From the NCBI RefSeq assembly GCF_008642315.1, contig NZ_CP029192.1, positions 4,464,001-4,528,000 of the forward strand: a DNA stretch of 64,000 nt. The letters are read 5' to 3'. Positions 1 to 64,000 of this stretch are shown here, one piece after another. This stretch comes from Streptomyces venezuelae. GTDB taxonomy: Bacteria; Actinomycetota; Actinomycetes; Streptomycetales; Streptomycetaceae. The notes under the pieces were generated by a model that saw only the letters and a program-made list of their open reading frames with translations, was not told the origin of the DNA and ran no database searches. Position 1 is the stretch's first letter. Every line of letters starts with the position of its first letter. The position numbers and the translations under genes are program-made.

Positions 1-381
1 CGACTTGATCGGGTCCTTGTAGTAACCCGCCACGCCGTCGTTGAGGATCTTGCTGCTGGTGCCCGCCTTGACCAGCACCTCGCCGCTGCCCATCGCGGGT
101 ACGTGCAGGAAGCCGATGCCGTCCTTGGTGTCGATGGAGCCGGGGCCGCTCGCCCAGTGGTCGCGCACGCGGTCGCCCTGCTTGTGCGCCTCGCGGTCCG
201 CTATGACGTTCGTCCACCACAGGGAGTAGACGACGAAGAGCCCGAGCACGAGGCCCGCGGTGATGAGGAGTTCACCGAAGACGCTGACCGCGGTGGCGAT
301 GGGACCGCGGGCGCGGCGCCGCGGGGCGGGGGCCGGCGCGGGCGCCTCGTCCTGCTTCTCGTCATCGGTCGTGGCTGCCAC
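1..381 (-). CDS. class E sortase, N-terminal part (cut by window edge)
   Basis: The first 127 codons of a membrane-anchored sortase that runs off the left edge. A GTG start at 381 sits 24 bp after the stop of the next sortase upstream, and an in-frame TAG lies just before it, which limits the start choice. A short Ala/Pro/Arg-rich cytoplasmic tail is followed by one membrane segment at about residues 30-52 ending in LWW, then the start of the extracellular domain containing GFLHVPAMG, the same lead-in seen in the two complete sortases of this cluster. The TLTTC catalytic motif lies outside the window. Class E sortases in Streptomyces anchor LAXTG proteins such as chaplins to peptidoglycan. 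Probably the third gene of the same minus-strand transcription unit. Confidence 0.8.
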   Translation of the reverse strand, partial: MAATTDDEKQDEAPAPAPAPRRRARGPIATAVSVFGELLITAGLVLGLFVVYSLWWTNVIADREAHKQGDRVRDHWASGPGSIDTKDGIGFLHVPAMGSGEVLVKAGTSSKILNDGVAGYYKDPIKS

Positions 382-405
382 TGGTTCCGCCCCGTTCTCA
401 CCGTT

Positions 406-1689
406 CTAGTTCACGAGCGCGCTCGGTTTGCCCTTGTCGCGCGGTCGCTCCTCGACCATCTTGCCCCAGACGATCATTCGATACTTACTCGTGAATTCCG
501 GGGTACAGGTGGTCAGTGTGATGTACCGGCCGGGTTTGGTGAAGCCCGAACCCGGCGGAACGGGACCGATCACGCTCGTGTTGCTGGGCGCGGTCTGCGG
601 CAGGATGCTCGCCATCTTGTAGACGAAGTACTTGTCCTGCGTCTCCACGACGATCGGATCGCCCGGCTCCAGGCGGTTGATGTACCGGAACGGCTCGCCG
701 TGCGTGTTCCGGTGGCCCGCGACCGCGAAGTTGCCCTTCTCGGCCTCCGGCATCGCGGTCTTGGTGGCGCCCTCGTTGTAGTGGCCGACCATGCCGCGGT
801 CGAGGACCTTCTGCTTGTCGATGCCCTCGGCGACCGGCACGACGACGTCCAGGCGTGGAATGTGGAGGAGAGCGAAGCCCTGTCCGGGCTCGAAGCTGCC
901 GGGTTTGCCCTTGCCCTTCGCCCAGCTCTCCTGGAGGTCGTGCGCGGCTCCGTCGGCCTGCTGCTGGGCACGGATGTTCGTCCACCAGAGCTGGTACGTG
1001 ACGAAGAGGAGCATCAGGACGCCGACCGTGATGAAGACTTCGCCCAGCCCTCGGCTGATCACCGCGCCGGGAGACGGCCTGCGGGCACGCTCCGCGCGGC
1101 GGGCCTCGACGCGTGACAGGGGGGCGGCGCCCGGGCGGGGCTCAGGGCGAGGCTCCGCGGGCCGCGTGCCGCCCTTCTTGGCGGCCTTGCGGCGGGCGGC
1201 CCGGCCTTCGGTGGATGGTTCCGCTATTCGCCGGGTGTCGGAGGTCCGTAGGCCCACGGTCTCGTCGTCGAGGACGGGGGCGGGCTGTTCCGGGGCGTAG
1301 GCGCCGTACAGCTGCTCGTACGTGGGCTCGGGGGCGTGCTGTGGCTCTTGCTGTTGACCCCCGTACCAGTCGCGGTCGTACCCCTCGGGGTCGTACCACT
1401 CCTGTTCCGGCTCAGCGGGTGTCTCATGACCGGGCGGTGTCTGGTGACCGGGCGGTGTCTGCGGGCCGCCAGACGCCTGCGGACCGCCAGGTGCCTGCTG
1501 CTCCGGCTCCGCGCTGCCGCTGCCACCGCCGCTGCGGAACCACGGCGAGGGGTGCTGCCCCGGCAGCGGATCCGTCAGGGGGTCCTCCAGGTGATCGACC
1601 GCCGCCTCGAACGCACCGTCCTCCCCGTACGCGTCATGCGCGTCGTACGGGGCTCCGGAGGAGTCGCGCTCGGGGCGCAGGGCGGTCAC
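406..1689 (-). CDS. class E sortase with long Pro/Gln-rich cytoplasmic tail
   Basis: Transpeptidase that covalently anchors surface proteins to the cell wall. GTG start at 1689 overlaps the pabA stop by four bases (GTGA); a longer reading frame continues upstream but only through pabA in another frame. 427 aa: residues 1-205 are a disordered, Pro/Gln/Gly/Glu-rich cytoplasmic tail; one transmembrane helix spans about 209-236; the extracellular sortase domain follows. Catalytic residues visible are His326 in AVAGHRNTHG, Cys395 in TLTTC and Arg404 in KYRMIVWG. TLTTC is the class E signature. The tail is much longer than in the sibling sortase at 2562-3257, so it may be an interaction module; that is inference. 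Substrates with LAXTG tails were not found in this window. Confidence 0.9.
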   Translation of the reverse strand: MTALRPERDSSGAPYDAHDAYGEDGAFEAAVDHLEDPLTDPLPGQHPSPWFRSGGGSGSAEPEQQAPGGPQASGGPQTPPGHQTPPGHETPAEPEQEWYDPEGYDRDWYGGQQQEPQHAPEPTYEQLYGAYAPEQPAPVLDDETVGLRTSDTRRIAEPSTEGRAARRKAAKKGGTRPAEPRPEPRPGAAPLSRVEARRAERARRPSPGAVISRGLGEVFITVGVLMLLFVTYQLWWTNIRAQQQADGAAHDLQESWAKGKGKPGSFEPGQGFALLHIPRLDVVVPVAEGIDKQKVLDRGMVGHYNEGATKTAMPEAEKGNFAVAGHRNTHGEPFRYINRLEPGDPIVVETQDKYFVYKMASILPQTAPSNTSVIGPVPPGSGFTKPGRYITLTTCTPEFTSKYRMIVWGKMVEERPRDKGKPSALVN

Positions 1690-2351
1690 GCCGTGGCCCT
1701 GCCCACCACCGGGGCGAGCCCGCTCGACCGGGCGACGGCGCCGGTGTCTCCGCACTCCGCCAGCCAGTTGGCCAGCATGAGGTGACCGTGCTCGGTCAGC
1801 ACCGACTCCGGGTGGAACTGGACGCCCTCGACCGCGAGTTCCCGGTGGCGCAGGCCCATGATGATGCCGTCCTCCGTGCGCGCGGTGACCTCCAGGTCGG
1901 CAGGGACGGTGGCGGGCTCTGCGGCGAGCGAGTGGTAGCGGGTCGCCGTGAACGGGGACGGCAGGCCGGCGAAGACACCCTTGCCCTCGTGGCGGACGAG
2001 CGACGTCTTGCCGTGCAGGAGCTCGGGCGCACGGTCCACCACACCGCCGTACGCCACGGCCATGGACTGCATGCCGAGGCAGACACCGAAGACGGGCACG
2101 CCGGTCGCGGCGCAGTGCCGCACCATCTCGACGCAGACGCCCGCCTGTTCCGGAGTGCCGGGGCCCGGCGAGAGGAGCACGCCGTCGAAGCCGTCCTGCG
2201 CGTGCCGCAGCTCGACCTCGTCGTTGCGCAGCACCTCGCACTCGGCACCCAGCTGGTACAGGTACTGGACGAGGTTGAAGACGAAGCTGTCGTAGTTGTC
2301 CACGACGAGAATGCGGGTCCGGGTGCGGCTCATGCCGCCGACGGCGCTCAC
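1686..2351 (-). CDS. pabA: aminodeoxychorismate/anthranilate synthase glutaminase subunit
   Basis: Class I glutamine amidotransferase that supplies ammonia to a chorismate-using synthase, for folate (p-aminobenzoate) or tryptophan. Chosen start is GTG 2351, which overlaps the stop of the small upstream membrane gene (GTGA), giving 221 aa; ATG 2333 (215 aa) is an alternative close to the family norm. The catalytic triad is visible: Cys91 in GVCLGMQ, His180 and Glu182 in QFHPES. An oxyanion-loop motif SPGPGTP lies at about 61-67. No synthase partner (pabB/trpE) is adjacent. Translational coupling on both sides ties it to sortase genes, an odd but apparently conserved Streptomyces arrangement. 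Whether it serves folate, tryptophan or both cannot be decided from the sequence. Confidence 0.9.
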   Translation of the reverse strand: MSAVGGMSRTRTRILVVDNYDSFVFNLVQYLYQLGAECEVLRNDEVELRHAQDGFDGVLLSPGPGTPEQAGVCVEMVRHCAATGVPVFGVCLGMQSMAVAYGGVVDRAPELLHGKTSLVRHEGKGVFAGLPSPFTATRYHSLAAEPATVPADLEVTARTEDGIIMGLRHRELAVEGVQFHPESVLTEHGHLMLANWLAECGDTGAVARSSGLAPVVGRATA

Positions 2352-2509
2352 TGGCCGTCCACCGTGACGTCGTTGAAGGGCAGCAGCGGCTCGGCCCACG
2401 GGAAGACGTACTGGAACAGCACGTAGACCATGGCGAGAACGAGCACCAGGGAAATCAGTGCCCTCACCCATGCGTTTCCCGGCAGATGCCGCCAGATCCA
2501 GCCGTACAT
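2348..2509 (-). CDS. small single-pass membrane protein
   Basis: A 53-aa protein read from ATG 2509 with a good GGAAGGGA ribosome site upstream. It begins MYGWIWRHLPG, has one hydrophobic helix at about residues 14-36 (rich in Leu, Val, Phe and Tyr) and ends with a short acidic tail. Its stop overlaps the GTG of pabA, so it is translationally coupled to pabA and lies between two class E sortase genes. I do not know its function; the position and size resemble the hypothetical small membrane protein found in the sortase region of other Streptomyces. The reading frame extends 16 codons further upstream, but that part lacks a better start. Confidence 0.7.
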   Translation of the reverse strand: MYGWIWRHLPGNAWVRALISLVLVLAMVYVLFQYVFPWAEPLLPFNDVTVDGQ

Positions 2510-2561
2510 GCCGTCCCTTCCGTCGCGTACGGCCAGGCCTCCCTCGCCGTACCGCACCAGA

Positions 2562-3257
2562 CTAACGGCGCAGTGCCTCCGGTTTCCCGGCCTCCACGGG
2601 CTGGGTCGCGTCCAGATGTGCCCAGGCGATCAGCCGGTGACTGTGGCCCCACTCTGGTTCACAGGTCGTAAGGGTGAGGTAACGGCCCGGGCCGTCATAG
2701 CCGGATTTGCGCGGCACGGGATCAATGACGTCGATGTCGCCGGGGAGCGTCTTGTAGGGCTTCTTGTCGATGCGGTACGTGAACCAGGTCGCGCCGTCGG
2801 TGAGGACCACCGCGTCGCCGGGGCGCAGTTTCGGGAAGTCCTTGAACGGGTCGCCGTAGGTGCGGCGGTGGCCTGCCACGGCGAAGTTGCCCTTCTGGCC
2901 GAGGCGGGCGGTGGAGGCGTAGTGGCCGAGGCCCTTCTTGAGGACGTCGGTGCCGGTGCCGTGGAGCACGGGCTTGTTCCACGTGAAACCAAAGCGCGGG
3001 ATGTACATGACCGCGAAGGCCTTGCCGTCTTTGTAGGGGGCGGGCTCGTCCGGCGAGTCCGTGGAGCTCTCGGCGGACGTTCCCGAGGCGACCGCTCCTT
3101 GCGCCCACCGGTCCTGCAACTGGTCGATCTCGCTGTCCATGGCGTTGTCGGCCTTCACGCCGGTCCAGAACAGGACGTAGGCGACGAAGAGCACGATCAG
3201 CGTGCCGACGGTGATGCACAGTTCGCTGAACGTCCTGACCAGCACGCGCACGGACAC
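2562..3257 (-). CDS. class E sortase
   Basis: 231-aa membrane-anchored cysteine transpeptidase. GTG 3257 follows a strong purine-rich ribosome site (GGGGGGA). Residues 1-9 are cytoplasmic, about 11-32 form the membrane anchor, and residues 60-231 carry the sortase fold. Catalytic His130 in AVAGHRRTYG, Cys199 in TLTTC and Arg208 in SHRLIAW are all present, so the enzyme looks active. It is the minimal version of the family in this cluster, without the long N-terminal tail of the 427-aa paralogue. It is the first sortase of the minus-strand run sortase, small membrane protein, pabA, sortase, sortase. A near-perfect parS sequence (one mismatch) lies inside the gene at 2976-2989. Confidence 0.92.
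   Translation of the reverse strand: MSVRVLVRTFSELCITVGTLIVLFVAYVLFWTGVKADNAMDSEIDQLQDRWAQGAVASGTSAESSTDSPDEPAPYKDGKAFAVMYIPRFGFTWNKPVLHGTGTDVLKKGLGHYASTARLGQKGNFAVAGHRRTYGDPFKDFPKLRPGDAVVLTDGATWFTYRIDKKPYKTLPGDIDVIDPVPRKSGYDGPGRYLTLTTCEPEWGHSHRLIAWAHLDATQPVEAGKPEALRR
2976..2989. other. degenerate parS site inside sortase gene
   Basis: GTTCCACGTGAAAC differs by one base from the parS palindrome GTTTCACGTGAAAC. It falls in codons for FTWNKP of the sortase. One-mismatch sites can still bind ParB, more weakly; binding here is inferred. Confidence 0.5.
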
Positions 3258-3286
3258 GGGTCCCCCCAGGTGCGGCTACTCGCGGG

Positions 3287-4057
3287 CTACTCCACGGGCT
3301 TCGCGTAGTGGAGATCCACTGTGCCCGAGTAGCCGGGAAGAGTCACCGCTCCGTCGTCGTCCACTTTCCAGCCAAGACCGTACGCGTTGACGTAGAGCAT
3401 GTAGTTCTGGATCTCGGGAGAGGCCGTGAGGGCGGTCCTGAGCTTGTCGGGGTCACCGACCGCGGTCACCTTGTACGGCGGGGAGTAGACGCGGCCCTGG
3501 AGGATCAGGGTGTTGCCGACGCAGCGCACGGCGCTGGTGGAGATCAGGCGCTGATCCATGACCTTGATGCCTTTGGCTCCGCCCTTCCACAGGGCGTTCA
3601 CCACGGCCTGGAGGTCCTGCTGGTGGATGACCAGGTCGTTGGGCTGGGGCTCGGGGTAGCCGGGGAGCTTGGCGGTGGCGTCGGGCGGGGCGTCGGCGAG
3701 GGTGACCGTGACGGCCTTGCCGCTGAGCTTCTTGGTGCCGGCGTTCTCCTCGAGCGCCTCGAGCCGGGCGTCGTCCGCCTTGGTGCCGCCGCCGTCGCGC
3801 TGGGCGAGCGACTCGACGTCGTCGCGCAGGCTGCCGTTGGACTCGTCGAGGGCGCCGTTCTTGTGGCTGCGCTCCTGAATGAGGTCGGAGAGTTTCAGCA
3901 GCGAGGCGTCGGTACGAATGTTGGTGCCCTTGGCCGTGTTGAAACTGGTGAAGAAGATCAGCCCGGCGAGAGCGAAAACAGCACCCGTAAGCACCCGAAC
4001 CGGACGCCATCGGGGGCGCCGAACGGGACCTTTGTGGGAGTCGGCAGAATTGCTCAA
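3287..4057 (-). CDS. DUF881 family membrane-anchored protein
   Basis: 256-aa protein of the DUF881 family, which occurs near division and sortase genes in actinobacteria and some Firmicutes (the ylxW/ylxX type). TTG 4057 is chosen because AAGGG lies eight bases upstream. A basic N-terminus (residues 1-22) precedes one transmembrane helix at about 23-42; the rest is extracellular, starting with a coiled-coil-like stretch (about 50-105) and continuing into the conserved domain with [20 protein letters not shown] and [15 protein letters not shown]. The function of the family is not established. It is divergent from crgA, which is known to act in septation, so a role in wall or division is a reasonable guess only. 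Confidence 0.85.
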
Positions 4058-4199
4058 CGTACCCTTATCTCCTTCGACGCCGCGGAAGCACTACGCTAAC
4101 GGACGCCCGGGGGAGGCTTCAGCTCCCCGTGACGTCCCGCCCGGCGCCAGACAACAGTTACCTGCGCGGCCACGCAGCGCATCGACAGGAGAGACCCTC

Positions 4200-4457
4200 G
4201 TGCCGAAGTCACGTATCCGCAAGAAGGCAGACGACTACACGCCGCCGCCCGCGAAGAAGGCGACGAACATCAAGCTGACCAACCGCAGCTGGGTGGCTCC
4301 GGTGATGCTGGCGATGTTCCTCATCGGCCTCGCCTGGATCGTTGTCTTCTACGTCACGGACGGCAAGCTGCCGATCGATCCGCTGGGCAACTGGAACATC
4401 GTGGTGGGCTTCGGCTTCATCGCCGCGGGGTTCGGCGTCTCCACCCAGTGGAAGTAG
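4200..4457 (+). CDS. crgA: cell division regulator CrgA
   Basis: 85-aa membrane protein that controls septum placement and Z-ring stability in Streptomyces and recruits wall enzymes in mycobacteria. GTG 4200 follows an AGGAGA ribosome site. The N-terminus [13 protein letters not shown] is the hallmark of the family, followed by two transmembrane helices at about residues 33-52 and 63-81 and a very short C-terminus ending STQWK. Length matches the usual 84 aa. It is divergent from the DUF881 gene and convergent with the rhomboid protease gene; the 286-bp gap downstream carries a cluster of DnaA boxes. Confidence 0.97.
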
Positions 4458-4534
4458 ACCTCCCCGGTCGACCCCGTGGAAGCAGGCCTCCCGGTCGAGC
4501 GCATGCCCTGCGCTGACGCAAGCCTTGCCCTGAG

Positions 4535-4733
4535 TTATCCACAGCGCTATCCACATGGGGAAAAGGTCTGAAGATCTGTGGATAACCTTCGCCCGGTTGA
4601 CGCCGGTGTGACTGGTAGACCGAAACTCTGTTCGCCGCTCGCCCCTTGTCCTTCCTGGGGAAACCCAGGTCAGCGACAGGGGGCACGGTTGTTCCCCACA
4701 GCATGCACAAGATCCGGCACACGCTGTGGACAA
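4535..4733. promoter_or_regulatory. DnaA-box cluster outside oriC (crgA-rhomboid gap)
   Basis: In the gap between convergent crgA and the rhomboid gene there are TTATCCACA (4535-4543), CTATCCACA (4547-4555), TGTGGATAA (4577-4585) and TGTGGACAA (4725-4733), plus a weaker TTCCCCACA near 4691. The first three sit within about 50 bp with near-helical spacing, and the last is a perfect preferred Streptomyces box. A cluster called H69 near this place in S. coelicolor has been described as a DnaA-binding region; that this is its counterpart is from memory. Confidence 0.75.
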
Positions 4734-4743
4734 CGTCGATACG

Positions 4744-5637
4744 TCAGGTGAGCTCGGCGGTCCTCACCAGGACCATGACCACCGTCGCGAGCAGCACCAG
4801 CGCACAGCTGCCGTACTGAATGAGGTTCCGCCGTTCGCGGGGCGCGTGCACCATCGCGTAGCCGACGATGAGACCGCCGGCGAGCCCGCCCACGTGCGCC
4901 TGCCACGCGATGTTGGGCCAGAAAATGGTGATCGCCATGTTGATCGCGAGCAGCGCGATGACCGGCCGCATGTCGTAGTTCAGGCGCCGCATCAGGATGG
5001 CGGTCGCACCGAACAGACCGAAGATGGCGCCGGACGCTCCGACCGAGGGCTGGTTCGGCTCTGCGAGGAGATACGTCAGTGCGCTGCCGGTGAGACCCGA
5101 CACGGCGTAGAGCGCGAGGTAGCGGACGCGGCCGAGCGCGGCTTCCAGCGGGCCGCCGATCCACCACAGGCTGAGCATGTTGAACGCGATGTGCATGTAG
5201 CTGCTGTGCAGGAACATCGACGTCACCAGGCGGTACCACTGGCCCTCGGCGACGCCTCCGACCGAGCCGTCCGTGACGATGGCTTGGCCCAGCAGAGAGA
5301 ACCGTTCGGTGAAGCTGTACCCCACCGTCTCCTGCACAAGGAACAGCGCGAGGTTCAACCCGACCAGGACCTTGGTGACCAGGCGCGGGTCGGCGGCGAC
5401 CGTGCCGCCCGCGACCGTGCGCGGCTGGTTCGCCGTCGGCGCGTGGCCGGTGCCCGATCCGTCACGGACGCACTCGGGGCACTGGAAGCCGACCGAGGCG
5501 CTGATCATGCATTCGGGGCAGATGGGGCGCTCGCAGCGCGTGCAGGTGATGCCGGTCTCCCGGTCCGGATGCCGGTAGCAGGAGGGCACACCCGACGCCC
5601 CCTGGGGCTCCTTCGGGCTGCCTGGCGCCTGGTCCAT
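4744..5637 (-). CDS. rhomboid intramembrane serine protease with N-terminal zinc finger
   Basis: 297-aa polytopic membrane protease. Residues 20-56 hold a B-box-like zinc-binding segment with pattern CYRHPD, CTRC, CPEC and CPEC, followed by a linker and six or seven transmembrane helices from about residue 86. The catalytic dyad is visible: Ser202 in GASGAIFG and His248 in WQAHVGG; the HxxxN motif HIAFNM lies at 149-154. Rhomboids with this N-terminal finger are typical of actinobacteria. ATG 5637 is used. It ends only about ten bases from a perfect DnaA box and converges on crgA. Substrates are unknown. Confidence 0.93.
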   Translation of the reverse strand: MDQAPGSPKEPQGASGVPSCYRHPDRETGITCTRCERPICPECMISASVGFQCPECVRDGSGTGHAPTANQPRTVAGGTVAADPRLVTKVLVGLNLALFLVQETVGYSFTERFSLLGQAIVTDGSVGGVAEGQWYRLVTSMFLHSSYMHIAFNMLSLWWIGGPLEAALGRVRYLALYAVSGLTGSALTYLLAEPNQPSVGASGAIFGLFGATAILMRRLNYDMRPVIALLAINMAITIFWPNIAWQAHVGGLAGGLIVGYAMVHAPRERRNLIQYGSCALVLLATVVMVLVRTAELT

Positions 5638-5691
5638 GGGGTCCCCTCAATCTCCGTACGAAGGCACTGCGACGGCACACGTGGCAACGCG

Positions 5692-5725
5692 CCGCCCCGC
5701 CCTTCCTTACGGATGGGCGGGGCGG
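5692..5725. terminator. hairpin downstream of cyclophilin gene
   Basis: Perfect 11-bp inverted repeat CCGCCCCGCCC / GGGCGGGGCGG with a 12-nt loop, between the cyclophilin stop and the rhomboid start. It probably ends the cyclophilin transcript on the minus strand; there is no long U-tract on that side. Confidence 0.6.
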
Positions 5726-5761
5726 TTTGGTTCCCTCGCGGTACGCGTGGGTACGCGCAGG

Positions 5762-6295
5762 TCAGGCGTCGCGGGTCTCGATGACCACGGACTCGATGAC
5801 CACGTCGTTGACCGGGCGGTCGGTGCGCGGGTTGGTCTGGGTGCCACCGATGGCGTCCACGACCTTCTTGCTGGCGTCGTTGGTGACCTCGCCGAAGATC
5901 GTGTGCTTGCGGGTCAGCCACGCCGTCGGCGAGACAGTCACGAAGAACTGCGAGCCGTTGGTGCCCGGACCGGCGTTGGCCATGGCCAGCAGGTAGGGCT
6001 TGTCGAAAGCGAGGTCCGGGTGGAACTCGTCCTCGAACTCGTAGCCCGGCCCACCCGTGCCGTTGCCCAGCGGGTCACCGCCCTGGATCATGAAGCCGCT
6101 GATCACCCGGTGGAAGACCGTTCCGTCGTACAGGCGGTCCGAGGTCTTCTTGCCGGTCGCGGGGTGAACCCACTCGCGCTCGCCCTGGGCGAGCTCAACA
6201 AAGTTCTTGACCGTCTTGGGCGCGTGATTCGGCAGAAGCCGGACCTCGATGTCGCCCTGGTTGGTCTTCAGGGTGGCGTAAAGCTGCTCAGCCAC
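5762..6295 (-). CDS. cyclophilin-type peptidyl-prolyl cis-trans isomerase
   Basis: 177-aa cytoplasmic protein-folding enzyme. GTG 6295 (reading MAEQLYATLKTNQGDIEV) follows GGAAGG. The cyclophilin core is intact: FHRVISGFMIQGGDP at about 61-75 contains the active-site Arg, Phe, Met and Gln, and NGSQFFVT at about 113-120 contains the second Phe. There is no signal peptide, so it acts in the cytosol. It stands alone between the rhomboid gene (same strand) and a divergent DUF5324 gene. The sequence has the longer loop VHPATGKKTSDRLYDG between strands, as in other Streptomyces cyclophilins of this location. Confidence 0.95.
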   Translation of the reverse strand: MAEQLYATLKTNQGDIEVRLLPNHAPKTVKNFVELAQGEREWVHPATGKKTSDRLYDGTVFHRVISGFMIQGGDPLGNGTGGPGYEFEDEFHPDLAFDKPYLLAMANAGPGTNGSQFFVTVSPTAWLTRKHTIFGEVTNDASKKVVDAIGGTQTNPRTDRPVNDVVIESVVIETRDA

Positions 6296-6596
6296 GATCT
6301 GCCTTCCGTTGTCTTCTGTGACCCCCCGATCCTCGCACGGACCGGATTGGGACGAGTAGCCACCGACTGGGCGCGCGCCGCATCGATCCGTGGCATTGTC
6401 GGCCGGGAGTTCTCCGCTGCAGAGATTTTGCCTGGTTCAGAGAGTGAAACGCTCAAAAAAAGGAACTCAGGATGCCGGGGTCAGCTTCCATGACCCGGAT
6501 GCCCGCCCTCGCATGTCATCGGAGCGATCCGAAAGGCATGATCCCTGAAAGGGTGGAAAGGTGACATACCTATACGCCACCGAGGAGGAGGATCCC
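6296..6596. other. divergent intergenic region
   Basis: About 300 bp between the divergent cyclophilin and DUF5324 genes. It must hold both promoters, but I see no convincing -35/-10 pair, operator palindrome or small ORF. An A-rich run (AAAAAAAGG near 6455) is unusual for this GC content. Confidence 0.4.
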
Positions 6597-7316
6597 GTGA
6601 CCCGCATCGACAGCGTGCGCGCCGCGACCGGCTCGGCCAAGGACAGCGTGCGTCACGCCGCGGACGCGGTGGCACCTTACGCCGACACGGCCAAGGACCG
6701 GGCCACTCACTACGCCCACGAAGCGCGCGTACGACTCGCACCCAAGGTGTCTTCTGCTGCCCAGCAGGCCGCCGAACAGGCCCGCGTGCAGTACAGCGCC
6801 CACGTCGCCCCCCGTGTCGAGCAGGCCCGCACCCACGTGCCGCCGAAGGTCGACCACGCCGCGCACGAAGCCGCTGCCCGTACCCGCAAGGCCGCCCGTC
6901 AGGCCGCCGACTACTCCAAGCCCCGCATCGAGCACGCGGTCGCCGCCGCGCAGCCCGTCCGCGAGGAGGCCACGTCCCGTGGCACGGCGGCTCTCGCCGC
7001 GCTGCGCGGTCAGGTCTCGGCGAAGGAGATCCAGCGCCTGGCCCGCAAGCACGAGCGCCGGGCCAAGAGGGGCCGCCTCGCCAAGCGGCTCGCCGTCATC
7101 GGCCTTCTCGCCGGCGGCGCCGTGGCCGCGTGGAAGTGGTGGGACAAGCAGGCCAACCCCGACTGGCTGGTCGAGCCGCCCGCGGCCACGGAGGTGCCGG
7201 ACAGCACCCCGCTGACCTCGGTCGACGGCAGCGGCCAGGCCGCCCTCGACCCCGAGGTGCAGGCCAAGCAGGCGGAGGCCGAGGCAGAGGCGAAGGACCG
7301 CGACAAGCGGAGCTGA
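6597..7316 (+). CDS. DUF5324 family membrane protein
   Basis: 239-aa protein beginning MTRIDSVRAATGSAKDSV. GTG 6597 is chosen because GAGGAGGAGGAT lies just upstream; an earlier in-frame GTG at 6561 has its purine tract too close. Residues 1-165 form a long Ala-rich amphipathic helical region with repeating HAA, QAA and VEQA patterns, likely coiled coil. A single transmembrane helix is at about 175-193, and an acidic Glu/Ala/Lys tail follows. The family is Streptomyces-specific and uncharacterised. A GC-rich hairpin and a perfect parS site follow the stop. Confidence 0.8.
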   Translation: MTRIDSVRAATGSAKDSVRHAADAVAPYADTAKDRATHYAHEARVRLAPKVSSAAQQAAEQARVQYSAHVAPRVEQARTHVPPKVDHAAHEAAARTRKAARQAADYSKPRIEHAVAAAQPVREEATSRGTAALAALRGQVSAKEIQRLARKHERRAKRGRLAKRLAVIGLLAGGAVAAWKWWDKQANPDWLVEPPAATEVPDSTPLTSVDGSGQAALDPEVQAKQAEAEAEAKDRDKRS

Positions 7317-7352
7317 CGCGACAAGCGGGGCTGACGCCGCGTACGACGCCGT

Positions 7353-7383
7353 GGGGCGGGGGGCCGGGTGGTCCGCCCGCCCC
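7353..7383 (+). terminator. GC-rich hairpin after DUF5324 gene
   Basis: GGGGCGGG (7353-7360) pairs perfectly with CCCGCCCC (7376-7383), 37 bp after the stop at 7316 and 5 bp before a parS site. Confidence 0.6.
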
Positions 7384-7388
7384 GCGTT

Positions 7389-7402
7389 GTTTCACGTGAA
7401 AC
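7389..7402. other. parS: parS centromere site
   Basis: Perfect 14-bp palindrome GTTTCACGTGAAAC, the ParB binding site. It lies in the gap between the DUF5324 gene and the PLP decarboxylase, directly after the hairpin that ends the former. About 18 kb from oriC. Confidence 0.95.
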
Positions 7403-7468
7403 ACCGCTCGCCCCGTGGTCTCCGGCGACCGCTGGTTGGTGCACGGAGGAAGGGGAACTGCTCCTGGC

Positions 7469-8959
7469 ATGGCTGTGAACCGAAGCTTGAACCATGACGA
7501 GGCGCCCGTCCTGGAAGCGCTGGAGCGCTACCACAAGGCCGATGAGCTCGCGTTCACCCCGCCCGGCCACAAGCAGGCGCGGGGTGCCGACCCCCGGGTC
7601 AGGAAGGCGCTCGGCGAAGCGGTGTTCCTCGGCGACGTACTCGCCACGGGCGGGCTCGACGATCGCCTGAGCCGCCATCAGGTCCTGGAGCGCGCACAAC
7701 GGTTGATGGCCGACGCCGTCCACGCCGAGCACACGTTCTTCTCGACCTGCGGCAGCTCTCTGTCGGTCAAGGCCGCCATGCTGACGGTGACCGCGCCGCA
7801 CCGCCGTCTGCTGGTCGGGCGGGACGCCCACAAGTCCGTGATCGCAGGCCTGATCCTCTCAGGCGTCGAGCCCGTCTGGGTGGAACCCGCCTGGGACCCC
7901 GAGCGCCACATCGCCCATCCCCCTGCAGCCGATGCGTTCGAGGAGGCCTTCGCCGCCCACCCCGACGCCGACGGCGCGCTGGTCACGAGCCCCACTCCGT
8001 ACGGCTCGGCCGCCGACCTCAGCCGTATCGCGGACGTGTGCCACCGACGGGACAAGCCTCTGATCGTCGACGAGGCCTGGGGCGCGCACCTGCCCTTCCA
8101 CGACAAGCTGCCGACCTGGGCGATGGACGCGGGCGCCGACATCTGCGTGACCAGCGTCCACAAGATGGGCAGCGGCCTCGAACAGGGCTCGGTCTTCCAC
8201 CTCCAGGGCGATCTGATCGACCCCGCGGTACTCGCGTCCCGCGCGGACCTCCTCGGCACCACCAGCCCTTCCGTCCTGCTCTATGCCGGACTGGACGGCT
8301 GGCGCCGCCAGATGGTCCAGCACGGCGAGCGGCTCCTCGGCGACGCCCTGGACCTGGCCGCCCGCACCCGTGCGGCGATCGAGGACATCGACGGGCTGCA
8401 CGTCGACGACGCCGACGACTACTGCGGCCCCGGTCGGGCAGCCGACCTCGACCCGCTGCCCCTCGTGATGGACCTCTCCGCGCTCGGCACCACGGGGTAC
8501 GCGGCCGCCGACTGGCTGCGCGAACACCACCACATCGACATGCACCTCTTCGACCACCGCCGGATCAGCGCCCAGCTCACCCACGCCGACGACGAGGCCA
8601 CCGCCACGCGCCTCCTCGACGCGCTGCGCGATCTGTCCAGGCACGCCGACGAACTGGCCGACGCCCCGCAGGTCGACGTCCCGAGCCCCGGCGACCTGCG
8701 GATGCCCCAGGCGGACCTGCCGCGCGACGCCTACTTCGCCCGCCCCGAGGACGTACCCGTGGAGGAGGCGGCAGGACGCATCGCCGCGGAGATGATCACC
8801 CCGTACCCGCCGGGCATCCCCGTCGTCCTGCCCGGCGAGCGGCTCACGGAGCCCGTCCTGACCTATCTGCGTTCGGGCGTACGAGCCGGCATGAACCTTC
8901 CGGACGCGGCCGACAGCTCGCTGGAGACAGTGCGCGTCGTACGCGATGAGGGACGGTAG
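7469..8959 (+). CDS. PLP-dependent Orn/Lys/Arg decarboxylase-like enzyme
   Basis: 496-aa fold-type I PLP enzyme of the Orn/Lys/Arg decarboxylase group. ATG 7469 lies about 14 bases after AGGAAGGGG; GTG 7475 is another possibility. The N-terminal motif TPPGHKQARGAD is at about 30-41. HTFFSTCGSS (88-97) is the cofactor phosphate region, Asp201 in IVDEAWG should bind the PLP pyridine nitrogen, and Lys232 in SVHKMGSG is the Schiff-base lysine. The C-terminal domain has PYPPGIPVVLPGE, also typical. It is shorter than the large E. coli decarboxylases because it lacks the wing domain. Substrate is not determined. The next gene overlaps its 3' end by 14 bases, suggesting a joint transcript. Confidence 0.88.
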   Translation: MAVNRSLNHDEAPVLEALERYHKADELAFTPPGHKQARGADPRVRKALGEAVFLGDVLATGGLDDRLSRHQVLERAQRLMADAVHAEHTFFSTCGSSLSVKAAMLTVTAPHRRLLVGRDAHKSVIAGLILSGVEPVWVEPAWDPERHIAHPPAADAFEEAFAAHPDADGALVTSPTPYGSAADLSRIADVCHRRDKPLIVDEAWGAHLPFHDKLPTWAMDAGADICVTSVHKMGSGLEQGSVFHLQGDLIDPAVLASRADLLGTTSPSVLLYAGLDGWRRQMVQHGERLLGDALDLAARTRAAIEDIDGLHVDDADDYCGPGRAADLDPLPLVMDLSALGTTGYAAADWLREHHHIDMHLFDHRRISAQLTHADDEATATRLLDALRDLSRHADELADAPQVDVPSPGDLRMPQADLPRDAYFARPEDVPVEEAAGRIAAEMITPYPPGIPVVLPGERLTEPVLTYLRSGVRAGMNLPDAADSSLETVRVVRDEGR

Positions 8960-9491
8960 GAGCGTGGCCCGCGACGTGGACAACGAAGACGACGTGGCCA
9001 AGGGCATAGCGGCCTTCACTTCGCTCGCGGACTCGTCCGTGTACGTCGTCACTGCCGCGGCGGACGGACAGCGCGCGGGCTGCCTGGTCGGCTTCGCGAG
9101 CCAGTGCTCACTGGAGCCCGTCCGGTTCGCCGTCTGGCTCTCCAAGGCCAACCACACCTACCGGCTGGCCCTGGGAGCGACCACTCTCGCCGTACACCAG
9201 CTGCCCCAGGACCGGCACGACCTGGCGGAGCGCTTCGGATCGCTCTGCAGCGACCGGACCGACAAGTTCTCCGGACTGCCCCTGGAAGTAGGGCCGGAGG
9301 GGGCCCTCGTCCTGTCCGACTCCCTCACCTGGTTCGTCGGCCGCATCCACGACCGGTGCGACGGTGGCGACCACGTCGCGTTCCTGCTCGACCCGATCGC
9401 CGCTCATGCCCCGGCCCCGGGCTCGGCCGAAGCCGGCTCACCGCTGACGCTGCACGACGCGGGCGACATCACCGCGGGCCATCCCGCGTGA
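8946..9491 (+). CDS. flavin reductase-like domain protein
   Basis: About 181 aa with an FMN-binding split-barrel (flavin reductase-like) core. Visible features are the opening strand SSVYVVTAAADGQRAGCLVGFASQ (in pieces), then PVRFAVWLSKANHTYRLALGA and LAVHQLPQDRHDLAERFGSLCSDRTDKF, which follow the usual order of the family. ATG 8946 overlaps the decarboxylase gene by 14 bases; GTG 8964 is an alternative but has AGGAG only one base away. It may reduce flavin for an oxygenase or simply bind FMN. A strong bidirectional hairpin follows the stop, separating it from the tRNA-Ala gene on the other strand. Confidence 0.8.
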   Translation: MRDGRSVARDVDNEDDVAKGIAAFTSLADSSVYVVTAAADGQRAGCLVGFASQCSLEPVRFAVWLSKANHTYRLALGATTLAVHQLPQDRHDLAERFGSLCSDRTDKFSGLPLEVGPEGALVLSDSLTWFVGRIHDRCDGGDHVAFLLDPIAAHAPAPGSAEAGSPLTLHDAGDITAGHPA

Positions 9492-9513
9492 CGCGACCAG
9501 CGCCGAGCACGGG

Positions 9514-9559
9514 AAATGCCCTCCGATTGTCCTGCGTTTCCGCAGGTCGGAGGGCATTT
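9514..9559. terminator. bidirectional terminator between flavin reductase and tRNA-Ala
   Basis: Perfect 13-bp inverted repeat AAATGCCCTCCGA / TCGGAGGGCATTT, with an inner smaller hairpin in the loop (CTGCG...CGCAG). A- and T-rich ends on both flanks suit termination in both directions. Confidence 0.85.
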
Positions 9560-9565
9560 TGCTTG

Positions 9566-9638
9566 TGGAGCCTAGGGGAGTCGAACCCCTGACATCTGCC
9601 ATGCAAAGACAGCGCTCTACCAACTGAGCTAAGGCCCC
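9566..9638 (-). tRNA. tRNA-Ala (anticodon TGC)
   Basis: Cloverleaf read on the minus strand. Acceptor GGGGCCT pairs with AGGCTCC and includes the G3:U70 wobble that identifies tRNA-Ala; D-arm TAGCTCAGTTGGTAGAGC; anticodon loop TTTGCAT with anticodon TGC; T-loop GGTTCGACTCC. Discriminator base is A and CCA is not encoded. Confidence 0.97.
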
Positions 9639-9819
9639 GCGACGGTACGCCGAACCGGAAGAATCACGTCCCGACGTGCATCGCTGACCAGAGTACCGGG
9701 TCACCCCCCGGATCCCGCAAAAGGATTGGGGCTCCCGGTCCACGACCACTCTCCGTAAGATGCACGACGTGGTTCGCGGCAGCGAACCGCGGTCTTAGGG
9801 GAAGCGATGGGGAGACGCA

Positions 9820-10368
9820 ATGGACGCCGCACAACAAGACACCACCGCGAGAGCACGAGAGCTCCAGCGGAATTGGTACGGGGAGCCGCTGGGGGCGCTC
9901 TTCCGTCGCCTCATCGATGATCTGGGCCTGAACCAGGCACGCCTCGCCGGAGTCCTCGGCCTGTCCGCGCCCATGCTGTCCCAGCTGATGAGCGGCCAGC
10001 GCGCCAAGATCGGCAATCCCGCGGTCGTCCAGCGCGTACAGCTCCTCCAGGAGCTGGCGGGCCAGGTCGCGGACGGCAGCGTCAGCGCCGCCGAGGCCAC
10101 CGACCGCATGGACGAGATCAAGAAGTCCCAGGGCGGTTCCGTCCTCACCAACACCGCACAGACGGCGACCAGTTCGGGCGCACCCACGGTCAAGCGCGTG
10201 GTGCGCGAGATCCAGTCACTGCTGCGGTCCGTCGCGGCAGCCGGTGACATCATCGATGCCGCTGACTCCCTCGCCCCGACCCACCCGGAGCTGGCAGAGT
10301 TCCTCCGGGTGTACGGCGCCGGGCGCACCGCGGACGCGGTCGCCCACTACGAGGCGCACCAGAGCTGA
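9820..10368 (+). CDS. helix-turn-helix DNA-binding protein
   Basis: 182-aa cytoplasmic protein. ATG 9820 follows GGGGAGACGCA. An HTH (XRE-like) lies at about residues 26-60: LFRRLIDDLGLNQARLAGVL then GLSAPMLSQLMSGQRAKIG, with the recognition helix in the second part. The C-terminal half is helical and uncharacterised. It is followed 48 bp later by a Ser/Thr kinase gene on the same strand; the pair is probably co-transcribed, so kinase and regulator may work together, but this is inferred from position only. Target genes are unknown. Confidence 0.85.
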   Translation: MDAAQQDTTARARELQRNWYGEPLGALFRRLIDDLGLNQARLAGVLGLSAPMLSQLMSGQRAKIGNPAVVQRVQLLQELAGQVADGSVSAAEATDRMDEIKKSQGGSVLTNTAQTATSSGAPTVKRVVREIQSLLRSVAAAGDIIDAADSLAPTHPELAEFLRVYGAGRTADAVAHYEAHQS

Positions 10369-10416
10369 GCCGTCGACCGGGCCGCGAACGGCCCGGAGGG
10401 GGAGCGGAGCGCGACC

Positions 10417-12147
10417 ATGGGTGAGGTCTTCGCCGGCCGGTACGAACTGGTCGACCCGATCGGACACGGGGGAGTCGGGGCGGTCTGGCGCTCCTGGGAC
10501 CACAGACGCCGCCGTTACGTGGCCGCCAAGGTCCTTCAACAGAGCGACGCACACGCGCTGTTGCGGTTCGTCCGGGAGCAGGCACTACGGATCGACCACC
10601 CCCATGTACTCGCGCCCGCCAGCTGGGCCGCCGACGACGACAAGGTCCTGTTCACCATGGACCTGGTCGCCGGCGGCTCGCTGGCGCACGTGATCGGGGA
10701 CTACGGTCCGCTCCCGCCCCATTTCGTCTGCACCCTCCTCGACCAGCTCCTCTCCGGCCTGGCGGCCGTCCACGCCGAAGGCGTCGTCCACCGTGACATC
10801 AAACCGGCCAATATCCTGCTGGAAGCCACCGGTGCGGGGCGCCCGCATCTGCGGCTCTCCGACTTCGGCATCTCGATGCGCAAGGGCGAGCCCCGGCTGA
10901 CCGAGACCGACTACGTCGTCGGTACGCCCGGCTATTTCGCGCCCGAACAAATGCTGGGCGCCGAGCCGGACTTCACCGCCGACCTCTTCGCCGTCGGCCT
11001 GGTCGCCCTGTACCTCCTGGAGGGCGCCAAGCCGGACTCCAAGGCGCTGATCGAATACTTTGCCGAGCGCGGCACGCCACGGGCCCCACAGGGCATCCCC
11101 GAGCCCCTCTGGCAGGTCATTGCCACCCTTCTCCAACCGGATCCCCAGACGCGCTTCCGTACCGCCACGGGTGCGCGCAAGGCCCTCGCTTCGGCCGCGG
11201 AGATGCTGCCCGAGCCGGTCCCGGACGACGAGCTCATCGAGATCTTCGACCAACTCGCCCCGCTGCCCGCCGGATTCGGCCCGAACGGCCCCGACGCCCC
11301 TCACAACGGCACCGGCGCCTCTGGCGTCACCGGCGCCTCTGGCGTCTCCGGCATCACTGGTGTCTCCGGCATCACTGGTGTCTCCAGCGTCTCCGGCCCC
11401 AGCCGTCAGGCGACCAGCTCGAACAGCTCCCTCACCCCCACTCCTCACCCGTACTCGCGCCCGCGCTCCGCACCGCGCCACGCACGCCCCACCACCCCAC
11501 CCGAGGTTCCCGACGCACCCTCTACACCGCCCCCACCTCCGCACCTGCCGCCACCAGCAACGGAACCCCCGCCTGCCCCCAGGCCGCCCACCTCCGCGCC
11601 GTCACACACGGAGGGTTTCCCGCTGCCCCCTCCCGTACAGCCCGCGCTTCCCCAACCGCCGCAGCCCCGTCACGCCCCGCAGTCCCTGCACACCCCGCCT
11701 GCGCAGCCGCCCACGCAACCACCTGTGCAGCCGCCTTCTCCGCAGCCTCCTCAACCTCCCCAGCCGTCCACTCCCCCCACTCCGCTACCCCTGCGGGCAC
11801 CCGCACCCGGACCCGGCCCTGGCCCTGGCCCCAGACGCGAACCTGACCCCACCTACGACCCCGCGCAAGCCGTGACGTCGTCAGCCCGCCGCGGCCAGGC
11901 CCTCGCCCCCGCCGTCGCTGCCGCCTCTACCTATCCGTACACCGTTCAAGCCGCCCAGGTTCCATCCCTGAACCACCCGGTTCCACAGCTCTACGCGGCG
12001 CCTCACGCCTCTGCCCAGGCCTCGGCCGCCTCGGCCCGCCCCGCCCCACGGCGACGTCCCGGGCCGCCCGCGAAGGTGGCGGTCCCCATGCTGCTCGTGG
12101 CGCTGGCCTGCCTCGCGATAGGCGTCTGGGCACTCACGCAACTCTGA
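10417..12147 (+). CDS. Hanks-type Ser/Thr protein kinase, membrane-anchored
   Basis: 576-aa eukaryotic-like kinase. The catalytic domain covers about residues 8-275: glycine loop IGHGGVGAVW, Lys38 in VAAKV, catalytic Asp127 in HRDIKPANIL, metal-binding Asp149 in DFGIS, and APE-like FAPEQ. All residues needed for activity are present. Residues 290-550 are a very long Pro/Ser/Thr-rich linker with a Gly-Val-Ser/Thr repeat at about 299-327 encoded by tandem DNA repeats. One transmembrane helix lies at about 552-573, with essentially no extracellular sensor (ends WALTQL). ATG 10417 is chosen with GGAGCGGAGCG upstream. Unlike PknB it has no PASTA domains. It follows an HTH gene on the same strand. 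Confidence 0.93.
   Translation: MGEVFAGRYELVDPIGHGGVGAVWRSWDHRRRRYVAAKVLQQSDAHALLRFVREQALRIDHPHVLAPASWAADDDKVLFTMDLVAGGSLAHVIGDYGPLPPHFVCTLLDQLLSGLAAVHAEGVVHRDIKPANILLEATGAGRPHLRLSDFGISMRKGEPRLTETDYVVGTPGYFAPEQMLGAEPDFTADLFAVGLVALYLLEGAKPDSKALIEYFAERGTPRAPQGIPEPLWQVIATLLQPDPQTRFRTATGARKALASAAEMLPEPVPDDELIEIFDQLAPLPAGFGPNGPDAPHNGTGASGVTGASGVSGITGVSGITGVSSVSGPSRQATSSNSSLTPTPHPYSRPRSAPRHARPTTPPEVPDAPSTPPPPPHLPPPATEPPPAPRPPTSAPSHTEGFPLPPPVQPALPQPPQPRHAPQSLHTPPAQPPTQPPVQPPSPQPPQPPQPSTPPTPLPLRAPAPGPGPGPGPRREPDPTYDPAQAVTSSARRGQALAPAVAAASTYPYTVQAAQVPSLNHPVPQLYAAPHASAQASAASARPAPRRRPGPPAKVAVPMLLVALACLAIGVWALTQL
11311..11397 (+). repeat. tandem repeats in kinase linker
   Basis: Two imperfect tandem families: about 18-bp GGCGCCTCTGGCGTC(A/T)CC units and then exact 18-bp GGCATCACTGGTGTCTCC units. 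They encode a GASGV / GITGVS repeat. Likely to vary in copy number between strains. Confidence 0.7.
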
Positions 12148-12149
12148 GA

Positions 12150-12243
12150 TCCGGGTCGTCCGAGCCGTCCGGGCCGTCCGGGCCGTCCGGGCACCCTCAC
12201 CAGATCCGCGGCCGTCCGGGCCCACTCACCAGATCCGCGACGG
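12150..12243. repeat. short tandem repeats between convergent genes
   Basis: Four tandem 9-bp units of type CGTCCG(G/A)GC, then a duplicated longer block containing CTCACCAGATCCGCG. It fills the gap between the kinase stop and the stop of the convergent membrane-protein gene. No ORF or clear terminator was seen. Confidence 0.65.
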
Positions 12244-13728
12244 TCAGAACCGCGCAGCGGCCCCCGCCCTCCATCGCGCGATCAGCATCCACACTCCGAG
12301 GATGCCGAGCAGAACCACTCCGGTCCCGATCCCGCCGACGGCGATCACCGCCATCAGCTTGTCGTCACGTCCGCCGTCGCCTCCCCCGTCACCGGTACCG
12401 GCCGCCGCCGTGTCCCCCCGCTGCGCAGCCTCCGCGTCCCGCTCGGACACCCCGAAGTCGTCCTCGGGCCGAGGCGTGCCCGCATAGGCAGGCCCGGGCC
12501 GCGGCGAGCCCTCGACGTCCACCCGCAGCGTCAGGTCCAGCGGCGCATCGCCGAACTTCTCCGCGACATCGGGGCTGAGATGGACCGACACGTAGTACCA
12601 GCCGGCGAACCTCATCGCGGTCACCTCGTCGGTGAGGGCGAAACGGTTCTCGTACGCGACCGGTGGCAGCGGCTTCAGGGACGACGACTTCTGCTTGCCG
12701 TCGTACGCGGTGTCGGAGTCCTCGACCTGGGCGCGCACCGGATTGTGCAGCGAGGTGACCAACGCGGACGAGACGTACCCCCTGTCCCGGCCGGACCCGG
12801 CCCCCGTCGCCCCCGTAGCCCCCGTTCCGACCCCACCCCCGCTCGAACTTCCGCTCGAACTTCCGCTTGAGCTTCCGCTTGAGCTTCCGAGCTCCGCAGA
12901 GACGGAGAGCTGCTGCCCCCAGTCGACCGGCACGCGGTAGAAGAGGGTCTCGCCGGGCTTTATGTCGGCCCCCCAGACCCCTTTCTCCAGTCCTCGCGCA
13001 TCGTTGAAGCTCGTGCCGCCCTCGCGCGGCGTGCGCTCCCCCGAGGGCGGCACGGGGGACGCGGAATCCCACGCCCCTGGCGGCGTCGTCCCACCGCCCG
13101 CCCGCAGCGCGGGTTCTGACGCCACGTGGAGTTCCAGATCCCAGTCCTCCCGCGCGGTCGCCGACCGAATCGTCCCCGAGGATCTGGTCCGCTCGACGAG
13201 CACGTAATACGTACCTGCGCCCGTACAGCTCTTCTCACCGGGACCGACCCGCCGCGCAGCCGTGGCGGTGATCGGACGCGGGCTCTCCGAAGAGCCGAAC
13301 CGCGCCTCCTCCGCATCCAGCGGACTGCAGTTGTTGCCGTCGGAGTCCTGGACGGACACCTCGACCCCGTCGGCGTAGGACACCAGCGCGTCGGCCTTCG
13401 GGACGGCCGTCGCCGACACGTACGCGTTCTCCGTCGCCTTCAGCTCCAGGCGGTAAAAACGCTGTCCCACGCGCGGGAGGGAGCTTCTGTACGTCCTGCC
13501 GGGAGTCAGCCGATGTCCCTCGACATTGCTCGCCGTGCCCTCGACGGTCTCGGCTCCCTCTGCGAAGACGTAGGAAGGGTCCGAGGTTCCAGCGGCAGTG
13601 GCTTGCGCGGGGAAAAGCGTGCACAGCGCGGCAGCCACCGCAACGGCTGGAGCGAAACGCCCCAGGCCCGGCCACAGGCTCCGGCCCCGGCTCGCCGTCC
13701 CCCAGCACCCGTTCAGCCGCCGCCCCAT
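12244..13728 (-). CDS. secreted, C-terminally anchored protein of unknown function
   Basis: About 494 aa from ATG 13728; GTG 13731 and ATG 13764 are other possible starts. A signal peptide (basic stretch, then AVAVAAALCTLFPAQATA) precedes an extracellular region with two similar beta-rich halves, each with a GxxFYRxxxxWGQ-like or QRFYRLELKA-like pattern, reminiscent of pre-peptidase C-terminal domains. A Gly/Ser-rich linker of SSSG units sits in the middle. One transmembrane helix near the C-terminus (about 460-485) and a short basic tail anchor it. Two cysteines (NNCS and KSCT) may form a disulphide. I do not recognise a characterised homologue. It converges on the kinase gene. Confidence 0.75.
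   Translation of the reverse strand: MGRRLNGCWGTASRGRSLWPGLGRFAPAVAVAAALCTLFPAQATAAGTSDPSYVFAEGAETVEGTASNVEGHRLTPGRTYRSSLPRVGQRFYRLELKATENAYVSATAVPKADALVSYADGVEVSVQDSDGNNCSPLDAEEARFGSSESPRPITATAARRVGPGEKSCTGAGTYYVLVERTRSSGTIRSATAREDWDLELHVASEPALRAGGGTTPPGAWDSASPVPPSGERTPREGGTSFNDARGLEKGVWGADIKPGETLFYRVPVDWGQQLSVSAELGSSSGSSSGSSSGSSSGGGVGTGATGATGAGSGRDRGYVSSALVTSLHNPVRAQVEDSDTAYDGKQKSSSLKPLPPVAYENRFALTDEVTAMRFAGWYYVSVHLSPDVAEKFGDAPLDLTLRVDVEGSPRPGPAYAGTPRPEDDFGVSERDAEAAQRGDTAAAGTGDGGGDGGRDDKLMAVIAVGGIGTGVVLLGILGVWMLIARWRAGAAARF
12841..12888. repeat. 12-bp tandem repeat (GSSS linker)
   Basis: Four 12-bp units: two of GCTCGAACTTCC and two of GCTTGAGCTTCC, read on the minus strand as SSSG repeats in the membrane protein. 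The two pairs differ from each other, suggesting sequential duplications. Confidence 0.75.
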
Positions 13729-13936
13729 CACGCGCCACCCCTCGCCGGACCCAGCCGTCCCACCCATCCCGACCGTCCTGCCCCTCCGAAGCCGCGCGGA
13801 CACCACCACAGACAGGCCACCGACGCAACCGCGCCACCCGCATCACCCTCAGAATTCACAGAAGCAAGCAAGATGTTCGCTAGAGCGAATCAAGAGGGAA
13901 GGTCGCCCGGGGCACCCCGCGCCCGGGCAGCACTAA

Positions 13937-13962
13937 GCCCCGGCCGCAAAAGCGACCGGGGC
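13937..13962 (-). terminator. hairpin after DLW-39 gene
   Basis: GCCCCGGCCGC / GCGACCGGGGC with an AAAA loop (one wobble), 24 bp beyond the small DLW-39 gene. Confidence 0.7.
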
Positions 13963-13985
13963 CTGTGAAGTGACTGTGTCGGTAC

Positions 13986-14114
13986 TCACGAACCCGTGGG
14001 CACGGAGTCAGTCGCCTCCGTCCACAGATCCTGCTCGGCGCGATCCGCCTGGATCTGGCGGTACACGAGGAGCCCGCCGATGGCGGCCAGTGCGACCAGG
14101 AGAAGCTTCTTCAC
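13986..14114 (-). CDS. DLW-39 family small membrane protein
   Basis: 42-aa protein too short for many gene finders. GTG 14114 follows GAGGT. The sequence starts MKKLLLVALAAIGGLLVYR, one transmembrane helix, and ends with the family signature EQDLWTEATDSV. DLW-39 proteins are actinobacterial, of about 39 residues and unknown function, usually found near the DUF3566 and gyrA genes, as here. It has its own terminator downstream. Confidence 0.85.
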   Translation of the reverse strand: MKKLLLVALAAIGGLLVYRQIQADRAEQDLWTEATDSVPTGS

Positions 14115-14428
14115 CGCGCGACCTCGTCTTTCCTTGACGTAGGGGACTTCTGGCGCCCGACTATACACACCGAGCGATATCGATCGGTGACCTGGTTCGG
14201 CCTCAACTCCCGCCCCGCGGAGAGCAGTAGAAACGGACCCGGCAGCTCCGCCGGACGCCCCCGTCCACTGTGACTTTCGCCGCTTTGCCCCCTTCTCGGC
14301 CCCCTTGGGGCCATCCGGGTGGTGTTCATCTGAACATCGACGCGCCACGAGCGTCGGTCCACCACTCTCGGCCCCGCATACACATCATGAGGAAAGTACG
14401 CAAATCGCCCAACCCGAAATGAGGGGCA
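14115..14428. other. divergent intergenic region
   Basis: About 314 bp between the divergent DLW-39 and DUF6344 genes. I see no convincing promoter hexamers, RNA gene or palindrome. A long minus-strand open frame here has no ribosome site and looks like GC-skew noise. Confidence 0.4.
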
Positions 14429-14758
14429 ATGACCGGCAACAAGGCCATGAAGCTCTGGACCACGATCGTCACCGCGTTCCTCGCGCTCTTCGCCGCCATG
14501 GGGCTCACCACGACGGCCACGGCCGCCACGGCGGTACAGGAGACCACGAACGCACGCAACGCCACGGTGTGCGCACCCACACCGACGATGGCGCTCTGGT
14601 CGGCCGCGTACGAACGGTCCTTGCCCCCGACGATGAAGCAGCGCATCCGCGCCGAGGCCCATGGCTCGTCCCCCAGCTGCCGGCACCTGCCCACGGTGGA
14701 CACCGAGGCCGAGACTGACGCCACCGCACAAGAGCCAGGCCTCGCCCCGGAGCCGTAA
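14429..14758 (+). CDS. small exported protein (DUF6344-like)
   Basis: 109-aa protein from ATG 14429, preceded by GAGGGGCA. A signal peptide or N-terminal anchor spans residues 7-33 (KLWTTIVTAFLALFAAMG then AATA). The mature part contains SLPPTMKQRIRAEAHGSSPS, a conserved block in Streptomyces DUF6344 proteins, and an acidic, Pro-rich end. It is probably secreted. Function unknown. It stands alone, with a strong hairpin terminator 42 bp after the stop. The family assignment is from memory. Confidence 0.65.
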   Translation: MTGNKAMKLWTTIVTAFLALFAAMGLTTTATAATAVQETTNARNATVCAPTPTMALWSAAYERSLPPTMKQRIRAEAHGSSPSCRHLPTVDTEAETDATAQEPGLAPEP

Positions 14759-14800
14759 CCCCGGGCCCACCCCAGGGTCCACGCCCTGAACCTGAACTTC

Positions 14801-14836
14801 AGAAGACCCCCGGCCACCACAGGCCGGGGGTCTTCT
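14801..14836 (+). terminator. terminator of DUF6344 gene
   Basis: Perfect 15-bp stem AGAAGACCCCCGGCC / GGCCGGGGGTCTTCT with a 6-nt loop. Confidence 0.85.
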
Positions 14837-14860
14837 TGCATGAACACACTTGGGAGAGGC

Positions 14861-14955
14861 CGGAGCCGAACGCCGGGAGCCGAACGCCGGGAAGCGGGAA
14901 GCCGGAAGCGGGAAGCCGGAAGCGGGAAGCCCGAAGCGGAAGGCGGGAGCCGGAA
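14861..14955. repeat. imperfect tandem repeat, GGAAGCGGGAAGCC family
   Basis: Low-complexity purine-rich tract: two 15-bp copies containing GAGCCGAACGCCGG, then about three 14-bp copies of GGAAGCGGGAAGCC. Several short ORFs cross it in different frames, none with a ribosome site. A run of nine C lies downstream at 15036-15044. The stretch 14837-15100 holds no gene that I can support. Confidence 0.75.
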
Positions 14956-15101
14956 AGCAACCGCACCCCGGGGCCCCGGCCCGGCCCCGGACAGCGGGCG
15001 CCACAAGCCAGAAGCCCACAGACGCCGGACACCCTCCCCCCCCCAGCCGCAGGCCACCAGATATCCGACCCCTCAGCTCCCCGGACCCCCAGAAACGCCA
15101 A

Positions 15102-15129
15102 AACCCCCAACCACGATCGGTTGGGGGTT
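15102..15129. terminator. terminator downstream of tRNA-Ile
   Basis: Perfect 11-bp stem AACCCCCAACC / GGTTGGGGGTT, 6-nt loop, immediately 3' of the minus-strand tRNA-Ile. Confidence 0.8.
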
Positions 15130-15135
15130 CTGTGC

Positions 15136-15212
15136 TGGTGGGGCTAACAGGATTTGAACCTGTGGCCTCATCCTTATCAGGGATGCGCTCTAACCAACTG
15201 AGCTATAGCCCC
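15136..15212 (-). tRNA. tRNA-Ile (anticodon GAT), CCA encoded
   Basis: Minus-strand cloverleaf: acceptor GGGGCTA / TAGCCCC, D-arm TAGCTCAGTTGGTTAGAGC, anticodon loop CTGATAA (GAT), T-arm GGTTCAAATCC. The 3' CCA is encoded. Confidence 0.97.
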
Positions 15213-15307
15213 GCCGCGCTGCGGTGTGTCCCGCGCGCTGACCTCTGAAGATTAGCGCACCTGGGGGCCAGTCCCAAAATCGATACCCGCGCGCGGGGGA
15301 GCGAGGG

Positions 15308-16060
15308 CTATTCGTCCTCGGCCAGGGTCAGCTCGACGCCGCCCACGAAGCCCGCGGAGAGGTTGTAGATGAAGGCGCCCAGCGTCGCCAGAGCGGTCGC
15401 CAGGACGACATCGATGACCGCGATGATCGTCGTGAACATCAGGACGCGCGGCAGCGACAGGAAGGACTGCAGGTCGAAGCCGTTGGACTCGTTCGAGCCC
15501 GTGGCCTCGGAGATCGTGCCGCCCACCGTGGAGAAGACGCCCATCGCGTCCATGACCATCCACAGGACGGCCGCCGCGACGATCGTGCAGATGCCGAGTG
15601 CGATGGAGAGCAGGAAGCTGACCTTCATGACCGACCACGGGTCGGCCTTGGCCACCCGCAGGCGCGCCTTGCGCGTGCGCGGGGTCGTGCGCGCCCCCGT
15701 GCGCGGCCGACGCATCGCGCCCGTCTGGGAACCCTGCTGGTACGCCTGCGGCGGGTGGTAGGGCTGCGAGGGCTGCTGCTGGGGCTGGCGCTCCCCGGGG
15801 AGAGCCCCGCTCGCACCGCCCGCGCCACCGCCCTGCTTGCCCTTGTTCTTGCTCTTGCCTTTGCCCTTGCCCGCCGCGTACGCGGTGTCGTACTGGTCGG
15901 AAGTCTGACCAGAAGTCCCTGGCCCTCGGGTGTCCGTCACAGTCCCCCCCTGGGATCCATGAGACTCGTCTGAGTCGTGTGCATCAGTGGCGGAGCCACG
16001 GGCACCGTCCGTGCCGGTAGTGCCGGTTCGATTTGCCCCGGCGCCCGTGGCTCCGCTCAC
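15308..16060 (-). CDS. DUF3566 transmembrane protein
   Basis: 250-aa protein from GTG 16060 with AGGAGTGAG upstream. Residues 1-130 are disordered and Gly/Gln/Lys-rich (contains a KGKGKSKNKGK stretch). The DUF3566 domain follows from about 135, with transmembrane helices at about 147-170 and 208-232 and the conserved WSVMKVSFLLS motif. It lies only 18 bp after the gyrA stop on the same strand and is probably co-transcribed with gyrA; the pairing is conserved from mycobacteria (the Rv0007 position) to Streptomyces. Role unknown, although the position links it to origin-proximal genes. Confidence 0.92.
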   Translation of the reverse strand: MSGATGAGANRTGTTGTDGARGSATDAHDSDESHGSQGGTVTDTRGPGTSGQTSDQYDTAYAAGKGKGKSKNKGKQGGGAGGASGALPGERQPQQQPSQPYHPPQAYQQGSQTGAMRRPRTGARTTPRTRKARLRVAKADPWSVMKVSFLLSIALGICTIVAAAVLWMVMDAMGVFSTVGGTISEATGSNESNGFDLQSFLSLPRVLMFTTIIAVIDVVLATALATLGAFIYNLSAGFVGGVELTLAEDE

Positions 16061-16078
16061 GATGACTCACTCCTCGCG

Positions 16079-18682
<2,604 letters not shown>

Positions 18683-18725
18683 TGCTGGTCAAAGTCCTTT
18701 CGAGGTGCGGCTTGTACGGGCCGAC

Positions 18726-21060
<2,335 letters not shown>

Positions 21061-21639
21061 TCAGCCGTAGGTGTCCCCGGGGCCCGTGCTGCCGGGTGCG
21101 CGCAAGGGGCCGAAGCGCTGTGCGGGGCCTCCGGGGCCGAGGACCTTGATGAGGCGTACGGTGCCGTGGCCCAGGTCCTCGTTGAGGCGTGCGACGAGCT
21201 GTGGGGCCATGAGGCGCAGCTGGGTGGCCCATGCCGTCGAGTCGCACTGCACGGTCAGGACGCGCTCGTCCTCGTCGTACCGCTGGGGGACACAGTGGTT
21301 GGCCAGGTCGTCGCCGACGATCTGCGGCCAGCGGCCCATCACACCGCCCACCGCGGCGGGCGTCTCCCAGCCGCGCTCGGTGATCAGACGGTTGATCGCG
21401 GAGCCGAGCGGCAGCGGGTCTCGCCCGTCGGAGCGCGCGCCGGACCTCAGTCCTCCGCGCCGGGCCTGCTTCTTCTGCTGCGCGGCATCCCCACGCGCGC
21501 GTGCCTGTTCCTTCGCGGCCCGCAGGGCGACCCTGGCGAGGTCGACGCCGGAGGGCTCGGGGGTCTTCGGGGCGGGCGGGTCCGGGGTGCCCGCGGAACC
21601 GGCCCCGGAGGCCCCCTCGAAGGGCTCTTCGGAGCTCAT
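21061..21639 (-). CDS. DciA family (DUF721) helicase-loader-type protein
   Basis: 192-aa protein with a DUF721/DciA domain at about residues 75-175: [29 protein letters not shown] and [27 protein letters not shown]. DciA proteins load or stabilise the replicative helicase DnaB in bacteria lacking DnaC/DnaI, and this locus also has dnaB some 41 kb away. ATG 21639 overlaps the recF stop as ATGA, so it is translationally coupled to recF. The N-terminal 60 residues are Pro/Ala-rich and disordered. Activity is inferred from family; it has not been shown in the sequence. Confidence 0.9.
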
Positions 21640-22757
21640 ACGCGGTCCACCGCGCCGTCCGACACCTCGAACCGCGTGCCGGTGAGCACGCCCGGCACGT
21701 CGTCGTCCACGGCGGCGGTGACGAGCACCTGCTCGCCGGGAGCCACCAGCTCCGCGAGCCGCTCCCTGCGGCGGGCGTCCAGCTCCGCGAAGACGTCGTC
21801 GAGGACGAGCACCGGCTCGTTGCCCTCGGCCCTGAGCAGGTCGTACGAGGCGAGGCGCAGCGCCAGCGCGTACGACCAGGACTCTCCGTGGCTGGCGTAC
21901 CCCTTCGCGGGGAGCTGGCCCAGCTTGAGCAGCAGGTCGTCGCGGTGCGGGCCGACCAGGGTGACGCCGCGCTCGATCTCCTGCTTGCGGGCCTCTTCCA
22001 AAGCGGCGGTCAGCTGCTCGTAGAGAGCCTCGCGCGTGTGGCCGTCACCGGGCGCCGAGGGCTTGTACTCCAGGGAGACCGGGCCGCCACCGGGTGCCAG
22101 CTGCTCGTACGCCTTGTCGGCCAGCGGCTGCAGTGCGGAGATCAGGTCGAGCCGCTGGGCGAGCAGCTCGGCTCCCGCGCGGGCGAGGTGCTGGTCCCAG
22201 ACGTCGAGTGTGGACAGGTCCATGGAGCGGCCGCCGTGACGACGGGCGAGGGCCGCCGACTTCAGGAGGGTGTTGCGCTGCTTGAGGACCCGGTCGTAGT
22301 CGGAGCGCACCCCGGCCATGCGGGGGGAGCGCGCGGTGATCAGCTCGTCGAGGAAACGGCGCCGCTCACCGGGGTCACCCTTGATCAGCGCCAAGTCCTC
22401 GGGCGCGAACAGCACCGTCCGCACGATGCCCAGCACGTCACGGGGCCTGACCTGCGAGGACCTGTTGATACGGGCACGGTTGGCCTTGCCGGGATTGAGT
22501 TCGAGCTCGACCAGCTGCCGGCGCTCGCCCTGGCGGACCTGGGCCCTGATGACGGCGCGCTCGGCGCCCATCCGCACCAGCGGGGCGTCCGAGGAGACGC
22601 GGTGGCTGCCGAGCGTGGCGAGGTAGCCGACGGCTTCGACGAGGTTGGTCTTGCCCTGCCCGTTCGGGCCCACGAACGCGGTGACGCCCGGATCGAGAGG
22701 GACCTCGACCCGGGCGTACGAGCGGAAGTCGGCCAGCGACAGATGCGTGACGTGCAT
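21636..22757 (-). CDS. recF: DNA replication/repair protein RecF
   Basis: 373-aa SMC-like ATPase that helps load RecA at gaps and supports stalled forks. ATG 22757 ([14 protein letters not shown]) has GGAGG about 12 bases upstream. Walker A GPNGQGKT is at 30-37, the signature region [14 protein letters not shown] near 300, and Walker [14 protein letters not shown] near 325. Stop overlaps the dciA start. The order dnaA-dnaN-gnd-recF-dciA-gyrB is the usual Streptomyces variation on the bacterial origin cluster. Confidence 0.98.
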
Positions 22758-22835
22758 GGTGTGCGCCGACCTCCCCGGCCTACTTCTCTTGCTGAGGCCT
22801 GTGCACAACCGCCGAGGTCGCGCACAGGCTGTGGA

Positions 22836-23720
22836 TCAGTGCTCGCTCTTGGACTCCACCGCGTGGCCACCGAACTGGTTGCGCAGCGCGGCGATCATCT
22901 TCATCTGCGGGGAGTCGTCCTGACGGGAGGCGAACCGCGCGAAGAGCGAGGCCGTGATCGCGGGCAGCGGCACGGCGTTGTCGATGGCGGCCTCGACCGT
23001 CCAGCGGCCCTCTCCGGAGTCCTGCGCGAAGCCGCGCAGCTTCTCCAGGTGCTCGTCGTCGTCCAGCGCGTTGACCGCGAGGTCGAGCAGCCAGGAACGG
23101 ATGACCGTGCCCTCCTGCCAGGAGCGGAAGACCTCACGGACGTCCGTGACCGAGTCGACCTTCTCCAGGAGCTCCCAGCCCTCGGCGTAGGCCTGCATCA
23201 TCGCGTACTCGATGCCGTTGTGGACCATCTTCGCGAAGTGCCCTGCGCCGACCTTGCCCGCGTGGACGGAGCCGAAGTCACCCTCCGGCTTCAGGGCGTC
23301 GAAGACGGGCTGCACCTTGGCGACGTCGTCCTTGTCGCCGCCGTACATCAGCGCGTAGCCGTTCTGGAGGCCCCAGACGCCGCCGGAGACGCCGCAGTCG
23401 ACGAAGCCGATGCCCTTGGCCTTCAGCTCCTCGGCGTGCTTCTCGTCGTCCGTCCAGCGGGAGTTGCCGCCGTCCACGACGATGTCGCCGGGCTCAAGCA
23501 GTTCGCCCAGCTCATCGATGGTGGCCTGGGTCGCGGCCCCGGCCGGGACCATCACCCACACCACGCGCGGGCCCTTGAGCTTGCCCACAAGCGCTTCGAG
23601 GCTGGGGACATCCGCGAGATCCGGGTTGCGGTCGTATCCGATGACGGTGTGACCTGCGCGGCGGATGCGCTCGCGCATGTTGCCGCCCATCTTGCCGAGG
23701 CCGACGAGACCGAGCTCCAT
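22836..23720 (-). CDS. gnd: 6-phosphogluconate dehydrogenase, decarboxylating
   Basis: 294-aa enzyme of the oxidative pentose phosphate pathway, converting 6-phosphogluconate to ribulose 5-phosphate. ATG 23720 (MELGLVGLGKMGGNM) follows AAGGAACC. The Rossmann nucleotide motif GLGKMGGNM is at 6-14, the substrate motif DCGVSGGVWGLQ near 115-126, and the catalytic lysine region KMVHNGIEYAMMQAYAEG near 175-192. At about 300 aa it is the short type rather than the 470-aa form. Its presence between dnaN and recF is the typical Streptomyces insertion in the origin cluster. Confidence 0.97.
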   Translation of the reverse strand: MELGLVGLGKMGGNMRERIRRAGHTVIGYDRNPDLADVPSLEALVGKLKGPRVVWVMVPAGAATQATIDELGELLEPGDIVVDGGNSRWTDDEKHAEELKAKGIGFVDCGVSGGVWGLQNGYALMYGGDKDDVAKVQPVFDALKPEGDFGSVHAGKVGAGHFAKMVHNGIEYAMMQAYAEGWELLEKVDSVTDVREVFRSWQEGTVIRSWLLDLAVNALDDDEHLEKLRGFAQDSGEGRWTVEAAIDNAVPLPAITASLFARFASRQDDSPQMKMIAALRNQFGGHAVESKSEH

Positions 23721-23809
23721 CAGAGGTTCCTTCACTAGCGAGGTGGCGTTACGGCACTTTCGTACCTGCGTCCGAGCCTACGCCCGGACGCACGCACACA
23801 CCTGTGGGC

Positions 23810-24940
23810 TCAGCCGCTCAGACGTACGGGCATGATCAGGTACTTGTACGCCTCGTCCGCCTCGGCGTCGACGGCCGGCTTGCCGCTCAGCAGAGCGGGC
23901 TTCGTCGACGTGGTGAACGACAGCTGGGCGACCGGCGAGTCGATCGCGCTGAGGCCGTCGAGCAGGAACGTCGGGTTGAAGGCGATCGAGATGTCGTCGC
24001 CGTCCAGCTGGGCGTCGACCCTTTCCACAGCCTGTGCGTCGTCGCTGGAGCCCGCCTCCAGGATCAGCACACCCTGCTCGAAGCTGAGCCGCACCGGCGT
24101 GTTCCGCTCCGCGACCAGGGCGACACGCTTGACGGCCTCCACGAAGGGGGCGGTCTCGATCACGGCCACCGAGTTGAACTCGGTCGGGAACAGCGTGCGG
24201 TACTTCGGCAGGTCGCCCTCGAGGAGACGCGTGGTCGTACGCCGACCGGCGCCCTCGAAGCCGATCAGGCCCTCACCGGCACCCGAGCCGGACAGCGCCA
24301 GCGTGACCGTGTCGCCGCTCGTGAGCGCCTTGGCGGTGTCCAGGAGCGTCTTGGCGGGCACCAGGGCCACAGCGGACGCCTCGGGGTTCTCCGGCTTCCA
24401 CAGGAACTCGCGGACCGCGAAGCGGTAGCGGTCGGTGGAGGCCAGGGTGACCGTGTCGCCCTCGATCTCGATGCGGACACCGGTCAGCACGGGCAGCGTG
24501 TCGTCGCGTCCCGCGGCGATGGCCACCTGAGAAGCGGCAGAAGCGAAGACCTCGCCCGGGACGGTGCCCGTGGCGGTCGGCATCTGCGGCAGTGCGGGGT
24601 ACTCCTCCACAGGGAGGGTGTGGAGTGTGAACCGCGAGGAGCCACAGACCACCGTCGCCCGTACACCGTCTGTGGAGATCTCCACCGGGCGGTTGGGGAG
24701 CGCGCGGCAGATGTCCGCGAGCAGACGGCCCGAGACGAGGACCGTGCCCTCCTCGTCGATCTCCGCGTCCACCGAGACGCGCGCCGAGACCTCGTAGTCG
24801 AAGCTCGACAGGCTCAGTGCGCCTTCCTCGGCCTTCAGCAGCAGGCCCGCGAGGACGGGCGCGGGCGGCCGGGCCGGGAGGCTGCGCGCCGCCCAGGCCA
24901 CTGCCTCCGCGAGTACGTCGCGTTCAACCCGGATCTTCAC
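23810..24940 (-). CDS. dnaN: DNA polymerase III beta sliding clamp
   Basis: 376-aa processivity clamp. GTG 24940 (MKIRVERDVLAEAVAWAARSLP) follows GGAGGCGG. The three structurally repeated domains are all present; FALL-type clamp features include GRLLADICRALP, GRDDTLPVLTGVRIE in domain 2 and the C-terminal KYLIMPVRLSG strand. It is the first gene downstream of oriC on this strand, with dnaA on the other side of the origin in the same orientation. Its promoter must lie at the edge of oriC. Confidence 0.99.
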   Translation of the reverse strand: MKIRVERDVLAEAVAWAARSLPARPPAPVLAGLLLKAEEGALSLSSFDYEVSARVSVDAEIDEEGTVLVSGRLLADICRALPNRPVEISTDGVRATVVCGSSRFTLHTLPVEEYPALPQMPTATGTVPGEVFASAASQVAIAAGRDDTLPVLTGVRIEIEGDTVTLASTDRYRFAVREFLWKPENPEASAVALVPAKTLLDTAKALTSGDTVTLALSGSGAGEGLIGFEGAGRRTTTRLLEGDLPKYRTLFPTEFNSVAVIETAPFVEAVKRVALVAERNTPVRLSFEQGVLILEAGSSDDAQAVERVDAQLDGDDISIAFNPTFLLDGLSAIDSPVAQLSFTTSTKPALLSGKPAVDAEADEAYKYLIMPVRLSG

Positions 24941-25191
24941 CTAAGCCGCCTCCTGCTGTTGCTGGCTGCTCTCGCCCGCTGGGCCTGTGGCCCTCGTCGT
25001 CTGACTCGGTGTCTCTCAGCCATGCCGTGGGAAGGACACCGGGGACCAGTCTGACGCACCGCACTGACAGTCGGTGCCTGTCGGGGTCAAGTCGTGCCGA
25101 GAGGTGTCGGAGCTCCGGAGCGAGAGTTGTGCACAGCCCCAGCTTCGAAACCATTTCCCCGGTCTCTCTAGTTGGGAGTAGTAGTAGGGGC

Positions 25192-25699
25192 TGTGGAAAC
25201 CGTGGATAACAGCGAAAGCGCTGGTCAGGACCGGTTTTTTATCCACTGACCCTGTGGGCGACACCCGTGGACAACCCGGTGTTTCTGTGGACGGGCGAAA
25301 GTTCTGCACACCCGGTGCACAGGCAGGGGCCACTTCTCCCCAGCGCTGTCCCCAGCTTTACCCAGCTTCCCCACAGGCCAATCGACCACCTTGGTGTGAC
25401 GCCTTTCACTCGACACGGTGAGAGGGCGCGTTGCGTTGCCGAACAGTGGACAGCCGTGTGGAGAAGCTGGGGAAAGCTGGGGACAACACGCGCTGCCCTG
25501 TGGGCCGCCGGTGGACAACTTCGTGCACAGCCTGTGGACGAAGTTTTTCTCCACAGTCTGTGGACAGTCTTCGTCCACGAATCCACAGCCCCCTGACCTG
25601 GCCTGATGATCTCTCAGCAGGGTCCCCTGTGGACAGCGTCTGGACAACTTCCCGGTCCCCAGGGTGTGGAAGGGAAAAAGTCGCCCAATCTGTGGAGAA
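25192..25699. other. oriC: chromosomal replication origin oriC (DnaA-box array)
   Basis: The 919-bp gap between dnaN (starts 24940) and dnaA (stops 25860) contains about 17-18 DnaA boxes of the TTGTCCACA type on both strands. By eye: 25192, 25201, 25239, 25266, 25286, 25367, 25457, 25478, 25510, 25533, 25547, 25559, 25571, 25579, 25628, 25639, 25665 and 25691 (first base of each 9-mer). Most are imperfect in one or two positions, as in other Streptomyces origins. Two groups are visible: 25192-25294 and 25457-25699. Flanks 24941-25191 and 25700-25807 show no gene. Short ORFs inside are composed of repeated boxes and are not genes. Confidence 0.95.
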
Positions 25700-25807
25700 C
25701 AGCCGCCTGAGCTGGGGAAATCGAACAGCTACGACACGCTCGCGCGCGTGCGAGCCGCGTAGGACGGCCGCCGCGAGCGCGTGCCGATGCTGAAAGAGCG
25801 CCAAAAA

Positions 25808-25835
25808 GGCGCCCCAGGAGGAGTCCTGGAGCGCC
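25808..25835 (-). terminator. rho-independent terminator of dnaA
   Basis: On the minus strand GGCGCTCCAGGA pairs with TCCTGGGGCGCC (one mismatch, 4-nt loop) and is followed directly by TTTTTGG. It lies 24 bp past the dnaA stop and protects oriC from dnaA read-through. Confidence 0.9.
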
Positions 25836-25859
25836 CTCAGCGTCGTTCTACGGAGGCTG

Positions 25860-27728
25860 TCAGCCGTTCTTGATGCGGTTGGTGAGCTCGGTTACCTGGT
25901 TGTAGATGGAGCGCCGCTCGGCCATCAGCGCGCGGATCTTGCGGTCCGCGTGCATCACGGTCGTGTGGTCGCGGCCGCCGAACTGCGCGCCGATCTTCGG
26001 CAGGGACAGGTCGGTCAGCTCCCTGCACAGATACATGGCGATCTGCCGGGCCGTCACCAGGACGCGGCTGCGCGAGGATCCGCACAGGTCGTCCACCGTG
26101 AGACCGAAGTAGTCGGCCGTGGCCGCCATGATGGCCGGCGCGGTGATCTCCGGAGCCGCGTCCTCCCCGCCCGGGATCAGGTCCTTGAGGACGATCTCGG
26201 TGAGCCCCAGATCCACGGGCTGCCGATTGAGCGAGGCGAAGGCGGTCACCCGGATCAGCGCGCCCTCCAGCTCACGGATGTTCCGCGAGATGCGCGACGC
26301 GATGAACTCGAGCACCTCCGGCGGGGCGTTCAGCTGCTCCTGTACCGCCTTCTTACGAAGGATGGCGATACGCGTCTCCAGCTCCGGCGGCTGGACGTCG
26401 GTGATCAGTCCCCACTCGAAGCGGTTGCGCAGCCGGTCCTCCAGCGTGACCAGCTGCTTGGGCGGCCGGTCACTGGAGAGGACGATCTGCTTGTTCGCGT
26501 TGTGGAGCGTATTGAAGGTGTGGAAGAACTCCTCCTGCGTCGACTCCTTGTCCGCGAGGAACTGGATGTCGTCGACGAGCAGAATGTCCATCTCGCGGTA
26601 GCGCTTGCGGAAGCTGTCGCCCTTGCCGTCGCGGATGGAGTTGATGAACTCGTTGGTGAACTCCTCCGAGCTCACGTACCGCACGCGCGTGCCGGGATAG
26701 AGGCTGCGGGCGTAGTGCCCGATCGCGTGCAGGAGGTGCGTCTTGCCGAGCCCCGACTCCCCGTAGATGAAGAGGGGGTTGTACGCCTTCGCCGGCGCCT
26801 CGGCGACCGCGACCGCGGCCGCGTGGGCGAAACGGTTCGACGCCCCGATGACGAAGGTGTCGAAGAGGTACTTCGGGTTCAGGCGCGCGGTGGGCTCGCC
26901 CGGGCCCGTCGCGGGCGCCGGCTGCGCGGCCAGCGGGCCGGGGGCGCCGCTCGACGAGGTGGGGCCGACCGGCCCGCCCCTGTGCACGCCGTGGCCGCCG
27001 TGCCCGCCGCCCCGGGGGCCGCCGTGCTGATCGGACATGTCATGACGCTCACGCCGGTCCTGCGGCTCGGAGCGCTGCTGCTCGTACGGCGAGCGCTCCT
27101 GTGGCGGCTGCGAGCGGTAGTCGTGCTGCGGCTGCTGCACCGGCGTCGCGTACGGGTCGCGCTCGGGGAAGCCGAGCCGCTGCTGCTGCCAGCCGTAGTC
27201 GTCCTGGTGCTGCGGCCAGGCGCCGGGGGCCGGGCGCTGGTAGTCCGGGTAGGCGGGGCGCGCGGTCGGCATCTGGTCGGGCCGGGAGCCGCCCTGGTGC
27301 TCGTCCGAGGAGCGCCGTCCGTAGCTCTCGTACGTGTCGCGTCCCTGCCCCGAAGGGGGCAGCTCAGGCTCTTCGTAGCGGTGCTGCTGGTGGGACGGCT
27401 GCTGCGGGGCCTGCTGATGCTGGACGGGAGGGGCCGGAGGGCCCGGCTCGCCCACGGAGTCGTCGACCGTGATGGCGATCCGGATCGGGCGCCCGCACTC
27501 CCGGCTCAGGGTCTCGCTGACCACCGGCGCGAGACGGCCTTCCAGTACGCCCTTGGCGAATTCGTTCGGGACGGCGAGCAGGGCGGTGTCCGCGACGAGC
27601 GCCAAGGGCTGGCAGCTCCGGAGCCACCGCTCGTCCTTCGCCTCCACGCCCTGTCCGCGGCCCTCACCCAGCAGATGTTCCAGAACTCGTGGCCACACTG
27701 CGGCAAGATCGGCAGGTACGTCAGCCAC
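25860..27728 (-). CDS. dnaA: chromosomal replication initiator DnaA
   Basis: 622-aa AAA+ initiator that binds DnaA boxes at oriC and opens DNA. GTG 27728 (reading [20 protein letters not shown]) agrees with other Streptomyces; the frame continues upstream to 27983 but without a ribosome site. Domain I spans residues 1-88. Domain II (about 90-285) is a very long Gln/Pro/Tyr/Gly/His-rich linker, the Streptomyces speciality. Domain III has Walker [10 protein letters not shown] and Walker [11 protein letters not shown]. Domain IV ends with the DnaA signature [15 protein letters not shown]. The autoregulatory DnaA box in the promoter and the terminator before oriC are both visible. Confidence 0.99.
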
Positions 27729-27821
27729 AGGGCACGCTCTCTCACGGGGTCCCACGAACGTGTGGTTCCTGGGACGGAAATCGGTATGGGGAGAAGGAAG
27801 GGAACGAATCGGAGTTCCGTC

Positions 27822-27864
27822 ACGGTAGTCAGGGCGACGGGTACGGTTCAAGTTGTTGTCCACA
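27822..27864 (-). promoter_or_regulatory. dnaA promoter with adjacent DnaA box
   Basis: On the minus strand TTGAAC (27851-27846), an 18-nt spacer and TACCGT (27827-27822) form a plausible promoter. A perfect TTGTCCACA box (27856-27864) abuts the -35, fitting known DnaA autoregulation in Streptomyces. A weaker TGTGCACAG is at 27869-27877. The hexamers are by-eye assignments. Confidence 0.5.
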
Positions 27865-27992
27865 GGCTGTGCACAGTGTCTCTCCATCACGGCCGGTTTG
27901 ACCGGATGGCGTAGCCCCGCGTACCGTGACCAGGTCGAGTTGTCGATGGCTGCTGCCGCCTGCCTCCGATGGGCAAAGATCACGATCTGTGA

Positions 27993-28022
27993 TTGTGAAG
28001 CGGTGCACTCGGTGCGTATTCG
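27993..28022 (+). promoter_or_regulatory. possible rpmH promoter
   Basis: TTGTGA, 18-nt spacer, TATTCG, about 75 bp before the rpmH start in the divergent dnaA-rpmH gap (27729-28095). Weak match; no other element stands out in that part. Confidence 0.3.
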
Positions 28023-28095
28023 CGAGCTTCTCGTGGGCGCACGGTGACAGCCAGGCGATGTCCCGCCACCACCGAATCATTTCTGGAGCCCCCGA

Positions 28096-28233
28096 GTGAG
28101 CAAGCGCACCTTCCAGCCGAACAACCGTCGTCGCGCCAAGACCCACGGCTTCCGCCTGCGGATGCGCACCCGTGCCGGCCGCGCGATTCTCGCGAACCGT
28201 CGTGGCAAGGGTCGCGCCAGCCTGTCCGCCTGA
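28096..28233 (+). CDS. rpmH: 50S ribosomal protein bL34
   Basis: 45-aa basic ribosomal protein: starts [19 protein letters not shown], then [23 protein letters not shown] 28096 with GGAG upstream. Length and sequence are exactly those of the family. First gene of the plus-strand operon rpmH-rnpA-yidD-yidC-jag-rsmG, divergent from dnaA, the most conserved arrangement around bacterial origins. Confidence 0.98.
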
Positions 28234-28254
28234 TTTCAGTCAGGTCATGACGTC

Positions 28255-28626
28255 GTGCTGCCTACCGAGCATCGGCTGAGGCGGCGCGAAGACTTCGCGA
28301 CCGCGGTACGCCGAGGACGCCGGGCCGGACGCCCGCTTCTCGTCGTCCATCTACGTAGCGGCGCAACGGACCCGCACGTGCCAGGGGAGAGCTCTCCCCC
28401 GACACGTGCGGGTTTCGTCGTCAGCAAGGCCGTGGGTGGAGCCGTCATACGCAACACCGTGAAGCGCAGACTCCGTCACCTCATGCGCGACCGGCTGGCC
28501 CTGGTGCCCCCCGGTAGCCTGGTAGTAGTACGAGCGCTGCCCGGAGCGGGCGACGCCGACCATGCACAGCTGGCCCGAGACCTGGATGCCGCCCTGCAGC
28601 GGCTGCTGGGAGGGGGCGCGCGATGA
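28255..28626 (+). CDS. rnpA: ribonuclease P protein component
   Basis: 123-aa basic protein subunit of RNase P, which matures tRNA 5' ends with the catalytic RNA. GTG 28255 ([14 protein letters not shown]) lies 21 bp after rpmH. The family motif is intact: [19 protein letters not shown] near 61-79, the RNR box. Contains a central acidic loop [16 protein letters not shown] common to streptomycetes. Its stop overlaps yidD start as ATGA. Confidence 0.97.
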
Positions 28627-28979
28627 AGTACCCGCTGCTGGCTCTGATCAAGCTGTACCAGTGGACGATCAGTCCGCTCCTGGGCCCGGTGTGCAAGTAC
28701 TACCCGTCGTGTTCCCGCTACGGCTACCTGGCCATCGACCGGCACGGTGCGATCAAGGGAACGGCGCTCACGGCCTGGCGCATCCTGCGGTGCAATCCGT
28801 GGTCGCTCGGTGGTGTCGACCATGTTCCGCCGCGCAAGCGTCCGCGGTGGCACGAGATGCTGCGCGCTTCCTGGCGCGAACGCAAGGGCGGGACCTCCGC
28901 CGCAAGCGAGCCGAACGGGGACCTTCCCCCGGGCACGGCCGCTGAGACCGAGACCCCGTCCCATGCTCAAGGAGCCTGA
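28623..28979 (+). CDS. yidD: membrane protein insertion efficiency factor YidD
   Basis: 118-aa small protein that assists YidC-dependent membrane insertion. ATG 28623 overlaps the rnpA stop. The family core [26 protein letters not shown] (in its usual order) gives the conserved CxYxPSCSxY motif near 24-33, followed by [28 protein letters not shown]. The C-terminal 40 residues are variable. Followed three bases later by yidC. Confidence 0.97.
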
Positions 28980-28982
28980 TTA

Positions 28983-30305
28983 GTGGACACGATTGCCAGT
29001 CTCTTCAGCTTTATCACGACACCAGTTTCGTGGGTCATCGTCCAGTTCCACTCGGTGTACGGGAAGATCTTCGGTCCCGACACGGGCTGGGCCTGGGGCC
29101 TGTCCATCGTGTCCCTGGTGATCCTGATCCGGATCTGCCTGATCCCGCTCTTCGTGAAGCAGATCAAGGCCACTCGGGCGATGCAGACGCTGCAGCCCGA
29201 GATGAAGAAGATCCAGGAGCGCTACAAGAGCGACAAGCAGCGCCAGTCCGAAGAGATGATGAAGCTGTACAAGGAGTCGGGTACCAACCCGCTCTCCTCG
29301 TGTCTTCCCATCCTGGCGCAGTCGCCGTTCTTCTTCGCCCTGTACCACGTGCTCAACGGCATCGCGACGGGCAAGACGATCGGTGTCATCGACGACCAGC
29401 TCCTGGAGAGCGCGCGTAAGGCGCACATCGTCGGTGCACCGCTGGCCGCGAAGTTCACCGACGGCGCCGACAAGGTCGCCTCCCTCGGCGCCACCCTGAC
29501 GGACGTCCGTGTCGTCACCGCGGTCATGATCGTCCTGATGTCGGCCTCGCAGTTCTTCACGCAGCGCCAGCTGATGACGAAGAACGTGGACACCACGGTC
29601 AAGACGCCGTTCATGCAGCAGCAGAAGATGCTGATGTATGTCTTCCCGGTCATGTTCGCCGTCTTCGGCATCAACTTCCCCGTCGGTGTCCTCGTCTACT
29701 GGCTGACCACCAACGTGTGGACCATGGGCCAGCAGATGTTCGTGATCCGCCGCAACCCCACCCCGGGCTCCAAGGCTCAGGCCGCGTTCCTGGAGCGCCT
29801 GCACAAGCAGGTCACCCACCACAAGAAGGTGCGCGGGCGTGGCAACACGAACGTCATCAAGGCGATCGTCGCCAAGGGCCGGGACCGCAACGAGTTCGAG
29901 CGCAAGTTCATCAACGGTCTGACGAAGGCGGGCCTCGCGGCCCAGGCCGACGGCACCGTGGTGGAGAGCGAGTCCTCCGTACTCACCGAGACCGAGGACG
30001 GCACCCCCGCGGGCGGTCCGAAGCGCCAGCAGCCCAAGCGCCAGAGCAAGGCCAAGCGCCAGTCCGGCGCCGTCCAGGGCGCGACCGCCGGTGACGCCGG
30101 TGCCACCAGGGCGGACGAGCCCTCCGACGCGAAGCCCTCGCTGGAGAAGACCGCGGCCGGAACCGAGGACGACTCCCCCAAGACCAAGCAGGCCGGTGGC
30201 AACAACAAGCAGGGCAACCAGCCCGGCTCCGGTCAGCGCAGCCGAGCAAAGTCGGGACAGCGCAAGGGCCAGCAGCGGCCCAAGCACCCGTCCTCCAAGA
30301 AGTAG
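28983..30305 (+). CDS. yidC: membrane protein insertase YidC
   Basis: 440-aa inner-membrane insertase of the Oxa1/YidC family. GTG 28983 follows AAGGAGCC. Five membrane segments of the conserved core are visible, at about residues 5-25, 35-58, 95-125, 172-192 and 215-245; the conserved Arg ([11 protein letters not shown]) in the first core helix begins the hydrophilic groove. The C-terminal 170 residues are a long, basic and Gln/Ser-rich cytoplasmic tail that probably contacts ribosomes, typical of actinobacterial YidC. Part of the rpmH operon. Confidence 0.97.
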
Positions 30306-30319
30306 AAGGAGCCCATCCA

Positions 30320-30835
30320 GTGACGGAAGGCACCACCACCTCCGCCGCAGCTGAGGCCGGCGACACCCTCACCCGCCTTGAGCAGGAGGGGGAAATCGCG
30401 GCGGACTACCTCGAGGGTCTGCTGGACATCGCGGACCTCGACGGTGACATCGACATGGACGTCGAGGCCGACCGGGCCGCTGTCTCGATCATCAGCGACA
30501 GCAGCAGCCGCGACCTGCAGAAGCTGGTCGGCCGTGACGGTGAGGTTCTGGAGGCGCTCCAGGAGCTCACGCGCCTGGCCGTGCACCGCGAGACCGGTGA
30601 CCGCAGCCGCCTGATGCTGGACATCGCGGGCTACCGCGCCAAGAAGCGCGAGGAGCTCTCGGAGCTGGGCGCCAAGGCCGCGGCCGAGGTGAAGAGCAGC
30701 GGTGAACCCGCCAAGCTCAAGCCGATGACGCCGTTCGAGCGCAAGGTCGTGCACGACGCGGTCAAGGCCGCCGGCCTGCGCAGCGAGTCCGAGGGCGAGG
30801 AGCCGCAGCGCTTCGTCGTCGTGCTCCCTGCCTGA
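30320..30835 (+). CDS. Jag/KhpB family RNA-binding protein (KH-R3H)
   Basis: 171-aa cytoplasmic RNA-binding protein. GTG 30320 follows AAGGAGCCC. The KH domain covers about 40-115, with LVGRDGEVLEALQELTRLAV as the GxxG-type segment, and the R3H domain 115-171 ends with PMTPFERKVVHDAVKAAG and the closing RFVVVLPA. The N-terminal Jag domain found in firmicutes is missing, as is usual in actinobacteria. KhpB partners KhpA in RNA regulation of growth in other bacteria. A hairpin terminator follows. Confidence 0.95.
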   Translation: MTEGTTTSAAAEAGDTLTRLEQEGEIAADYLEGLLDIADLDGDIDMDVEADRAAVSIISDSSSRDLQKLVGRDGEVLEALQELTRLAVHRETGDRSRLMLDIAGYRAKKREELSELGAKAAAEVKSSGEPAKLKPMTPFERKVVHDAVKAAGLRSESEGEEPQRFVVVLPA

Positions 30836-30852
30836 TCGGCACAGCGTCAACC

Positions 30853-30878
30853 GGCCCCGTCTGTTCGCAGGCGGGGCC
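30853..30878 (+). terminator. terminator after jag
   Basis: GGCCCCGTCTG / CAGGCGGGGCC with a UUCG tetraloop and a TCTTTGT tail. Confidence 0.85.
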
Positions 30879-30934
30879 GATCTTTGTCAGCCTGATAGAC
30901 AGCCACCCCAGTGCGGTACGGAAGGACGGTCCCC

Positions 30935-31651
30935 GTGACGGAGGCAGCGGAGCTCCCCCCGGCGCCGGAAGAGGCCCGGACGGTATTCGGTGAGCGCTTC
31001 CCGGACGCGGTCCGGTACGCGGAACTGCTGGCCGACGCGGGAGTCCAGCGAGGCTTGATCGGCCCCCGGGAAGTGCCGCGGCTGTGGGAGCGGCATCTGC
31101 TGAACTGCGCCGTGCTGTCCGAGGTCGTGCCCGAGGGGGTCACGGTCTGCGATGTCGGCTCCGGTGCAGGACTACCGGGTATCCCGCTGGCGCTGGTCCG
31201 CCCCGACCTGAAGATCACGCTCCTGGAGCCGCTGCTGCGGCGCACGAACTTCCTCACCGAGGTCGTGGAGCTCCTCGGCCTCGACCATGTGACGGTCGTG
31301 CGGGGACGCGCCGAGGAAGTCCTCGGCAAGCTGCCGCCCGTGCACGTGGTCACCGCTCGCGCCGTCGCGCCACTGGACCGCCTGGCAGCCTGGGGTGTCC
31401 CGCTGCTGCGTCCGTACGGGGAGATGCTGCTCCTCAAGGGCGACACCGCCGAGGAAGAAGTGAAGGCAGCGGGCGCTTCCCTGAGCAAGCTCGGTGCGGT
31501 GGACACGTCCGTGCTGCATGTCGGTGAGGGTGTCGTGGATCCGCTCTCGACGGTCGTGCGGGTCGAGGTCGGGGAGAGCCCCGGCGGTGTGCGCTTCGCA
31601 GCGAAGCGCGCCAAGGCCGCGCGCACCGGTCGTGTGCGCCGCCGCCGCTGA
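30935..31651 (+). CDS. rsmG: 16S rRNA (guanine-N7) methyltransferase RsmG
   Basis: 238-aa SAM-dependent methyltransferase that modifies G527 (E. coli number) of 16S rRNA. GTG 30935 follows GGAAGGACGG. SAM-binding motif CDVGSGAGLPGIPLAL is near 71-86, LEPLLRRTNFL near 102-112, and ARAVAPLDRLAAW near 143-155. Loss of rsmG gives low-level streptomycin resistance and can raise antibiotic output in Streptomyces; the gene here looks intact. Formerly called gidB. Basic C-terminal tail KRAKAARTGRVRRRR. Confidence 0.97.
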   Translation: MTEAAELPPAPEEARTVFGERFPDAVRYAELLADAGVQRGLIGPREVPRLWERHLLNCAVLSEVVPEGVTVCDVGSGAGLPGIPLALVRPDLKITLLEPLLRRTNFLTEVVELLGLDHVTVVRGRAEEVLGKLPPVHVVTARAVAPLDRLAAWGVPLLRPYGEMLLLKGDTAEEEVKAAGASLSKLGAVDTSVLHVGEGVVDPLSTVVRVEVGESPGGVRFAAKRAKAARTGRVRRRR

Positions 31652-31961
31652 TCCATCCTGACGGTAAGACCTACTCCACAAAAGCTGCCAAACGTACCCA
31701 TACCGGGGTGTCGCACCAGCGGCACCCCGGCTGCCGTGCATCGTGTTTCACGTGAAACGTCGCTCACTGCTGCATGGCATCATCAGCCGCGGCCGCGCTG
31801 CGGAACCCCGCGACCGTCGACCACTCGGTTCCCTCGATAAGGGCACGGAGTTGTCCACAGAGGTGGATTCGTCCACAGAAGACCGGGCCTCGCTGGTTCA
31901 TGACCCTCAAAGCATGGGAGGCTCTGTTCATTGCGAGCCTGATGTCGAGGAGAGTGAATCC
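31652..31961 (+). promoter_or_regulatory. parAB leader with parS and DnaA boxes
   Basis: 310 bp upstream of parA. It contains a perfect parS (31745-31758), a perfect TTGTCCACA box (31851-31859) and a TCGTCCACA box (31869-31877). The open frame continues through this region to 31743, but its start codon lies inside the parS palindrome, so I treat it as leader. Confidence 0.6.
31745..31758. other. parS: parS site upstream of parA
   Basis: Perfect GTTTCACGTGAAAC between rsmG and parA, a position consistent with ParB feedback on parAB expression. Confidence 0.95.
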
Positions 31962-32990
31962 TTGCGGTCCGACGCCAACATCGCGGGACCGATGACCGAT
32001 CCGGTCCCCGGTCCCCGTACCGAGTCGGCGGGGGAGGATGTTTCACGTGAAACACCGACCCCGATGGACGACACACCCATCGGTCGAGCTGCCCAACTGG
32101 CGGTGGAGGCCCTCGGCCGCGCCGGCGAAGGTCTGCCGCGCCCCGAGCAGACCCGCGTCATGGTGGTCGCCAACCAGAAGGGTGGAGTGGGCAAGACGAC
32201 GACGACCGTCAATCTCGCCGCTTCGCTCGCTCTGCACGGCGCACGCGTCCTGGTGATCGACCTCGACCCTCAGGGCAACGCCTCCACGGCCCTCGGTATC
32301 GACCACCACGCCGAAGTTCCGTCGATCTACGACGTGCTGGTCGAGAGCAAGCCGCTCTCCGACGTGGTCCAGCCGGTCGTCGACGTCGAGGGGCTCTTCT
32401 GCGCTCCGGCCACCATCGATCTCGCCGGTGCGGAGATCGAGCTCGTGTCACTCGTGGCGCGGGAGAGCCGACTGCAGCGGGCCATCCAGGCGTACGAGCA
32501 GCCGTTGGACTACATCCTCATCGACTGCCCGCCGTCGCTGGGCCTCCTGACGGTCAACGCGTTGGTGGCCGGCGCGGAGGTGCTGATCCCCATCCAGTGC
32601 GAGTACTACGCACTGGAAGGACTCGGACAGCTCCTGCGCAACGTCGATCTGGTGCGGGGACACCTCAACCCGAACCTGCACGTGTCGACGATCCTGCTCA
32701 CCATGTACGACGGCAGGACCCGGCTCGCCTCACAGGTCGCGGACGAGGTGCGCAACCACTTCGGCAAGGAGGTTCTGCGGACGAGCATTCCGAGGTCGGT
32801 CCGTATCTCCGAAGCGCCGAGCTACGGACAGACGGTCCTCACCTACGACCCGGGGTCGAGCGGCGCCCTCTCCTATTTCGAAGCGGCACGTGAGATCGCG
32901 CTGCGCGGGGTCGGGGTGCACTACGACGTCCAGCACGCCCACATGGGCGCACAGAACGACCAGCACAGCATGACGGAGGGGATGCAGTGA
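31962..32990 (+). CDS. parA: chromosome partitioning ATPase ParA
   Basis: Walker-type ATPase that positions origins during sporulation and tip growth with ParB. The start is uncertain: TTG 31962 has the best ribosome site of the candidates (GAGGAGAG at 31947-31954) and gives 342 aa; ATG 31914 (358 aa), ATG 31992 (332 aa) and ATG 32064 (308 aa) have poor sites. Core motifs: deviant Walker [20 protein letters not shown], and [15 protein letters not shown]. The first 60 residues are disordered and include codons formed by a second parS at 32040-32053. Stop overlaps parB (GTGA). Confidence 0.95.
32040..32053. other. parS: parS site inside parA
   Basis: Perfect GTTTCACGTGAAAC within the 5' part of parA; in frame it encodes VSRET. 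Confidence 0.95.
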
Positions 32991-34105
32991 GCGAACGACG
33001 CAGAGGACTGGGGCGAGGCCTCGGTGCCTTGATCCCTGCAGCCCCGACGGAGAAGCAGGCCCCGCAGAGCGTGGGCGGGGGATCGACCTCCCCCTCGGCT
33101 GTCCCGGTTCTGACCGCCGAGCGAGGCGTGGCTGCCGCGAAGGTGACCTCGCTTCCGCAGAGTCCTGTTTCACATGAAACGGTGGAGCCGCCTCAGCAGA
33201 CCGCGGAGCCGGTCGAGAACCAGACCGTGGCGGGTGCGCACTTCGCCGAGCTGCCGCTCGACGTCATCACGCCGAACCCGCAGCAGCCTCGTGTGGTGTT
33301 CGACGAGGACGCCCTCGCCGAGCTGGTGACCTCCATCAAGGAGGTCGGTCTTCTCCAGCCGGTCGTGGTGCGGCAGCTGGGTCCCGCGCGCTACGAGCTC
33401 ATCATGGGCGAGCGGCGCTGGCGGGCGTGCCGTGAGGCGGGCCTCGAGCGCATCCCCGCCATCGTGCGGGCCACGGAGGACGAGAAGCTCCTCCTGGACG
33501 CCCTTCTCGAGAACCTGCACCGTGCCCAGCTGAACCCGCTGGAAGAGGCTGCGGCCTACGACCAGTTGTTGAAGGACTTCAACTGCACGCACGACCAGCT
33601 GGCGGACCGCATCGGCCGGTCCCGTCCGCAGGTCTCCAACACGCTGCGACTGCTGAAGCTCTCGCCGGCCGTGCAGCGCAGGGTCGCCGCCGGAGTTCTC
33701 TCCGCGGGCCACGCGCGGGCGCTGCTCTCCGTCGAGGACTCGGAGGAGCAGGATCGGCTGGCCCATCGGATCGTGGCCGAGGGTCTCTCGGTGCGTGCTG
33801 TCGAGGAGATCGTGACCCTCATGGGCTCCCGGCCCCAGAGCGCCCCGAAGGCCAAGGGGCCGCGTGCCGGCACCCGTGTCTCGCCGGCTCTGAGCACGCT
33901 CGCCACGCGCCTCTCCGACCGGTTCGAGACCCGCGTCAGGGTGGATCTGGGGCAGAAGAAGGGGAAGATCGTCGTTGACTTCGCCTCTCTGGAGGACCTG
34001 GAGCGCATCCTCAGCACGCTGGCGCCGGGCGAGGGGCCGGTCCTGAAGAACGGCCTGGCCGACGACACCTCGGAGGACGACGGTCCCGAGGACGGCAGCG
34101 CCTGA
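32987..34105 (+). CDS. parB: chromosome partitioning protein ParB
   Basis: 372-aa parS-binding CTPase that spreads on DNA around the origin. GTG 32987 overlaps the parA stop by four bases. N-terminus [14 protein letters not shown] is the ParA-stimulating peptide. The CTPase/ParB domain has NPQQPR and the motifs GERRWRA and [14 protein letters not shown]; the HTH region ([27 protein letters not shown]) reads parS; the C-terminal dimer domain follows from about 300. Residues 20-75 are a linker that includes a one-mismatch parS at DNA level (33167-33180). A hairpin terminator follows. Confidence 0.99.
33167..33180. other. degenerate parS in parB
   Basis: GTTTCACATGAAAC, one substitution from parS in the central CG, inside the parB coding sequence. 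Confidence 0.55.
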
Positions 34106-34126
34106 TTCCTACAGGTCAGCACCGCG

Positions 34127-34168
34127 AGAGCGGGTCGTGTCCGGTCTGTCCGGAACACGGCCCGCTCT
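34127..34168 (+). terminator. terminator of parAB
   Basis: Long stem AGAGCGGGTCGTGTCCGG / CCGGAACACGGCCCGCTCT with one bulge and one wobble, followed by TTGCTTTCC, 21 bp past parB. Confidence 0.85.
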
Positions 34169-34265
34169 TTGCTTTCCTACGGTTTCGATGCAATCTCATC
34201 GTGGATACGATGCGTTCGGGTATGGCGCATCCACCTGACGGCACCTCATTGGGGAGGCGGGGGCC

Positions 34266-34523
34266 ATGCGAACGATGAGCCGCACCGGACTGATGACCGC
34301 GGGCCTCGGGCTGGGGGCGGTCGGCGGCTTCGTCGGCAGCCTGCTCAGGGAACGCAGTGCGCTGACAGCCGCCCGCAGCGCGGCGGCCGACGGAAGTGAG
34401 GAACCGCCTACATGGGGCGTCGGCTCGTACCGCTCACACTGGACAACCTCCCGGATCTTCCCAAGCGGTGCCGGGGCTGTGTCTTCTGGGAGCTGGACCC
34501 GGTCAGCGGCCAGGCCGCGGTAA
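34266..34523 (+). CDS. possible small membrane protein overlapping the GNAT gene
   Basis: 85-aa frame from ATG 34266, directly behind an unusually strong ribosome site (GGGGAGGCGGGGGCC). Its first 30 residues, MRTMSRTGLMTAGLGLGAVG then GFVGSLLRER, look like a basic start plus one membrane helix. The last 37 residues overlap the acetyltransferase gene in another frame by 112 bases and have no recognisable features. It may be a real small protein, a leader ORF that couples translation to the downstream gene, or a chance frame. No homologue is recognised. Confidence 0.35.
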   Translation: MRTMSRTGLMTAGLGLGAVGGFVGSLLRERSALTAARSAAADGSEEPPTWGVGSYRSHWTTSRIFPSGAGAVSSGSWTRSAARPR

Positions 34524-35029
34524 AAGCCGGAACGCCCGAGCTGGAGAAGGAGGCGTGGATCTCCGCCGTTCTGCTGGAGTGGGGTTCCTGCGGCCGGGTC
34601 GTCTACGTCGACGACGTACCGGTGGGCTTCGTGCTCTACGCCCCTCCTGCGTACGTTCCGCGCTCCACGGCCTTCCCCACGAGTCCCGTGTCGCCGGATG
34701 CGGTCCAGCTGATGACAGCCTGGATCATGCCGGGCTATCAGGGGCAGGGGCTGGGACGCGTCATCGTCCAGACGGTCGCGAAGGATCTGCTGCGCAGGGG
34801 CTTCAAGGCGATCGAAGCCTTTGGCGACGCACGGTGGGAGAAGCCCGCGTGCGTGCTCCCCGCGGAGCATCTGCTGTCGGTGGGCTTCAAGACGGTCCGT
34901 CCGCATCCCTCGTATCCGCGGCTGCGGCTCGAACTCCGTACGACGCTCTCCTGGAAGGAAGACGTCGAGCTCGCGCTCGACCGGCTGCTGGGAGCGGTAC
35001 AGAAGGAACCAGCACTTCGGCCGTTGTGA
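34412..35029 (+). CDS. GNAT family N-acetyltransferase
   Basis: 205-aa cytoplasmic acetyltransferase. ATG 34412 has GAGGAAC upstream. Acetyl-CoA site: TAWIMPGYQGQGLGRVIVQTVAKDLL in pieces, with the Q/RxxGxG/A motif QGQGLGR near 111-117. N-terminal segment contains CRGCVFWELD, a CxxC pair that could bind metal or be redox-active, and WISAVLLEWGSCGRVVYVDDVPVGF, the beta-strand pair before the CoA site. It occupies the slot between parB and the divergently placed trxA; substrate unknown. A parS follows 42 bp after its stop. Confidence 0.88.
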   Translation: MGRRLVPLTLDNLPDLPKRCRGCVFWELDPVSGQAAVKAGTPELEKEAWISAVLLEWGSCGRVVYVDDVPVGFVLYAPPAYVPRSTAFPTSPVSPDAVQLMTAWIMPGYQGQGLGRVIVQTVAKDLLRRGFKAIEAFGDARWEKPACVLPAEHLLSVGFKTVRPHPSYPRLRLELRTTLSWKEDVELALDRLLGAVQKEPALRPL

Positions 35030-35040
35030 AACGGCGAATG

Positions 35041-35064
35041 GACCAGCCCCCGGAGGGACTGGCC
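35041..35064. terminator. weak hairpin between GNAT and trxA
   Basis: Imperfect inverted repeat GACCAGCCCC / GGGACTGGCC (two mismatches) between the convergent genes, next to the parS. Confidence 0.4.
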
Positions 35065-35071
35065 CATTCGT

Positions 35072-35085
35072 GTTTCACGTGAAAC
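35072..35085. other. parS: parS site between GNAT gene and trxA
   Basis: Perfect GTTTCACGTGAAAC in the 67-bp gap between convergent genes. Confidence 0.95.
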
Positions 35086-35096
35086 ATCGCCACCGA

Positions 35097-35426
35097 TTAC
35101 TCGGCGATGAAGTCCGCCAGGTCCTTCTCGATGGCAGCCTTCGGCTTCGCACCGACGATGGTCTTGGCGACCTCGCCACCCTGGTAGACGTTCAGGGTCG
35201 GGATCGACATCACGCCGTACTTGGCGGCGGTGCCGGGGTTCTCGTCGATGTTGAGCTTGACGACCTGGATCTTGTCGCCGTGCTCCTTGGCGATCGCCTC
35301 GAGGGAGGGGGCGATCTGGCGGCACGGGCCGCACCAGGCAGCCCAGAAGTCCACCAGTACGGGCTTGTCGCTCTTGAGGACGACCTCCTCGAAGGAGTCG
35401 TCGGTCACGTTCTGCAGGTCGGCCAC
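35097..35426 (-). CDS. trxA: thioredoxin
   Basis: 109-aa thiol-disulphide oxidoreductase. GTG 35426 follows AAAAGGAGC. Active site WCGPC at about residues 31-35, cis-Pro in SIPTLNVY near 76. It is 42 bp downstream of trxB on the same strand, so trxB-trxA form an operon driven by the SigR-type promoter upstream of trxB. This is the major cytosolic thiol buffer system together with mycothiol in actinobacteria. Confidence 0.98.
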   Translation of the reverse strand: MADLQNVTDDSFEEVVLKSDKPVLVDFWAAWCGPCRQIAPSLEAIAKEHGDKIQVVKLNIDENPGTAAKYGVMSIPTLNVYQGGEVAKTIVGAKPKAAIEKDLADFIAE

Positions 35427-35468
35427 GGGAGGCTCCTTTTACTCGGTGGTGCGGTGAGGGAAGAGGTG

Positions 35469-36428
35469 TCAGACGGTGACGGCCGCCGTCTCGCTGTCCA
35501 CGAGGGCAGCGAGGAAGCGCTCGGCGTCGAGAGCGGCGGAGCAGCCGGTGCCGGCCGCCGTGATCGCCTGGCGGTACGTGTGGTCGACGACGTCGCCGGC
35601 GCCGAAGACACCGGGCACGTTCGTCCGGGTCGTGGGGGCGTCGACCTTGAGGTAGCCCTCGTCGTCGAGCGTCAGCTGTCCCTTGAAGAGCTCGGTACGC
35701 GGGTCGTGGCCGATCGCGATGAAGAGGCCCGTCACCGGCAGCTCGGACGTCTCGCCCGTCTTCAGGTTGCGCAGCGTCAGACCGGAGAGCTTCTGCTCGC
35801 CCTTGATCTCGGCGATCTCGCTGTCCCAGACGAACTTGATCTTCGGGTCGGCGAAGGCACGCTCCTGCATCGCCTTGGAGGCGCGCAGGGTGTCGCGACG
35901 GTGCACGATGGTCACGGACTTGGCGAAGCGCGAGAGGAAGGTGGCCTCCTCCATCGCAGTGTCGCCGCCGCCGATCACGGCGATGTCCTGGTCCTTGAAG
36001 AAGAAGCCGTCGCAGGTGGCGCACCAGGAGACACCGCGTCCGGAGAGGGCGTCCTCGTTCGGCAGGCCGAGCTTGCGGTGCTGGGAGCCGGTCGTGACGA
36101 TGACGGTCTTCGCGCGGTGCACGGTGCCCACGGTGTCCGTCACGGTCTTGATCTCACCGGTGAGGTCCACGGCGACGATGTCGTCCGGCACGAGCTCGGC
36201 GCCGAAGCGCTCGGCCTGGGCGCGCATGTTGTCCATGAGCTCGGGGCCCATGACACCGTCCTGGAAGCCGGGGAAGTTCTCCACCTCGGTGGTGTTCATC
36301 AGCGCACCGCCTGCGGTGACGGCGCCCTCGAACACCAGCGGCTTCAGCGACGCGCGCGCGGTGTAGAGCGCCGCCGTGTAGCCGGCGGGCCCGGAGCCGA
36401 TGATGATCACGTTACGGACGTCGGTCAC
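35469..36428 (-). CDS. trxB: thioredoxin reductase
   Basis: 319-aa NADPH-dependent flavoprotein reducing TrxA. GTG 36428 ([22 protein letters not shown]) follows GAGGAATC. FAD-binding GSGPAG near 12-17; redox-active CATC motif in [10 protein letters not shown] near 138-141; NADPH-binding [10 protein letters not shown] near 157-166; second FAD contact [10 protein letters not shown] near 280-289. Co-transcribed with trxA. Confidence 0.99.
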
Positions 36429-36500
36429 GGCTTGATTCCTCGTCTCTGGGGACTGCTACGTACTGCTGGTGGGTGCCTGTCTCATGACTCTCACCCCACC

Positions 36501-36527
36501 CAACGGATCCTACGGGGCGTGCATTCC
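36501..36527 (-). promoter_or_regulatory. SigR-type promoter of trxBA
   Basis: On the minus strand GGAAT (36527-36523), exactly 18 nt, then GTTG (36504-36501): the SigR consensus GGAAT-N18-GTT for disulphide stress genes. It lies about 73 bp before the trxB start. trxBA is the classic SigR target in S. coelicolor. Confidence 0.85.
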
Positions 36528-36599
36528 CGTCCGCGTCCACGCACACGGAAGCCACCGGAAACAGACAGGAGAAAGAGCCCCGGAAGGACAGGGGGAACG

Positions 36600-37610
36600 T
36601 CAGCTCTGCGGGTACGCGTGGGTCATGAGGACCTTGCCGGCGGGCGGCGAGGACTTGCCCACACAGGCCGCGTCGACGACGTACGCGGACACCTTGGTGC
36701 TGTCGGAGTCATGCGGCACCACGACGAGGTAGGCGCGCTTGCCCTCGTACGAACCCTCCTCGGCGGCGAGCGGAGTCCTGTCACCGATGCCGCGCTGAAT
36801 GCACTCCGGCACCTGCACCTGGACCGCGGTCCGCGGGGAGTTCTTCTCAGGGGATTGAGGGCTGGAGCGAGTGTCGAAGGACGGCGTCGAGGTGTCCGAC
36901 TTCCCGCCGGTCTTGTCGGGGCCGCTCTTCTTGAGGAGATCGGAGACGCGGCCCTCGAGCTTCTGCCCGGAGAACGAGCTGCTCGCCGAGTTCTGCCGTT
37001 CGGAGGCCGTCCCTGTCGTCCCGTCGGAGTCGTCGCCCATCGTCTGGATCAGCAGGGAGCCGAGACCGATCGCGGCGGCGGTGAAGACAGCGCCGAGCAC
37101 TGCCGTACGCCGACGTGTGCCGCGCGGTCGGCTGCCGCGGCCCGGACCGGTGGCGGCACGAGCATGACCCGCGGGACGATCGGCGCCCCCGGATGAGGCA
37201 GAGGCCGACGTTGTTTCACGTGAAACACGCGCCGTGGCGGGCGAGGGGGAGGACGACGAAACGGACGAAGAAGCGGGAGAGGACGACGAAGGCGACGAGG
37301 CGACGGACACCGGTTCGGACGCCTCGTCCTCCGCGAGCAGGCCCTCGGAGGTGGTGGAGTCGAGCAGCGCCTCGGCCGCCAGCGCCGCGTCGATACGCCC
37401 GGCGACGTCGTCCGGCATGCGCGGCGGTCCCGGCAGTGTGCCGAGCAGACCGCGGATCTCCTCCAGGGAGGCATGGACGTCGGCGCAGAGCTCGCAGCTC
37501 TCCAAGTGCCGTCGTACGTCGCTCGCGCGCGACGGGGAGAGCAGGCCCTCGCTCAGATCCGAGATCTCAGCGACGTCCGGGTGTCCGGCCGAGTCGGTCG
37601 TATCTGTCAC
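36600..37610 (-). CDS. anti-sigma factor of SigM
   Basis: 336-aa membrane protein with a cytoplasmic zinc-finger-like anti-sigma domain at about residues 15-55, including RRHLESCELCADVHASL (H-x3-C-x2-C). A disordered Ser/Pro/Ala-rich region (about 90-170) contains codons from an embedded parS. One transmembrane helix lies at about 168-188, and the extracellular domain ends with four conserved cysteines or nearby (VPECIQRG and DAACVGKS). GTG 37610 overlaps the sigM stop (GTGA), so it is translationally coupled to sigM. The pair resembles the M. tuberculosis sigM-Rv3912 locus, also next to trxB/trxA. Confidence 0.9.
   Translation of the reverse strand: MTDTTDSAGHPDVAEISDLSEGLLSPSRASDVRRHLESCELCADVHASLEEIRGLLGTLPGPPRMPDDVAGRIDAALAAEALLDSTTSEGLLAEDEASEPVSVASSPSSSSPASSSVSSSSPSPATARVSRETTSASASSGGADRPAGHARAATGPGRGSRPRGTRRRTAVLGAVFTAAAIGLGSLLIQTMGDDSDGTTGTASERQNSASSSFSGQKLEGRVSDLLKKSGPDKTGGKSDTSTPSFDTRSSPQSPEKNSPRTAVQVQVPECIQRGIGDRTPLAAEEGSYEGKRAYLVVVPHDSDSTKVSAYVVDAACVGKSSPPAGKVLMTHAYPQS
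37213..37226. other. parS: parS site inside anti-sigma gene
   Basis: Perfect GTTTCACGTGAAAC; on the coding strand it reads VSRET, in the low-complexity linker where the extra codons would do no harm. Confidence 0.95.
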
Positions 37611-38353
37611 GCTCGTCCACCTCCGCCCTTCACGGCAGCTGAATCACTTGGTCCTGTATCCCGTGGCCCTGCTGCCGGTGGGACGGATGTCCCCTGCGTC
37701 CGGTTCCTTCCTGAGCGGGGTTTCCCTCGTCTTCCGTCGCCGCTCTCCTCGTCGCTGCCGTCCCTGTCGCCAGGAGTCGGACTCGGGCGGAGGTGGGAGA
37801 GCAGCGGCAGGAGTCTGGCTCTGCCGCGGGCGCAACGGCTCTTCACCGTGCCCGTGGGCACCTCCAGGACACGGGCGGCCTCGGCCACCGGATAGCCCTG
37901 CATGTCGACGAGGACGAGCGCGGCACGCTGATCGTGCGGGAGAGTGCCCAGAGCCTCCACCAGCTCCCGGTGGAGGTCGCCGCGCTCGACGGGGGCGGCA
38001 GCCGACTCCTCCGGCTCCAGGAGCTGCTCGAGACGCTCGTTGTCGTCGATGGGGGAGGTCTTGCGGGAGGCCGCCTTGCGCGCCCGGTCCAGGCAGGCGT
38101 TCACGGTGATCCGGTGCAGCCACGTCGTCACGGCCGACTGCCCGCGGAACGTGTGGGCCGCGCGGTAGGCGGACACCAGAGCGTCCTGCACCGCGTCAGC
38201 CGCTTCCTCACGGTCTCCGAGGGTGCGCAGGGCCACGGCCCACAGCCGGTCGCGGTGTCGCCGCACCAGCTCGCCGAAGGCGTCGGTGTCGCCGGCGACA
38301 TGAGCGGCGAGGAGGTCCTGATCGCTCATGTCACCGCGTGCGGTGCCGTCCAT
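37607..38353 (-). CDS. sigM: ECF RNA polymerase sigma factor SigM
   Basis: 248-aa ECF sigma factor. ATG 38353 has GGAGGGGGTT upstream; ATG 38329 is a second choice. Region 2 covers FGELVRRHRDRLWAVALRTLGDREEAADAVQDALVSAYRA (in pieces) near 25-65; region 4 has LPHDQRAALVLVDMQGYPVAEAARVLEVPTGTVKSRCARGR near 135-175. A C-terminal extension of about 70 residues is disordered, longer than most ECF factors. Coupled to its anti-sigma gene. By locus it corresponds to sigM of mycobacteria and Streptomyces; target genes cannot be read here. Confidence 0.93.
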   Translation of the reverse strand: MDGTARGDMSDQDLLAAHVAGDTDAFGELVRRHRDRLWAVALRTLGDREEAADAVQDALVSAYRAAHTFRGQSAVTTWLHRITVNACLDRARKAASRKTSPIDDNERLEQLLEPEESAAAPVERGDLHRELVEALGTLPHDQRAALVLVDMQGYPVAEAARVLEVPTGTVKSRCARGRARLLPLLSHLRPSPTPGDRDGSDEESGDGRRGKPRSGRNRTQGTSVPPAAGPRDTGPSDSAAVKGGGGRA

Positions 38354-38395
38354 CGTCGAACCCCCTCCCCCAGTGAGCCGTGGCGGGCCGATCCC

Positions 38396-40108
38396 TCAGC
38401 CCTTGAGCTTCACGTCCGTGATGGCTTGCTTGTACCCCGCTCCGTAGTACCCATCAACGGGGGACTTCGGCACCTCGGTCATCCAGAGAAGCACGTACCG
38501 CGTCTTCACCGGCTTCTTCGCCTTGAGCTTCCAGGTGCCGCTCGTCGTGGAGGCGGTGCCGATCTCCTTCAGGGACTCGACGTCCGACGACGGCGTCAGC
38601 GAGTCCGTGGCGTACAGCGAGATCTTGGTGCGGTCGCCGCTGTACCGGAGGGCCACCGACGCCTCGGAGACGTCGTGCTCCGAGCCGAGGTCGTAGACGA
38701 TACCGACACCGGCCTTGAAGGGGGCCAGCCGCGGCCCTTCCCTGAACGTCTTCGTGCGCCAGAGCGAGGACGCGTCCTTGTCGTACGTGTGACGGACGCT
38801 CGACGGGTCCTGGGTCTTGCCCCCGACGACGAGTTCCTGGCCGTTCTCGATGCTGATCGGCTTCGCCGGCTTCGGCTGCCCCTTGTCCCCACCGTCGTTG
38901 GTGTGCGACGTACCGGAGTCCCCGGAGTTCTCCCGGTCCATCAGGGCATCCGCCAGCTGCCAGCTGCCGAGGCCCAGTGCGGCGATGAGCAGCGCCGAGA
39001 CACCCCACTTCAGGGCCCTGCCGGTGCGGCTCTGCAGCGGGGGCGGCGGGGCGGGTACAGGCTGGGTGGCTCCGGGGTGGGCCGCAGGACGGCCGTACGT
39101 GCCCTGCTGGTACGTGGTGCGCTGGTACTCCGGGGGTGCGGTGAACACCGGCTCAGGCGGGCGGATGCGGGGCATCTCGCCGATCGCCTTCACCAGTTCC
39201 TCCGGCGTCGTGCACGGAGGGTCCTGGCGGGAGGCGGTCGCGCCGTCGTTGACGAGCGCGCGCATGGCGAGCTCCGACAGGCCGCGGTGGACGCCCGCGC
39301 GCACCTGGTCGGGGGCGATGAGGCCGATGTCCTTGGGAAGCCCGGAGAGGCCGTACGCATCGTCCTCGTACGGCCAGCGCTGGGTGAGCGAGGCGTACAG
39401 GAGAGCGCCGATCGCTTCCGTGTCCGTGCGCTGGGGCGTCTCGGAGCTGATGCCGCGCAGCGCCGCGTTCACGGCGAGGCCGCGGATGCGGTACTGCCCC
39501 GTGGACGTGCGCAGGACGGCGCCCGGCGTCAGGCGCAGGTGCGCGAGACCCTCTCGGTGCGCCGCGGCCATGGCCTGGGAGACCTGGCTGACCAGCTGAT
39601 AGGCGTCGTGGGCCTCGAGCGGTCCCGCGGCGAGGAGCGCGGTGAGTTCCGTGGCGTCCGGCAGCCACTCGTGGACCACGTAGACGAGGTCGTTCTCCTC
39701 GACGGCGTCCAGGACCTGCACGAAGCGCGGGTCGCCGAGCAGCGCCGAGGAACGGGCCGCCGCGAGGACCGAGCGGGCCCGCGGATGGTCGGCGGGCAGG
39801 AGATGCACGCCGACGGCCCGGCGGAGCTTCTCGTCGACCGCACGCCAGCTGCTGAAACCGTCCAGACGGGTGACGCACTCCTCGAGCCGGTAGCGTCTTG
39901 CGAGCTTGTGGCCACTGTGCAGTTCTGGGGGTGAGGAGGCCCCGCGGCTCTCTGACTTGTCGGTCTTCGCCGCCTCTTCTTCTGCTGCCGTGTCCCGCTC
40001 CCGGGTCTGGGCCACCCCGTCGGCCGTGGCCTGTTCCGCCTTCGCGGTCAGCGGCTCGTCGCCGCTGTTGTCTGCCACGTCGACGGCAGCCGTGCTCCGT
40101 TCCGCCAC
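38396..40108 (-). CDS. membrane pseudokinase associated with MurJ
   Basis: About 570 aa from GTG 40108, chosen for GGGGAGGCAGG upstream; the frame runs on to 40168. Residues about 70-300 are a kinase-like fold whose catalytic motifs have decayed: the HRD loop position reads GLAHLRLTPGAV and the DFG position YRIRGLAV, so it cannot be a normal kinase. A transmembrane helix is at about 375-395, then a discoidin/F5_8-like beta domain (SLWRTKTFREGPRLAPFK, VALRYSG). The gene lies just downstream of murJ (58 bp) on the same strand. In mycobacteria the same pseudokinase is fused to MviN and binds FhaA when phosphorylated; here it is a separate protein. Confidence 0.88.
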   Translation of the reverse strand: MAERSTAAVDVADNSGDEPLTAKAEQATADGVAQTRERDTAAEEEAAKTDKSESRGASSPPELHSGHKLARRYRLEECVTRLDGFSSWRAVDEKLRRAVGVHLLPADHPRARSVLAAARSSALLGDPRFVQVLDAVEENDLVYVVHEWLPDATELTALLAAGPLEAHDAYQLVSQVSQAMAAAHREGLAHLRLTPGAVLRTSTGQYRIRGLAVNAALRGISSETPQRTDTEAIGALLYASLTQRWPYEDDAYGLSGLPKDIGLIAPDQVRAGVHRGLSELAMRALVNDGATASRQDPPCTTPEELVKAIGEMPRIRPPEPVFTAPPEYQRTTYQQGTYGRPAAHPGATQPVPAPPPPLQSRTGRALKWGVSALLIAALGLGSWQLADALMDRENSGDSGTSHTNDGGDKGQPKPAKPISIENGQELVVGGKTQDPSSVRHTYDKDASSLWRTKTFREGPRLAPFKAGVGIVYDLGSEHDVSEASVALRYSGDRTKISLYATDSLTPSSDVESLKEIGTASTTSGTWKLKAKKPVKTRYVLLWMTEVPKSPVDGYYGAGYKQAITDVKLKG

Positions 40109-40226
40109 CGTCGTTCCTGCCTCCCCATCCATTGCGCTTCGTCGGACGCCAAAGCCAATTGTGCCCACAGTCCGGCGCTATGCACGACACACGGTGGCCG
40201 ACGATGGTTGTGCGGACCCGCTCATC

Positions 40227-42680
40227 TCACCGACCGAGACGGCCGCGGACCATGCCGACCATGGAGTTGAGCTCCGCGATCCGCATCTTGCGGGCGGCCA
40301 CGAAGAAGACACCGAGAAGTGCGATGCCGCCGACGACCAGCGCCACGAAGGAGCTGAACGCCCCGGTACCCATCACCCTGAGGATGGCGAAGCCGATGCC
40401 GCCGCCGACGATCGCCGCCGGGATGGAGGCACCGAAGAGCCGGGTGTACGTGCGTGCCACCTGGGCGCCGTCCAGATCGCCGCCCAGCCGCACGCGCAGC
40501 CTCCGCCAGGCGACGCCGACGCCGACCGCGTAGGCGAGGCCGTAGGAGGCTGCCATGCCGACCACGGCCCACCGGGCGGGCAGGACGAAGAAGCAGAGAG
40601 CAGAGGCCGCCGCGTTGACGGCCGCCACGATGACGGTGTTGTAGAACGGCGTGCGGGTGTCCTCGTAGGCGTAGAAGCCGCGCAGGACGACGTACTGGAC
40701 CGAGTACGGAATCAGGCCAAGCCCGAACGCCATCAGGATGTAGCCGATGTTCTGCGCGCCCGAGCCCGAGCCCGCGTACAGCAGCGTGGCCATCGGGACG
40801 CCGAGGGCGAGGAAGGCGAAGGCGCACGGCACGATCGCCACGGCGGAGGTCCGCAGGCCGTACGAGATGTCGTCCCGGACGGCGGCGGGGTCGTCGTCGT
40901 TCGCGGAGCGGGAGATGCGGGGCAGGACCGCGGTCATCACGGAGACCGTGATGATGGCCTGCGGCATCTGCCACAGCAGCAGCGCGTAGTTGTACGCGGT
41001 GATGCCGGTGCCCGAGTGGCCGTGGTCCTCGGCCGTCGCGCCGGCGCTGGTGGCCAGCTGGGTCACGACGATCATGCCGAGCTGGTTGGCGAGGACGAAG
41101 AAGAACGTCCACTTGGCGAGGCGCGCGGCCTTGCCGAGGCCCTGCCCGCGCCAGTCGAACCGGAGCCGCAGCTTGAAGCCCGCCTCGCGCAGGTACGGCA
41201 GCATCGAGAGAGCCTGCACGGTCAGGCCGAGAAGGGTGCCGATGCCGAGGAGCCGCACCCCGTCGGGCGTGATGCTGCCCGCGTTGACGTCGGAGTCGGT
41301 GAAGCTGCCGAAGGCCCAGATGAAGGCGCCGAACGTCGCGATGACCACGATGTTGTTGAGGACCGGGGTCCACATCATCGCGCCGAAGCGGCCGCGGGCG
41401 TTGAGGATCTGACCGAGCACGACGTGCAGACCCATGAAGAACATCGTGGGGATGCAGTACCGGGCGAAGGTGACGGCGACGTCCATCTTCGCTGGGTTGT
41501 CGGCGATCGTCGGCGACATCATGCGGATGAGTGCGGGTGCCGCGATCACACAGATGACGGTGACGGCCGCGAGCAGGACCATCACGAGGGTCAGGAGGCG
41601 GTTGGCGTAGCCCTCGCCCTCGTCCTCGTCGTTCTTCATGGCCCGCACGAGCTGCGGGATGAACACGGCGTTCAGGGCGCCGCCGCCGACGAGTACGTAG
41701 ATCATCGTCGGGAGGACGTTGGCGACCTGGTACGAGTCGTTGAGCGTGCCGACGCCGATCGCGGCGGCCATGACGAGGGTGCGCAGGAAGCCGGTGAGGC
41801 GGGAGACGATCGTTCCCGCCGCCATGAGCGCGCTCGACTTCAGCAGGCTCGACGCGCGCCCGCCCGCCTTGGCCGCGGGTGCCGGCGCGGCCGCGGGAGC
41901 GGGGGTGGCCACGGGGGCGGCTGCCGGGGCGCCCGCGGGGTTCGGGACCATCGGCTGGTCGGCCGGCGGGTATCCGCCTTGGGCGGGCTGCTGGTAGCCG
42001 TTGCCCTGCTGATAGCTGTTGCCCTGGGGGTAGCCGTTGTTCTGGGGGGAGCCGTTGCCGTCCCCCTGCCCGTAACCGTCGTTCTCGGGGTAGCCGCCCT
42101 GCTGGTACGCGCCCTGCGGGTAGCCGCCCTGCTGATACCCGGCCTGCTGATAGCCGCCCTGCTGGTACTCGTCCTGCTGGTAGGCGGACTGCTGGCCGCG
42201 GTATCCGCCCGGCTGCTGGTCGCGGTAGAGGTGAGCGAACGCGTCCGGCTCGTGGTGCTCCTCGCCGGCCTGGGTGACCAGGTCGTCGACGCCCACGAAC
42301 TGCGTCGTGCGGGCGTCGTCGCCGTACGGGAGGTGGCGGGTCGGGCCCTCCGGCTCGGGGGCCGGGGTCTGCGCCCACACGCGCGGGTCGGGGGCGTGGT
42401 GCGGGGAGGGCGGCTGGGCGTAGAGCGGAGGCTGCTGCTGATAGGTGCCGGGCGGCGGCGGAGGGTGCGCCGCACGGTCGTAGAGCGCCTCGGCCACCGG
42501 GTCCTGGGCGGAGAGGTCCTGCGCCCGGTAGGGATCCTGGTCGTAGGCGTCCTGGAGATAGATGTCCGGCGCGGGCTGCGGGGGTACCTGCCCGTGCTCG
42601 GGGGAGCCGGGCGGCGGGCCTCCGGGCGAGGCGGAGCCGCCCGAACCCTGGCCACGGTCACCGTCGTACGGCGCGTTCAT
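40227..42680 (-). CDS. murJ: lipid II flippase MurJ (MviN)
   Basis: 817-aa polytopic membrane protein of the MOP superfamily that flips lipid II for wall synthesis. ATG 42680 follows GAGGTGGGG. Residues 1-270 form a huge cytoplasmic Gln/Tyr/Gly/Pro-rich tail with YQQGGYQQAG-type repeats; the flippase core from about 275 to 815 has 14 predicted helices, beginning SSALMAAGTIVSRLTGFLRT and carrying the conserved Arg residues of the first helix. C-terminal RMRIAELNSMVGMVRGRLGR. Downstream of the DUF6049 gene and upstream of its pseudokinase, forming one conserved actinobacterial block. Confidence 0.96.
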   Translation of the reverse strand: MNAPYDGDRGQGSGGSASPGGPPPGSPEHGQVPPQPAPDIYLQDAYDQDPYRAQDLSAQDPVAEALYDRAAHPPPPPGTYQQQPPLYAQPPSPHHAPDPRVWAQTPAPEPEGPTRHLPYGDDARTTQFVGVDDLVTQAGEEHHEPDAFAHLYRDQQPGGYRGQQSAYQQDEYQQGGYQQAGYQQGGYPQGAYQQGGYPENDGYGQGDGNGSPQNNGYPQGNSYQQGNGYQQPAQGGYPPADQPMVPNPAGAPAAAPVATPAPAAAPAPAAKAGGRASSLLKSSALMAAGTIVSRLTGFLRTLVMAAAIGVGTLNDSYQVANVLPTMIYVLVGGGALNAVFIPQLVRAMKNDEDEGEGYANRLLTLVMVLLAAVTVICVIAAPALIRMMSPTIADNPAKMDVAVTFARYCIPTMFFMGLHVVLGQILNARGRFGAMMWTPVLNNIVVIATFGAFIWAFGSFTDSDVNAGSITPDGVRLLGIGTLLGLTVQALSMLPYLREAGFKLRLRFDWRGQGLGKAARLAKWTFFFVLANQLGMIVVTQLATSAGATAEDHGHSGTGITAYNYALLLWQMPQAIITVSVMTAVLPRISRSANDDDPAAVRDDISYGLRTSAVAIVPCAFAFLALGVPMATLLYAGSGSGAQNIGYILMAFGLGLIPYSVQYVVLRGFYAYEDTRTPFYNTVIVAAVNAAASALCFFVLPARWAVVGMAASYGLAYAVGVGVAWRRLRVRLGGDLDGAQVARTYTRLFGASIPAAIVGGGIGFAILRVMGTGAFSSFVALVVGGIALLGVFFVAARKMRIAELNSMVGMVRGRLGR
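42000..42200. repeat. YQQGGYQQ repeat region in murJ tail
   Basis: Imperfect 15- to 24-bp tandem repeats (CTGCTGGTA(G/C) family) encode about ten copies of (Y/N)QQ(G/A/D)-type units in the cytoplasmic tail of MurJ. Confidence 0.7.
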
Positions 42681-42726
42681 GGTTACCCCACCTCATCGTC
42701 CCCGGGCCCACCGGCCACGACATCGC

Positions 42727-45135
42727 TCAACGGTCCACTCTCTCACCCGTGTCCGACGGGTCGGTGCTTTCCGGTGCGGTGTCCGGTGTCGGGTCACTCG
42801 GGTGCTCGGGGTCGCCCGTTCCGGGACCGTCACCGGATTCACCCTCGGGACCGTGGTCCGGGCCGTCCTCCGAGCCCTGTTCCGGGCCTGCGTCCGGGCC
42901 CTCCTCGGCGCGCTTGCGGGCCGCGCGCTTGCGCTGGGTGTACATCCGGAAGCCCGCGAGGACGAGCAGCAGGAGTCCGCCGGCGATGACCAGCATCACG
43001 GTGAGGGTGACCTCGGTGACGTTGACGTCGAAGCGCACGGCCTCGCCGTAGGGCTCTCCGTCTTCGGTGAAGAGCTGCGCGTACACCGGGACCGGGCCAT
43101 TGGCGTTGGCCGTGGTGGTGAACTTCACGGACTGGGAATGACCGCCCGCGATTTTGATCTGCTTCTCCTCGAACTGCCCGTCGCCGATTTTCAAACGGGT
43201 GGGGTTCTTGGAGGAGAGGCGCAGGACCAGGTGGTCGACGGGCTGCACCAGGTTGTTCTGCACCGAGATCGGAATGGTCGCGCTGCGGCCGGAGAGTTTC
43301 GCGTCGGACCGCTTGATCAACGATACCTGCCGGGTGAGCTCCTGGAGATACGCCCAGACGCTCTGCCGGTAGGCCTCCCCCTGCGCCGGGCGGCCGCGCC
43401 AGGACGTCGACATCTCACGGTCTATGGCCCTCCCGAACGGGGTGACCACGCGGTCCCTCTCGCTGAGGATCACCTGAAAGCGTTCGAGCGCGCTCTTGGT
43501 GTTCTGGATCTTCTCGAAGGCCGTGCGCGGGAGCTCCTGCTTGCGCAGTGCGGCGGGGTAGGCGGCGGCCGAAGGCACCCGCGTGGTGGCCTGCGGGTCC
43601 GGTTTGGCCTTCGCGGCGGCTGCCAGGTCCTGCGACTGCGACCACTTCCCGCCCGCGAGAGAGCTGAGCGCCTTCTCCATGGCCTGCGCCTGGCTGGCCG
43701 TGGGCATGCGCTGCGGAGCGACGACGATGCTCCGCTGCCTGTCGGGGTCCTGCAGGTTGATCATCAGGCTCTGGGCGAGAAACTCCTGGACGGCGAGCGT
43801 GGAGCTCTCGGCCCCGGTCATGTCGCCCTCGAACGCCGTGGACAGGCGCGCGTCCGCCACGACCGCGGTGGTACCGCCGCCGATGGGCCGGGCCGCGGAC
43901 GGTGAGTACTGAAGGCCATTGGTCTCGCGCAGGCTGTCGCTGCGGGCGATCACCGTGTGCGCGCCCGCGGAGGTGGCGACATCGACGATGGACGGGTCGA
44001 TGGCTCCGTCGGTGGGCCAGGCGAAGTCCGTGCTGGGCTTCACCTGGAGGATCGTGGTGACCGCCTTGTACCCCGCGTCGGTGGCTTCCTTGAGGTGACC
44101 GAGGGAGCCGCTGACCGACTTGCCGGTGTGCGCGAGGGAGGCGAGGTCGGGATCGGCGAAGGGGAGAGCGACGACCTTCTTGCCCTTGACGGCGGTCTGG
44201 AGGTCGTTGAGCCACTGGCCGGCGACCGACTGCTGCTTGCCCGCCCTGGTGGTCTTTCCGTCGGGGTTCTCGATCCGGTAGCTCTTCGTCATCGCCTCCA
44301 CCGAGGCGAGCAGGTCCGGATCGATGACCCACGTCACGTCCAGGCGGCTGCCGAGGGACAGGAGCTGTTCCAGACGTCCGCCCGGGGCCAGCTCGTCGGC
44401 GAGGTCGTCGTTCTTGAAGACGGGCGTCTGCAGCTCGTCGGAGCCGGTCCTCGCCGTGAGGTGCGTGGTGGTGGTGAGCGGCCACAGGTACGTGGTCTTC
44501 GTCTTCGTGTCCGCGGCGTCGGGCTGCCACGGCAGGAAGGTCCGCTCGATGCCGAGCACCTGCGGGTAGGGCTGGGCGGCGCTCTGGCCGGTGAGGGTGA
44601 CACCCAGCTGGTAGACGCCGCTGGTGCTGAGGGACAGCGCCTTCACCGGCACGGAGATGCTGAAGTCCTGTCGCACGCCGGGTGTGAGCTTGGCGATCTT
44701 CTCGACGTACTTCCCGCCGACCTCCGAGCCGTCGGCACCCGGCTGGAAGCCCGTGCGCTTCGCGGCGCTGTCGATCTCGCTGCGGCTGCCGAGGGGCGAT
44801 CCGACGCGGAGCCCGACCTGCGCCCCCGTCACCGTCTGCTTGCTGTTGTTGGTGACCGTGCCGGAGACCGTGAGGGTGTCGTCCTCACCGGGAGCGGTGG
44901 GGGTGAGTGCGTCGAGGGAGACGTCGACCGTGCGGGACCCGGTGGCGTCGGCCTTCACGCGCGACGCGGCGGCTTCCGCCTTCGCGCCGGGCCCTGTGGC
45001 ATGCGCCACGGGGCCCACCGGTGCCTGCAGCAGCCCGGCCAGCAAAGGGGTACCCACCAGCAGTGCTGCGGTGCGCCGCAGCCACCGGCGGGCAGGTGAG
45101 GGGCTCGTCCCCGGAAAGTCTGCCGCCTCGGCCAC
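42727..45135 (-). CDS. DUF6049 family secreted/anchored protein
   Basis: 802-aa exported protein, from GTG 45135 with GAGGGACGGG upstream. A signal peptide covers about 18-45 (RRTAALLVGTPLLAGLLQAPVG). The long extracellular part starts with a beta-sandwich (DDTLTVSGTVTNNSKQTVTGA) and continues through a mixed domain resembling glycoside-deacetylase-like folds (WVIDPDLLASVEAM, VVALPFADPDLASLA, TVIARSDS). One transmembrane helix is at about 725-745, and the C-terminal 60 residues are acidic, Pro/Asp-rich and cytoplasmic. Family function is unknown; its constant position next to murJ and across from pcnA suggests wall biology. Confidence 0.85.
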   Translation of the reverse strand: MAEAADFPGTSPSPARRWLRRTAALLVGTPLLAGLLQAPVGPVAHATGPGAKAEAAASRVKADATGSRTVDVSLDALTPTAPGEDDTLTVSGTVTNNSKQTVTGAQVGLRVGSPLGSRSEIDSAAKRTGFQPGADGSEVGGKYVEKIAKLTPGVRQDFSISVPVKALSLSTSGVYQLGVTLTGQSAAQPYPQVLGIERTFLPWQPDAADTKTKTTYLWPLTTTTHLTARTGSDELQTPVFKNDDLADELAPGGRLEQLLSLGSRLDVTWVIDPDLLASVEAMTKSYRIENPDGKTTRAGKQQSVAGQWLNDLQTAVKGKKVVALPFADPDLASLAHTGKSVSGSLGHLKEATDAGYKAVTTILQVKPSTDFAWPTDGAIDPSIVDVATSAGAHTVIARSDSLRETNGLQYSPSAARPIGGGTTAVVADARLSTAFEGDMTGAESSTLAVQEFLAQSLMINLQDPDRQRSIVVAPQRMPTASQAQAMEKALSSLAGGKWSQSQDLAAAAKAKPDPQATTRVPSAAAYPAALRKQELPRTAFEKIQNTKSALERFQVILSERDRVVTPFGRAIDREMSTSWRGRPAQGEAYRQSVWAYLQELTRQVSLIKRSDAKLSGRSATIPISVQNNLVQPVDHLVLRLSSKNPTRLKIGDGQFEEKQIKIAGGHSQSVKFTTTANANGPVPVYAQLFTEDGEPYGEAVRFDVNVTEVTLTVMLVIAGGLLLLVLAGFRMYTQRKRAARKRAEEGPDAGPEQGSEDGPDHGPEGESGDGPGTGDPEHPSDPTPDTAPESTDPSDTGERVDR

Positions 45136-45325
45136 GCGTTCGCCCGTCCCTCGTCGTCAGTGGTCGTCGGTTGTGCGTCCACGCATGGTAACGATGCGCG
45201 CTGTGGCGAAGTGCCGCGGACTGCTCCACGTGATCGGAAGACGCGCCGGGGCGGCCGCACGGTACCGGCGGGCGGAAGGTAATCGGGTCGGCCGGGGGCG
45301 CGCGGGGCACGTACCCTTTTCTGTT

Positions 45326-46768
45326 GTGCCGAACGCCAACGAAGACAATCCCAACGCCCTGAGCCAGGTGCAGCGCCGCGCGGTCAGCGAACTGCTGCGT
45401 GTGTCCCCTGTCGCGGACGACCTCGCCCGCCGTTTCCATGAGGCCGGGTTCTCCCTCGCCCTGGTCGGCGGCTCGGTCAGGGACGCCCTGCTGGGCCGGC
45501 TCGGCAATGACCTGGACTTCACGACGGACGCCCGCCCCGAGGACGTACTGAAGATCGTCCGGCCGTGGGCCGACGCGGTCTGGGAGGTCGGGATCGCCTT
45601 CGGCACGGTCGGCAGCCAGAAGGACGGCTACCAGATCGAGGTGACCACCTACAGGTCGGAGGCGTACGACAGGACCTCGCGCAAGCCCGAGGTGTCCTAC
45701 GGCGACTCGATCGAGGAAGACCTCGTGCGCCGTGACTTCACCGTGAACGCGATGGCCGTGGCGCTGCCCGAAAAGGAGTTCGTGGACCCCCACGGCGGGC
45801 TCGATGACCTCGCGGACCGTGTTCTGCGTACCCCCGGCACCCCCGAGGACTCCTTCTCCGACGACCCGCTGCGCATGCTGCGGGCCGCGCGCTTCGCCGC
45901 GCAGCTGGACTTCGAGGTGGCTCCGGACGTCGTCGCCGCGATGACGGCGATGGCCGAGCGCATCGACATCGTCTCCGCGGAGCGCGTACGGGACGAATTG
46001 AACAAGCTGCTCCTTTCCGCTCACCCGCGCAAGGGCCTCGCTCTCCTCGTCGACACGGGCCTCGCCGAGCGGGTCCTCCCCGAGCTCCCCGCCCTGCGTC
46101 TGGAGCGGGACGAGCACCACCGTCACAAGGACGTGTACGACCACTCGCTGATCGTCCTCGAACAGGCGATGGCTCTGGAGACGGACGGCCCCGATCTGAC
46201 GCTGCGGCTCGCGGCGCTGCTGCACGACATCGGCAAGCCGAAGACCCGGCGCTTCGAGGGCGACGGCCGAGTCTCCTTCCACCACCACGAGGTGGTCGGC
46301 GCCAAGATGGTCAAGAAGCGCATGACGGCGCTCAAGTACTCCAACGAGCTCGTGAAGGACGTCTCGCGCCTGGTCGAGCTCCACCTGCGCTTCCACGGCT
46401 ACGGCACGGGAGAGTGGACGGACTCGGCCGTACGCCGTTACGTACGCGACGCGGGCCCTCTCCTGGAGCGCCTGCACAAGCTGACCCGATCCGACTGCAC
46501 CACCCGCAACAAGCGCAAGGCGAATGCCCTGTCGCAGGCGTACGACGGCTTGGAGGAGCGCATCGCCCGCCTCCAGGAGCAGGAAGAGCTGGACTCGATC
46601 CGCCCCGACCTGGACGGCAACGACATCATGAAGGTCCTTGACGTGGGACCGGGCCCGGTCATCGGCCAGGCCTACAAGTTCCTGCTGGAGCTGCGCCTCG
46701 AGAACGGCCCGATGGAGCGAGACGCGGCGGTCGCGGCGCTCAAGGAGTGGTGGGCGGCGCAGAACTGA
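45326..46768 (+). CDS. pcnA: CCA tRNA nucleotidyltransferase
   Basis: 480-aa enzyme adding or repairing the CCA end of tRNAs. Start is GTG 45326 (MPNANEDNPNALSQ); no clear ribosome site precedes it, so leaderless translation is possible. The nucleotidyltransferase head has GGSVRDALLGRLGNDLDFTTDARPED with the metal-binding acids, the neck RMLRAARFAAQLDF, and the HD-domain AALLHDIGKPKTRR near 285. It is the bacterial class II type with an HD domain. The family includes both CCA-adding enzyme and poly(A) polymerase; the gene symbol follows common actinobacterial use. Divergent from the DUF6049 gene. Confidence 0.93.
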   Translation: MPNANEDNPNALSQVQRRAVSELLRVSPVADDLARRFHEAGFSLALVGGSVRDALLGRLGNDLDFTTDARPEDVLKIVRPWADAVWEVGIAFGTVGSQKDGYQIEVTTYRSEAYDRTSRKPEVSYGDSIEEDLVRRDFTVNAMAVALPEKEFVDPHGGLDDLADRVLRTPGTPEDSFSDDPLRMLRAARFAAQLDFEVAPDVVAAMTAMAERIDIVSAERVRDELNKLLLSAHPRKGLALLVDTGLAERVLPELPALRLERDEHHRHKDVYDHSLIVLEQAMALETDGPDLTLRLAALLHDIGKPKTRRFEGDGRVSFHHHEVVGAKMVKKRMTALKYSNELVKDVSRLVELHLRFHGYGTGEWTDSAVRRYVRDAGPLLERLHKLTRSDCTTRNKRKANALSQAYDGLEERIARLQEQEELDSIRPDLDGNDIMKVLDVGPGPVIGQAYKFLLELRLENGPMERDAAVAALKEWWAAQN

Positions 46769-46783
46769 GCTGAACCGGCGGGT

Positions 46784-46797
46784 GTTTCACGTGAAAC
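46784..46797. other. parS: parS site downstream of pcnA
   Basis: Perfect GTTTCACGTGAAAC, 15 bp after the pcnA stop; flanked by GGT and ACC, giving a larger palindrome. Confidence 0.95.
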
Positions 46798-46817
46798 ACC
46801 CGCTGGCTGGATACGCC

Positions 46818-46859
46818 GAGGGGCGTTGTTTCACGTGAAACCGTGAAACAACGCCCCTC
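46818..46859. terminator. terminator hairpin built on a parS site
   Basis: Perfect 18-bp stem: arm 46818-46835 reads GAGGGGCGTTGTTTCACG and arm 46842-46859 is its exact complement, with a TGAAAC loop. It sits between convergent pcnA and the SCO3897-like gene, so it can end both. The parS at 46828-46841 overlaps one arm and the loop. Confidence 0.9.
46828..46841. other. parS: parS site within the hairpin
   Basis: Perfect GTTTCACGTGAAAC, only 30 bp from the previous parS, the closest pair in the window. Confidence 0.95.
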
Positions 46860-46877
46860 GATGGTTCCTGCTGCCTG

Positions 46878-47402
46878 CTATGCCTTCTTCAGGCAGAGCA
46901 CGACGTTGTGGCCCTTGCCGGACTGGTAGTAGGCGATCTCAGACGTCTTGACCGTCTCGCACTTGGAGCTGTCGCTCGTACCGTCGAACTTCTCGACGAC
47001 CTCGAACTCGGAGTCACTCGAGGAGCAGTCGACCTCTTCCAGATCCGGCCGAATCTCGGTGCCCTTGTTGTGCATGCAGCTGCCGACGCTGGTGGACTCG
47101 GCATCGCTCTTGCCCATGTACCACTTGCCGACGGCTATGAGGATCGCGACCAGGATGAAGCCACCGATGCGCAGGAGCAGCTTCTTGGCGCCACCGCGAC
47201 GGGGGGCGGGCGGCGGGGGCACGGGGCCGCCCTGGTTGAAGGCCGGATACGGGGCCGTCGGGCCGCCCGGCTGGCCCTGCTGCGGCGGGTACGGGGCCGG
47301 GGGAGCCTGGCCGTACGGAGCGGCGCCGCCCTGGGGCTGGCCATAGGGGTTCTGGCCCTGGGGCGGGTACGGAGTCTGGCCCTGGGGCGGCGGAGTGGTC
47401 AC
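46878..47402 (-). CDS. LppU/SCO3897 family membrane protein
   Basis: 174-aa protein from GTG 47402. A Pro/Gln/Gly/Tyr-rich cytoplasmic tail (1-70) precedes one transmembrane helix at about 76-94 and a small extracellular domain with four cysteines: GSCMHNKG, EVDCSSSDSEFEV, SSKCETV and VVLCLKKA, which likely form two disulphides. The domain is the LppU/SCO3897 type shared with mycobacterial lipoproteins; function unknown. Stands alone between convergent pcnA and the MFS gene on the same strand. Confidence 0.85.
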   Translation of the reverse strand: MTTPPPQGQTPYPPQGQNPYGQPQGGAAPYGQAPPAPYPPQQGQPGGPTAPYPAFNQGGPVPPPPAPRRGGAKKLLLRIGGFILVAILIAVGKWYMGKSDAESTSVGSCMHNKGTEIRPDLEEVDCSSSDSEFEVVEKFDGTSDSSKCETVKTSEIAYYQSGKGHNVVLCLKKA

Positions 47403-47516
47403 TTTGGGGGTCCCCCTCGAACGAGAGCGCGATGGCGCGAATACGACGCCCGTAAGTTATCCGGGTCCACCGACATCTCTGTAGTCCAGAGGGGCTCTGT
47501 GTCACTGATGTGACAC

Positions 47517-48773
47517 TTATTGCGCGCCGAAACGGCCCATACCGCCAGCAACCGCCGCGTAGAGCAGAGCCACCACCAGGACCAGCGGGACCGATCGGCC
47601 GTCCGGTGGCAGCATCAGGGCCGCCACTGCCGCCGCGCCCACGAACGCGATGTTGAAGAGCACGTCGTAGATCGAGAAGACCCGCCCGCGGAAGCCGTCG
47701 TCCACCGAGGACTGCACCACCGTGTCCGTGGCGATTTTCGCGCCCTGGGTCGTCAGGCCGAGGAAGAACGCGGCGATGAGGAGAGGGACGGGTTCGAAGG
47801 GGAGGCCGAGTGCGGGTTCGAGGAGCGCCGCCGTGGCCGCGCAGGTGACGATCCAGCCGCCCGGGCCCAGCCGCCCCACCGCCGCCGGCGTCACCACGGC
47901 CGCCACGAAGAACCCCGCGCCGGAGATCCCCACGGCCAGTCCGAGCAGCGCGAGCCCGTCGGCTTCCGTCGACGTCCAGGCGTACCGGCACAGCATCAGG
48001 ACCATGACCGTCAGCGCGCCGTAGCAGAACCGCAGCACCGTCATCGCGGCCAGCGCGCGGGCGGCCGCGGGGCGCTGCGTCAGATGGTGCACCCCCGCTC
48101 TCAGACCGCGTGCCGTGCCGGCCAGGGCGGTCGTCAGGCGCGGTTGGACCAGGTCCGGGTCGGGTCCGAGGAGTTCGCGCGCCATGCGGAGCGAGGCGAG
48201 CGCCGCACAGAGGTACAGCGTGGCGCCACAGAGGACCACGGCCGCATCCGAGTCCGAGGCCGCGAGACGGATCACGAAGGCGAGGCCGCCGCCGAGCGTC
48301 GCGGCGAGCGTGCCCGCGGTCGGTGAGAGGGAGTTCGCGATGACCAGGCGGTCGGCGTCGACCACCCGAGGCAGCGCGGCGGAGAGCCCCGCGAGGACGA
48401 AGCGGTTGACGGCCGTGACGCAGAGGGCGGAGGCGTAGAAGAGCCAGTCGGGTACGCCGCTCAGCATCAGGACGGCGGTCAGGGACGCCAGGGCGGCCCG
48501 CAGGAGGTTGCCGTGGAGGAAGACCTGGCGGCGCGGCCAGCGGTCCAGGAGGACGCCCGCGAAGGGGCCGATCAGGGAGTACGGGAGGAGCAGTACGGCC
48601 ATGGCGGAGGCGATCGCTCCGGGCGAGGCCTGCTTCTCGGGGGAGAAGACGACGTACGTGGCGAGCGCGACCTGGTAGACGCCGTCCGCGCCCTGGGAGA
48701 TCAGCCGTACGGCGAGCAGCCGCCGGAAGTCCCGCAGCCGCAGCAGTATCCGCAGGTCACCGACGACAGCCAT
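47517..48773 (-). CDS. MFS transporter
   Basis: 418-aa major facilitator protein with 12 predicted helices, for example VALATYVVF, SAMAVLLLPYSLIGPFAGVLLDRWPRR (contains the loop 2-3 motif GxLLDRWxRR), and ALTVMVLMLC. ATG 48773 has GAGG upstream. The pattern resembles drug-efflux MFS carriers of the macrolide-efflux group, but the substrate cannot be told. It is the last gene before the INO1 terminator on the minus strand. Confidence 0.88.
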   Translation of the reverse strand: MAVVGDLRILLRLRDFRRLLAVRLISQGADGVYQVALATYVVFSPEKQASPGAIASAMAVLLLPYSLIGPFAGVLLDRWPRRQVFLHGNLLRAALASLTAVLMLSGVPDWLFYASALCVTAVNRFVLAGLSAALPRVVDADRLVIANSLSPTAGTLAATLGGGLAFVIRLAASDSDAAVVLCGATLYLCAALASLRMARELLGPDPDLVQPRLTTALAGTARGLRAGVHHLTQRPAAARALAAMTVLRFCYGALTVMVLMLCRYAWTSTEADGLALLGLAVGISGAGFFVAAVVTPAAVGRLGPGGWIVTCAATAALLEPALGLPFEPVPLLIAAFFLGLTTQGAKIATDTVVQSSVDDGFRGRVFSIYDVLFNIAFVGAAAVAALMLPPDGRSVPLVLVVALLYAAVAGGMGRFGAQ

Positions 48774-48795
48774 GGATCACAGCCTCACATACGAG

Positions 48796-48828
48796 GAGGG
48801 TCCCCGGGCGGAATGCCCGGGGACCCTC
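48796..48828. terminator. terminator after inositol phosphate synthase gene
   Basis: Perfect 14-bp stem GAGGGTCCCCGGGC / GCCCGGGGACCCTC, 5-nt loop, 25 bp after the stop at 48853. Confidence 0.9.
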
Positions 48829-48852
48829 GACAAGCAACAAGGAGAGAGCTGT

Positions 48853-49935
48853 TTAGCGCTCGACCTCGCCCTTGATGAACTTCTCGACGTTCGCGTAGGC
48901 CTCGTCGTCGAAGTACTGGACCGGCGGGGACTTCATGAAGTAGCTGGACGCGGAGAGGATCGGGCCGCCGATGCCGCGGTCCTTGGCGATCTTCGCGGCG
49001 CGCAGGGCGTCGATGATGACACCGGCCGAGTTCGGGGAGTCCCAGACCTCGAGCTTGTACTCCAGGTTCAGCGGGACCTCGCCGAAGGCGCGGCCCTCGA
49101 GGCGGACGTACGCCCACTTGCGGTCGTCGAGCCACGCGACGTAGTCGGACGGGCCGATGTGGACGTTCTTCTCGCCCAGCTCGCGGTCCGGGATCTGCGA
49201 GGTGACGGCCTGCGTCTTCGAGATCTTCTTGGACTCGAGGCGGTCGCGCTCGAGCATGTTCTTGAAGTCCATGTTGCCGCCGACGTTGAGCTGCATGGTG
49301 CGCTCGAGACGGACACCGCGGTCCTCGAACAGCTTCGCCATCACGCGGTGCGTGATGGTGGCGCCGACCTGCGACTTGATGTCGTCGCCGACGATCGGGA
49401 CACCGGCCTCGGTGAACTTGTCCGCCCACTCCTTGGTGCCGGCGATGAAGACCGGGAGAGCGTTGACGAACGCGACCTTGGCGTCGATGGCGCACTGCGC
49501 GTAGAACTTCGCGGCGTCCTCGGAACCGACGGGCAGGTAGCAGACGAGGACGTCGACCTGGCGGTCCTTGAGGATCTGGACGACGTCCACGGGGGCCTCG
49601 TCGGACTCCTCGATGGTCTGGCGGTAGTACTTGCCCAGGCCGTCGTAGGTGTGGCCGCGCTGGACGGTCACGCCCGAGTTCGGCACGTCGCAGATCTTGA
49701 TGGTGTTGTTCTCGCTGGCACCGATGGCGTCCGAGAGGTCGAGGCCGACCTTCTTCGCGTCGACGTCGAACGCGGCGACGAACTCGACGTCACCGACGTG
49801 GTACTCGCCGAACTGGACGTGCATCAGACCCGGGACCTTGGTGTCCGGGTCGGCGTCCTTGTAGAACTCGACGCCCTGGACCAGCGAGGCGGCGCAGTTG
49901 CCCACGCCGACGATGGCTACGCGAACCGAACCCAT
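48853..49935 (-). CDS. ino1: myo-inositol-1-phosphate synthase
   Basis: 360-aa NAD-dependent isomerase making inositol 1-phosphate from glucose 6-phosphate, feeding phosphatidylinositol and mycothiol. ATG 49935 ([21 protein letters not shown]) follows GGGAGC. Rossmann motif GVGNCAAS near 9-16; substrate-binding [11 protein letters not shown] and [16 protein letters not shown] near 180-195; [13 protein letters not shown] near 217-229; catalytic lysines in the [10 protein letters not shown] region. Actinobacterial length. Upstream PadR gene on the same strand is likely its regulator or operon partner. Confidence 0.97.
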
Positions 49936-49994
49936 TCCGGTTGCTCCCTGTGTGATCTCGGTATTCCGGATGAAACCCTGCGGAACGCTGGGTC

Positions 49995-50681
49995 TCACTT
50001 GGCGGGGTCATCGGACGGATCCGGCGGCGGGTCGTTCTCCCGCCGCCGGGGCAGGCCCGCCGACTCCCCAGATGTGCTGTTCTGCTGAGCGGAGCTGCCG
50101 GGAGCGGACCGTTGCTGGTCCCGTCCCGCTCGCTCGCTCTCGATGAGCTCGTTCAGCCAGCGCACTTCGCGCTCCACGGACTCCATGCCGTGCCGCTGCA
50201 GCTCAAGCGTGTAGTCGTCCAGGCGCTCCCGGGTACGGGCCAGGGAGGCGCGCATCTTCTCCAGGCGCTCTTCGAGGCGGCTGCGGCGGCCCTCGAGCAC
50301 CCGCATCCGGACATCTCGCGAGGTCTGCCCGAAGAAGGCGAAACGGGCGGCGAAGTGCTCGTCCTCGTACGCGTCGGGGCCGGTCTGCGAGAGCAGATCC
50401 TCGAAGTGCTCCTTACCTTCCGCCGTCAACCGATAGACGATCTTGGCGCGACGTCCCGCGAGCGGAGCCGCGAGGGCGTCTTCGGGAGTGCCGCCCGATT
50501 CCTCGATCAACCAGCCGTTGGCGACCAGCGTCTTGAGGCAGGGGTAGAGCGTCCCGTAACTGAAGGCGCGGAACACTCCCAGCGACGTATTGAGTCGTTT
50601 GCGCAGCTCATAGCCGTGCATCGGGGATTCGCGGAGCAGACCGAGGACAGCGAATTCCAGGATGCCGGAGCGCCTGCTCAT
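49995..50681 (-). CDS. PadR family transcriptional regulator
   Basis: 228-aa regulator. ATG 50681 ([30 protein letters not shown]) is the typical PadR winged-helix N-terminus. The wing runs through [19 protein letters not shown] and [18 protein letters not shown]; a coiled-coil dimer arm covers about 110-190 ([23 protein letters not shown], then the second helix). A disordered acidic C-terminus follows. Its stop lies 59 bp before the ino1 start. A perfect 21-bp palindrome 51 bp upstream of its own start is the obvious operator, so self-repression and co-regulation of ino1 are likely. Confidence 0.93.
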
Positions 50682-50731
50682 CTTCGCCTCCCGTCTGCCG
50701 CGGTCCCTCAGTACGGCCTTTATGCCGAGCT

Positions 50732-50752
50732 GATGTATCGACTCGATACATC
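50732..50752. promoter_or_regulatory. PadR operator palindrome
   Basis: Arms GATGTATCGA and TCGATACATC are perfectly complementary around one central C (50742). It contains the ATGTAT...ATACAT core common to PadR operators. Position between padR and the divergent PBP gene allows control of both. Confidence 0.85.
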
Positions 50753-50876
50753 GAGACGATAGAACGGCGATCCGGTTGAGACAAGAGGGGGCACGGTGAA
50801 CGGCGTCACATCACCGATTCGTAGGAAGTAACTTGCCTGATTTGGGGTGAACTTCGGCTCTAGGAGGGTTTTGACG

Positions 50877-51047
50877 GTGCGTAGTCTGTGCGCCATGCAT
50901 GCCGCCGGGAACCAAGTGACGTCAGGGAGCGTCGTGGTCCCCGGTGTAGTGCGGGCGCGTTCAGGAACGGGCGCCTCCGCACTTCGGGGGGACCGGAAAC
51001 CAGCCGCCGTTTCCAGGCGTGGACAGCTGCGCCTGCCCGAGGAGTAA
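50877..51047 (+). CDS. possible small ORF upstream of the penicillin-binding protein
   Basis: 56-aa frame from GTG 50877 with an excellent AGGAGGG site nine bases upstream, ending eight bases before the ATG of the PBP gene. It starts MRSLCAMHAAGNQVTSGSVV and is basic, with no membrane helix. It might be a leader peptide or a genuine small protein; the strong ribosome site is the only support. The rest of the 373-bp gap holds the PadR palindrome. Confidence 0.3.
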   Translation: MRSLCAMHAAGNQVTSGSVVVPGVVRARSGTGASALRGDRKPAAVSRRGQLRLPEE

Positions 51048-51054
51048 TCGTTCG

Positions 51055-53820
51055 ATGAGCGAGCACCGTCGCAAACCGCCGCAGCCGCAGGGCGGCGGAC
51101 GCGCCGCGGCCAGGCGCGGCACCCCAGGGGCGCCGTCCGGTCGACGCGCGGCACCACGGGGCGACACAGGATCACCCTCTGCCTCCTACGGAGGACCGGG
51201 GCCCGGTTCCGGGGCACCCGACGACGGTGACCGCCCCTATGGCGGCAGGGCCGAGGCCCGGCGCGCCGCACAGCGCAGCGGTTCGGTCGGCGCGGGCGGC
51301 GGACGCCGCAGGGCGCCGGACGGCGGCGGACGCGCGGGCGGCGGTGGCGGCCGTCGCGGCGGCGGGTCCGGCGGATCGTCCGGTCCCGGCCGTGGCAGGG
51401 GCCGTGGCGCGGAGCCGCCCCGCAAGAAGCGTTTCATCGACTACCCGCGAGCGGGCAAGTCCGGAGCGCGCCGCTGGGTCCCCTCGTGGCGTCTGGTCAC
51501 CGGCGTGTTCCTGGGCTTCTTCGGCGGTCTGATGGCGGTCGCCGGCATCTCGTACGCCCTGGTGGAGGTGCCGGAGGTCGACAAGGCGGCCAAGGCCCAG
51601 AACAACGTCTACTACTGGGCCGACGGCAAGCAGATGGTCGCGACCGGTGGTGAGCGCAACCGCCAGATCATCGACTACGACGACATCCCCAAGGAGATGC
51701 GCTTCGCCGTGATGTCGGCGGAGAACAAGACGTTCGAGAAGGACAAGGGCGTCGACCCGATGGGCATCACCCGGGCCGTGGTCAACATGGCCAAGGGCGG
51801 GCAGACGCAGGGTGGCTCCACGATCACCCAGCAGTACGTGAAGAACGCGCGACTCGGCGATCAGTCGCAGACCTTCACCAGGAAGTTCAAAGAGCTCTTC
51901 ATCTCGATAAAGGTCGGCCGGACGGTGTCCAAGGAGGACATCATGGCCGGCTACCTCAACACCGCTTATTACGGTCGTGGGGCCTACGGCATCCAGGCGG
52001 CGGCCCGGGCGTACTTCAACGAGGAAGCCAGCAAGCTGGACCCGAGCCAGTGTGCCTTCCTGGCGACCGTGCTGAAGGGCGCCACGTACTACGACCCCGC
52101 CGGTTACCCCGAGATCGATCCCGCGGCCAACAAGCAGGACAACACCGCGCGCGCGAAGAAGCGCTGGGCGTGGATCCTCGACGAGGAGGTCAAGGACGGC
52201 CGTCTGACGAGCGAGCAGCGGGCCCAGTTCACGAAGTTCCCGAAGCTCCAGAACCCGCGGTCGAACATGGACCTGGCGGGCCAGACCGGTTACCTCGTGG
52301 ACCTGGCCAAGGCGTACGTCATCAGGAACACCAACATCACTGCCGAGCAGCTCCAGCGGGGCGGCTACGAGATCCACACGACCTTCGAGCGGAGGAAGGT
52401 CAACGAGCTCGAGAAGGCGGTGAACAAGGTCCGCAAGGAGAAGATCAAGCCGAAGGTGCGTCCGGAGAAGGACACGCACGTTCAGTTCGGCGGGGCTTCC
52501 GTGGACCCGAAGACCGGCGCGATCAAGGCCATCTACGGCGGTGAGGACGCGACCAAGCACTTCACCAACAACGCCGACCAGACCGGTGCCCAGGTCGGTT
52601 CGACGTACAAGCCGTTCGTGCTGGCCGCGGCGTTCAAGTACGGCGTGCGTGACCCGGACGGGCCGGAGGAGCAGTCCGAGGCCGAGCGCACCATCGTCAA
52701 CCCGAAGAGTCTCTACAGCGGCAAGAACGAGCTGAAGATCCAGAAGTACAACGGTCAGATCTGGACGGACCGTGACGGCAAGCAGTGGAACCAGAAGAAC
52801 GACGGCAACCAGTCCTACAACCGTCCCAGCTTCCAGATCGATCTTCGTGAGGCGATGAGGGAGTCGGTCAACTCGGCCTATGTGCAGCTCGGCATGGACG
52901 TCGGCCTGGAGAAGGTCAAGCAGGCCGCCATGGAGGCCGGCCTCAAGGACGACAGCTCGATGGCCGGTGCCACCTACCCGTCCTTCTCGCTGGGCACCTC
53001 GTCACCGAGCGCGATCCGGATGGCCGGCGCGTACTCCACGTTCGCGGCGAGCGGCAAGCAGAACGAGCCGTACTCGGTCAGCGAGGTCGAGCACGAGGGC
53101 GACACGGTCTTCCGGCACGAGAAGGAGACCAAGCAGGCGTTCAGCGCCGAGGTCGCCGACAACGTGACCGACGTGCTGCGGACCGTCGTGGAGAAGGGCA
53201 CCGGTACCTCCGCCAAGCTCACGGGCCGCCAGGTCGCCGGTAAGACCGGCACGACCGACGGCAACAAGTCCGCCTGGTTCGTCGGCTACACCCCGCAGCT
53301 GTCGACGGCGGTCAGCATGTACCGGCTCGACGACGACGAGACCAACAAGAAGCGCAAGTTCCTGGAGATGTTCGGCACGGGTGGCGAGGAGAAGATCCAC
53401 GGTGCCTCGTTCCCCGCGCAGATCTGGCAGGACTACATGGAGCAGGCGCTCAAGGGGAAGTCCGTCGTGAACTTCCCGGTGCCCGGTCCGATCGGCAAGG
53501 TCGTCGGTGAGACGCCGCCTCCGCCGCCGACCCCGACGAAGACCGAGGAGCCGGAGGAGACCACCTCTCCGACGCCCACGGAAACCGAGCCCTCGAAGCC
53601 GCCGACGCACTCGCCCGACCCCACCGATACCTGCGACCCGTTCGACTGGGACTGCAACCACGACGGTGGCCAGCAGAACGGCGGAGCCGACGGTGGCGTC
53701 GACGGCGGGCCCGGTGGGGAGTCGCCACCTCCGACAGAGGATCCGGTCGGCGGTGGCGGCAGCAACGGCAATGGCAATGGCAACGGAGGGGGCGGAATCT
53801 TCGGCGGGCCATCGGACTGA
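51055..53820 (+). CDS. class A penicillin-binding protein (transglycosylase-transpeptidase)
   Basis: 921-aa bifunctional wall synthase. ATG 51055 follows GAGGAG. Residues 1-140: basic, Gly/Arg-rich cytoplasmic tail; membrane anchor about 145-169; GT51 glycosyltransferase about 190-370 with catalytic Glu223 in SAENKTFEKDKGVDPMGITR and GGSTITQQYVKN; transpeptidase about 475-800 with Ser516 and Lys519 (GSTYKPF), SVN at 604-606 and Lys730 in KTGTTDG. The extracellular C-terminal 120 residues are Pro/Thr/Glu-rich, then Gly/Asn-rich, with one CDPFDWDC pair. All catalytic residues present. Followed by a parS and a hairpin. Confidence 0.97.
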   Translation: MSEHRRKPPQPQGGGRAAARRGTPGAPSGRRAAPRGDTGSPSASYGGPGPGSGAPDDGDRPYGGRAEARRAAQRSGSVGAGGGRRRAPDGGGRAGGGGGRRGGGSGGSSGPGRGRGRGAEPPRKKRFIDYPRAGKSGARRWVPSWRLVTGVFLGFFGGLMAVAGISYALVEVPEVDKAAKAQNNVYYWADGKQMVATGGERNRQIIDYDDIPKEMRFAVMSAENKTFEKDKGVDPMGITRAVVNMAKGGQTQGGSTITQQYVKNARLGDQSQTFTRKFKELFISIKVGRTVSKEDIMAGYLNTAYYGRGAYGIQAAARAYFNEEASKLDPSQCAFLATVLKGATYYDPAGYPEIDPAANKQDNTARAKKRWAWILDEEVKDGRLTSEQRAQFTKFPKLQNPRSNMDLAGQTGYLVDLAKAYVIRNTNITAEQLQRGGYEIHTTFERRKVNELEKAVNKVRKEKIKPKVRPEKDTHVQFGGASVDPKTGAIKAIYGGEDATKHFTNNADQTGAQVGSTYKPFVLAAAFKYGVRDPDGPEEQSEAERTIVNPKSLYSGKNELKIQKYNGQIWTDRDGKQWNQKNDGNQSYNRPSFQIDLREAMRESVNSAYVQLGMDVGLEKVKQAAMEAGLKDDSSMAGATYPSFSLGTSSPSAIRMAGAYSTFAASGKQNEPYSVSEVEHEGDTVFRHEKETKQAFSAEVADNVTDVLRTVVEKGTGTSAKLTGRQVAGKTGTTDGNKSAWFVGYTPQLSTAVSMYRLDDDETNKKRKFLEMFGTGGEEKIHGASFPAQIWQDYMEQALKGKSVVNFPVPGPIGKVVGETPPPPPTPTKTEEPEETTSPTPTETEPSKPPTHSPDPTDTCDPFDWDCNHDGGQQNGGADGGVDGGPGGESPPPTEDPVGGGGSNGNGNGNGGGGIFGGPSD

Positions 53821-53873
53821 GCCGAGGCCGCCGGGACACCCCGGCGGGCCGACAGGGGCGCTCCCCCGCGGAT

Positions 53874-53887
53874 GTTTCACGTGAAAC
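53874..53887. other. parS: parS site after the PBP gene
   Basis: Perfect GTTTCACGTGAAAC abutting the terminator hairpin that follows. Confidence 0.95.
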
Positions 53888-53921
53888 GAGGGTCGTCGCA
53901 CCGATGGGTGCGGCGACCCTC
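53888..53921 (+). terminator. terminator of PBP gene
   Basis: GAGGGTCGTCGCACC / GGTGCGGCGACCCTC with a 4-nt loop (one wobble), starting the base after the parS ends. Confidence 0.85.
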
Positions 53922-53957
53922 TCCGCGTTCCCAGTCGCGTACGGCAGGATGTCGGGC

Positions 53958-55484
53958 ATGCCCAGTGCAGACCCCAGCGCAGAGACGCCGCGCACGAGCG
54001 CGTACGAGCCTGTGAGCCCGCAGGAGCAGGAACCGGTCCGTCCCACGAGGGAGGACGAGGTAGCCCGGTCCGGCAGTGAGCTGATGGGCGGCCCGGTCGG
54101 CCGAAGAGTGCTGTTCGCGGCGTCCTGGTGGACCCCCGTGCGCATCATCGCTCTCGTCGCGCTCGGGATGTTCGCGCTCGGGATGGTCCAGAAGATGCCG
54201 TGCTACAACGGCGCCTGGTTCCTCGGCGCCAGTTCGCAGTACACGCACGCGTGCTACTCCGACATCCCGCACCTCTATCAGGGACGCGGTTTCGCCGACG
54301 GCCTGGTGCCGTACTTCGACCGGCTGCCAGGCGACATGGAGTACCTCGAGTACCCGGTCCTCACCGGCGTGTTCATGGAAATGGCGTCCTGGGTGACGCC
54401 CGGCAGCGGATCCATCCAGCACCAGGAGAAGATCTACTGGATGGTCAACGCCGGGATACTGATGGCCTGCACCGCGGTCGTCGCCGTGTGCGTGGCCCGC
54501 ACCCACCGGCGCCGCCCCTGGGACGGACTCCTTGTCGCCCTAGCGCCGGCCTTCGCGCTGACCGCCACCATCAACTGGGACCTGCTCGCCGTGGCGCTCA
54601 CGGCCGCCGCGATGCTGATGTGGTCCCGCTCGCGCCCCGTCGCCTTCGGCGTGCTCCTCGGGCTCGCCACGGCCGCCAAGCTGTATCCGGTGCTGATCCT
54701 GGGACCGCTGCTGATCCTGTGCTGGCGTGCGGGCAGATGGCGGGCCTTCGGCACCGCGCTGCTGGGCACGGTGAGCGCCTGGCTGGTCGTGAACCTGCCG
54801 GTGATGCTGCTCGCGAGCGACGGATGGTCGAAGTTCTACACGTTCAGCCAGGAACGCGGCGTCGACTTCGGATCCTTCTGGCTGATCCTCTCGCAGCGGA
54901 TGGACTCCCCGTTGAGCACCGACACGGTGAACACCCTGGCCACCGCGCTGATGCTCGTCGCCTGTCTGGGCGTCGGCGCCCTGGGACTCACCGCGCCACG
55001 CCGCCCGCGCTTCGCACAGCTGGCCTTCCTGGTGGTCGCCGCCTTCATCCTCACCAACAAGGTCTACTCGCCGCAGTACGTCCTGTGGTTGATCCCGCTC
55101 GCCGCTCTGGCCCGGCCGCGCTGGCGCGACTTCCTGATCTGGCAGGCGTGCGAGGTCGCGTACTTCCTGGGGATCTGGCTCTACCTGGCGTACACGACGA
55201 GCGGGGACGCCCACAAGGGACTCCCGACGGAGGGGTACCAGCTCGCCATCGTTGTGCACCTCTTGGGCACGCTGTACCTGTGCGCCGTGGTGGTGCGAGA
55301 CGTTCTGATGCCTGAGCGGGACGTCGTGCGGTCGTCCGGGGACGACGACCCCTCTGGAGGCGTCCTGGACGGCTCGCGGGACGTCTTCGTGCTGGGCACC
55401 GCCCGTTACGCGGGCAGGGCCGCCCTGCACACCGCACAGGCCCCCACCGTGAAGTGGGGGTCGGCGGCCGACGCGCCGCGCTGA
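53958..55484 (+). CDS. GT87-type membrane glycosyltransferase (DUF2029)
   Basis: 508-aa polytopic protein. ATG 53958 has GGCAGGA upstream; ATG 53949 is nine bases earlier. After a 55-residue cytoplasmic start come about ten helices; the first extracytoplasmic loop contains SDIPHLYQGRGFADGLVPYFDRLPGDMEYLEYPVLTG with the conserved acidic pair of GT-C enzymes, and GLATAAKLYPVLILGPLLI holds the typical AAKLYP motif. Such enzymes use polyprenyl-phosphate sugars to build wall or lipid glycans. Likely partner of the PBP gene in the same direction. Converges on the racemase-fold gene. Confidence 0.88.
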   Translation: MPSADPSAETPRTSAYEPVSPQEQEPVRPTREDEVARSGSELMGGPVGRRVLFAASWWTPVRIIALVALGMFALGMVQKMPCYNGAWFLGASSQYTHACYSDIPHLYQGRGFADGLVPYFDRLPGDMEYLEYPVLTGVFMEMASWVTPGSGSIQHQEKIYWMVNAGILMACTAVVAVCVARTHRRRPWDGLLVALAPAFALTATINWDLLAVALTAAAMLMWSRSRPVAFGVLLGLATAAKLYPVLILGPLLILCWRAGRWRAFGTALLGTVSAWLVVNLPVMLLASDGWSKFYTFSQERGVDFGSFWLILSQRMDSPLSTDTVNTLATALMLVACLGVGALGLTAPRRPRFAQLAFLVVAAFILTNKVYSPQYVLWLIPLAALARPRWRDFLIWQACEVAYFLGIWLYLAYTTSGDAHKGLPTEGYQLAIVVHLLGTLYLCAVVVRDVLMPERDVVRSSGDDDPSGGVLDGSRDVFVLGTARYAGRAALHTAQAPTVKWGSAADAPR

Positions 55485-55497
55485 GGCAGCCGCACAC

Positions 55498-55544
55498 ACG
55501 CGGAAGGGCCGGTACGAGACGTCGTCGTACCGGCCCTTCCGCGT
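55498..55544. terminator. strong bidirectional terminator
   Basis: Perfect 20-bp stem with a 7-nt loop (arms 55498-55517 and 55525-55544) between convergent GT87 and racemase-fold genes. The longest perfect hairpin seen in the window. Confidence 0.92.
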
Positions 55545-55573
55545 GCTGGACGCGCCTGCTGGATCGATCCGCC

Positions 55574-56605
55574 TCAGCGATCGATGATGCGGTCGAACTG
55601 CGTGGTGGTGTGCCGCAGATGCGCCACCAGCTCCTCGCCGACCTTCGGCTCCGGGGCGTCCGAGGGCACGAAGAGGATCGAGACCTGCATGTGCGGCGGC
55701 TCCGCGAACCAGCGCTGCTTGCCCGCCCAGACGAAGGGCGAGAGGTTGCGGTTGACGGTCGCGAGACCTGCCCGCGCCACGCCCTTGGCCCGCGGCATCA
55801 TGCCGTGCAGCGCCTTCGGGGCCTCCAGGCCCACTCCGTGCGAGGTGCCGCCCGCCACGACGACCAGCCAGCCGTCGGAGGCGGCCTTCTGCTGGCGATA
55901 GCCGAAGCGGTCGCCCTTGGCGACGGCGGTGACATCGAGGACGGCACCGCGGTACTCGGTGGCCTCGTGGTCGCCGAGCCAGAGTTTCGTGCCGATGCGG
56001 GCACGGAAGCGCGTCTGCGGGAACTGCTGCTGCAGACGGGCCAGTTCACCGGCCTTGAGGTGGCTGACGAACATCGTGTGCAGCGGCAGGCGGGCCGCGC
56101 GCAGGCGGTCCATCCAGCCGATGACCTCCTCGACGGCGTCGGAGCCGTCGGTGCGGTCCAGCGGCAGGTGGATCGCGAAGCCTTCGAGGCGTACGTCCTC
56201 GATGGCGGCGTGCAACTGCGGAAGCTCCTGCTCGCTGACGCCGTGACGCTTCATCGAGGACATGACCTCGATGACGACGCGGGCGCCCACGAGGCCGTGC
56301 ACGCCGTCGAGCGACGACACGGAACGGATGACGCGGTCGGGCAGCGGCACCGGCTCCTCGCCCCGCCGGAACGGGGTCAGGACCAGCAGGTCGCCGCTGA
56401 ACCAGTCCTTGATCCGAGCGGCCTCATAGGTGGTGCCCACGGCGAGCACGTCGGAGCCGAAGCGCGTGGCTTCCTCGGCGAGGCGCTCATGACCGAAGCC
56501 GTAGCCGTTGCCCTTGCAGACCGGGACGATGCCCGGGAACTGCTCCAGCATGTGCTTCTGGTGTGCCCGCCAGCGCGCGGTGTCGACATAGAGCGTGAGC
56601 GCCAT
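55574..56605 (-). CDS. alanine racemase N-terminal domain (PLP) protein
   Basis: 343-aa fold-type III PLP enzyme from ATG 56605. The cofactor lysine is Lys31 in VPVCKGNGYGFGH, closely matching the alanine racemase VKANAYGHG motif. The barrel continues with VLAVGTTYEAARI, ARVVIEVMSSMKRHGVSEQELP and TMFVSHLKAGELARLQQQFP. The C-terminal racemase domain is reduced, so the enzyme may act on a free or lipid-linked amino acid in the pathway of its neighbour FemX; this is inference. It lies 66 bp downstream of femX on the same strand. Confidence 0.87.
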   Translation of the reverse strand: MALTLYVDTARWRAHQKHMLEQFPGIVPVCKGNGYGFGHERLAEEATRFGSDVLAVGTTYEAARIKDWFSGDLLVLTPFRRGEEPVPLPDRVIRSVSSLDGVHGLVGARVVIEVMSSMKRHGVSEQELPQLHAAIEDVRLEGFAIHLPLDRTDGSDAVEEVIGWMDRLRAARLPLHTMFVSHLKAGELARLQQQFPQTRFRARIGTKLWLGDHEATEYRGAVLDVTAVAKGDRFGYRQQKAASDGWLVVVAGGTSHGVGLEAPKALHGMMPRAKGVARAGLATVNRNLSPFVWAGKQRWFAEPPHMQVSILFVPSDAPEPKVGEELVAHLRHTTTQFDRIIDR

Positions 56606-56671
56606 GGCTGGATCCCGGAACCTTTCTCGTGTCTGCGGTGTATCAGAGTTATGGAAGGAAATTGTGCGGGA

Positions 56672-57793
56672 TCAGCGGCGCGACATGTAGATGTCCAGCG
56701 CCTTGTGCAGCAGCTTGTTGAGCGGGAAGTCCCACTCGCCGATGTACTCGGCGGCCTCGCCACCGGTGCCGACCTTGAACTGGATCAGACCGAAGAGGTG
56801 GTCGGTCTCGTCCAGGGAGTCGGAGATGCCGCGCAGGTCATAGACGGTGGCACCCATGGCGTACGCATCGCGGAGCATCCGCCACTGCATCGCGTTCGAG
56901 GGCCTGACCTCGCGCCCGATGTTGTCCGAGGCGCCGTAGGAGTACCAGACGTGCCCGCCGACGACGAGCATCGTGGCGGCCGACAGATTCACGCCGTTGT
57001 GCCGCGCGAAGTACAGCCGCATGCGGTTCGGGTCCTCGGAGTTGAGGGCCTGCCACATCTGCTGGAAGTAGCCGAGCGGCCGCGGGCGGAACTTGTCGCG
57101 CACCGCGGTGATCTCGTAGAGACGCTGCCACTCGGGAAGGTCGTGGTAGCCGCCCTGGACGACCTCGACGCCGGCCTTCTCGGCCTTCTTGATGTTGCGC
57201 CGCCACAGCTGGTTGAAGCCCTTCTGGACCTCGTCCAGGGAGCGGTTGGCCAGCGGCACCTGGAAGACGAAGCGGGGCTGCACGTCACCGAAGCCAGCGC
57301 CGCCGTCCTCGCCCTGCTGCCAGCCCATCCGGCGCAGCCGGTCGGAGACCTCGAAGGCGCGCGGCTCGATGTACGTGGCCTCGGTGTCCCGCAGCCGCTT
57401 CACGTCGGGGTTCTGGATGCCCGCCTTGATCGCCGGAGCGTCCCAACGGCGGATCACGACCGGCGGACCCATCTTCACCGAGAAGGCGCCCTGCTGCTTC
57501 AGATGCGCCAGCATCGGCTGCAGCCACTCGTCGAGGTTCGGGGCGTACCAGTTGATGACCGGGCCCTCGGGGAGGTACGCGAGATAACGCTTGAGCTTGG
57601 GCAGCTGCCGGTAGAGCACCAGGCCCGCACCGACCAGCTCGCCGGTCCGGTCGTCGAACCAACCCAGGTTCTCCGAGCGCCATTCGCTCTTCACGTCAGC
57701 CCATGCCGGGACCTGGCAATGACTTGCCGACGGCAGTGTCTGGATATACGCCAGATGCTGCTCGCGACTGATGGTCCTCAGGGTCAGACTCAT
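56672..57793 (-). CDS. femX: FemX-like lipid II:glycine glycyltransferase
   Basis: 373-aa peptidyltransferase that adds the first glycine to the lysine or diaminopimelate side chain of lipid II using Gly-tRNA. ATG 57793 follows GAGGAGCG. Two GNAT-like domains: ASHCQVPAWADVKSEW near 23-38 and the second with LWRRNIKKAEKAGVEV and RLYFARHNGVNLSAATMLVVGGHVWYSYGASD near 230-270, all typical of Fem proteins; the coiled-coil arm of staphylococcal FemA is absent. Streptomyces walls have a glycine bridge on LL-diaminopimelate. Upstream of the racemase-fold gene. Confidence 0.93.
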   Translation of the reverse strand: MSLTLRTISREQHLAYIQTLPSASHCQVPAWADVKSEWRSENLGWFDDRTGELVGAGLVLYRQLPKLKRYLAYLPEGPVINWYAPNLDEWLQPMLAHLKQQGAFSVKMGPPVVIRRWDAPAIKAGIQNPDVKRLRDTEATYIEPRAFEVSDRLRRMGWQQGEDGGAGFGDVQPRFVFQVPLANRSLDEVQKGFNQLWRRNIKKAEKAGVEVVQGGYHDLPEWQRLYEITAVRDKFRPRPLGYFQQMWQALNSEDPNRMRLYFARHNGVNLSAATMLVVGGHVWYSYGASDNIGREVRPSNAMQWRMLRDAYAMGATVYDLRGISDSLDETDHLFGLIQFKVGTGGEAAEYIGEWDFPLNKLLHKALDIYMSRR

Positions 57794-57902
57794 TCGGGGC
57801 GCTCCTCGGGCTGGTGTGTCCCCATGGGTTCAGGGGCTCCGGCTCTCGCGCCGAAGCCTACTGCGCCCTGCGAGCGACCCGTCTGGGCGTACGGAAGTAA
57901 GG

Positions 57903-57926
57903 CCCCGGCCGCAGGCACGACCGGGG
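57903..57926 (-). terminator. hairpin after small membrane protein gene
   Basis: CCCCGGCCG / CGACCGGGG type stem with one wobble, 15 bp past the stop at 57941. Confidence 0.5.
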
Positions 57927-57940
57927 GTGCGTCGAGGGCG

Positions 57941-58255
57941 TCAGCCGACGACGCCGCCGAAGAGTCCGCCGTGTGCCATGCCCAAGAAGAAGCCGACGGC
58001 GGAGGCTCCGAGGCCCAGGATCAGACCGAAGCGTTCACGCGTGGTCACCGAGATGAACTGGCCGTACGCACCCGTGGCGATCCCGGCCAGGCCTGTCCAC
58101 GAGCTGATCAGATGCAGGTTGTGGAACATCGCCGTGACGAAGGCGATGGCGCCGAGCACCAGGGTCACGCCGAGCAGCGTGTCCTGGAGCGGATGGGCCT
58201 TTCCATCCGTGGCGAAGAGGGAAGTGGCGGAGTTCGGTCGCATTGCCTGTGCCAT
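57941..58255 (-). CDS. small membrane protein, unknown function
   Basis: 104-aa protein. ATG 58255 is chosen because AGGAGGTG precedes it; the frame extends ten codons further. After 28 cytoplasmic residues come three hydrophobic helices at about 28-46, 50-68 and 77-99, with a basic loop TTRERF between the last two. It ends GGLFGGVVG. I do not recognise a characterised family; a hypothetical membrane protein in this slot, divergent from rpsF, is usual in Streptomyces. Confidence 0.78.
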   Translation of the reverse strand: MAQAMRPNSATSLFATDGKAHPLQDTLLGVTLVLGAIAFVTAMFHNLHLISSWTGLAGIATGAYGQFISVTTRERFGLILGLGASAVGFFLGMAHGGLFGGVVG

Positions 58256-58521
58256 GAGAGGCACCTCCTGCGGAAGGCGGCGCATCGTAGCGCCATAGAC
58301 ACCCGATGTGTACAGATTCTGCCCGTCCCCCGCCGGATTTCAACCGGAAGCCTCGGTGCGGGTACTCTGTACCGTCTGCACCGGTGTCTGCCCTGGCCAC
58401 GTCATGAACCCCCGCTCGCGGGAGTCGATTGTCAGTGGCGGCCGATACCGTTGCGTACGCATCACGACCCTCCTGCCACGGAACGACCGTGGCCGCTGAG
58501 TCCAAAGGAGGTGGGTTCCAC

Positions 58522-58812
58522 ATGCGTCACTACGAAGTGATGGTCATCCTCGACCCCGATCTCGAGGAGCGCGCTGTCTCCCCGCTGATCGAGAACTTCC
58601 TCTCCGTCGTCCGTGAGGGCAACGGAAAGGTCGAGAAGGTCGACACCTGGGGCCGTCGTCGTCTGTCCTACGAGATCAAGAAGAAGCCCGAGGGCATCTA
58701 CTCGGTCATCGACCTGCAGGCCGAGCCTGCGGTCGTCAAGGAGCTCGACCGACAGATGAACCTGAACGAGTCGGTCCTCCGGACCAAGGTCCTCCGTCCC
58801 GAGATGCACTGA
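58522..58812 (+). CDS. rpsF: 30S ribosomal protein bS6
   Basis: 96-aa ribosomal protein; ATG 58522 after a near-ideal AAAGGAGGTGG site. Sequence [19 protein letters not shown], then [21 protein letters not shown], is diagnostic. First gene of the rpsF-ssb-rpsR-rplI operon. Confidence 0.98.
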
Positions 58813-58890
58813 GCTTTCTAGCTCAGCAGCACCCGGGAATCGAGTAGCAGCAACAAGCAGCCAGCAGCAAACCCGCCGAGAGGTTCCCCC

Positions 58891-59487
58891 ATGGCAGGCG
58901 AGACCGTCATCACGGTCGTCGGCAATCTTGTCGACGACCCCGAGCTGCGCTTCACCCCCTCCGGTGCGGCGGTCGCGAAGTTCCGTGTCGCGTCCACCCC
59001 CCGCACCTTCGACCGCCAGACGAACGAGTGGAAGGACGGCGAGAGCCTCTTCCTCACCTGCTCGGTCTGGCGTCAGGCGGCGGAGAACGTCGCGGAGTCG
59101 CTTCAGCGAGGCATGCGCGTCGTCGTGCAGGGCCGACTGAAGCAGCGGTCCTACGAGGACCGTGAGGGCATCAAGCGCACGGTCTACGAGCTGGACGTCG
59201 AGGAAGTCGGCGCCAGCCTGAAGAACGCCACGGCCAAGGTCACCAAGACCACCGGCCGAGGCGGCCAGGGCGGTTACGGCGGCGGTGGCGGCGGCCAGCA
59301 GGGCGGCGGCTGGGGCGGTGGCTCCGGCGGCGGTCAGCAGCAGGGTGGCGGCGGTGCTCCCGCCGACGACCCCTGGGCGACCGGTGCGCCGGCCGGCGGC
59401 GGTCAGCAGCAGGGCGGCGGCGGTGGCGGCTGGGGCGGAAGCTCCGGCGGCTCCGGTGGCGGCTACTCGGACGAGCCCCCCTTCTAA
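58891..59487 (+). CDS. ssb: single-stranded DNA-binding protein
   Basis: 198-aa SSB. ATG 58891 follows GAGAGG. The OB fold spans about residues 1-110 ([59 protein letters not shown]). Residues 115-190 are a Gly/Gln-rich disordered tail with GGGGGQQ repeats, and the C-terminal tip DEPPF is the canonical partner-binding peptide. This is the essential SSB of the rpsF operon; streptomycetes usually carry a second ssb elsewhere. Confidence 0.98.
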
Positions 59488-59561
59488 GCCCCAGGGCTTT
59501 TCAGGCCTTCGGGCCGAGGGTGGGCCGTAACCCCACTTCTTGATCACACAGGAGAAACACC

Positions 59562-59798
59562 ATGGCGAAGCCGCCTGTGCGCAAGCCTAAGAAGAAGGTC
59601 TGCGCTTTTTGCAAGGACAAGGTCACGTACGTGGACTACAAGGACACGAACATGCTGCGGAAGTTCATTTCCGACCGCGGCAAGATCCGTGCCCGCCGCG
59701 TGACCGGCAACTGCACGCAGCACCAGCGTGACGTCGCCACGGCCGTGAAGAACAGCCGTGAGATGGCGCTGCTGCCCTACACGTCCACCGCGCGATAA
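59562..59798 (+). CDS. rpsR: 30S ribosomal protein bS18 (zinc-binding form)
   Basis: 78 aa from ATG 59562 with GGAG upstream. It keeps a zinc-binding cysteine set: CAFCKDK near 14-20 and GNCTQHQ near 49-55. Actinobacteria often have a second, cysteine-free bS18 under zinc control elsewhere; this operon copy is the zinc-containing type. Confidence 0.97.
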
Positions 59799-59816
59799 GG
59801 GAAGGGTGACCGACTA

Positions 59817-60263
59817 ATGAAGATCATCCTCACCCACGAGGTCTCCGGCCTCGGTGCCGCCGGCGAGGTCGTAGACGTCAAGGACGGCTACGCCCGCAAC
59901 TACCTGATCCCGCGGAACTTCGCGATCCGCTGGACCAAGGGTGGCGAGAAGGACGTCGAGCAGATCCGTCGTGCTCGCAAGATCCACGAGATCGCGACCA
60001 TCGAGCAGGCCAACGAGATCAAGGCCCAGCTCGAGGGCGTCAAGGTCCGTCTGGCCGTCCGCTCCGGCGACGCCGGTCGTCTCTTCGGTTCCGTCACCCC
60101 GGCCGACGTCGCTTCGGCGATCGAGGCTGCCGGTGGTCCGAAGGTCGACAAGCGTCGTGTCGAGCTGGGCTCGCCGATCAAGACCCTGGGCGCCCACACG
60201 ACGTCCGTGCGTCTGCACCCCGAGGTTGCCGCGAAGGTCAACGTCGAGGTCGTCTCCGCCTAA
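59817..60263 (+). CDS. rplI: 50S ribosomal protein bL9
   Basis: 148-aa ribosomal protein: N-terminal domain [32 protein letters not shown], connecting helix, and C-terminal rRNA-binding domain ending [11 protein letters not shown] 59817 lies 18 bp after rpsR with GGAAGGG upstream. Last gene of the operon; a strong terminator and a parS follow. Confidence 0.98.
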
Positions 60264-60291
60264 GCACTGCGCTTGGCAGAGCTGAAGCAAA

Positions 60292-60325
60292 CGTTGGGCC
60301 GCACCCTCCGGGGTGCGGCCCAACG
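60292..60325 (+). terminator. terminator of rpsF-ssb-rpsR-rplI operon
   Basis: Perfect 15-bp stem CGTTGGGCCGCACCC / GGGTGCGGCCCAACG, 4-nt loop TCCG. Confidence 0.92.
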
Positions 60326-60356
60326 CGCTTTGTGGAGCGTGCGTGCTGCGCGGCTT

Positions 60357-60370
60357 GTTTCACGTGAAAC
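60357..60370. other. parS: parS site after rplI
   Basis: Perfect GTTTCACGTGAAAC, 31 bp beyond the terminator, between convergent rplI and MATE genes; the most distal parS of the window (about 35 kb from oriC). Confidence 0.95.
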
Positions 60371-60453
60371 AGAGCCAGGCCGCCGCTGCCTGCCGCTCGC
60401 CGCACACCGCCTGCCGCTCGCTGCCTGAGGCTTGCCGACCGCGCCTGCTGTCC

Positions 60454-61791
60454 TCAGCGCGTGGCGCCCGTGACGAGCCAGCGGCCGGAGCGGGAGCGCA
60501 GCCACAGGGTCAGCATCCGGACCGCCATCATCAGCGTCATCGCTCCCCACAGCGCGGTCAGACCGCCGCCGAAGGTCGGTACGAGCAGGGCGACGGGGGT
60601 GAAGGCGGCCAGCGTGACGATCATTGCCCAGGCGAGGTACGGGCCGTCGCCCGCGCCCATCAGGACGCCGTCCAGAACGAAGACGATCCCGCAGATGGGC
60701 TGGGCGAGCGCGATGACGACGAGAGCCGGCAGGGCCGCGTCCTGGACGTCGCCGTCACCGGTGAAGAGCGGGATGAACACGGGCCGGGCGAGGACGACCA
60801 GCAGGCCGAGGACCACCCCCGAGGCGATGCCCCACTGGACCATGCGTCGGCAGACGGCGCGGGCTCCGTCAGGATCGTCGGCGCCCAGGTAGCGTCCGAT
60901 GATCGCCTGTCCGGCGATTGCGATGGCGTCGAGCGCGAAGGCCAGCAGACTCCACAGGGACAGCACGATCTGGTGGGCGGCCACGTCGGAGTCGCCGAGG
61001 CGGGCGGCGACGGCGGTCGCGATCATCAGGATGGCGCGCAGCGACAGCGTACGGACGAGAAGCGGTGCACCGGCTTGTGCGCAGGCCCGGATCCCGGCGG
61101 CGTCGGGACGCAGGGAGGCGCCGTGGCGCTTGGCGCCCCGTACGACGACGTAGAGGTACACGGCAGCCATGCCGCACTGGGCGATGACGGTGCCCCAGGC
61201 GGATCCTGCGATGCCGAGGTCCGCGCCGTAGACGAGGCCGACGTTGAGGACGCCGTTGGCGACGAAGCCGCCGATGGCGACGTACAGCGGGGTGCGGGTG
61301 TCCTGCAGACCGCGCAGTACGCCGGTGGCGGCGAGCACGACGAGCATGGCGGGGATGCCGAGCGAGGAGATCCGCAGATAGGTGACGGCGTACGGGGCCG
61401 CGGTGTCGGAGGCGCCGAAGAGGTCGACGAGAGCGGGGGCGGTCGGCAGGACGACGGCGATGACGGCGGCGCCGAGGAGCAGCGCGAGCCAGATGCCGTC
61501 CATGCCCTGCCGGATGGCCGCCTGGAGATCTCCGGCGCCGACTCGGCGGGCGACGGCGGCCGTGGTGGCGTACGCGAGGAAGACGAAGATGCTCACCGCG
61601 GTGGTGAGGAGCGCCGAGGCGACGCCGAGGCCGGCAAGTTGTGCGGTGCCGAGATGCCCGACGATGGCGCTGTCGGCGAGCACGAAGAGCGGCTCGGCCA
61701 CGAGCGCGCCGAAAGCGGGGACGGCGAGTGCGATGATCTCTCGGTCATGCCTTCGCCGTGCGGCCTTGGGTGCCGCGGGAGCCTGTGTCAT
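60454..61791 (-). CDS. MATE family efflux transporter (DinF-like)
   Basis: 445-aa transporter with 12 predicted helices, from ATG 61791. Features: REIIALAVPAFGALVAEPLFVLADSAIVGHLG at the first two helices (the DinF/MATE opening), RISSLGIPAMLVVLAATGVLRGLQDT, and SQ-like symmetry with the second half AGAPLLVRTLSLRAILMIATAVAAR. Substrates of DinF-type MATE proteins are organic cations or drugs; unknown here. The start is only nine bases from a -10-like hexamer, so the mRNA is probably leaderless. Confidence 0.92.
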   Translation of the reverse strand: MTQAPAAPKAARRRHDREIIALAVPAFGALVAEPLFVLADSAIVGHLGTAQLAGLGVASALLTTAVSIFVFLAYATTAAVARRVGAGDLQAAIRQGMDGIWLALLLGAAVIAVVLPTAPALVDLFGASDTAAPYAVTYLRISSLGIPAMLVVLAATGVLRGLQDTRTPLYVAIGGFVANGVLNVGLVYGADLGIAGSAWGTVIAQCGMAAVYLYVVVRGAKRHGASLRPDAAGIRACAQAGAPLLVRTLSLRAILMIATAVAARLGDSDVAAHQIVLSLWSLLAFALDAIAIAGQAIIGRYLGADDPDGARAVCRRMVQWGIASGVVLGLLVVLARPVFIPLFTGDGDVQDAALPALVVIALAQPICGIVFVLDGVLMGAGDGPYLAWAMIVTLAAFTPVALLVPTFGGGLTALWGAMTLMMAVRMLTLWLRSRSGRWLVTGATR

Positions 61792-61799
61792 GCACACCA

Positions 61800-61828
61800 A
61801 TCTAATCTTCCACAGGTAAGAGATGCAA
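61800..61828 (-). promoter_or_regulatory. promoter of leaderless MATE gene
   Basis: Minus-strand TTGCAT (61828-61823), 17-nt spacer, TTAGAT (61805-61800). The MATE ATG (61791) starts nine bases downstream of the -10, leaving almost no 5' leader. Overlaps a DnaA-box-like CTTCCACAG. Confidence 0.6.
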
Positions 61829-61927
61829 TGCTATTGGGACCCTTACCTGACCGGCTGCCGGGTGCGCCGTCACGAGCCGTTTGCGGAGATCTTGGTCCGA
61901 CTGGGAAAGTTTTTCTTCTGCACAGCC

Positions 61928-62068
61928 GGTGGACGGGAAAGGTGCAGGTCAGGTGATGTTTCCATAACCTGCTGAGGGCTTGTTCACAGGCCTGTCCACC
62001 GGCCCGTGCACAGGTTTGGCGGAGTTCTCCACAGCATCGGGCCCGTCATCCACACCGCCTGTGGATAA
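61928..62068. promoter_or_regulatory. DnaA-box cluster upstream of dnaB
   Basis: Six box-like 9-mers: GGTGGACGG 61928, TTGTTCACA 61980, CTGTCCACC 61992, TTCTCCACA 62025, TCATCCACA 62046 and a strong TGTGGATAA at 62060-62068. They lie in the 451-bp gap before dnaB. In S. coelicolor a cluster named H24 lies near this position (from memory). The stretch 62069-62251 shows no further element except the dnaB ribosome site. Confidence 0.7.
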
Positions 62069-62251
62069 CCAGATTGGCTGACGGTGCCCACAGGCCTACC
62101 GTGGTCCGGCGCCCGCCTCGTCGTACGACCTCGGAAACCCCGGAAAACCGACGCGTCAGAACCGGAGTTGGGCCCGCTTATTTGTCAGTGTCGTGCCGTA
62201 CGAAAGAGAGGCACGGCGAGGTCCGCGCGGCGGACGGGAGGAGGTGGCCCG

Positions 62252-63733
62252 GTGAGTATCTCCGAGCCTTTGGACGACCCCTGGGCCGACAGCGGTCCCA
62301 GTGACCGTCTGCCCGTCTCCCGCCAGCGCCGCGACGGCGGTGGTGGCCGGAGCCGCGACGAACAGCACGATCGTGGCCGCGAGGGCGGCTGGGACGGTGG
62401 GGGCTCGTCGTTCGAGCGCGTTCCCCCGCAGGATCTCGACGCGGAGCAGTCGGTGCTCGGCGGCATGCTGCTCTCCAAGGACGCGATCGCCGACGTCGTC
62501 GAGGTCCTCAAGGGCCACGATTTCTACCGGCCCGCGCACGAGACGATCTACGCCTCGATCCTCGACCTCTACGCGAAGGGCGAGCCGGCCGACCCCATCA
62601 CCGTGGCGGCCGAGCTCACCAAGCGGGGCGAGATCACCAAGGTCGGCGGCGCATCGTATCTGCACACGCTCGTGCAGACGGTGCCGACAGCGGCGAACGC
62701 GGAGTACTACGCGGAGATCGTCCACGAGCGGGCGGTGCTGCGCCGCCTCGTCGAGGCCGGCACGAAGATCACCCAGATGGGATACGCGGCCGACGGCGAC
62801 GTCGACGAGATCGTCAACAGCGCCCAGGCCGAGATCTACGCGGTCACCGAGCAGCGCACCACGGAGGACTACCTTCCGCTCGGCGACATCATGGAGGGTG
62901 CTCTCGACGAGATCGAGGCGATCGGCTCGCGGTCGGGCGAGATGACCGGCGTGCCGACCGGCTTCACCGACCTCGACCAGCTCACCAACGGTCTGCACCC
63001 GGGCCAGATGATCATCATCGCGGCCCGTCCCGCCATGGGTAAGTCGACGCTGGCCCTCGACTTCGCGCGGGCCTGTTCGATCAAGCACAACATGCCGAGC
63101 GTGATCTTCTCGCTCGAAATGGGGCGCAACGAGATCGCCATGCGTCTGCTCTCCGCCGAGGCACGCGTGGCCCTGCACCACATGCGCTCCGGCACGATGA
63201 CCGACGAGGACTGGACGCGCCTCGCCCGCCGCATGCCGGACGTCTCGGCCGCCCCGCTCTACATCGACGACTCCCCGAACCTGTCGATGATGGAGATCCG
63301 TGCGAAGTGCCGCCGCCTCAAGCAGCGGAACGACCTGAAGCTCGTCGTCATTGACTATCTGCAGCTGATGCAGTCGGGCGGATCCAAGCGGTCCGAGAGC
63401 CGCCAGCAGGAAGTCTCGGACATGTCGCGAAACCTGAAGCTCCTCGCCAAGGAACTGGAGCTGCCGGTCATCGCCCTCTCGCAGCTGAACCGTGGTCCCG
63501 AGCAGCGCACCGACAAGAAGCCCATGGTCTCCGACCTGCGTGAATCCGGCTCGATCGAGCAGGACGCGGACATGGTGATCCTGCTGCACCGCGAGGACGC
63601 GTACGAGAAGGAGTCGCCGCGCGCGGGCGAGGCGGACATCATCGTGGGCAAGCACCGTAACGGCCCCACGGCGACGATCACCGTCGCCTTCCAGGGCCAT
63701 TACTCGCGCTTCGTGGACATGGCACAGACCTGA
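62252..63733 (+). CDS. dnaB: replicative DNA helicase DnaB
   Basis: 493-aa hexameric helicase. GTG 62252 (reading MSISEPLDDPWADSG) has GGGAGGAGGTGG upstream; the frame runs back to 62084 without support. N-terminal 50 residues are Arg/Gly/Asp-rich and disordered; DnaB N-domain about 55-155 (PPQDLDAEQSVLGGMLLSKDA); RecA-like C-domain with Walker A ARPAMGKST near 254-262, Walker B LKLVVIDYLQLM near 368-379, and the arginine finger region KHRNGPT. No intein is seen. Possible loader is the DciA-type protein at 21061. Confidence 0.98.
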   Translation: MSISEPLDDPWADSGPSDRLPVSRQRRDGGGGRSRDEQHDRGREGGWDGGGSSFERVPPQDLDAEQSVLGGMLLSKDAIADVVEVLKGHDFYRPAHETIYASILDLYAKGEPADPITVAAELTKRGEITKVGGASYLHTLVQTVPTAANAEYYAEIVHERAVLRRLVEAGTKITQMGYAADGDVDEIVNSAQAEIYAVTEQRTTEDYLPLGDIMEGALDEIEAIGSRSGEMTGVPTGFTDLDQLTNGLHPGQMIIIAARPAMGKSTLALDFARACSIKHNMPSVIFSLEMGRNEIAMRLLSAEARVALHHMRSGTMTDEDWTRLARRMPDVSAAPLYIDDSPNLSMMEIRAKCRRLKQRNDLKLVVIDYLQLMQSGGSKRSESRQQEVSDMSRNLKLLAKELELPVIALSQLNRGPEQRTDKKPMVSDLRESGSIEQDADMVILLHREDAYEKESPRAGEADIIVGKHRNGPTATITVAFQGHYSRFVDMAQT

Positions 63734-63745
63734 CGGGCCCCGCAC

Positions 63746-63774
63746 GGCCCCCGGACCACCCCGGTCCAGGGGCC
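63746..63774. terminator. hairpin between dnaB and the oxidoreductase gene
   Basis: GGCCCCCGGACC / GGTCCAGGGGCC (one mismatch, 5-nt loop) between the convergent genes. Confidence 0.7.
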
Positions 63775-63784
63775 ACACGGCGGT

Positions 63785-64000
63785 TCAGGGCACGGTGATG
63801 ACGATCTTTCCGCGGGCATGACCGGCGGCGCTGGCTTCGTGCGCCGATGCCGTCTCCTTCAGCGCGAACACTGCGTGCAGCGGGATGGTGAGTTGGCCCT
63901 GATCCGCGAGCCGGGCCGCCAGTGGCAGCCCGGCCCAGCCCGGTGACGCTCCTGCCTCGGAGCGGGAGAACCGCACTCCGTGCCGGTCCGCGTCGAAGTC
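63785..64000 (-). CDS. MDR-family (zinc-type/quinone) oxidoreductase, C-terminal part
   Basis: The last 71 codons of a gene whose start lies beyond the right edge. The frame reads DFDADRHGVRFSRSEAGA at the window edge and ends HARGKIVITVP. The pattern LADQGQLTIPLHAVFALKETASAHEASAAGHARGKIVI (in pieces) is the typical C-terminus of NADP-dependent medium-chain dehydrogenases of the quinone-oxidoreductase group. Substrate cannot be told from this fragment. Converges on dnaB. Confidence 0.8.
   Translation of the reverse strand, partial: DFDADRHGVRFSRSEAGASPGWAGLPLAARLADQGQLTIPLHAVFALKETASAHEASAAGHARGKIVITVP

What the first reader, a model, noticed from the sequence alone, without database searches (positions are those of the whole stretch)
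46784..46859. A parS site embedded in a perfect terminator hairpin, next to a second parS
Two perfect parS sites lie 30 bp apart between convergent pcnA and the SCO3897-like gene. The second overlaps a perfect 18-bp hairpin: half of the palindrome plus upstream bases forms one arm, and the other arm repeats CGTGAAAC so that the parS centre is rebuilt in the RNA stem. ParB clamps loading here would sit on a terminator for both genes. A dual-use element that reads as a centromere in DNA and a terminator in RNA is not something I have seen described.
Basis: partly seen in the sequence, partly recalled or inferred. Interest (0 to 1): 0.75.

Follow-up and report, generated by a model that had tools for sequence, protein, structure and literature searches.

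The report
Centromere sites doubling as RNA hairpins
Between the converging ends of pcnA and its neighbour, Streptomyces carries chromosome-segregation (parS) sites whose flanks have evolved, with matching changes on both sides, into long hairpins of the kind that end or protect messenger RNAs, so one short DNA stretch appears to serve as both a centromere part and an mRNA end.

Summary
Both parS sites in the pcnA gap are hairpins: site 1 (46784) is the centre of a perfect 26-bp palindrome; site 2 (46828) lies in a 19-bp stem. The common form is a parS-centred palindrome.

In 105 of 114 distinct Streptomyces pcnA gaps at least one parS-centred palindrome reaches 11 bp per half or more; 62 have two. 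The 14-bp core is nearly invariant (1.99 of 2 bits). The arms drift but stay paired: 184 double Watson-Crick replacements on a tree, about 30 in shuffles. Three other parS gaps show no such covariation.

I read these as bifunctional elements: ParB-loading site in DNA, U-poor 3'-end stem-loop in RNA. RNA 3' ends and ParB binding were not measured. Arm extension is locus-specific (pcnA gap, a beta-lactamase-like/GNAT gap, a phosphoribosyltransferase/fba gap), not a rule for convergent parS (p = 0.15 without pcnA sites).

The parts
45326..46768 (+). pcnA (poly(A) polymerase / tRNA nucleotidyltransferase family), left convergent gene; start approximate, stop exact
   Evidence: ORF; Pfam PolyA_pol, PolyA_pol_RNAbd, HD
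46778..46803 (.). Site 1 hairpin: perfect 26-bp palindrome with parS in the centre; works on both strands
46784..46797 (.). parS site 1, exact GTTTCACGTGAAAC
46817..46860 (.). Site 2 hairpin: 19-bp perfect stem 46817-46835 / 46842-46860 with 6-nt loop 46836-46841
46828..46841 (.). parS site 2, exact; its left part lies in the left arm and the rest is the loop
46834..46849 (+). Tandem duplication CGTGAAAC x2 that shifts parS off the hairpin centre; removing one copy restores a 36-bp parS-centred palindrome
   Evidence: shared with L052 S. atriruber only, of 130 loci
46878..47402 (-).
   Evidence: ORF

Best explanation
Each element is one sequence under two constraints. As double-stranded DNA the invariant 14-bp core is a ParB-loading parS site. 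When transcribed, the core plus its complementary flanks folds into a GC-based stem-loop (median palindrome half-length 18, so about 16 pairs round a 4-nt loop) that starts a median 12 nt after the pcnA stop and ends a median 16 nt from the stop of the opposing gene. It forms the 3' ends of the two convergent mRNAs, either by U-poor ('I-shaped') termination or by blocking 3' trimming after Rho-dependent termination. Because the palindromes are symmetric they can work on both strands. parS came first; substitutions in the flanks then lengthened the palindrome, so a centromere site was taken over as the 3'-end hairpin of the gap. Shown: sequence, positions, invariant core, paired covariation, controls. 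Inferred: ParB binding at these two sites, RNA 3' ends, bidirectional use, and the order of events.
For: Core 1.99 bits per column against 0.76 (proximal) and 1.17 (distal) in the arms, yet arms pair: positions +-9 to +-20 each exceed the largest of 1000 shuffles (170 distinct sites). On the pcnA tree 112 (proximal) and 72 (distal) double Watson-Crick replacements against 20.4 and 9.2 with shuffled arms. Other parS gaps (53874, 37213, 60357 orthologues; 89, 76, 19 distinct sites) never exceed their shuffle maximum. 98 of 109 parS-bearing pcnA gaps have parS-overlapping stems only, while 7 of 16 other convergent parS gaps have a separate stem only. Stem positions next to both stops (103 loci). 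158 of 171 pcnA-gap sites fold at or below -23 kcal/mol in 56 nt, random positions 23%. Window and S. atriruber differ by a matched G-C/A-T pair inside the offset stem. Five of six earliest-branching Streptomyces loci have one parS with k 7-8.
Against: No transcript or ParB data. U content behind stems is only 1.7-1.9 of 8 (background 1.25); from memory, not from a call, mycobacterial RNA polymerase has been reported to need a U-tract. Not general: without pcnA-gap sites 9 of 45 convergent against 29 of 249 other-orientation sites have k>=11, p = 0.15. 102 and 59 pair losses were also counted on the tree. The wobble test, which could have told RNA- from DNA-level selection, was inconclusive (12 v 7 proximal, 6 v 9 distal, p = 0.30). 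Basal tree support is uneven (0.36-1.0).
Confidence: 0.68

Rival explanations
1. DNA-level selection: a longer palindrome serves ParB loading itself (extended contacts, cruciform extrusion, spacing of two ParB dimers), and RNA is irrelevant.
For: ParB binds palindromes; paired parS are frequent here and their spacings look periodic near 10-11 bp. The wobble test did not exclude it.
Against: Other parS sites, some only kilobases away, carry bare cores without covariation. Arm letters vary freely as long as they pair, unlike a protein contact. Bare-core convergent gaps often have a separate hairpin.
Confidence: 0.15
2. Only the hairpin matters in this gap; the parS-like centre is a leftover or convenient stem top without ParB function.
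For: 2 of 169 hairpins keep arms round a one-mismatch core (L064, L130).
Against: 167 of 169 keep the exact core (hairpins were chosen by a core within 2 mismatches, so this is conditional) and the core has 1.99 bits. ParB ChIP peaks in S. venezuelae fall on almost all parS (passages of PMC4852455; this gap was not looked up).
Confidence: 0.07
3. Mutational: template switching within the parS palindrome copies one flank onto the other and perfects arms without selection.
For: Fits matched changes and the 8-nt duplication in the window.
Against: It should act on every parS, but control gaps are bare in most loci: k>=11 in 7 of 93, 4 of 76 and 2 of 19 sites.
Confidence: 0.08

Closest known systems
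Chromosomal parS of the ParABS system (23 central sites in S. coelicolor, 16 in S. venezuelae; passages of PMC4852455)
   Same: Exact core; 13 copies within 126 kb in this genome.
   Different: Usual parS here have no arms; these have long complementary arms that covary.
U-poor structured 3' ends ('HS-U-lack', I-shaped terminators) of Streptomyces (PMC8269248, PMC8914203, PMC12207403; passages)
   Same: Stable stem, short loop, little U behind it, between convergent genes.
   Different: The top of the stem is a fixed 14-bp protein-binding site; no measured 3' end here.
DNA uptake sequence terminators of Neisseria (passages of PMC2397512)
   Same: A DNA-level signal reused as the stem of terminators; closest precedent for the logic.
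   Different: Two inverted uptake signals make one stem; a single parS is already a palindrome and seeds the stem alone; the DNA role is segregation, not uptake.

Membership tests
Chromosomal parS site | Exact 14-bp palindrome GTTTCACGTGAAAC | tested here: met
Chromosomal parS site | Clustered near the replication origin | tested here: met
   13 of 13 exact sites within 126 kb; that oriC lies inside this cluster was taken from the gene order by recall, not tested
Chromosomal parS site | Bound by ParB in the cell | not testable with these tools
   No ChIP data for this genome
Intrinsic terminator, canonical | Stem-loop followed by a U-tract | tested here: not met
   Strong stems but no match in the terminator scan at this place; 1.7-1.9 T of 8 over 169 relatives' hairpins
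U-poor (I-shaped) 3'-end hairpin | Very stable stem close behind a stop codon, few U | tested here: met
U-poor (I-shaped) 3'-end hairpin | Mapped RNA 3' end at the stem base | not testable with these tools
DNA uptake sequence terminator (works like) | Many genome-wide copies of an uptake signal, paired as inverted repeats | tested here: not met
   13 copies in one 126-kb cluster; likeness of logic only

The most novel reading that the evidence does not exclude
ParB occupancy and RNA 3'-end formation act on each other at these sites. RNA polymerase must transcribe through parS to build the hairpin, so ParB on the core could halt it before the second arm is made, moving 3' ends upstream when ParB is loaded (sporulation) and to the stem base when it is not; in turn the hairpins keep polymerases away from ParB-loading sites. 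The centromere would be insulated from transcription by its own sequence.
Probability: 0.2. Interest if true: 0.85.

Novelty: new variant of a known kind. Interest (0 to 1): 0.64.

Why it matters
It would be a centromere sequence turned into an RNA element in place, with two functions that can be separated: core changes test ParB, matched arm changes test RNA. It gives a natural system for asking how ParB and transcription share DNA near the origin, and it warns that deleting parS at such loci may also delete mRNA 3' ends. Of nine searches of the held open-access library, four paired parS with terminator, hairpin, stem-loop or convergent genes (9, 40, 41, 69); I saw no paper in their listings that describes parS inside a terminator-like hairpin. 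Subscription papers, including the original S. coelicolor parS paper and the 2007 parS survey, could not be read.

Tried and rejected
Rule 'parS in convergent gaps become hairpins': the first table looked decisive (k>=11 in 133 of 199 convergent, 23 of 160 codirectional, 1 of 8 divergent sites with both genes within 700 bp; 5 of 10, 5 of 78 and 0 of 3 with a farther gene; 8 of 48 genic; 1 of 18 at stretch ends), but the pcnA gap drives it. Without it: 9 of 45, 28 of 238, 1 of 11, p = 0.15. By gap family, half or more of the sites are extended in 7 of 15 convergent, 6 of 24 codirectional and 0 of 5 divergent families, and all 7 convergent ones are pcnA gaps (4) or gaps of the beta-lactamase-like gene (3). 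Rejected as a rule.

Wobble asymmetry as proof of RNA-level selection: inconclusive. Rfam: two chance-level matches below gathering score. Two stem-loop survey papers: term search found no parS.

Neighbour genes come from a home-made hexamer gene finder trained on these loci. It misses some genes (for example behind pcnA in the outgroup loci), so orientation classes are approximate; pcnA stops are exact. In one search one of the 16 'other' gaps (L150 19720) is by its sequence a pcnA gap cut off at the end of a fetched stretch.

Full report
What is there. The gap between the pcnA stop (46768) and the end of the convergent ORF (46878) is 109 bp and holds two exact parS 30 bp apart. Site 1 is the centre of a perfect 26-bp palindrome (46778-46803). 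Site 2 sits in a 19-bp stem (46817-46835 with 46842-46860); the left part of the parS core is in the left arm and the rest is the loop. The 106-nt segment 46770-46875 folds at -71.5 (+) and -69.3 (-) kcal/mol; 0 of 200 shuffles did as well on either strand. Of 13 exact parS in the genome a third with long arms (k = 18) lies at 4533946, also between convergent genes, beta-lactamase-like and GNAT. k is the half-length of the perfect parS-centred palindrome; 7 is the core alone.

How common. I took 80 named pcnA loci (the best 80 of 566 confirmed candidates, so near relatives of the query), 30 loci from a 60-genome sample of the order, one of them the own genome, and 20 more from that sample: the 13 non-Streptomyces genomes and 7 of the lower-scoring Streptomyces; 10 Streptomyces of the sample were not fetched. 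With the window these make 130 loci. Of 116 usable Streptomyces loci, 114 gaps are distinct: 97 have two exact parS, 3 have three, 14 have one; 105 have at least one parS-centred palindrome with k>=11, 62 have two, 9 none. In four of those nine (L056, L072, L076, L121) a site still pairs at 7-8 of 9 flank positions with the rest mostly wobble; the other five (L235, L236, L237, L240, L241) pair at 1-6 of 9. The 13 same-order non-Streptomyces loci have no parS within 260 nt of the pcnA stop. Genus membership of G-handle genomes is the tool's statement 'same genus'; the name Streptomyces comes from the named loci.

Two constraints. In two-site loci the core has 1.99 bits per column, the arms 0.76 (proximal) and 1.17 (distal). 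Yet the arms stay complementary: at +-9 to +-20 observed pairing exceeds the largest of 1000 shuffles (170 distinct sites), while in three other parS gaps no position does (89, 76 and 19 distinct sites). The first two control gaps come largely from the same loci, the third from other stretches. The pooled test mixes proximal and distal sites; separately, on a pcnA tree, they show 112 and 72 double Watson-Crick replacements against 20.4 and 9.2 with shuffled arms (40 shuffles per position), beside 102 and 59 pair losses and 13 and 4 regains. Event counts use one Fitch assignment on a tree with uneven support.

Hairpin at parS or beside it. Of 264 distinct convergent gaps of 20-300 bp, 125 hold parS. 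A perfect stem of 10 bp or more is in 86% of these and 52% of the 139 others; with shuffled gaps 0.0% and 1.4%. With stems of 9 bp or more, pcnA gaps with parS: 98 of 109 parS-overlapping only, 1 both, 1 separate only, 9 none; other gaps: 7 of 16 separate only, 3 parS-overlapping only, 2 both, 4 none (one of the three is a cut-off pcnA gap). So such gaps usually have a hairpin, and at pcnA it is parS. The parS at window 60357 shows the alternative: bare parS with a 15-bp hairpin beside it.

Not a general rule. Among 524 distinct parS, without pcnA-gap sites, 9 of 45 convergent, 28 of 238 codirectional and 1 of 11 divergent sites have k>=11 (p = 0.15, convergent against the rest). Two further gaps are strongly structured: the beta-lactamase-like gap (8 of 9 sites at or below -23 kcal/mol) and a codirectional phosphoribosyltransferase/fructose-bisphosphate aldolase gap (9 of 9); controls 38 of 93, 32 of 76, 8 of 19 and 23% of random positions.

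Origin. The tree puts loci with one bare parS (L235, L240, L236, L237, L241) near the base of the genus, with one exception there (L239, k = 19), then four loci with bare proximal and extended distal sites (L128, L217, L238, L218). This suggests parS first, hairpin later, but support at the first Streptomyces split is 0.38. The window's offset form is an 8-nt duplication shared with S. atriruber only (2 of 130 loci); the two differ by a matched G-C/A-T pair in the stem, so pairing is still kept.

Breadth. The pattern GGG-N2-4-parS-N2-4-CCC, which does not demand full complementarity, is in 12 of 12 same-genus and 1 of 284 other genomes of the phylum sample, although 184 of those 284 have exact parS. 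The exception, G342, has a k = 15 palindrome 5 nt behind a predicted stop codon.

Mechanism. First stems start a median 12 nt after the pcnA stop and last stems end a median 16 nt from the opposing stop (103 loci). U content behind 169 stems is 1.7-1.9 of 8 (coding background 1.25; 4 or more U in 10% and 5%, background 1%). Streptomyces Term-seq papers describe U-poor structured ends and leave open I-shaped terminators or protected Rho ends (passages of PMC8269248, PMC8914203, PMC12207403); the last gives median 3'-UTR lengths of 66-76 nt, longer than the first stem alone would give. I therefore claim 3'-end formation, not intrinsic termination. ParB loads at parS and spreads over 2.5-3 kb in S. 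venezuelae (passages of PMC12511625), not shown for this gap.

Verdict. A real, conserved, covarying composite of parS and a 3'-end hairpin; no description of it was seen in the searches made; its functions are inferred.

Noticed in passing
G223, G321, G363 (also G372, G141; family f28, same phylum); L259-L284: Over 100 exact parS per genome (114, 110, 135; 28 and 14 in the others), spread along the listed part of G223 rather than only near one place. Of 26 sites read from G223 and G363, 24 have k>=9, mostly the 18-bp form ATGTTTCACGTGAAACAT. Typical counts in the phylum sample are 0-6. Unexplained.
   Followed up: partly
Adjacent parS pairs in the fetched Streptomyces loci, e.g. window 46784/46828: Centre spacings pile up near 22, 33, 44, 56, 65 and 77 bp. 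183 distinct pairs: peak period about 11 bp, 0 of 2000 jittered sets as strong; 59 pairs of 47 bp or more: p = 0.0005; 67 pairs under 40 bp show no 11-bp peak. Not corrected for kinship.
   Followed up: partly
window 2976-2989 and 33167-33180: Two parS-like sites with one mismatch each (GTTCCACGTGAAAC, GTTTCACATGAAAC).
   Followed up: no
L200, L238, L168: Close parS pairs whose two copies pair with each other, so that each parS makes one arm of a longer stem.
   Followed up: no
L064 site 2, L130 site 2: One-mismatch parS cores inside intact long hairpins, natural test cases for losing ParB binding while keeping the hairpin.
   Followed up: no
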